A DNA stretch of 32,128 bases from Planctomycetaceae bacterium (GTDB taxonomy: Bacteria; Planctomycetota; Planctomycetia; Pirellulales; Pirellulaceae), in contig JAAEMV010000096.1 of assembly GCA_024225195.1 (NCBI GenBank), positions 1-32,128 of the forward strand. The letters are read 5' to 3'. A program made the translations under genes and the position numbers. Under the pieces are notes generated by a model. It was given only the letters and a program-made list of their open reading frames with translations. It did not search any database and was not told the origin of the DNA. Shown one piece after another: positions 1-32,128 of this stretch; position 1 is the first letter of the stretch, and every line of letters starts with the position of its first letter.

Positions 1-27
1 ACCGCTCATCGGCTTCCGCTGTTCCTC

Positions 28-68
28 GATCCTCTGTCTCCAATCCTAACACGGGGAAACAGAGGATC
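28..68. repeat. Perfect 10-bp inverted repeat GATCCTCTGT-N21-ACAGAGGATC
   Basis: Arms at 28-37 and 59-68 read directly; not followed by a T-tract. Confidence 0.6.
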
Positions 69-387
69 ATGAATTTACACCAAAATTGTCGGCAGTAACC
101 CTAAAACGAGACCTCAGTTATGCTAAATATGTGGGATGACACTCATATTACTTAGTTTCCGAACCACCTGAGAATACCTCCACCGGTTTCAGAGACTTTC
201 AGGAACCGCTGACGGGTTCCCACCGCCCCCGTTTTCACGGCTTTATCCGGAGAATTCTTACTCACCCAACGACGGTTAGAAATTTTGTGAATCATCGATT
301 TTTAGCTTGTGAGGTTCTCGCGCGATCGACACAATAGACCGGCACACCCCAACCCTAACACCACCATGTTTCGATCTGAGGCGTCCT

Positions 388-1014
388 ATGGATAATCCTT
401 CACGCTATCGCTCAATCTTACTCTTTGGTCCTCCTGGAGCAGGGAAGGGGACTCAGGGGAAAATCCTTGGGTCAGTGCCCGGATTTTTCCACCTTTCCGT
501 TGGCGATGTTTTTCGATCCATTGATATCGGCTCCCCAACCGGACAACAAATCTACAAATACACTTCTAACGGACAACTCGTTCCCGATGAACTTACCGTC
601 GAGATCTGGAAAAAGACGGTTGACGCTTACGTCGCTCTTTCCACCTACAAACCTCGCGAAGACTTACTGGTACTCGACGGAATTCCTCGTAACGTTGCCC
701 AAACAAAACTAGTTAAAGACCACCTCGATATTCTTCAAGTTGTCAGCCTCAGTTGTGAATCCGAAGAAGATATGATTCTTAGAATGCGACGTCGCGCAAT
801 TCGAGAAAACCGGGCTGACGACGCGAACGAAGATGTCATTCGGAGTCGATTTCGAATTTTCCATAGCGTTTCCAAGCCAGTACTTGAATGCTACTCCGAT
901 GAAATCATCTCTACCGTCGAGGCGGATGGTTCGCCAGCAGAAGTCTTTCAGAAAATCCTCACCGCTGTCGTTCCGATTCAGAACAAACATTTCCAAGATC
1001 AATACAAATCCTAA
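388..1014 (+). CDS. Adenylate kinase-like nucleoside monophosphate kinase
   Basis: P-loop GPPGAGKGTQGKIL, LSVGDVFRS, LDGIPRNVAQ motifs of the adenylate kinase family; short LID. Confidence 0.88.
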   Translation: MDNPSRYRSILLFGPPGAGKGTQGKILGSVPGFFHLSVGDVFRSIDIGSPTGQQIYKYTSNGQLVPDELTVEIWKKTVDAYVALSTYKPREDLLVLDGIPRNVAQTKLVKDHLDILQVVSLSCESEEDMILRMRRRAIRENRADDANEDVIRSRFRIFHSVSKPVLECYSDEIISTVEADGSPAEVFQKILTAVVPIQNKHFQDQYKS

Positions 1015-1026
1015 AACAAACTTGCT

Positions 1027-2328
1027 TTAGGCAGATTCAACTGTTGGCGTTTGCCCAATCACTGACTTGCCTACCCATGGCTGCAAGCACTCGGGAACGT
1101 TAACGCTTCCATCCGCATTTTGATGATTCTCGAGAATTGAAATCAATGCACGACTCAATGCGAAAGCTGTCCCATTGAGCGTATGAACAAAATGGGTTCC
1201 CTTCTTATCTTTTACCTTGTACCGAATGTTTAGCCTTCGCGACTGATAGTCGGTGCAATTCGAGGTACTGGTCACTTCTCCCCACTCTCCGCTTTCACCT
1301 CGACCGGGCATCCACGCCTCTAGGTCGTATTTCCGATAAGCTGGTCCCCCTAAATCGCCTGTTGCAGTATCGACGACCCGATAGGGAATTCCAATTGCAT
1401 CAAAAAGATCGCACTCAATCTGCCGCAATTCCTCATGCATGGCGTCACTCTGCTCCGGACGCGCGAATACAAACATTTCAATTTTCGTAAATTGGTGAAC
1501 GCGGTATAACCCCCGTGAAGCACGGCCAGCCGCCCCCGCTTCGGTACGATAGCAGTGGCTAATACCACACAATCGAATCGGCAATTCAGACTCGGCAATC
1601 GTCTTTCCGCTGTACAGTCCCCCTAAGGTAATTTCAGAAGTTCCAATCAGCGACAGATTCATATTTTCAATGCTGTAGATTTGGGTTTCCGGTCCCCGCG
1701 GCATAAACCCGATCCCTTCCAGCACAGAATCCTGAGCTAAATCTGGAGTAATGGTTGGCGTAAACCCTCGCTTATTTAATTCGACCATCGCGAACTGCTG
1801 GAGTGCCAAGTCAAGCATCACCAAATCGCCTTTCAGGAAATAGAAACCGTTTCCAGTCGTCCGAGATCCTCCTTCGAAATCAATCCAATCGTGTTTCTCC
1901 CCAAGTTCAAGATGGTCGAGCGGAGCAAACTCAAATTCTCGGCATGTGTGCTTTCCACGAGCGAGCTCTAAATTTGATTTATCATCAACACCCACCGGAC
2001 AATCCGAGTGCGCCATATTCGGCACCTGCAACTGGAGCTCTTTTATCTCCCGATCGATAACATCGTGTTCTGCTTGAGCGGCATCCTTCTGCTCTCGCAA
2101 AGCACGCGCACTGACTTTGAGCGATTCACGTTCTTCGCTATCCTTCGCTTGCCCAATTTTTTTCGACTCTGCATTTGACTGGGTGTTTAAATCCTGAACC
2201 AACTGCAATTTCCCTCGCCGCTGCAACTCCAGTTCAACTAGCCGATCAACATCGACGCTGATATTTCGGTTAGCGCAGTTTTGCTTCACAGCTTCGACGT
2301 TTTCAACAATGTATTTTCGATCAAGCAT
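1027..2328 (-). CDS. serS: Seryl-tRNA synthetase
   Basis: N-terminal coiled coil MLDRKYIVENVEAVKQNC; class II core motifs TSEITLGGLYSG, CYRTEAGAAGRASRGLYRVHQFTKIEMF, EVTSTSNCTDYQSRRLNIRYK, HTLNGTAFALSRALISILENHQ. Confidence 0.97.
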   Translation of the reverse strand: MLDRKYIVENVEAVKQNCANRNISVDVDRLVELELQRRGKLQLVQDLNTQSNAESKKIGQAKDSEERESLKVSARALREQKDAAQAEHDVIDREIKELQLQVPNMAHSDCPVGVDDKSNLELARGKHTCREFEFAPLDHLELGEKHDWIDFEGGSRTTGNGFYFLKGDLVMLDLALQQFAMVELNKRGFTPTITPDLAQDSVLEGIGFMPRGPETQIYSIENMNLSLIGTSEITLGGLYSGKTIAESELPIRLCGISHCYRTEAGAAGRASRGLYRVHQFTKIEMFVFARPEQSDAMHEELRQIECDLFDAIGIPYRVVDTATGDLGGPAYRKYDLEAWMPGRGESGEWGEVTSTSNCTDYQSRRLNIRYKVKDKKGTHFVHTLNGTAFALSRALISILENHQNADGSVNVPECLQPWVGKSVIGQTPTVESA

Positions 2329-2451
2329 GGCGTAAATTTAGATTTTGGTTATTTAAATAGGAAACGGCAACATTCCAATATAGTCCGTTGAATGTCACTA
2401 AAAAATCTCTCGGAAATCAATTGTCTTGTTCAACGATTCTGTTTTACCGCG

Positions 2452-3870
2452 TCAATTTGCGATTTTGGCAACTTCATCCCACAGGCAACAACTCGACTTG
2501 ATTCCTCGGTGAAAGTCCTCAAGGGAAAACTTTTCATTAGGGCTATGAAGATTATCGTCATCCTGCCCCCAGCCCAACAGAAGGGTATCAATTCCCAGCA
2601 TTTCTGTGAATGCGTTGACAACGGGAATACTGCCTCCCGAACGCACAAAGACTGGCCGAACGCCGAAGCCTTTCTCAATCGCATCCGCCGCGGCCTCCAT
2701 GAAAGGGCTGTCGAGCGAGAGCACGAACCCTGGGGCTCCATGCAGGGCAATGAATTCCATTTCAATTGAATCTGGGCAAAGCCCCTCAAGCATCTTCCTC
2801 ATCCCCTCTTGGATGACTTCCGGATTCTGATTGGGTACTAACCGGCAACTAAACTTGGCACCAGCTTTGGCCGGCAACACAGTCTTTGCTCCCTCTCCCT
2901 GATATCCACTCCACAGCCCGTTGATATCAAAGGTCGGCCGTGCCCATCGTCGCTCCAAGGTCGTATAGCCCTCTTCTCCAGCGAGAGCCTTTAACCCTAA
3001 TTCTTGCTGATATTCCTGATCAGAAAAACCAAGCTGCGAAAATTGCTCACGCTCTCGGTCACTTAATTCTTCAACATCATCATAAAACCCCGGAATCTGG
3101 ACTCGCCCCTTCTCATCAATTAACGCCGCCATCATCTTACATAAAACATTGGCGGGGTTAGCAACCGTTCCACCGAATCCGCCGGAATGCAAATCCCGAT
3201 TGGGTCCAGTCAAATTGACCTGGTAATAAGTAATTCCTTTAAGCCCATAGGTGATCGCTGGTTGACCAGGTCCATACTGAGAGCAATCACTTATCACGGC
3301 GATGTCCGCACTAATTTTTTCTTTCACAGGCACCTCAGCGTCGTATTCGCCATTCAGAAATGCCTCCAACCCGGCGCCACCGGATTCCTCTTCACCTTCG
3401 ATTAAGAACTTTACCTGAATCGGCAGGGAGCCTTTGGTTTTCAAATAGGCTTCCACGCCAAAGACATGCGTTATCATTTGCCCTTTGTCATCAGTCGCAC
3501 CTCTCGCAAAAACCTTTCCATCACGTACGGTGGGCTCAAACGGAGGTGTTTCCCAAAGCTCTAGCGGATCTGGTGGCTGAACATCGTAGTGACCGTAAAC
3601 CAAAACCGTTGGTGCACCTTCCACCTTGGGTGATTCCGCGTAAATCAATGGATGGCCGCAAGTTTCAATTGTCTCTGTTTTCAACCCCATGTCGATAAAC
3701 TTCTGCGCCAACCACTCCGCAGTCTTACGGACGTCAGCATCGTAGGCACTGTCAGTGCCAATGCTTGGCATCCGCAACCACTCAAACAAATCGGACTCGA
3801 ACCGGTCGTGGTTCTCATTTAAGTAGCTATCAAATTCGGACATAACAGACTCTCTGATTAATACTGGCAA
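2452..3870 (-). CDS. M20 family dipeptidase/metallopeptidase
   Basis: VLVYGHYDVQPPDPLELWETPPFEP, ARGATDDKG, EGEEESGG, DLHSGGFGG motifs of M20 peptidases. The start is probably the internal ATG (MSEFDSYL, ATG at about 3843). Confidence 0.93.
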   Translation of the reverse strand: MPVLIRESVMSEFDSYLNENHDRFESDLFEWLRMPSIGTDSAYDADVRKTAEWLAQKFIDMGLKTETIETCGHPLIYAESPKVEGAPTVLVYGHYDVQPPDPLELWETPPFEPTVRDGKVFARGATDDKGQMITHVFGVEAYLKTKGSLPIQVKFLIEGEEESGGAGLEAFLNGEYDAEVPVKEKISADIAVISDCSQYGPGQPAITYGLKGITYYQVNLTGPNRDLHSGGFGGTVANPANVLCKMMAALIDEKGRVQIPGFYDDVEELSDREREQFSQLGFSDQEYQQELGLKALAGEEGYTTLERRWARPTFDINGLWSGYQGEGAKTVLPAKAGAKFSCRLVPNQNPEVIQEGMRKMLEGLCPDSIEMEFIALHGAPGFVLSLDSPFMEAAADAIEKGFGVRPVFVRSGGSIPVVNAFTEMLGIDTLLLGWGQDDDNLHSPNEKFSLEDFHRGIKSSCCLWDEVAKIAN

Positions 3871-4215
3871 CCAATTCTCAGTTGCATTTTTTTTAAAAAC
3901 GATGCAAACCTGGCTCCTGATTTCTCAAAAACGCTCGGGGAAATCGGCAGATTTGCAAACAGGCTAATTCGGAAACAAACTCAAATTTCAAAACGAAATC
4001 GCCGATTGTGGCTCCAATATAACCCTGACCTGCGATTGCGACCACGGACCCTGGCTTCAACTCGCCCACGGAGTTCCCGATGCGTGGATAAAAAGACAAG
4101 AAATGCTGCTGGTTTCTGCAATACGCAAAAAAATTTACTTGAATCCCGAGAGAATTTCAGTCAAAGTAGGCGAAATTCGGAGTGGAACGGTGTCCAAGAA
4201 TTTAGAGAAACGATA

Positions 4216-4569
4216 ATGTCCGACAAGGATTCAGCAACGCTTACCGCCGAGCCGGTGGTAAAACCAAAAAACAAAAAAGATCAGCGACCGAAACGTCAAC
4301 CAAGGTTTCACGTGATTCTTTGGGACGACGATGATCATTCCTACGAGTACGTTATCTTGATGATGCGGCAAATCTTCGGACACTCGATTGACCGGGGTTT
4401 CAAAATTGCCAACGCAGTCGATTCGGACGGTAGAAGCGTCTGCTTGACCACCACGCGGGAACACGCCGAGCTCAAAGTCGAGCAAATTCATTCATTTGGA
4501 AAAGACTTCCTAATTCCCCGCTGCAAAGGGTCGATGTCGGCGACCATCGAAGCCGAAGCGAGTGATTAA
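4216..4569 (+). CDS. clpS: ClpS-like ATP-dependent Clp protease adaptor (117 aa from internal ATG)
   Basis: FHVILWDDDDHSYEYVILMMRQIFGHSIDRG...CLTTTREHAELKVEQIHSFG aligns with the ClpS core. The ATG at 4216 is preferred over the 4006 ORF start because the N-terminal extension is low-complexity and unlike ClpS. Confidence 0.82.
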   Translation: MSDKDSATLTAEPVVKPKNKKDQRPKRQPRFHVILWDDDDHSYEYVILMMRQIFGHSIDRGFKIANAVDSDGRSVCLTTTREHAELKVEQIHSFGKDFLIPRCKGSMSATIEAEASD

Positions 4570-4688
4570 CTAACGCCTAGTTAGCCTGTACGGCCTGCCT
4601 ACTTCAAAGTCGGAATTTCGCGTTGCAGAAGTAACGCAATAGTGTCCAATATGAGTTGCAGTAAATCTGATCCAAAAAGAGACATGGC

Positions 4689-5957
4689 GTGGGCGCGAAA
4701 CTAAAAACAGTGACTCTCGGTTGCAAAGTCAATCAATACGAGACCCAACTGGTACGAGAAGGCTTGTTGGGCGCCGGATTTTCGGATGCCGAATCAGACC
4801 AACCTGCTGATCTTTGCATCATCAACACTTGCACGATCACTGGAGAAGGCGATTCCAAGAGTCGTCAAATCATCCGCCGGATGAACCGTAACAATCCCGA
4901 TGCCAGAATCGTGGTCATGGGGTGCTATGCGACTCGGGAACCCGATGAGGTCGCTGCTCTGCCCGGAGTTGCAGAAGTTGTCACCGACAAACGCGAAATC
5001 CCTGATTTGCTTGGACGATTCGGAGTTGTCGATATCCCCAACGGTATTTCGGGACTCAATAATCGTCATCGGGCCTATGTCAAAGTGCAGGATGGCTGCC
5101 TACTCCGCTGCAGCTATTGCATCATTCCCACGGTTCGACCCGACATGTTCAGCCGCCCCCTTCAGGACGTACTCGATGAAGTACGGGTACTGATTGATAA
5201 TGGCTTTAGCGAAGTCATTTTGACTGGGATTCATCTTGGACATTACGGAGTTGACTTTAATCAGGGAAAACCAAAAAGTGACTGGGTTAGACTATCCCAT
5301 CTCGTTCGCGCCATCTGCGAGCTTTCCCCTTCGGTGCGTGTGCGACTCTCCAGCATTGAAGCGACGGAGGTAACTCGCGAACTGATCGAAGTCATGAAAG
5401 ATTTTTCATCACAGGTCTGCCCTCATCTCCATGTCTGTCTGCAAAGCGGCAGCGATAAAATTCTCCGCGGAATGAAAAGAAGATGGACGCGTCGGCACAT
5501 TATTGACCGTTGCCAGCTCGTCAAAAGTGAACTTCACCTGCCGGCATTTACCACCGATGTAATCGTTGGTTTTCCGGGGGAAACCGAAGACGATTTTGCA
5601 GACACGATCGATGCCTGTCGGCAAATTGGATTTTCAAAAATCCACATGTTTCCTTTCAGTCCGAGAAAGGGAACTCCAGCAGCAGAAATGGAAGAGCAAA
5701 TCCCCAAAAAAATTAAATCCGAACGTGGCGCTAAGATTGCTGCTTTGGAAAAAGAACTGAAACGAGAGTACTTTGAGAGCCTCGTTGGGGAACAACTTCA
5801 GCTACTTGTTGAGAACGTGAATGACGACAAAACCGTAACAGGCACCTCCTGCCGATATGCCACCGTTAACGCCATCGCTCCAGAAGCCAAGGAAAATGAA
5901 CTCATTACGGTTCAAATTGAAACTGCTGGCGATATACTCTCTGGTCGAGCAATCTAG
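4689..5957 (+). CDS. mtaB: tRNA (N6-L-threonylcarbamoyladenosine(37)-C2)-methylthiotransferase MtaB-like
   Basis: N-terminal UPF0004 motif TLGCKVNQYETQ, CTITGEGDSKSRQIIRR; radical SAM CLLRCSYCIIPTVR; C-terminal TRAM-like region; GTG start. Confidence 0.93.
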   Translation: MGAKLKTVTLGCKVNQYETQLVREGLLGAGFSDAESDQPADLCIINTCTITGEGDSKSRQIIRRMNRNNPDARIVVMGCYATREPDEVAALPGVAEVVTDKREIPDLLGRFGVVDIPNGISGLNNRHRAYVKVQDGCLLRCSYCIIPTVRPDMFSRPLQDVLDEVRVLIDNGFSEVILTGIHLGHYGVDFNQGKPKSDWVRLSHLVRAICELSPSVRVRLSSIEATEVTRELIEVMKDFSSQVCPHLHVCLQSGSDKILRGMKRRWTRRHIIDRCQLVKSELHLPAFTTDVIVGFPGETEDDFADTIDACRQIGFSKIHMFPFSPRKGTPAAEMEEQIPKKIKSERGAKIAALEKELKREYFESLVGEQLQLLVENVNDDKTVTGTSCRYATVNAIAPEAKENELITVQIETAGDILSGRAI

Positions 5958-5987
5958 AAAAATTCCAATTGGACATTCCAGGAATCT

Positions 5988-7409
5988 CTACCACTCCGTG
6001 GCAACCGCACGTGGATTCTCAAGCCCCAGCTTTTTCATTTTCTTATACAGAGTGGTTCGGTTAACACCAAGTTGCTCCGCTGTTTCATTCCGGTTCCAGT
6101 TATTCTCCCGCAATGATTGCAAGATAATTTGCCGTTCCGGTCCCTCTAAAGCTGCCTTGAGCGTCTGACGTTGTGCCAACGGTGAAATCGTCAGCGTCTC
6201 GGTCTGGCAAGCACTAATGTGAGACGGCAGGTCTTGAATCCCTAACTGTGGACCACTACCTAACAGCACTGCCCGCTCAACAATGTTCTGAAGTTCTCGG
6301 ACATTACCTGGCCATTTGTATTGTTGCATTGCTTGCAGCGAAGCCTGATCAAATCCTGTAATTTGCTTTCCCTCTTCCTCACAGACCTTCTCAAGAAAGT
6401 GTTTCGCTAATGTCGGAATATCGGAAGAACGTTGGTGAAGCGAAGGCAATTCAATGTTGATTACGTTGACTCGATAGTAAAGGTCCTGCCGAAACCGGTC
6501 TTCAGCGACCGCTTTCGCCAAGTCTTCATTGGTCGCCAAAATGATACGGGTGTTGACACGAAATGTCTCAGTACCGCCGACTTGCTCAAATTCCAATTCC
6601 TGCAAAACACGCAACAGCTTGACCTGCAATGACGGTGACGCCGTGCCGATTTCATCTAAAAAGATTGTTCCACCGTCAGCTTGTTTAAATTTCCCAACCT
6701 TATTTCCAGTTGCTCCAGTAAACGAACCGGCAACATGCCCGAACAACTCGCTCTCGAGCAAATTATCAGGCAACGCCCCGCAAGCGACCTCAACAAAAGG
6801 AGCCTTACGTCGATTAGATCGCTGATGAATCGCTCTTGCAATCAATGATTTTCCGGTACCGCTTTCGCCCGTGATCATCACAGTTGCTTTGGTATCCGCA
6901 ATGTTATCCACCATATCAAACGTCTTTTGCATTCGGTGATCATTGCCAATGATGCTATGCCGACCAAATCGTTTATCTAGTTGTGTTTTTAACTGCTCAT
7001 TTTCTTCAATGACTTTTTGCTGCGATAAGGCTCGATCAAAACAAATTAAGATTTCGTCGTCGATCAAAGGCTTAGTCACCAGATCGAAGGCTCCAGCACG
7101 AATAGCCTCGATGCCTGTGTCGACCGTCGCATACCCAGTCATTAAAACGACGACCACATTGGGATGATGCTTTTTACACTCGGCAAGTAATTCGAACCCA
7201 TCATCATGACCAATCCGGACATCGAGTAATGCCAAATCAAATGTTGTTTCATTTAAGCGTTGGCGAGCCGATTCCCCATCGGATGCAAGAGAGACCTGAA
7301 ATCCCTGGTCTGCCAACCATGCGCCCATTGATTCCAACAAATGCTTATCATCATCAACCAAGAGGATTTTCGAATTCTTCGGGGTTCTCATGTTCATCTT
7401 CAACTTCAT
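5988..7409 (-). CDS. Sigma-54-dependent response regulator (NtrC family: receiver, AAA+, Fis HTH)
   Basis: Receiver ILLVDDDKHLL...LALLDVRIG; Walker A GESGTGKSLIARAIHQ; GSFTGA; C-terminal Fis helix NWNRNETAEQLGVNRTTLYKKMKKLGL. Confidence 0.95.
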   Translation of the reverse strand: MKLKMNMRTPKNSKILLVDDDKHLLESMGAWLADQGFQVSLASDGESARQRLNETTFDLALLDVRIGHDDGFELLAECKKHHPNVVVVLMTGYATVDTGIEAIRAGAFDLVTKPLIDDEILICFDRALSQQKVIEENEQLKTQLDKRFGRHSIIGNDHRMQKTFDMVDNIADTKATVMITGESGTGKSLIARAIHQRSNRRKAPFVEVACGALPDNLLESELFGHVAGSFTGATGNKVGKFKQADGGTIFLDEIGTASPSLQVKLLRVLQELEFEQVGGTETFRVNTRIILATNEDLAKAVAEDRFRQDLYYRVNVINIELPSLHQRSSDIPTLAKHFLEKVCEEEGKQITGFDQASLQAMQQYKWPGNVRELQNIVERAVLLGSGPQLGIQDLPSHISACQTETLTISPLAQRQTLKAALEGPERQIILQSLRENNWNRNETAEQLGVNRTTLYKKMKKLGLENPRAVATEW

Positions 7410-7733
7410 TTCTTATCAGTCTCGGCCGTTCGATTACCGAAGTAGCAAACGTGCCGCAGGTGATTAAATACAACGCCTATGTTTATTTAGGTCACCGTTG
7501 CCGGATTAACGCCTGATTTTGTTAAGAACCCTGAATTTGAGGGATATTTCCGATTGTTAAGATTGTGCGGTACTTCCCGATAAAGTTGCCCTCACGAGAG
7601 ATTTCCTTCCCCATCTAGGTTATAAATGGATCGGTTTAGTCCGAACCAACGTCTTGTGACCCACTCTTTTGCTCACGGCCGTAAATCCTGACTTTAAGCA
7701 CACTCATCTAGGTCTAACTGCATCTTATTACTC

Positions 7734-8360
7734 ATGACGCCGAAAATACTGCTCGCGGACGATCATCCTATTGTTGGCCTTAGCCTCTACACACTCGCCA
7801 AAGAAGCGCAGATGGATGTTGTTGAACAGATCCGAAATTCCTCCCAAATTGTGCCTTCGATCGAAAATCATCGCCCGCAAATCTTGATCACTGAAGTTCG
7901 GCTCGGTCGGCAGGACGCTCTGAAGTCACTTGAGAAAATAGATCCCGAGTTAAATTTAAAGGTGATCGTTTTCACCTCCCATTCCAACCCAACTAATATC
8001 GCTCGCGCGAGCGCACTGGGCTGTTTTGAGTTCATACAAAAAACATCCCCGATCGAGAATCTGCTTATCGCACTTCGGGGTGCCTCCGCCGGCGAAGCTA
8101 CGCCGCCCACAAGCTTGCTGGCCACGACCAAAACGAGAATGAAACGAATTGGCTCAGGCCCTGCAGAGAGTCCGCTTACCAAGCGTGAGTCGCAAGTACT
8201 GCAACATGTTGCCATGGGTCTGAGTAACCGCGAAATTGGAAAATCACTCGGTATTAGTGTCGAAACCGTTAAAGAGCATGTCCAAAATATCTTGCGTAAG
8301 CTCGACGTCAATGATCGCACGCAAGCCGCAGTCTGGGCACTAAAAAACGGGATGATCTAG
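7734..8360 (+). CDS. LuxR/NarL-type response regulator with atypical receiver
   Basis: Receiver ILLADDHPIVG...VIVFTSHS...QKTS; HTH LTKRESQVLQHVAMGLSNREIGKSLGISVETVKEHVQNILRKLDVNDRTQAAV. Confidence 0.95.
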   Translation: MTPKILLADDHPIVGLSLYTLAKEAQMDVVEQIRNSSQIVPSIENHRPQILITEVRLGRQDALKSLEKIDPELNLKVIVFTSHSNPTNIARASALGCFEFIQKTSPIENLLIALRGASAGEATPPTSLLATTKTRMKRIGSGPAESPLTKRESQVLQHVAMGLSNREIGKSLGISVETVKEHVQNILRKLDVNDRTQAAVWALKNGMI

Positions 8361-8404
8361 TAGCCGCTTGGCTGTTTACTCCCTGGCGGCAAAACTTGCG
8401 ACGG

Positions 8405-9523
8405 TTACCGATCGGGCTGTTTCAACTCTTGGTAAAAACGTTTCATACGTGCTTCTAACTCCTTGAAGTCACCCCCAAATGCCTTCGCAAAATCGGCCGA
8501 CCGTTGCTTCTTCGAATAAGAAGCAAAATCAGTCCGTGCTGCATCATTTTTTAAAAACTGCTTGTATTTACTCGGCATTGCTTCACTAAAATAAAACGTC
8601 ATGCCCCAGGAAATCGCGTAAGCAGCCTGAGCATTGGCTCGAAATAAGTCGTCGCTGACCACTAGTTCCGCCATCTTCCCCTGGACTTTTCCTTCGCGAT
8701 ATAGCTGCTTTAATTGCGACAATCGAGACGCATGTATACGATCTTCCTGACGAGGGAAATTCTGACTATTATTGACGCCACGGGCCTCAAATAGCATCGC
8801 AAGCCCTTCGCTCTCCCAACGCACGACGGGGGCAAAACGGCTGTGCAACCCGGTATTGAATGCCGTCTGGTGGGTGGCTTCATGCAAGATCGTCCCAGCA
8901 TTAAACAACCATGACTTGTCTTTTGAACGCCCCTCGGTTTGATCATAGGTGATAATTCGATTGCTCTTGGGTGAGTAGTAACCAAGAATCGATGGATCGT
9001 AATTGTGAAAAGCCTTCAACATTCGGTCAAACTCACCTCGAGTCCTTAACACAATCGCTACCATGGGGAACTCAGGATTCTGCAATCGAAATCCCCGAGT
9101 TGAAAAGTAAGCTTGAAATCGAGCGTACAATTGCTGAAAGGGAGTCGCCCAAACCTGTGGACTCCCTGGGGGGTGAACGACGACAAAATCATGAGTCAAA
9201 GAAACATCGTACTTATTTCCAAATTCTGACTGCAAACGCCTTCTCATCTCCGAAGCGGAGTAAGGCTTGAAGTCGGCACTCACAGTTGAATAATCACGAT
9301 CAGTTTTTACTGGCAAAATACTGACTTTGCCGTCGCGGCGAAGCAGCATCATTTCACGACCATCCCACGCCAACGGCCTGCCGAGGTAGGACTTTTGTTT
9401 ATAAGGAACCTCAATGGTTACCGGGGGCTGCTTTGATTGCCCATTTCCAGCTTCGGCAACGAACAAAATCATGACACAGGCAAAGCTGACAATGAGTCCC
9501 TTTTTAATTAAATTTACCCGCAT
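8405..9523 (-). CDS. DUF1570-type secreted metallopeptidase-like protein
   Basis: N-terminal signal-like segment; HEATH (HExxH) in NAGTILHEATHQTAFNTGLHSR; RWESEGLAMLFEARG typical of DUF1570 proteins. Confidence 0.8.
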   Translation of the reverse strand: MRVNLIKKGLIVSFACVMILFVAEAGNGQSKQPPVTIEVPYKQKSYLGRPLAWDGREMMLLRRDGKVSILPVKTDRDYSTVSADFKPYSASEMRRRLQSEFGNKYDVSLTHDFVVVHPPGSPQVWATPFQQLYARFQAYFSTRGFRLQNPEFPMVAIVLRTRGEFDRMLKAFHNYDPSILGYYSPKSNRIITYDQTEGRSKDKSWLFNAGTILHEATHQTAFNTGLHSRFAPVVRWESEGLAMLFEARGVNNSQNFPRQEDRIHASRLSQLKQLYREGKVQGKMAELVVSDDLFRANAQAAYAISWGMTFYFSEAMPSKYKQFLKNDAARTDFASYSKKQRSADFAKAFGGDFKELEARMKRFYQELKQPDR

Positions 9524-9680
9524 CGCTGTTCCCTTCCGTTTAAATGTCCATCGAAATCTACGTCACCTCACTCCTTTCGCAAACTGATTCCCGAATGAAT
9601 AGCATTCAAAGCGAATTTTTCACCCCCGGATCGGACTCAATTGTTAAGATAAGGATTGATATCGGACTTAAGGAATTAAT

Positions 9681-11063
9681 ATGCAACGTTCTCCCCTTCA
9701 ATTTGCCGTCACACTGTTAATCGCCATTTGTTTCACCAGCCCTTTCGCACTGGTCGGCCAGGAAGAATCCCCCCGGGACACACCTCCCAATCAACAAGAC
9801 AAAGTTCTCGGCGACATGGAACTCATTGATCGTGTGGATGTGCTGAGACAACAACTTGAATCTCCTTCCATTCCCCAGCGAGACAAAGCACAACAAGAAT
9901 TGATAGCCCTTGGGATTCGCGTCCTTGACCATCTTGATCCTGCGGAACCAACCGAGGCCACTGATGTAATTCAGCGTATCGGCAAGGTCCGGACGGAACT
10001 AGAAAAAGCAGTTGCTGCCATTACTACCCAATCTTCCCGAGCCACTCTCAGTGGAAAAATGACCGTTGGCGAAGCACTTGCCGCCTTGAAAAAACAAACT
10101 GGAAATGACGTCGCCCTGACAGAAACGACGCCTGATATTTTTAGTAAGCGAGAGATTGAACTTAAAGTTGAAAATGGCACATTTTGGGAAGCTCTCAACA
10201 GCATCATCCAAACGGGAGAAATCGAAATTTCCCCGTACGCAGCAAGCGCCGGTCAGCTCCGTCTCGACCCAACCCAAGCCGCAATGCAGCAGGCCGTTAG
10301 ACCCGATGAAAACAAGGCAGCGGCTTCGACCGAGCAGCCTCCGAATTGCATCTCCGGCATTTTTGGAATCTCCGTGACCCAAGTGAATGCATCTCGAAAC
10401 CTCGTCAATCCAAATCTTAACTATTGCAATATTAGCACGGTTGTTCGCTGGGAACCCAGAATCACACCCATCTCGTTCCAACTTCCTGCCGCAAGCATCA
10501 AAGCCGTAGACAATCAAAACAAACCAATCAACCTTACCAACAGCGAAGCCGTATTTTATGGAACTGTCCAAGCGGAAATTGCTGAAATCGAGTTCTCGAT
10601 CCCTATCGAACTCACCGACCGCTCAACCGAAAAAATCAAATCACTCACCGGCACTGGCGAGGCAATCATCGCAGGACGCACCGAGACTTTTCGTTTTAAA
10701 AAACTCGGCCGTTTAAATGAGGGCTATCAGCAAACTCGGGCAGGTGCCACTGTGACGTATCAAGGAATTGAAAAGAACGAACAACTGTTCGGACTTGCAA
10801 TTAAACTTGGATTCGATGCCCAACAAAATGCACTTGAGTCCTTCCACAGTTGGGTCTACGACAACAAAATCTATCTTGAAAACAAAACAGGTGAGCAGAT
10901 CGCCCCCATTGCTTACGACGGGATCGGTCAAACCGAAAATGAAATCACCGTTCGCTACTATTTCGACACGGACCCCAGCGCCTTGAATCTCGTTTACCAA
11001 ACGCCTGCTTCGATTGTTAGAGTCCCGGTCAAGTTTGAACTGACTGACATCCCGTTACCATAG
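9681..11063 (+). CDS. Hypothetical exported protein
   Basis: Long ORF with signal peptide-like N-terminus MQRSPLQFAVTLLIAICFTSPFALVGQ; no family recognised. Confidence 0.8.
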   Translation: MQRSPLQFAVTLLIAICFTSPFALVGQEESPRDTPPNQQDKVLGDMELIDRVDVLRQQLESPSIPQRDKAQQELIALGIRVLDHLDPAEPTEATDVIQRIGKVRTELEKAVAAITTQSSRATLSGKMTVGEALAALKKQTGNDVALTETTPDIFSKREIELKVENGTFWEALNSIIQTGEIEISPYAASAGQLRLDPTQAAMQQAVRPDENKAAASTEQPPNCISGIFGISVTQVNASRNLVNPNLNYCNISTVVRWEPRITPISFQLPAASIKAVDNQNKPINLTNSEAVFYGTVQAEIAEIEFSIPIELTDRSTEKIKSLTGTGEAIIAGRTETFRFKKLGRLNEGYQQTRAGATVTYQGIEKNEQLFGLAIKLGFDAQQNALESFHSWVYDNKIYLENKTGEQIAPIAYDGIGQTENEITVRYYFDTDPSALNLVYQTPASIVRVPVKFELTDIPLP

Positions 11064-11105
11064 CAAAACCTTCAGCGCACGTCGCTTTCTATTTGGAGTG
11101 CAGAT

Positions 11106-12080
11106 TTGACCTCACTTGCTCCTCGATTCACTTTTGTCATTTCGACAAAAACAAAACTCCTCGCCTGTTGGCTGACGTTCGGTTTTTTAAGCCTCGCCTC
11201 ACCGCACGCCTACGGCTACCAACAAAAAGACTCCGACGATGCAACTACGCAGGATATTCTTGCGACTATTTATGGCCTGACCATCACACGAGATCAGGTT
11301 GAACGCGATCTAAAGCGCACCCTAGGCGACCGGCAACTCTCAGCCATCGACAGACGAAAAGCGATGGAACTGACCACTCAAAAACTGATCGACCAGCATG
11401 TAGCATTGGACTTTCTTTCCAAAAAGGGATTAGCAGCCAATCCATCTGAAGTCGATTTCCAAATAGAGAAATTAAAATCAGAGCTTCAAACGATTGATTT
11501 GAGTTTTACAGAATTTCTTAAAGAAACCTACCAAACAAGCGATGAGTTGAGATTTCAGACGAAGTGGCAGATCAGTTGGGAACGCTATCTTAAAAACAAA
11601 CTTACAGATGAATTCCTTGAGTCCTATTTCGAGCGAAGCAGGCGACGCTTCAATGGGACGGAAATCAAAGCAGCGCATCTGCTGATCAAACTGCCCGCAA
11701 ACAATTCTCAAGCACAAGAAGAACGCATCAACCAACAGTTGCTTGAAGTTCGACAGCAAGTCCTTTCGAAAACTGTTTCCTGGCAGGAAGCCGTAAAAGC
11801 TCACTCTGAGGCTCCGACTCGACTCTCCGGCGGCTCCCTCGGATGGATCACACGCGAAGGGCCCATGTCTCCCTCGTTTACAAATGCTGCTTTTCAACTT
11901 TCAGAGAACGAAATTAGCTTGCCGGTAAAAACTAAATTTGGCTTCCACCTGATTCGCTGCGAATCTATCCGTGATTCTGCATTCGGGTGGAAAGATGTCA
12001 GGACCGAGCTTGAAAAAAATGCGGCCCGCGACCTTTTGCAAGCGATCGTCAAGCAACACAAAATTCAAAAGGCAAACTAA
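11106..12080 (+). CDS. Exported parvulin/SurA-like peptidylprolyl isomerase (TTG start)
   Basis: Rotamase signature AAHLLIK...SGGSLGWITREGPMSPSFTNAAFQLSENEISLPVKTKFGFHLIRCE; signal-like N-terminus. Confidence 0.88.
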   Translation: MTSLAPRFTFVISTKTKLLACWLTFGFLSLASPHAYGYQQKDSDDATTQDILATIYGLTITRDQVERDLKRTLGDRQLSAIDRRKAMELTTQKLIDQHVALDFLSKKGLAANPSEVDFQIEKLKSELQTIDLSFTEFLKETYQTSDELRFQTKWQISWERYLKNKLTDEFLESYFERSRRRFNGTEIKAAHLLIKLPANNSQAQEERINQQLLEVRQQVLSKTVSWQEAVKAHSEAPTRLSGGSLGWITREGPMSPSFTNAAFQLSENEISLPVKTKFGFHLIRCESIRDSAFGWKDVRTELEKNAARDLLQAIVKQHKIQKAN

Positions 12081-12092
12081 ACTGAATCATTT

Positions 12093-13784
12093 TCACTGCG
12101 AACCTTTGCTCCAAATATATAGTTGCTGCCTTCTCGCATTGCGTGGACCTTTATTCACTTCCGCGAACCCGCGACCCTTTTCAAAAAAACCAATCGCAAT
12201 TTTTTCTACACCCTTCAGATCGTCACGCTCAATTTTCACCCGATCAATCACTGTTTCTCGAGGCTCCAAATTCGAGAATACAACTTGATTGGCACTTCCT
12301 CGCTTCAAGATCTTATTCTCAACACTCAAAAGATATAAAAAACGAATCTCTCGCCGGTCCGAATTCAATTTCCACACAGCCTCTATCTGCAATCCATTGT
12401 TTTCTTCGCGAGTCACTCGTACTCCACGAAGAACAGCATCGCCACCAAATTGAACATCTTTAAATTCACTCGATGAGGCTGCAACAATCGCATCAGCTAA
12501 CTTGCTACTATGTAAGTTAAATCGGGTTTGTTGGATGCCCCCCCAACACGCAAAAAAGAGAACAGAAATTATCACAATTTTTTTAACTGAGATCTCATTG
12601 GCTAAAGCATGAACCAAGGTCTTAACAAACGGCGCGAGAGTTTTTTTATCGAATCGGGCCACAATCGCTTTGCGAAACGGGACTTCAACCAGATGATAAA
12701 GCAGTGACGATGCGGCGATGGAAAGACCAAGGCAACAGACTATTTGCAGTGGCGTGACCCAACTCCCTTCAATTCGGTCATGCCGTGTGACTATCAACAG
12801 CACACTCATGTGTACCATATAAAACGAATAACTTATTTCTCCTAGATAAACAAACAATCGACTCGATAAAAGCCATGCCCCCCAACCCTGACTGCGGGCA
12901 AAGATAAAAATCAAAATCACAAATACGGGCGCCGCACCTGAGAACCGATACCAATAATTGAACCCGGCACTTATCCCCGGCGGTTGATCATGCCTGTACA
13001 ACCCCAGCCAATTCGAAGAGTAGAAAAATAAAACAATGAGTGAAACGCTAAATAACTCAACAACCGTATCGAAAGCCCGTGAGTGTTCAGACCTCTGAGA
13101 CCGTGACAAGAAAAAAATACCACAGGCTATTCCCGAGGCGAATTCAAAACATCGCATGGGAGGTAAATTTCTAATTAAAGCATCGAATTGAATTCCTCTG
13201 CTTTGCCAGGCCGGCCCATAAACACCAATCAATAAGACGAGAAGAACCGTGAAAAGCAGGACGCTCAAATACTTAAAAACAAACCTCTTCGGCCAACCAA
13301 TCAGAAACCATGGGAAGACTGCATAAAAAAATGCTTCGACAGATAAACTCCAGGCAGGGCCATTCAAAAAATATCCCCATTTGTGATTGGGAATCCAAGC
13401 CTGCAGAAGAAAAACGTTGGTAACCGACTTCAGAAGGAAGTGATCTTGTTTTTGAAATATCTGCCAACCCAAAACCGCAAAAAGGGCAATCAGAAGAGTC
13501 ATAAGGTGCAATGGCCAAACCCTCGCCACTCTTCGCAGATAAAATTCCTTTAAAGGAAATCCGTTTGGTGCAGAAGCTTTCAGACGGGGCACGTACACGT
13601 AGGCGAGGATAAAACCTGAAAGTACGAAAAAAAAGCTCACTCCGGCAGCACCGATGGGGGCTTTACCAAAATCATACTCTGGCCATGAGCCGGGAACATG
13701 CGCAATAAAAACCGCCAGCGCAGCCAAAAATCTTAAACCGGTTAGAGATTTTAATTGCGTATTTTGATACTTCAGAGTTTGCAT
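12093..13784 (-). CDS. Acyltransferase 3 family membrane protein (OafA/YrhL-like) with C-terminal soluble domain
   Basis: LTGLRFLAALAVFIAHVPG...GAAGVSFFFVLSGFILAYVY, LRRVARVWPLHLMTL, GPAWSLSVEAFFYAVFPW; multiple TM segments. Confidence 0.92.
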   Translation of the reverse strand: MQTLKYQNTQLKSLTGLRFLAALAVFIAHVPGSWPEYDFGKAPIGAAGVSFFFVLSGFILAYVYVPRLKASAPNGFPLKEFYLRRVARVWPLHLMTLLIALFAVLGWQIFQKQDHFLLKSVTNVFLLQAWIPNHKWGYFLNGPAWSLSVEAFFYAVFPWFLIGWPKRFVFKYLSVLLFTVLLVLLIGVYGPAWQSRGIQFDALIRNLPPMRCFEFASGIACGIFFLSRSQRSEHSRAFDTVVELFSVSLIVLFFYSSNWLGLYRHDQPPGISAGFNYWYRFSGAAPVFVILIFIFARSQGWGAWLLSSRLFVYLGEISYSFYMVHMSVLLIVTRHDRIEGSWVTPLQIVCCLGLSIAASSLLYHLVEVPFRKAIVARFDKKTLAPFVKTLVHALANEISVKKIVIISVLFFACWGGIQQTRFNLHSSKLADAIVAASSSEFKDVQFGGDAVLRGVRVTREENNGLQIEAVWKLNSDRREIRFLYLLSVENKILKRGSANQVVFSNLEPRETVIDRVKIERDDLKGVEKIAIGFFEKGRGFAEVNKGPRNARRQQLYIWSKGSQ

Positions 13785-13855
13785 TACTGCATTGTAATGA
13801 AACTGTTCCCATCGATACAGACAAATTCAACCAAAGACTGCCCTTCAGCCTCGGG

Positions 13856-15028
13856 TTACAGATTACCCCGACGAGCCTGCTCCAATTCGAGCGATTCAAA
13901 CAGTGCCTTGAAATTGCCCTTCCCGAATGACTCACTGCCGCGCCGGCAAATGATTTCGAAAAACATCGTGGGACGGTCTTGAAGAGGCTTCGTGAAAATT
14001 TGCAACAAGTACCCTTTATCATCCCGATCAACCAGAACGCGAAGATCTTTAACCTGCTGAATGTCTTCATCGATCGTACCAACACGATCCCAGACCAATT
14101 CGTAGTAAGTTTCCGGGATATCGAGAAAATCAACTCCCCGCGAACGAAGTTCGCCAACAGTGTTGACTTCGTCCTTGGTTAATAATGCAAGGTGCTGAAT
14201 GCCGCCGGTGTTATTATGCCAATCAAGATACTCCTCGATCTGACTCTTGTTCCTGCCATCGGCCGGTTCATTAATCGGAATCTTGATTAGCTCGCGACCA
14301 GAATCCATCACCTTCGACATGAGCGCGGTGTATTCCGTCGAAATATCTTCGGCATCGAAATGCTTGAAAAGCTTAAAACCAAGCACATCTTCGTACCATT
14401 TAACCCACACATCCATCTCGCCCATCGGCACGTTTCCGACGCAGTGATCCACGTAGAACAGGCCCGTTGGATTTTCGCGATTGTATTTATTAATCGCCAA
14501 TTCATCGAGGACACGGAAACCGGGAAGAAATTGCTCCCCCCTCTGCTTCACATTTTCAATCGCATACTTTCCAGTTCTGGAAATGAACGTGTGTACAAAA
14601 CGCCCAAACGATTTCACGCCGGATTTAACAACAGTTCCCAGCTCGTCCGTAATCTCGATCGGTTCGTAAGCAGATTCAGCACCATTCTTCAGAGCTTGCT
14701 CATAAGCCTTGGCTGAATCCTCTACCGTGAACGCAATATCCTTAATCCCATCTCCATAAAGCTGAACCTCCTGTTGCGCCGGGTGATCCGGATGCAAACC
14801 AGTCGTCAACAAAAATCGGATATTGCCCTGCGTTAGCAAATACGTCGCCGCTTCTCTAACGTTGGTTGTCAGATCACTGATTTGCTCGATTTCAAAACCA
14901 AATGCCTGAGCGTAAAAATAAGCCGCCTGCTTGGCATTTCCAACATAGAATTGGACATAATCAACATCTATCAATCTCAGGGGATCGTTCGAATTTTCCG
15001 TTTCAGAAAGCGTTTCTGGAGAACTCAT
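13856..15028 (-). CDS. hppD: 4-hydroxyphenylpyruvate dioxygenase
   Basis: VDYVQFYVGNAKQAAYFYAQAFGFE, VDHCVGNVPMGEMDVWVKWYEDVLGF, GGIQHLALLTKD, LLQIFTKPLQDRPTMFFEIICRRGSESFGKGNFKALFESLELEQARRGNL. The internal ATG at 15028 (MSSPETLS) is preferred over the GTG at 15082. Confidence 0.95.
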   Translation of the reverse strand: MSSPETLSETENSNDPLRLIDVDYVQFYVGNAKQAAYFYAQAFGFEIEQISDLTTNVREAATYLLTQGNIRFLLTTGLHPDHPAQQEVQLYGDGIKDIAFTVEDSAKAYEQALKNGAESAYEPIEITDELGTVVKSGVKSFGRFVHTFISRTGKYAIENVKQRGEQFLPGFRVLDELAINKYNRENPTGLFYVDHCVGNVPMGEMDVWVKWYEDVLGFKLFKHFDAEDISTEYTALMSKVMDSGRELIKIPINEPADGRNKSQIEEYLDWHNNTGGIQHLALLTKDEVNTVGELRSRGVDFLDIPETYYELVWDRVGTIDEDIQQVKDLRVLVDRDDKGYLLQIFTKPLQDRPTMFFEIICRRGSESFGKGNFKALFESLELEQARRGNL

Positions 15029-15276
15029 AGCGAAGACTCTTGTGGTATGTAGTGGGTGGTCAAAAACTGGAACTGGCGTCACCTAGTGACAAAGCTTCGT
15101 TCCGCTGGTGCTACGCAGAGTCTAACAGAAACAAACAATTGTTTAAGTTCAAACCTCAATCACCTCCCGAAACCATCGCTTCCGAGCGTGCTTCGTCCAC
15201 ATATTGGTAGCGGAGGTGTTGTAAGCAATTTCAATCCAGTGCTGGACGACCGTTTTCAGATTGCCGCGAGTGAACG

Positions 15277-16824
15277 CTATCTGCCTTCGGCGATCTCAAA
15301 GACCAACGGGCGGTGATCCGATACGACCGGTTCCTCGATAACATCAATCTCTGAAACCGACCATCTCGAACCCTTGTGCAGCAAAGCGTAATCGATTTCT
15401 ACATCGGGCCGATCCGATCGAAAGGTGAAATGATCCGGCCCTTTGTCGGGAATCTCCCAGTCGCTCTGAAACAAATCGATGACCGGACTTTGAGGCTTAG
15501 AATTGAAATCACCTACAATTGCAATATCCTGTTGCTCCTCATCGAGAAATTCGAGCAGCCGCCGCGCCTGAGCCAGACGCTCTTGCTCAGTACGATAAAA
15601 ATGCACGTCCGCAATCTTCAATTGTCTTTTTGCATCGAGTTTGACATCGACGACCAACGATGTCCGCGGTTCTGAACCCGCTGGCAAACGCAGATTCTTG
15701 ACTTCTCCCAATGGGTTGCGAGATAAAACCGCCATCCCATATTGTCCGCCCTGATAGTCAAAGAAAGAACCGAACGCGTGATACTGCAAACCGGTCAACG
15801 AAGCAAGTTCGCGTGCTTGATCGATTCCTCCACTGCGTTGAACTTGTTGATCCACCTCTTGCAACGCGACAAAGTCCGGATGCAACCGGCGAATCACCTC
15901 AGCAGTTCGCTTTAAATCAACTTGATTATCATTCCCCCGACCGTGCTTAATATTGTAAGCCAAGATGCGGAAACTCCGCCTACCCAGTTCTCCGCCACCC
16001 ATCGGGACCGGTAAGTCGAGGGGACGCTTTCGTTCAGCTTTCGGAAGCCGAAGTTCGGAATCTTCACTCACGTCAGTTGTTTCTGAATTGGGCTTCGTTC
16101 GCAAAAAGAATCGACCGCCCTCGACATCAACTCTAGACCCTTCCGCTGTTTTTGCGCTCACTGCTGGTTCCCATTTCTCCTGCACCAGAATCCACGGTGA
16201 TTCAACGTCGCAGCAACGTTGTGGTTGCTCCGCAATTTCGTCAACCGGCATGGCACTGATAAAGCTGTGAAGACCGTTTAACAACTTGCCGCCAGATTTC
16301 AACGAGCACGTGCCTAGATGCACCCAGCGATTCTCTTGCATCAGATAAAAATAAGCTGCGTAACTAGTTTCTGTATCTTTAGTTTCTGAGTAGACAATAA
16401 AACGAAGCGGATCTCCGATTTCCCAATCCAAATCATAAGATAACTCGGTGGTACCATCATCGGCGAGGGAACGCTCCCTGACCCCTTTCCCCAGGGTCAC
16501 AACTTTGACTTGACCGTCTCTAGCCGCAGCAGGCTCAGACAGCTTTGTATTGGGCGTCGCTGACACAGAAAAAACAACAGTTTTCTTCCCGGCCTCAAGC
16601 TGCTGAACTCCCAGCCAACCGTGACTGAATCCACAAGCCGCGTAGGCTGAGTTAGCACTCGATTCCCGAACCGTGAGTTCACTGTAGAACGCTGAAGCCG
16701 GTGCACTTTTGAAGTCAATCCCGACTAGTGCAGTGACTTTGGTCTGAGCCCCAATAAGTGTCGGTGCAAAGCCAGTGATGCAGAAAATAAGCACCCAAGC
16801 CAAGGTTGCCAGCGATAATTTCAT
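15277..16824 (-). CDS. Two-domain secreted protein: N-terminal DUF3472-like domain plus C-terminal endonuclease/exonuclease/phosphatase domain
   Basis: Signal peptide-like MKLSLATLAWVLIFCITGFAPTLIGAQ; EEP motifs RILAYNIKHGRG, PDFVALQEVD, YGMAVLSR, VGDFNSKP, DYALLHKG, VSDHRPLVFEI. The N-terminal half resembles DUF3472 by motif memory only. Confidence 0.87.
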   Translation of the reverse strand: MKLSLATLAWVLIFCITGFAPTLIGAQTKVTALVGIDFKSAPASAFYSELTVRESSANSAYAACGFSHGWLGVQQLEAGKKTVVFSVSATPNTKLSEPAAARDGQVKVVTLGKGVRERSLADDGTTELSYDLDWEIGDPLRFIVYSETKDTETSYAAYFYLMQENRWVHLGTCSLKSGGKLLNGLHSFISAMPVDEIAEQPQRCCDVESPWILVQEKWEPAVSAKTAEGSRVDVEGGRFFLRTKPNSETTDVSEDSELRLPKAERKRPLDLPVPMGGGELGRRSFRILAYNIKHGRGNDNQVDLKRTAEVIRRLHPDFVALQEVDQQVQRSGGIDQARELASLTGLQYHAFGSFFDYQGGQYGMAVLSRNPLGEVKNLRLPAGSEPRTSLVVDVKLDAKRQLKIADVHFYRTEQERLAQARRLLEFLDEEQQDIAIVGDFNSKPQSPVIDLFQSDWEIPDKGPDHFTFRSDRPDVEIDYALLHKGSRWSVSEIDVIEEPVVSDHRPLVFEIAEGR

Positions 16825-16928
16825 TGAGCTTCCTCGCTTCCCTAGTTCTCGAATCTTTGCACCGAATAGCTCGCCTCATAGACAACCGCAACGACACTCG
16901 ATTGAACGCCAGTCAATTCAGAATGGAC

Positions 16929-17222
16929 TTAAGCCTCTTCCCCAACAACGCCGCCGAAATCACGAAAAACAGTCTTCACGTGGGGCAGCAATTTTTTCAC
17001 CAATGGAGGACTGGCTCCACCGATTGATCGCCCCCCATCAAGGTCACCGCAACGGACAGCAAGAACTATCGCAGCCAGCACATGCTCAACATCCACGGGG
17101 AACCCCGCCGGCTCCTCCAGTTCCAAAGCCAGGTCGAACAAGACGTCCCCCATTTCTTTTGAAATAGTCGCTTCGCCAGCCGAATTTACGGAAACACCCG
17201 GCAAGACTTTATTATCTCCCAT
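16929..17222 (-). CDS. Small hypothetical protein (97 aa) at the distal end of the suf gene cluster
   Basis: Co-directional with the SUF genes, 64-bp gap after the SufT-like gene; compositionally ordinary acidic protein. Confidence 0.65.
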   Translation of the reverse strand: MGDNKVLPGVSVNSAGEATISKEMGDVLFDLALELEEPAGFPVDVEHVLAAIVLAVRCGDLDGGRSIGGASPPLVKKLLPHVKTVFRDFGGVVGEEA

Positions 17223-17286
17223 GAATATCCCCCGCTCTCTCGCCCGAAACGAATGGAATTAGAACGCGTGCGACGCCAGCCGACAA

Positions 17287-17610
17287 TTAGAAAATCCCCA
17301 ACTGATCTCTCGCGTCATCGGACATCATATCCTGCGTCCATGGAGGATCCATGACGACCTTGACTTCAACGTCGTCCACGCCGTCCATTTCGCCAGCATA
17401 CTTTTTCGTTTCCGCGACCAACTGCGGCCCGGCAGGACACATAGGACTCGTCATCGTCATTTCAATATTCACTTTGAATTTTTCTTCATCGCCATCAATC
17501 GACGCAACGTCGACGACATAGATGAGCCCAAGGTCAACAATGTTTACAAATAATTCTGGGTCGATTACCTGTTTGAGTGCTTCGCGCACTTGGTCTTCCT
17601 GCAGCGGCAT
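17287..17610 (-). CDS. sufT: MIP18/DUF59 family iron-sulfur assembly protein (SufT-like)
   Basis: VREALKQVIDPELFVNIVDLGLIYVV...VNIEMTMTSPMCPAGPQLV...VEVKVVMDPPWTQDMMSDDARDQLGI. Confidence 0.92.
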   Translation of the reverse strand: MPLQEDQVREALKQVIDPELFVNIVDLGLIYVVDVASIDGDEEKFKVNIEMTMTSPMCPAGPQLVAETKKYAGEMDGVDDVEVKVVMDPPWTQDMMSDDARDQLGIF

Positions 17611-17665
17611 GGTCTATATTCCTGAAACTAAAAGATCGTGTTTAATAAGGTTAAATTGAAAAACT

Positions 17666-17983
17666 TCAAGACTCATTTAATCGAATCATAATCGATCCGT
17701 TTTCAACTTTAACTTGATGGGAAACAGTGTCCTGCGTCGCCGGCATCGAAAGTGCCTTCCCAGTCCTCAAATCAAATTTTGCACCATGTCGAGGACAGGC
17801 GATCTCGCACCCCTCATGGGGACCGTCACTCAATGTCCCACCGTCGTGGGTACAGATATCGTCGATGCAATAAAAATCATCTCCTATTCGAGACAGGATG
17901 ACCAACCGATCATCAACCTCGACAAGACGAGTTGATCCGTCATCAATATCAGCGACCGATGCAACAGCTATAAATTCACTCAT
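17666..17983 (-). CDS. Rieske-type [2Fe-2S] ferredoxin
   Basis: CTHDGGTLSDG...CPRHGAKFDLRTGKAL: CxH...CxxH Rieske cluster motif. Confidence 0.93.
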   Translation of the reverse strand: MSEFIAVASVADIDDGSTRLVEVDDRLVILSRIGDDFYCIDDICTHDGGTLSDGPHEGCEIACPRHGAKFDLRTGKALSMPATQDTVSHQVKVENGSIMIRLNES

Positions 17984-18110
17984 AAGTATCCGTAATAGTT
18001 AACAGCAAAGGCCTCTCGACCTCTCTAAAAATTTAAATTGTAATTTCAGCGTTTGATAATTTTTAATAGCAGAACCATGAATCTCAATCTGATATTGAAA
18101 TAAGACAATA

Positions 18111-20591
18111 CTAGATCATGTAACCCATCTGCTCCGCTTCCAGTTCTGAAGCAAACTTATGCTTCACATTCAAAGCGATTCCTCCCGAAATATGCCGTGC
18201 CGTATCAACACCGATCCGACGCGCCACCTCTGCCGCTTTCCCGCTTCTTCGCCCGCTTCGACAAAGAAAAATAACATCTCGCGGCGACTCACGATGAGCG
18301 GCCAACAGCTTCGGAAGATATCCGCTCAACCGCGTTAGCGGAATGTTCTTGGGCGGAGAATGAAAACCCAACTCTTTCCAGTCTTGAGCAAATGCAAATT
18401 CATGCGGCTCGCGAACATCGATAATCAACGAGTCCTGATGCTCTTGGAAAAAGTGCTTCAACTCCTCCCGTCCGATCTCGATAGAGCCTTCCTGTTCCAC
18501 TGTAAAATCTTTGATTAAACCGCACACCAATTCTGAATTGGTAGCATCAGCGATCCCCGCATCAATGCCAGGTTTCGTTTCTACAAATGTCTGAAGATCC
18601 AAAGGCGTTTCTGGACAAAGTATTCTCGCTAAAAATTCGTTATCCTCTTGCTCGAATTCAAGGGTCGTCGAAAAGTCATTGTTGTAATCGTGAGTGGGAC
18701 AGAGAATCGTTCGATTCGAAACCAGAGTAGGCAATCGTCTTAGCGAGCCATACATTTTGTCAATCGAGCTGCATGGAAAATCTGTCCGACCAATGCCACC
18801 CATCAAGATCATATCCCCTGTAAAAGCGAACACGACGTTCTCCGCCTTCAACTGGTTTCCCTCGGATAAGGAACCTACCAAATAGGCACAACCAATTAAC
18901 GTGTGCCCTGGCAGATCTGTTCTGGCAACAATCCAGTCATCTGAAAATTGCAAGTAAGGAGCCTCGCTTCCATCGGAAAGCACCGCCACTCCATCGACCG
19001 TTTCCGGCCACCCTAATTCGTCTTTCGTTTCTGCTGAAGCCGCCGCGTGGTCGCGAATTACCCCCAACAGCATCTTGCGACAAGAATCATGATCGACGTG
19101 GGCATGTGAATCAAGAATCGCAAGCACCTTGCTTTTCTGGCACCGGATAAGCGCCTCCGTCCGATCCGCCAATTCCTCAAACGGATCGACCACAATGCAA
19201 TTCCGGGTCTTTGAGTCCATTAGAAGCCAAGTACACATCGAACCATTTTTCAGCTGCACCAAGCCGTCGAGGTCTTGCCCGGGCACACTGTCTGAATCGC
19301 TCGCGACAACCAAACAAGACTCGCACAACGCCTGCCCAGCCTGCTCAATTCGCTCACACGCCGAATTAATTTCGGTAGCCGTTGCCAACGGGCCGAATGA
19401 TAAACGAATCGCTCCGTAAGACCGCCATTCGGGAACTCCCATCGCATCGAGCACATACGAGCGCTGTATCATCGATCCGCAAGCGGAACCCGAACTCACA
19501 CGAATCCCCGCAGCATCAAACAAGTCAAGCAATTCTTTGCTTGGAAAACCTTTGACTGAAAAATTAATTGTGGTGGGGACGGACGTCTCCATCGGCATGT
19601 TGTATTCAATCGTCGGAAATGCGCTGTCGAGCGCCTGCAGCAGTTGTTCTCGATAACCGTGTAAGACAGCCTCATCGGCAAAAGTCTTAGTGTCAGAGTC
19701 CGCCAACTTTTTCATCACTGCGGCGATCGCAGCAACCCCGGGTAGATTCTCCGTTCCGCCACGGGCACCCTGCTCCTGTCCACCGCCTGCTAACAAAGGC
19801 ACCAATGGTGCACCTTCGCGGACGTACAACAATCCAATTCCTTTGGGTGCATATATTTTATGTCCGCTGACTGCAGCGTAATCAATGGTCGAGCTTGACA
19901 AATCCAGTGCAATTTTTCCAACTGCCTGAACACTATCGACCAACCACCGAGCGGTTGTATTCTCGGCACGAATCGTTTTCTCGACCGCTTGAAGATCGGT
20001 CACCACACCCGTTTCGTTGTTGACCGCCATCGTACAAATTAAATCAGCATTAGCAGCATGGCTTCTCAGGAAATCCAAATCGAGCGACCCGTTTTGGTCG
20101 ACCGGGATCTCAAGGATCTGGTTATTGACGCCGAGCAATTGATTCCAATGCTGCAATGCCTGAGGTACCGCTTTATGCTCGGTTGCTCCATAGAGCAACG
20201 TCCGAGGTTCTTGGCCCTCCTTATTTTCAGAGCGATGCTCGCGAATGTCGCAGAGAGTCGAAAAAATCCCCATTTGAATTGCTTCGGTAGCCCCGCTGGT
20301 GAACACGATCTGCCCACCCTCCGCCGCGAGCACCTCCCGAACTAGATCTCGGGTGGATTCAAGAATGTACCGCGCTCGCAACCCGGAAATGTGGGCGCTG
20401 CTTGGATTGCCAAACAACTCCTCCATTGCGTCGTGCGCTTCCTGAGCCGCCTCGGGCAACACTGGGGTCGTCGCGTTGGCATCGAGGTATATCTCCGAAG
20501 CTGACCGAATAATCATCGCATCCTCAAATAGTTTATCTAGGAACTTAGAGGACAAAAACCGAGCTGTTTTGCCCAGTTTCATTGTATCCAA
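18111..20591 (-). CDS. Cysteine desulfurase - MBL (ETHE1-like persulfide dioxygenase) - rhodanese triple-domain fusion
   Basis: Uninterrupted 826-aa ORF. NifS/IscS-type region YLDANATTPV, SGHKIYAPKG, SSGSAC (Cys codon 19479-19481). MBL region HAHVDH (19089-19106), LPGHTLIGCAYL, FTGDMILMGGIGRTDF, CPTHDYNN. Rhodanese region IIDVREPHEF and CRSGRRS (Cys codon 18261-18263). The likely start is ATG at 20516 with an upstream GAGGA; TTG 20591 and ATG 20582 are alternatives. Confidence 0.95.
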   Translation of the reverse strand: MDTMKLGKTARFLSSKFLDKLFEDAMIIRSASEIYLDANATTPVLPEAAQEAHDAMEELFGNPSSAHISGLRARYILESTRDLVREVLAAEGGQIVFTSGATEAIQMGIFSTLCDIREHRSENKEGQEPRTLLYGATEHKAVPQALQHWNQLLGVNNQILEIPVDQNGSLDLDFLRSHAANADLICTMAVNNETGVVTDLQAVEKTIRAENTTARWLVDSVQAVGKIALDLSSSTIDYAAVSGHKIYAPKGIGLLYVREGAPLVPLLAGGGQEQGARGGTENLPGVAAIAAVMKKLADSDTKTFADEAVLHGYREQLLQALDSAFPTIEYNMPMETSVPTTINFSVKGFPSKELLDLFDAAGIRVSSGSACGSMIQRSYVLDAMGVPEWRSYGAIRLSFGPLATATEINSACERIEQAGQALCESCLVVASDSDSVPGQDLDGLVQLKNGSMCTWLLMDSKTRNCIVVDPFEELADRTEALIRCQKSKVLAILDSHAHVDHDSCRKMLLGVIRDHAAASAETKDELGWPETVDGVAVLSDGSEAPYLQFSDDWIVARTDLPGHTLIGCAYLVGSLSEGNQLKAENVVFAFTGDMILMGGIGRTDFPCSSIDKMYGSLRRLPTLVSNRTILCPTHDYNNDFSTTLEFEQEDNEFLARILCPETPLDLQTFVETKPGIDAGIADATNSELVCGLIKDFTVEQEGSIEIGREELKHFFQEHQDSLIIDVREPHEFAFAQDWKELGFHSPPKNIPLTRLSGYLPKLLAAHRESPRDVIFLCRSGRRSGKAAEVARRIGVDTARHISGGIALNVKHKFASELEAEQMGYMI

Positions 20592-20734
20592 CCGCTGTCA
20601 AATTTACGACCGAAGATTCCGGTTTTGAAGGGAGAGTTGCCCGCGAGACCTACCGATTGGGGGATCTTTGCGGCGGGCCGAGCTGAATCTCTCCCACAAA
20701 TTTCGGAGTGGAAACCACTCCAACATCCGTTGAT

Positions 20735-22054
20735 CTACTCGTAATCCCTGACGCGTCGAGATATCGCCAAAGCCAACGCTTCCCGGACACTCTCAATCGT
20801 GACCCGATCAAAGACCTGTTGGAAAAATCCGGTCACAATCGCTCGAATAGCTTCCTTGCGGGTAAACCCGCGGCACTGAGCGTAAAAGATTAACTCCTCG
20901 TCCACACGACCGCTGGTCGAACCGTGCGTGCACCGCACGTCATCCGCCTCGATTTCCAAGCCCGGAATAGAGTCGGCCCGTGCCTTACTCGACAGCAGCA
21001 GGTTATCGTTTCGCTGATAACCATCCGTCTGCTGAGCTTCGACGTCTACCTTGATCATTCCTCTCCAGACCGTTCGCGACTGGTCTTGAAGTGCGCCCTT
21101 GTAGAGAAAATCACTGGTGCAATCTGGTTTCTCATGATGCTGAAGCGTGTGGTAACTGAGGTGCTGTTTGTTTTCTGTAAACATGACACCGTTGACCTGG
21201 CAAGTTCCACGCTTCCCCCTGAGAGAAACGTGCTGGTTGACCTTCGCCAAACGAGACCCCAACGCACCCACCGTCCACTGGAGATTCGAATCCTGCCCAA
21301 TGACAGCTTTTTGGTGCGCAAAATGCCAAACCTTCTGACTCCAATCTTGAAGATTGACGTAGCGCAAATTGCCGCGGTCGCCGACAACGATCTCAATCGC
21401 TCCGCAATGCAAACCGACCGCGTCTTTGGCGTTATTGGATTCGGCAAGAACGGTGGCCTCCGCTCCCTCCTCGAGCACAATCAACGTGTGAGTAAAATCA
21501 CAACCGCCGTCAGTCATCGTGGAAAAAGTATGGATCGGGTTTTCTACACAAACATTCCGCGGCACATAAAGAAAAATCCCGCTTGTCCAGGTTGCTTGGT
21601 GTAATGCAGCAAAACGATCTTCTAATCCGTCAACCACTTGGAACAAGTGCTTTCGAATCAGGTCACCGTGCTCTTCGAGCAGTTCACTGATGGTTCCAAA
21701 GATCACTCCTTTGTCTGCCATCGCAGAATCAAACTGAGACGCACCCGAAGCCACGCCGTCACACGACGACGCCGAACCAACCAAATCAACACCGTCGGCG
21801 AGTACTGGAGTTCCTGCCGCGACTTCGCCCCGCGCCGAGGGAATGAAAAACTTTTCAAGATGGAACAAACGAATATCAGTCCGCATCCACTCTTCGTCAC
21901 GGTTACTCGGCCACGGCAGCTCCTTGAATCTCTCCCAGGCCGCCGTGCGAATCTCAGTTAACCATTCAGGTTCGTTCAACGTTTCAAGAAACGCCGCGAA
22001 ACCTTCATCGGTAAATGTCAGTTGCATTTTTTCAGTTAGTGTTGTTGGTGTCAT
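20735..22054 (-). CDS. sufD: Fe-S cluster assembly protein SufD
   Basis: SufBD core: TDGGCDFTHTLIVLEEGAEATVLAES, VNQHVSLRGKRGTCQVNGV, DQSRTVWRGMIKVDVEAQQTDGYQRNDNLLLSSKARADSIPGLEIEADDVRCTHGSTSG. Confidence 0.95.
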   Translation of the reverse strand: MTPTTLTEKMQLTFTDEGFAAFLETLNEPEWLTEIRTAAWERFKELPWPSNRDEEWMRTDIRLFHLEKFFIPSARGEVAAGTPVLADGVDLVGSASSCDGVASGASQFDSAMADKGVIFGTISELLEEHGDLIRKHLFQVVDGLEDRFAALHQATWTSGIFLYVPRNVCVENPIHTFSTMTDGGCDFTHTLIVLEEGAEATVLAESNNAKDAVGLHCGAIEIVVGDRGNLRYVNLQDWSQKVWHFAHQKAVIGQDSNLQWTVGALGSRLAKVNQHVSLRGKRGTCQVNGVMFTENKQHLSYHTLQHHEKPDCTSDFLYKGALQDQSRTVWRGMIKVDVEAQQTDGYQRNDNLLLSSKARADSIPGLEIEADDVRCTHGSTSGRVDEELIFYAQCRGFTRKEAIRAIVTGFFQQVFDRVTIESVREALALAISRRVRDYE

Positions 22055-22110
22055 TTCAAATTCTTGTATCGTGTCGTTTAAAACTGCAAAATCTAAGCCC
22101 GAAAAAGTGA

Positions 22111-23523
22111 TTAACCCACGGAACCTTCCATTTGCAACTGAATGAGCCGGTTCATTTCGACCGCGTACTCCATCGGGAGTTCTTTTACCAGCGGTTCGAT
22201 AAATCCATTCACGATCATCGTGCTGGCTTCGGCCTCGGACAACCCGCGACTCATCAGATAAAACAATTGTTCCTCACCAATCCTGGAGACACTTGCTTCA
22301 TGCCCCATCGATACATCCTGTTCATTGATCTCGATGTACGGATAGGTATCGCTTCGACTAGCGTCATCTAAAATCAAAGCGTCGCAGACAACTGAGCACT
22401 TCGAATTGACCGCGCCTTTTTCAACTTTCGCCAAACCACGGTAACTACTGCGGCCACCATTTTTCGAAATTGACTTGGAAATAATGGTGCCGGTCGTATC
22501 AGGAGCACAGTGTACTAATTTTGCACCGGCGTCCTGGTGCTGCCCCTTACTCGAAAACGCAATCGATAAAATCTCTCCGCGTGCTCCAGGTTCCATCATG
22601 TAAACCGCTGGGTACTTCATGGTCAGTTTGGAACCGAGGTTTCCATCAACCCACTCCATCGTACCGTCTTGGTAGGCGAACGCTCGTTTCGTTACCAGAT
22701 TATAAATATTGTTCGCCCAGTTTTGGATCGTCGTGTAGCGACAGCGTGCGTTCTTCTTGACCACCACCTCGACAACAGCCGAGTGCAAGGACTCACTTGT
22801 GTACATTGGTGCTGTACAGCCTTCGACGTAATGGACTTGAGCGCCTTCATCGACGATGATCAAAGTTCGCTCGAACTGCCCCATGTTTTCTTCGTTAATA
22901 CGAAAATAGGCTTGCAGCGGAAACTCAATACTTACTCCCGGCGGAACGTAGAGAAACGATCCACCCGACCAGACAGCGCTGTTGAGAGCAGCAAACTTGT
23001 TATCAGTGGACGGAATGATCTTGCCGAAATACTCACGCAGCAATTCTGGATGCTCGCGAACGGCAGTGTCCGTGTCGGTAAAAATCACGCCTTGGTCCGA
23101 CAGATCTTTCTTCAGCGATCCGTAAATTACTTCCGATTCGAACTGTGCCTTGACTCCCGCCAGATACTTCCGTTCCGCTTCTGGAATTCCCAGCTTTTCA
23201 AACGTGTCTTTGATTTCTTCAGGAACGTCATCCCACGATTTACCCTGATCGGTCGTCGGCTTGAGGTAATAGAAAATATCCTGAAAATCCAAATCGATAT
23301 CACCGCCCCACTTAGGCATTGGCTTCGATTCGAAAATCTCAAGTGCCTCCAACCGGAATTGACGCATCCAGTCTGGTTCGTTTTTGATATCGGAAATCTG
23401 GTTTACGATCTCAGCATCAACACCTTTTCGGGCTTTGAAAACCGCTGTTGTTTCCGTTTTAAAATCGTACTTATTGATTTCAGTCGATTTTAACTCTTGG
23501 CTTTCAGTCAAATCAGTTGACAT
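22111..23523 (-). CDS. sufB: Fe-S cluster assembly protein SufB
   Basis: [54 protein letters not shown]...[55 protein letters not shown]. Confidence 0.97.
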
Positions 23524-23668
23524 ATCTATTGTTCAGGAATCGCCTCTGGTTTCACTGACTAGCAAACGCTGAGCGACTAACCTGCCTTTCTTGGGATCAC
23601 TAAATTGAACGGTCAACGATTCTCGCGACCATCCTGTTCTTGTTGAGACTCATCTGCAATTCTTAAAC

Positions 23669-24487
23669 TTAAACGACCGCCTCGGCTTCCGCTTCGGATT
23701 CGTCGTTGACTTTGGCAGCCTCTGGGTACTGCTTTCTAATACGCTCATAGCCCTGAGCGTGTAGTTCCTCGGCTAGTTCTTTTCCGCCGGTTTCGACGAT
23801 TCGACCACCAAGGATCACGTGGGTGAAATTCGGCGGATTGTGCTCTAGCAATTTGTCGTGGTGCGTAATGATCAGCAAACCCATCTTGTTATGGCCAATC
23901 TCATTGATTGACTGACTAGCCAGCCGAACCGCATCCGCATCGAGCCCGGAATCCGTCTCGTCGAGAATCGCAAACTTGGGCTGCAGCATTGCGAGTTGCA
24001 GAATCTCAGCTCGCTTCATCTCGCCGCCCGAGAAACCATCGTTCACGTACCGCCGTGCAAATTCGCTGTCCATTTGCAACTGTTCCATGTTGGCCTTGAT
24101 TTCCTTGCGAAACTCTCGCATCGGTATCAGGTCTTCACCCTCTTTACGCTCTGGATTCCGCACATTGGTCGTCGCATGGCGAAGAAAATCAGCCATCTTT
24201 ACGCCGGGAATAGCAACAGGACGTTGGAAGGCCATAAAGATACCGGCCCGAGCCCGCTCATTCGGTTCCAAGTCAAGAATGTTTTCACCGTTAAGCAGGA
24301 TCTCTCCCTGAGTACAATTGTAGTTAGGGTGCCCCATGATGGCTAAACCCAGTGTACTTTTGCCAGATCCGTTCGGCCCCATCAAGGCATGTGTTTCACC
24401 TTCGGTCATTGAAAGGTTAACACCCCGAAGGATTTCCTTGTCGCCAATCGACACGTGAAGATCAACTATCTTTAGTACGTCGCTCAT
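23669..24487 (-). CDS. sufC: Fe-S cluster assembly ATPase SufC
   Basis: ABC ATPase: MGPNGSGKSTL, FSGGEMKRAEILQLAMLQPKFAILDETDSGLDADAV. Confidence 0.97.
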   Translation of the reverse strand: MSDVLKIVDLHVSIGDKEILRGVNLSMTEGETHALMGPNGSGKSTLGLAIMGHPNYNCTQGEILLNGENILDLEPNERARAGIFMAFQRPVAIPGVKMADFLRHATTNVRNPERKEGEDLIPMREFRKEIKANMEQLQMDSEFARRYVNDGFSGGEMKRAEILQLAMLQPKFAILDETDSGLDADAVRLASQSINEIGHNKMGLLIITHHDKLLEHNPPNFTHVILGGRIVETGGKELAEELHAQGYERIRKQYPEAAKVNDESEAEAEAVV

Positions 24488-24602
24488 TTGCTTTTTTCTA
24501 CTCTAAAAATGACTGTCTCGGCTCGAGCTTTTCCCGATGCCAACTAAATATAATTTTCAACAGGGAACACATTCGTGCTCACTGACAACTGTTTCTTGTA
24601 AA

Positions 24603-25265
24603 TCAACTCACTCCAGCTTCGCGGTTTTCATCGGCGGATTCTTGCCCAACCTCAAAAGTGCAACAACTGTCGCCGTCTTGCCGGCACTGGCATCTATCAA
24701 CCGGATGACCGATGACACTCTCAAGCAAAGCTTGCTCCATGTCACAAATCTCATGATTCTCACCGACGAGTGTTGGATAAGGACAGCCACCAACTTTGAT
24801 CAACGGCAACGCCGAATTTTCGTCGACACTAATTGAAATCTGACGCTCCGCGAACATCTCCACCAAAGACCTTGTTCTCTCTTCAACGGTGTCGCCACGA
24901 ATCGCTAACTGGTACCGCTCTGATAACCGCTCCACAGCACCCGTAATAACTTTCCGTTTAACGCTGGGATCCTCGATTTTTTGCACTTGTTCCCACAACA
25001 CCACTGCCAGGTCATCTAAATTATTAGCACTGCTGCGTTTGCCCTTATCAGTCAATAAATAACGGTGACTCGGGCGCCCTCGGCCCTCCACCGTTCGCGA
25101 ACGCTCGACAAGCTCAAGTGCCATCAGCCGATTCAAACGCTGCCTCACAGCAGTTGCCGTAACTTGCATCGCATCGGTCAATTCACAAATCGACATCGAC
25201 TCTGCACCGCGAAGAACCGAAATCATGGCTCGATCGTTTTGCGATAACTGAGAGTGAGGATTCAT
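24603..25265 (-). CDS. sufR: SufR-like winged-helix regulator with C-terminal Cys-rich domain
   Basis: N-terminal wHTH SICELTDAMQVTATAVRQRLNRLMALELVERSR...GRGRPSHRYLLTDKG; C-terminal C-X12-C ... CQCRQDGDSCCTF; first gene of the suf cluster. Confidence 0.85.
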   Translation of the reverse strand: MNPHSQLSQNDRAMISVLRGAESMSICELTDAMQVTATAVRQRLNRLMALELVERSRTVEGRGRPSHRYLLTDKGKRSSANNLDDLAVVLWEQVQKIEDPSVKRKVITGAVERLSERYQLAIRGDTVEERTRSLVEMFAERQISISVDENSALPLIKVGGCPYPTLVGENHEICDMEQALLESVIGHPVDRCQCRQDGDSCCTFEVGQESADENREAGVS

Positions 25266-25483
25266 GGCATATGGACTTAAAAACGGACGGATTCGACTTT
25301 CATCGGTTTAACCGTCGAGAAATATATTCATTAAAAACAATTTTCACAACCACATATGTCAAAAACAAGCCAAATTCCGGAAATCATTGACTCTGGTCGC
25401 TTTGTTCGATAAAAACGGCTGATTAAAGCTGCCCCGACAGCAGTGTCAACGCGACTTAATTACCCCGAATCCGGTGGAAAATC

Positions 25484-27160
25484 ATGACATCTTCAAAATG
25501 GTTGAAAATTGCGGCACTTGCAGTGCTGCTAGTTATTGCAATTGGACATCTCCCCAACACGGGTGAAACATTCGCTCAGGTTGCCGCAGAAGCAGATGGG
25601 GCCGCAACGCTTGGAATCGACGAGAAAATTGACAAAGCCTTCAAGCCAGTGTCTGACTTTTTTGGCGGTGTGGTTTTCTTCCAAATACCCGAAGCAGTAC
25701 CCTTTCTAGGCGGTGTACCGTTTGTTCTTTTGCTCCTCGTGTTTAGTGCTCTGTTTTTCACCATTGCTTTTGGTTTTGTCAACATTGTTCATTTTTCCAC
25801 CGCGATTAAAGTCGTATGTGGAAAATATGACAAACTGGATCATCATTCGGCAGACGCAAAAGCGGAAGTCAACATTGTCGACGGAGATGTCGTCGACACA
25901 ATTGCCGATGAATCAGATGGCGAGGTAACCCATTTTCAAGCTTTAGCCACCGCTGTTTCAGGCACTGTGGGCAACGGCAATATCGCGGGTGTCGCCCTCG
26001 CAATCGCGCTTGGCGGACCGGGGGCAACCTTCTGGATGATCGTTTGCGGTATCTTGGGAATGTCAACTAAATTCGTAGAGTGCACGCTCGGTGTTCAGTA
26101 CCGAGATATTGGCGAAGATGGCACGGTCCATGGCGGCCCCATGTACTACCTGGCCAAAGGTCTCAAAGAAAAAGGCTTTGGTGCTGCGGGCACAGTTTTG
26201 GCTATCCTGTTTGCGATCTTTTGTATTGGTGGCTCCTTTGGCGGTGGAAACGCGGCCCAATCAAATCAGGCCACTATTGTCCTGAAAGAACTTTTAAATC
26301 TTGAAGGTACTGCTGCAGGGACGGGAATTGGTGTCGTGCTCGCCATCCTTGTCGGGATCGTCATCATCGGTGGCATCAAGAGAATTGCCTCGGTGACTGA
26401 AAAGATCGTCCCCTTCATGGCAATTCTTTACGCGGTGGCTTGCCTCTACATCATCATTACCAACATCAACCTTCTCGGTGGAGCAATTACGCTAATCTTT
26501 ACTGAGGCATTTACGCCTCAGGCTGGAGTCGGTGGCGTGATCGGTGTTTTGCTGATCGGCTTTAAGAGGGCAGCCTTTTCCAATGAAGCAGGTGCCGGTT
26601 CGGCATCGATTGCTCACTCGGCAGTCAAGACGAAGTACTCTGCTTCCGAAGGCCTCGTGGCGCTACTCGAACCATTCATCGACACAGTTGTCATCTGCAC
26701 AATGACCGCACTGGTCATTATTATTTTCAACACAGGCGGCGAACAATTTGCTTACGGTGGTGACGGAACGGGTGCTGTTATTATTGACGGCCAATCCTTC
26801 GAGGGGGCGGGAATCACTTCCAAAGCCTTTGCCGAGTACATTAAATATTCCAATGTATTTCTAACGGTCGCTGTCGTTCTGTTCGCCGTTTCTACCATGA
26901 TTTCTTGGTCCTACTATGGTCTTCAATCATGGAAGTTTCTCTTTGGACGAAGCAAGGCAGCCGACCTTTCCTACAAATTGCTATTTTGCGTTTTTGTTGT
27001 GATTGGCTCCGCTGCCAACATGAGTTCGGTTTGGGGTTTTTCTGACGCAATGATCTTTGCGATGGTCTTCCCCAACATGGTCGGCCTGTTTTTCTTGTTC
27101 CCAGTTGTGAAAAAGCAGCTAGATCGATACCTCGAAGCAATTCGCAGCAGCAAAGCTTAA
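25484..27160 (+). CDS. Alanine/glycine:cation symporter (AGCS) family protein
   Basis: AVSGTVGNGNIAGVALAIALGGPGATFWMIVCGILGMSTKFVECTLGVQYR...GGPMYYLAKGL...RAAFSNEAGAGSASIAHSAVKT; many TM segments. Confidence 0.94.
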   Translation: MTSSKWLKIAALAVLLVIAIGHLPNTGETFAQVAAEADGAATLGIDEKIDKAFKPVSDFFGGVVFFQIPEAVPFLGGVPFVLLLLVFSALFFTIAFGFVNIVHFSTAIKVVCGKYDKLDHHSADAKAEVNIVDGDVVDTIADESDGEVTHFQALATAVSGTVGNGNIAGVALAIALGGPGATFWMIVCGILGMSTKFVECTLGVQYRDIGEDGTVHGGPMYYLAKGLKEKGFGAAGTVLAILFAIFCIGGSFGGGNAAQSNQATIVLKELLNLEGTAAGTGIGVVLAILVGIVIIGGIKRIASVTEKIVPFMAILYAVACLYIIITNINLLGGAITLIFTEAFTPQAGVGGVIGVLLIGFKRAAFSNEAGAGSASIAHSAVKTKYSASEGLVALLEPFIDTVVICTMTALVIIIFNTGGEQFAYGGDGTGAVIIDGQSFEGAGITSKAFAEYIKYSNVFLTVAVVLFAVSTMISWSYYGLQSWKFLFGRSKAADLSYKLLFCVFVVIGSAANMSSVWGFSDAMIFAMVFPNMVGLFFLFPVVKKQLDRYLEAIRSSKA

Positions 27161-27226
27161 TCTTCACTTAAAACCCTCGCAGAATGCACCTCCGCTTGAT
27201 GCCTGGGGATATTTAAGAAAAAAATG

Positions 27227-27264
27227 AGGGCGGTGTTTCAATACGAAAACACCGCCCTATTTTT
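27227..27264 (+). terminator. Intrinsic terminator downstream of the AGCS symporter
   Basis: Stem AGGGCGGTGTTT (27227-27238) / AAACACCGCCCT (27247-27258) followed by ATTTTT; an upstream A-tract makes it possibly bidirectional. Confidence 0.92.
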
Positions 27265-27393
27265 ATGCAATCAACGCCTCAAGCCGCTGGATGCCGAGTT
27301 ATTGGATACATTTTCTAATTATTTTCCAAGGTTTTATAATTCCCATCGAATAAAGAGGGAAGTTACCTAAAAACCATCGGAGATTTTGAATAG

Positions 27394-28047
27394 ATGGCGT
27401 TCCACACCCCCTTCAACCAACGGGCATCTGCCAAAAAACAAGCGACACCGGTATACATCGGTTTTCAACCGCCTCGTCCCGAAAGACGGAAATTCAATTG
27501 GTGGGGATTTAACGGAATGTGGCTCGCTTTTGGCAGCCTTCTTACCGCTGGTTTTGCGTCGCCAATCCCATTGTTGATTAGCCTTAACGGACTTCGTCGC
27601 CCGGGGAAAGCAATGGCTTCAATCGGCGCCATCGTTTCGATGGGCGGCGTGGTGTTGGCAACGACGATCGTCTTACTTATTTCCAATGCCCATCACCATC
27701 GCACGCATACCAGAGAGACCGCCCAACGCAATAAAATTGTAAAAAAACAAACCAAGGAAACTGGCGTCTTACTGGCGGTTGCCGCGAACAAAGTCAAAAC
27801 ATTTCAAACAGACGCAGGGGACAATGCTGACTTCGACATCGAAGCTAACATGCTGATTGTCGAACATATTGACCCGTGGGGAGAATCGCTACGATTTGAT
27901 GCCGGACCTGATTCAGGGCTCGTCCGCAGCGCCGGCCCCGACAAGACCTTTGACTCCAAAGACGACATTATTCTCGCACTGCACCCAAAACAAAAATCAA
28001 ATTCTAAGGTAGCAACCCACAAGTCTCCCGGACATGTTCACAATTAA
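27394..28047 (+). CDS. Hypothetical membrane protein: two TM segments (DUF4190-like) plus GspG-like C-terminal tail
   Basis: TM region FGSLLTAGFASPIPLLISLNGL...ASIGAIVSMGGVVLATTIVLLI; tail DPWGESLRFDAGPDSGLVRSAGPDKTFDSKDDIIL. Confidence 0.78.
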   Translation: MAFHTPFNQRASAKKQATPVYIGFQPPRPERRKFNWWGFNGMWLAFGSLLTAGFASPIPLLISLNGLRRPGKAMASIGAIVSMGGVVLATTIVLLISNAHHHRTHTRETAQRNKIVKKQTKETGVLLAVAANKVKTFQTDAGDNADFDIEANMLIVEHIDPWGESLRFDAGPDSGLVRSAGPDKTFDSKDDIILALHPKQKSNSKVATHKSPGHVHN

Positions 28048-28363
28048 ACAACGAACGGGCGTAACAAAGCGTCTCAACAGTGATACGAATTTCTGAAGAA
28101 CTCACAATAAGAAAAACGGAAATTCGCTCGCGAACCACACGGAGCTTTACTTGCCTCGTCCGGCCTGTTTACTTGAAACGAACGAAAGTAAACATAATTG
28201 AAACCGTTGTTCTCGATACGATCGGACGCTTATTACCAACGCCAACGACGAGCACGCCAATACAATCAAGACCACCTCGATTGTCAGGCGATAAAAAATT
28301 GGAAGGCGCAACTGTATTTCCCTCGAATACAACGCTAAACCAATTCAAAGCAAGGCGGGCAAA

Positions 28364-28933
28364 ATGTTTCGATCCAAACTCTTCGGTTTAGTTCTACCGG
28401 TATTGATGGTCGTTACAGTTCTGGCGTCAACGGGTTTTACGCAAACAAAACGGTACATGCGATGGGTTGGTTACGGGATTAGCGACGGCTACCACGTTGC
28501 TAACCCCGGCCCAAACTCGGACTACTACAATCCGTACACAAAACACAACTCTGCTTTGTGGATTCAAGCCAACGAGCATGCCCCAAGGCAAATAACTGCC
28601 CCGCGTTCCTCCGTTTCGAGTTTTAGCAAATATCCAAAATTTTCATCGCCGACTCGTCGCCCTTCAAAACGACATGCTACCAGCACTTCACAGCCGATTC
28701 GTAAATCAGAAAATTCATTCCAGCCCGCCCCGAATAAAACCAATGCTCCTGCTCGATTTAAACCCTCGGCACCCGCCAATCCACCCCAAGCTCTTCCCAA
28801 AAATTTCTCAACTCTGAATTCTCAGCGTTCCCCCCAACTGGCCACTCCAATTTCGATCGCCCGCTCACTCCCTTCTCCCAAGTCAAACAGCACCCATCTC
28901 GAATCCGTCGTGATTGCGGGCGGCATAAAATAA
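28364..28933 (+). CDS. Hypothetical secreted Ser/Pro-rich protein
   Basis: Signal-like N-terminus MFRSKLFGLVLPVLMVVTVLASTGFTQ; remainder low complexity; followed by an intrinsic terminator. Confidence 0.65.
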   Translation: MFRSKLFGLVLPVLMVVTVLASTGFTQTKRYMRWVGYGISDGYHVANPGPNSDYYNPYTKHNSALWIQANEHAPRQITAPRSSVSSFSKYPKFSSPTRRPSKRHATSTSQPIRKSENSFQPAPNKTNAPARFKPSAPANPPQALPKNFSTLNSQRSPQLATPISIARSLPSPKSNSTHLESVVIAGGIK

Positions 28934-28991
28934 TACGTACCTGCGATCTCCGAGATTAGCTTCTTGGATTTTAAACCAACTTTATGCTCTC

Positions 28992-29022
28992 AGCGGCTCC
29001 GCATTTCCGGACCGCTTTTTTT
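28992..29022 (+). terminator. Intrinsic terminator
   Basis: AGCGG-c-TCCG / CGGA-CCGCT hairpin followed by a T run. Confidence 0.85.
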
Positions 29023-29292
29023 GTGAATTGCCGGCGATCTGGCAGCCTACGTCACGATCTTTGCTCACCTTCCAAGCCGAACTGCTAGCTCTTCACAAAC
29101 TCAAGCAGGCCCAATAAATGACGCCCGCGACAAGCCTAAAAATCGCTCGCGTTCTCACAGTACGATGCTGTCTCCGATTTGTCTTGACCGCTTGGGAAAG
29201 TCAGCCCTATACTCCCCGCGAATGGATTCCCGGCTTACACACTCATTGTTTAAGCCGGATTAAAACGAGATCGGTTAATTGGAGAAACCGCG

Positions 29293-31152
29293 ATGGCGAA
29301 AAAAGCCAGCTTTAGTTGTATTGCAGTCTGCACCCTAGCAGTGTTCTTTGTTGTTTTACCGGGCTTAGACAGCGGTCGGGTATTGGGACAAACCAATGCC
29401 AACACTCCCGCTCAACTAGCGGCCTCAAAACAGAAACACATCGAAACGCTTGCTGTCGTCAACGGGCACCCCATCACCCGCCACCAAATCTCTCAAGAAT
29501 GTATGCGTCGTTTTGGCGAAGAGGTTCTTGAAAGCCGGATCAAGAAACTCCTTGTACTCGACATGTGCAAAAAGAATGGAGTGATGATTACGGAGGGAGA
29601 TGTAAACAATGAGCTGATTGAAAAAGCTAAAAAATTCGGCATGTCGGGTGACAAATACGTACAAATGATTTGCAGTCGTCGTAACATTAGCGTCGACCGC
29701 CTTAAAAACGATATTACCTGGCACGAATTAGCCATTCGCAAGTTGGCCGAAAAAAACGTGAAGGTAACAAATCAAGAAATCAGCGAACGGATGGAGTTCG
29801 AATTCGGCCCGAAGGTTCAGGTTCGCCAAATTGTTGTCGATTCACTTCAGCAAGCTAACCAAATCCATTCCCAACTTCAAACGGCTCCCGAAAACTTCGA
29901 ACGCCTCGCCAAACAGTTTTCACTGGACTCCAACAGCAAATCAATGGGGGGATTACTCCAGCCTATCCGGCGGAACTCAGGTCTCCCTGAATTTGAGAAA
30001 CTCGCCTTCTCATTGAGTCCCAATGAAGTATCCCGTGTTCTCGCGATTGCTAACAATTTCGTTATTTTACGATGCGAGCGTTTCTACCCGGAAGCTGACT
30101 TGTCTCCGGCAGAAACCGCATTTCAGCACGAAAGAATCGAGAAACAACTTGCCAGCGACAAGCTTCTTGAATCGGCTCGCATTTTGTTTTCAACGGAACA
30201 GAAAAACGCCAAAATCGTCAATGTCATGAATGACAAAGTTCTTGCGAAAGAGATGCCGGGCGTTGCCGCAATCGTCAACGGCCTGCAAATTTTCAAGCGG
30301 GATGTTGCGGAAGACTGTATCACCAGATACGGATCGCAAATGCTTGACACCGAAATTAACCGGATGATCCTAATTCAACAATTAAAAACAGCTTCGCTGC
30401 GTGTCGAAAAAGCAGACATCACGGAAGAAATCACACGGGCAGCCGAATCACTTGGCCACCTGAATCCAGACGGTAGCATTAACGTTGACGACTGGCTTCA
30501 ACTCATGACCAACGACGACCTCTCCAAGGTCGATCTTTATATCGAAGATCAAGTCTGGCCAACGGTCGCATTGAAAAAACTAGTGCAAGACAAGGTCTCT
30601 GTCACACAAGAGGATATGGACAAAGGATTTGAAGCCAACTTTGGCCCTCGCGTTGAAGTCCTCGTGATCGTAAGCAATGATCACAGATCCGCATTGAAGG
30701 TCTGGAACCTAGCCAGCGCTAACCCCACCCCCGATTACTTTGGCAAACTGGCCAATCAGTACTCAATCGAACCAGCCTCGAAAAACAACTTTGGTGCAGT
30801 CCCTCCGATTCAAAAACATGGTGGGCAGCCTGACTTGGAAAAAGAGGCATTCAACCTGCAGGCGAATGAACTTTCCAAAGTTGTCCAGATGGGCGAGTAC
30901 TGGGTGACGATGCTCTGCCTCGGACGCACCGAACCAGTTGTCTCTGATTTTGATGCGGTCAAGGAGGAACTTCAAAAGAATATTCTTGAAAAGAAACTCA
31001 ACATTGAGATGGCCGAGAAATTCCAAACGCTTCGCCAAGACTCTCAGATTGATAATTTCCTCAGTGGCACGTCTCAGCCTGGAGCATCCGCCATACGATC
31101 TGCCCGGCTACAGAATACGAACCACAGTTCGACCCCATCGAACTTAAAATAG
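29293..31152 (+). CDS. Exported peptidylprolyl isomerase with two tandem SurA-N/rotamase-like units
   Basis: Unit 1 from VNGHPITRHQISQECMRRFGEEVLE (about 29458); unit 2 from VNGLQIFKRDVAEDCITRYGSQMLD (about 30274); each is followed by a parvulin-like domain. Confidence 0.88.
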   Translation: MAKKASFSCIAVCTLAVFFVVLPGLDSGRVLGQTNANTPAQLAASKQKHIETLAVVNGHPITRHQISQECMRRFGEEVLESRIKKLLVLDMCKKNGVMITEGDVNNELIEKAKKFGMSGDKYVQMICSRRNISVDRLKNDITWHELAIRKLAEKNVKVTNQEISERMEFEFGPKVQVRQIVVDSLQQANQIHSQLQTAPENFERLAKQFSLDSNSKSMGGLLQPIRRNSGLPEFEKLAFSLSPNEVSRVLAIANNFVILRCERFYPEADLSPAETAFQHERIEKQLASDKLLESARILFSTEQKNAKIVNVMNDKVLAKEMPGVAAIVNGLQIFKRDVAEDCITRYGSQMLDTEINRMILIQQLKTASLRVEKADITEEITRAAESLGHLNPDGSINVDDWLQLMTNDDLSKVDLYIEDQVWPTVALKKLVQDKVSVTQEDMDKGFEANFGPRVEVLVIVSNDHRSALKVWNLASANPTPDYFGKLANQYSIEPASKNNFGAVPPIQKHGGQPDLEKEAFNLQANELSKVVQMGEYWVTMLCLGRTEPVVSDFDAVKEELQKNILEKKLNIEMAEKFQTLRQDSQIDNFLSGTSQPGASAIRSARLQNTNHSSTPSNLK

Positions 31153-31193
31153 TCTGTAAAAAATGCGATCCCCATCGCCCTGTTAGAACTACC

Positions 31194-31227
31194 AACAGCC
31201 GTACTGATTCAGTTCGGCTGTTTTTTT
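31194..31227 (+). terminator. Intrinsic terminator downstream of the tandem PPIase gene
   Basis: AACAGCCG-t-ACTG-att-CAGT-t-CGGCTGTT stem followed by T-rich tract. Confidence 0.92.
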
Positions 31228-31331
31228 GTCCACATCGATTGCTTTCCTTTCGACAGTCGCAAATTAGAATTTAACCAGCGTAAAATCCCAACGTTGAATT
31301 CCTTAAACCTGAATGAGTAATCACTGAGAGC

Positions 31332-31922
31332 ATGAATAAACGCCCATCCACATCACCAGGCATCCCGAAAATCACTGCAAAAAAATTACTGAGTGCAATA
31401 ATTATCGTTCTGATTATTGCCTATCAATGGTACGCCGAGTCGACGTCAGTTACCGACACGGTGGCTACGCCGCAACCAAGTGTTTTTTCTACGACAACGT
31501 CTCAGACGCCCGGCAACGCAACTGCGACTTTGGAGCACCGTTACCTGCGCGACGGACGGGGTGAAAACCTCTTATCTCCAGCCGGACTCGTTTACACCTC
31601 CGGGAGAAGCGGACATCGAAGTAAACATGTAATGCGACACGCGAGCGACGAACCAGACCGCCCGGGTCCACATGGCGTCTTTGACGCTCAAGGAGATGAT
31701 GTTTTCCGATTGATTGACGAAGCTTACGAGTTGATTCAATCAGGTTCGAATCGTGTTAAAACAATCCCTGAAGGAAACGGCAAAACGGAATACATCATTA
31801 ATATGAACCGGCGAATCGGTTACCTTGGAGGAGAGACCGGAGCACGCAAAAACCACCCCTCCCTCGACAGACTCAACTTAGTTCTCGGCGAAAACCGGGT
31901 GATTACCGCGTACCCTTATTAA
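31332..31922 (+). CDS. Hypothetical membrane-anchored protein with possible BECR/EndoU-like nuclease fold
   Basis: Single N-terminal TM segment; conserved-looking RSKHVMRHASDEPDRPGPHGVFDAQGDDVFRLIDEAYELIQ...VITAYPY C-terminus. Confidence 0.65.
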   Translation: MNKRPSTSPGIPKITAKKLLSAIIIVLIIAYQWYAESTSVTDTVATPQPSVFSTTTSQTPGNATATLEHRYLRDGRGENLLSPAGLVYTSGRSGHRSKHVMRHASDEPDRPGPHGVFDAQGDDVFRLIDEAYELIQSGSNRVKTIPEGNGKTEYIINMNRRIGYLGGETGARKNHPSLDRLNLVLGENRVITAYPY

Positions 31923-32008
31923 CGCATGCTTGGAATCAACGCCCAAGCGTGAACTCATCGGCCACGAATCAAGCGTTGAAAAATCAAGCGTATAGAAATT
32001 AGGTTTGA

Positions 32009-32128
32009 TTAAACCACCGAGGCAATTGCATCGCACAACCGGTCAAGGTTTCCGCTATTAATACCCGCGACGTTGATCCTACCGCTTCCCAGAATGTAGA
32101 TGGAGTGCTCACTTTTCAGTCGCTCCAC
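32009..32128 (-). CDS. C-terminal fragment of aromatic amino acid/aspartate aminotransferase (runs off the window end)
   Basis: Reverse-strand translation VERLKSEHSIYILGSGRINVAGINSGNLDRLCDAIASVV* matches the C-terminal signature of AspC/TyrB-type class I aminotransferases. Not in the supplied ORF track. Confidence 0.85.
   Translation of the reverse strand: MERLKSEHSIYILGSGRINVAGINSGNLDRLCDAIASVV

Follow-up and report, generated by a model that had tools for sequence, protein, structure and literature searches.

A predicted cysteine desulfurase-persulfide dioxygenase-rhodanese fusion at the suf genes of a marine planctomycete and its patchy family

The three-domain gene on the minus strand of the window (the whole stretch of 32,128 nucleotides analysed here) is judged, with a confidence slightly above even and from the sequence, to encode a cysteine desulfurase-persulfide dioxygenase-rhodanese enzyme that would take cysteine through a persulfide relay to sulfite wherever the iron site survives. 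In the scheme that we infer, in every catalytic step as well as in the identity of the thiol and in sulfite as the product, the PLP domain would convert L-cysteine to L-alanine and leave a persulfide on Cys371, and the sulfane sulfur would pass from Cys371 to the rhodanese Cys777, which would hand it to a small thiol. Where the iron site is intact, the resulting thiol persulfide would be oxidised with O2 by the middle domain, giving sulfite and the free thiol again, for a net conversion of cysteine, O2 and H2O to alanine and sulfite, and the sulfite would be exported, as TauE/SafE neighbours suggest, or reused. If true, this amounts to a self-contained disposal of cysteine sulfur as sulfite, in which the persulfide is kept inside one protein, as opposed to the release of toxic sulfide. 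A bolder form of the proposal, whose chances are put a little short of even, is that one polypeptide holds the whole cysteine-to-sulfite pathway with no need for free H2S, SQR or cysteine dioxygenase, that it has spread among Planctomycetota, Verrucomicrobiota and marine Gammaproteobacteria, that it is coupled to a sulfite exporter, and that secondary loss of the dioxygenase leaves a desulfurase-rhodanese persulfide generator. The features of the gene are listed here, with residues numbered in the 826-aa frame.

18111..20516, minus strand: three-domain fusion gene, probable extent, 801 aa (ATG 20516-20514, stop 18113-18111)
19332..20495, minus strand: class I (NifS/IscS-type) PLP cysteine desulfurase domain (Pfam PF00266, TIGR03402, PDB 1ecx)
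19857-19859, 20175-20177 and 19479-19481, minus strand: desulfurase catalytic residues Lys245, His139 and Cys371
18513..19265, minus strand: ETHE1/PDO-like metallo-beta-lactamase (MBL) domain (from profile, fold, tree and residue table)
19104-19106, 18903-18905 and 18813-18815, minus strand: predicted Fe triad His496, His563 and Asp593
18786-18788, minus strand: Arg602 of GRTDF
19089-19094, minus strand: second-site pair Asp500/His501
18114..18512, minus strand: rhodanese domain with the CRSGRRS loop (Pfam PF00581)
18261-18263, minus strand: rhodanese catalytic Cys777 codon

The single uninterrupted reading frame at 18111-20591 described in an earlier note on this DNA is confirmed as one open frame of 826 codons from a TTG in the ORF reading of the window, and the two Cys codons lie where they had been placed (TGC at 19479-19481 and TGT at 18261-18263 on the minus strand), but the true start is probably further downstream. 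Specifically, the homologues start at a conserved Met that corresponds to ATG 20516-20514 of the window, and this codon, giving 801 aa, is the probable translation start because three close homologues (L009, L010, L013) carry stops within the stretch aligned upstream of that Met; in two of them (L010 and L013), the open frame opens just a few codons 5' of it. The TTG at 20591 was rejected in favour of the ATG on the basis of these stops and frame limits. An assembly artefact or a stop hidden between the domains, named in advance as a possible refutation, is ruled out by the same architecture recurring, each time in one frame, in 96 distinct homologues, and chance is excluded as well because this recurrence is joined by dN/dS values of 0.013-0.037 in all three domains (window versus the four nearest named relatives with a suf-located fusion). 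Within Mariniblastus, purifying selection on each of the three domains is strong. Moreover, the proposed order of desulfurase, MBL and rhodanese is borne out by Pfam, with every domain above its gathering cut-off: Aminotran_5 at residues 34-409 (E 1e-55), Lactamase_B at residues 452-616 (E 1e-6) and Rhodanese at residues 710-805 (E 6e-5).

Among the desulfurase profiles, the N-terminal domain scores best with TIGR03402 (272 bits), followed by IscS (202) and SufS (106); all these scores lie far below every equivalog cut-off, and the domain is neither NifS nor IscS proper. The NifS-like PDB entry 1ecx is its best match by sequence and by fold. K245, H139, D219, Q222 and C371 are all present, the Cys sits in an extended SSGSAC loop as expected for class I, and His139, Lys245 and Cys371 are kept in 96 of the 96 aligned fusions. 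A SufS (class II) identity was discarded, since the 106 bits scored with TIGR01979 fall short of its cut-off of 475 bits.

By sequence, modelled fold and tree, the predicted middle domain groups with persulfide dioxygenases (PDOs) and not with glyoxalase II. In the profile search, the PDOs 4ysb, 2gcu, 5ve3 and 4chl reach 61-68 bits versus 42 for GloB and 26 for GloC, and the best PDB match of the C-terminal half by sequence, BpPRF 5ve3, spans residues 450-805. The AF2 model of the MBL and rhodanese domains (pLDDT 85; for the full-length model, pLDDT 82 and pTM 0.76) has BpPRF 5ve3-5ve5 as its closest structures (E 3e-20 to 4e-19), followed by 3tp9, ETHE1 and other PDOs, and in the MBL tree the fusion clade (85/93) is sister to the clade with the characterised PDOs, with GloB/GloC outside. 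These results dispose of a glyoxalase II identity and uphold the persulfide-dioxygenase-like MBL of the earlier note, whose expected iron ligands (two His and one Asp) are found at H496, H563 and D593; the converse finding of a non-PDO MBL devoid of iron ligands, which the note had set as a refutation, was looked for and is not the case. Against the enzyme reading, the MBL domain is just 22-24% identical to known PDOs and the fusion MBLs branch outside the characterised ones, not among them.

The window fusion also has, in addition to the triad, the second-site residues Asp500/His501 and His634, the first two of which correspond in position to the ligands of the second metal in glyoxalase II-like enzymes. 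Together with the MBL fold itself, they are what speaks for a dinuclear zinc hydrolase of glyoxalase II type, devoid of dioxygenase activity, a reading that is scarcely credible in view of the profile, fold and tree results and of the way in which the ligands are lost. The Fe triad His496/His563/Asp593 is intact in 78 of the 96 fusions, the window included; 30 of these 78 have lost the Asp500-His501 pair, through at least five changes on the tree, and the reverse, loss of the triad with the pair kept, is never seen. This pattern fits a mononuclear dioxygenase because published PDO sites contain one metal, coordinated by two His and an Asp (PMC12856154, PMC6060420), at which thiol persulfide and O2 are converted to thiol and sulfite (PMC12856154).

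Conversely, the triad itself has been lost in at least three events on the tree, in gammaproteobacteria. The iron site is gone in 18 of the 96 fusions, all gammaproteobacterial, including three from which nearly the whole domain has disappeared, and 16 of the 96 have a middle domain that is degraded or almost absent. Given these repeated losses, dioxygenation would not be essential to the family, and the invariant core, as read from the alignment, is the desulfurase-rhodanese pair, with the dioxygenase module kept in most lineages, the window's included. The rhodanese Cys777 and the loop Arg (CxxGxR) are each present in 95 of the 95 fusions that reach that point, one of the 96 proteins being cut off before it. 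Intact, second-site-less and dioxygenase-dead homologues make up a natural series on PDO domains tied to a sulfur source. Three members of about 600 aa (L260, L261, L262), in which the MBL is nearly gone, retain a CRSG rhodanese-like Cys, although the rhodanese of L260 is no longer recognised by Pfam.

The earlier suggestion of a sulfane-sulfur relay between the desulfurase and rhodanese cysteines gains support, by analogy, from the two-domain CD-Rhd of Pseudorhodoferax, whose desulfurase Cys was shown by experiment to hand cysteine sulfur to its rhodanese Cys, from which acceptors receive it (PMC8931425). This relay could itself be the conserved function, in a hyperactive transpersulfidase of CD-Rhd type that supplies acceptor proteins or small thiols with persulfide; the MBL would then be dispensable, serving as a side activity, a spacer or a regulator. 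Such a reading, rather unlikely on the whole, draws on desulfurase and rhodanese active-site residues that are invariant in the 96 fusions beside an MBL site lost or deleted in 18, and on CD-Rhd being a very active homodimer (PMC8931425). It is at odds with the intact triad and GRTDF motif of the window's clade, where the MBL dN/dS is 0.025-0.031 (0.053 in the closest pair), with the retention of the triad in more than three quarters of the family (78/96), and with the TauE neighbours.

The fusion is a real, rare and patchy family of common ancestry and not an assembly error, because the desulfurase domains of the 96 distinct fusions aligned (members of Planctomycetota, Verrucomicrobiota and Gammaproteobacteria) group as a single clade (SH-aLRT 99, on a long branch). 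The planctomycetal and verrucomicrobial members group together (support 100), and this grouping within a single desulfurase clade suggests horizontal spread between phyla. The source assembly consists of 1063 contigs, and the genomes closest to it carry the labels Mariniblastus sp. or Pirellulaceae MAG; the fusion was found in 12 of the 28 genomes searched of the window's genus and, within the same order, once in a different family. Scanning named genomes added other Pirellulaceae, Verrucomicrobiales/Akkermansiaceae and Thalassotalea/Thalassomonas, with matches to the query in 71 of 197 genomes of the Thalassotalea family, the weakest of them over the desulfurase alone, and in 6 of 195 genomes of the family of the Akkermansiaceae member. 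At the limited sensitivity of four candidates scored per genome, 392 Planctomycetota genomes gave no fusion beyond the window's own. Likewise, with two candidates per genome and the limited sensitivity that this brings, no unfused member of the desulfurase clade was seen in 388 Verrucomicrobiota and 369 Gammaproteobacteria, where the other matches cover the desulfurase alone at no more than 40% identity.

In the window, the fusion lies among suf genes: a SufR-like gene, sufC, sufB and sufD are upstream on its strand, and a Rieske-type ferredoxin gene and a SufT/DUF59-type gene are downstream.

17287..17610, minus strand: SufT/DUF59-type Fe-S assembly protein (PF01883, TIGR03406)
17666..17983, minus strand: Rieske-type ferredoxin, suf neighbour downstream of the fusion (PF00355)
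20735..22054, minus strand: sufD (TIGR01981, above cut-off)
22111..23523, minus strand: sufB (TIGR01980, 717 bits)
23669..24487, minus strand: sufC (TIGR01978)
24603..25265, minus strand: SufR-like regulator (TIGR02702, E 6e-11, below the curated cut-off)

The order sufD-fusion-Rieske(-sufT) is conserved in nine Mariniblastus genomes, and the fusion is probably co-transcribed with the suf genes in the window's subclade, because they share strand and conserved order. No terminator-like site on the coding strand was found in the gaps on either side of the fusion, and a promoter/terminator scan gave no more sites than shuffled sequence did. These points speak for the earlier note's view of the protein as a SUF-dedicated sulfur donor with the dioxygenase as a persulfide safety valve, which is improbable in the light of the related genomes. 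The note had placed the fusion in the "SUF desulfurase position", and no such slot exists in this group: the suf operons of relatives run sufC-B-D-Rieske-sufT with no desulfurase in between. In several relatives without a fusion at this site, the Rieske gene neighbours sufD or sufT; sufD is followed by Rieske in three genomes with no fusion at that place (G005, G029, G057), and in another (G004) other sequence, with no desulfurase, separates the two. Moreover, a canonical SufS is encoded once, elsewhere, in 17 of the 18 genomes checked, bearers and non-bearers of the fusion alike, which also eliminates a replacement of SufS; that of the window's own genome is on contig C661 (483 bits) and ends at the contig edge. 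Further points against a dedicated SUF donor are the class I loop, which is not that of SufS, and the location of the fusion outside suf in other lineages; in four genomes (G025, G014, G012, G057), it is found elsewhere than sufB. As far as gene order tells, the suf location reflects a move within one Mariniblastus subclade and does not account for the general role of the enzyme, because relatives' suf operons hold no desulfurase and SufS is encoded elsewhere regardless of the fusion. Sulfur delivery to SufBCD hence falls as a general role and may be, at most, a local extra role in the window's subclade. The SUF-desulfurase reading is thereby corrected: an operon neighbour in one genus need not define function.

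Other genes accompany the cluster. A sodium:alanine symporter gene (25484-27160, plus strand; PF01235) and the sufR-like gene are divergently oriented. Desulfurases release alanine as a by-product, but symporter and suf are associated without the fusion too, as a homologue occupies the same suf-side place in G005, which lacks it. A 515-aa protein with DUF3472 and endonuclease/exonuclease/phosphatase domains (15277-16824, minus strand) is encoded beside the suf cluster in several Mariniblastus, and a hydroxyphenylpyruvate-dioxygenase-like glyoxalase-fold protein (13856-15082, minus strand) is conserved adjoining the cluster.

Outside the window's genus, an exporter gene of the TauE/SafE (sulfite-exporter) family adjoins the fusion in eight of ten Verrucomicrobiota and non-Mariniblastus Planctomycetota and in two gammaproteobacteria, in four arrangements: upstream on the same strand (L103 and G057), convergent (six Verrucomicrobiota), downstream on the same strand (L212) and divergent (L219). 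Oxidation of excess persulfide to sulfite, the safety-valve half of the earlier proposal, is therefore better supported by these adjacent genes than is delivery to SufBCD, in lineages other than the window's genus. TauE as a universal neighbour was rejected, since the fusions of the window's genus and of most gammaproteobacteria lack it; its absence beside the fusion in the window's genus counts against the enzyme reading, as does the lack of sulfite specificity in the family, whose members transport more than sulfite. In one case (L102, 5603-6388, minus strand), the TauE/SafE-type gene beside the fusion has a TAA within the matched stretch and may be a pseudogene or a sequencing error. The recurrent neighbours in gammaproteobacteria look generic (FadR, DsbB, an ECF sigma factor with a ChrR-like cupin, malic enzyme, nqrF-like with apbE) and offer no partner; 13 gammaproteobacterial fusions with a decayed MBL (L247-L259) all lie downstream of ApbE and a flavin reductase-type (nqrF-like) gene. 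In G012 (L069, 8591-10003 and 12609-13073, minus strand), the fusion is flanked on one side by an Lrp/AsnC-type regulator gene and on the other by a second MBL-rhodanese gene, whose distantly related product has 470 aa.

Comparison with known systems starts from BpPRF of Paraburkholderia phytofirmans (PDB 5VE3-5VE5), the best PDB match for the C-terminal half by sequence and modelled fold, with which the fusion shares the MBL(PDO)-rhodanese order in one chain, also that of CstB, the Fe triad motif and GRTDF, the fold match covering both domains; BpPRF differs in having no desulfurase, in an identity of about 24% and in belonging to a separate clade. A sulfur assimilation role has been proposed for it, as worded in the title of Motl et al. 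2017 (cited in PMC6060420), and a corresponding role for the fusion, with the rhodanese taking thiosulfate sulfur, the PDO freeing sulfite and the desulfurase providing cysteine-derived persulfide as a second input, follows from that resemblance. It is very improbable: no thiosulfate or sulfite-assimilation genes adjoin the fusion among the neighbours examined, the export-type TauE neighbours point outward, and the desulfurase, the best conserved domain, is left unexplained. CstB of Staphylococcus aureus and 3tp9-type MBL-rhodanese proteins are also PDO-rhodanese chains and follow BpPRF among the fold matches (3tp9, 3r2u), further from the fusion and again with no desulfurase. Blh (DUF442-ETHE1, bigR operon) likewise joins a sulfurtransferase and a PDO in one chain, and its gene accompanies that of a TauE-type sulfite transporter (PMC5823870), but its DUF442 stands ahead of the dioxygenase in place of a C-terminal rhodanese, and it too has no desulfurase. 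With NF040641, the fusion scores 27 bits against a cut-off of 625. SufS is a cysteine desulfurase as well, and suf genes lie beside the fusion in one subclade, but SufS is class II, single-domain and encoded by a separate gene in the same genome. Two-domain CD-Rhd and PDO-Rhd proteins are thus known, and the desulfurase-PDO-rhodanese triple was not found reported, no description appearing in the mainly open-access literature searched. Lastly, CD-Rhd of Pseudorhodoferax sp. (PMC8931425), compared by description, resembles the fusion in joining a desulfurase and a C-terminal rhodanese in one chain; it is a 54 kDa protein with catalytic Cys 334 and 466 and no MBL/PDO domain reported, whereas the fusion carries an extra domain between the two.
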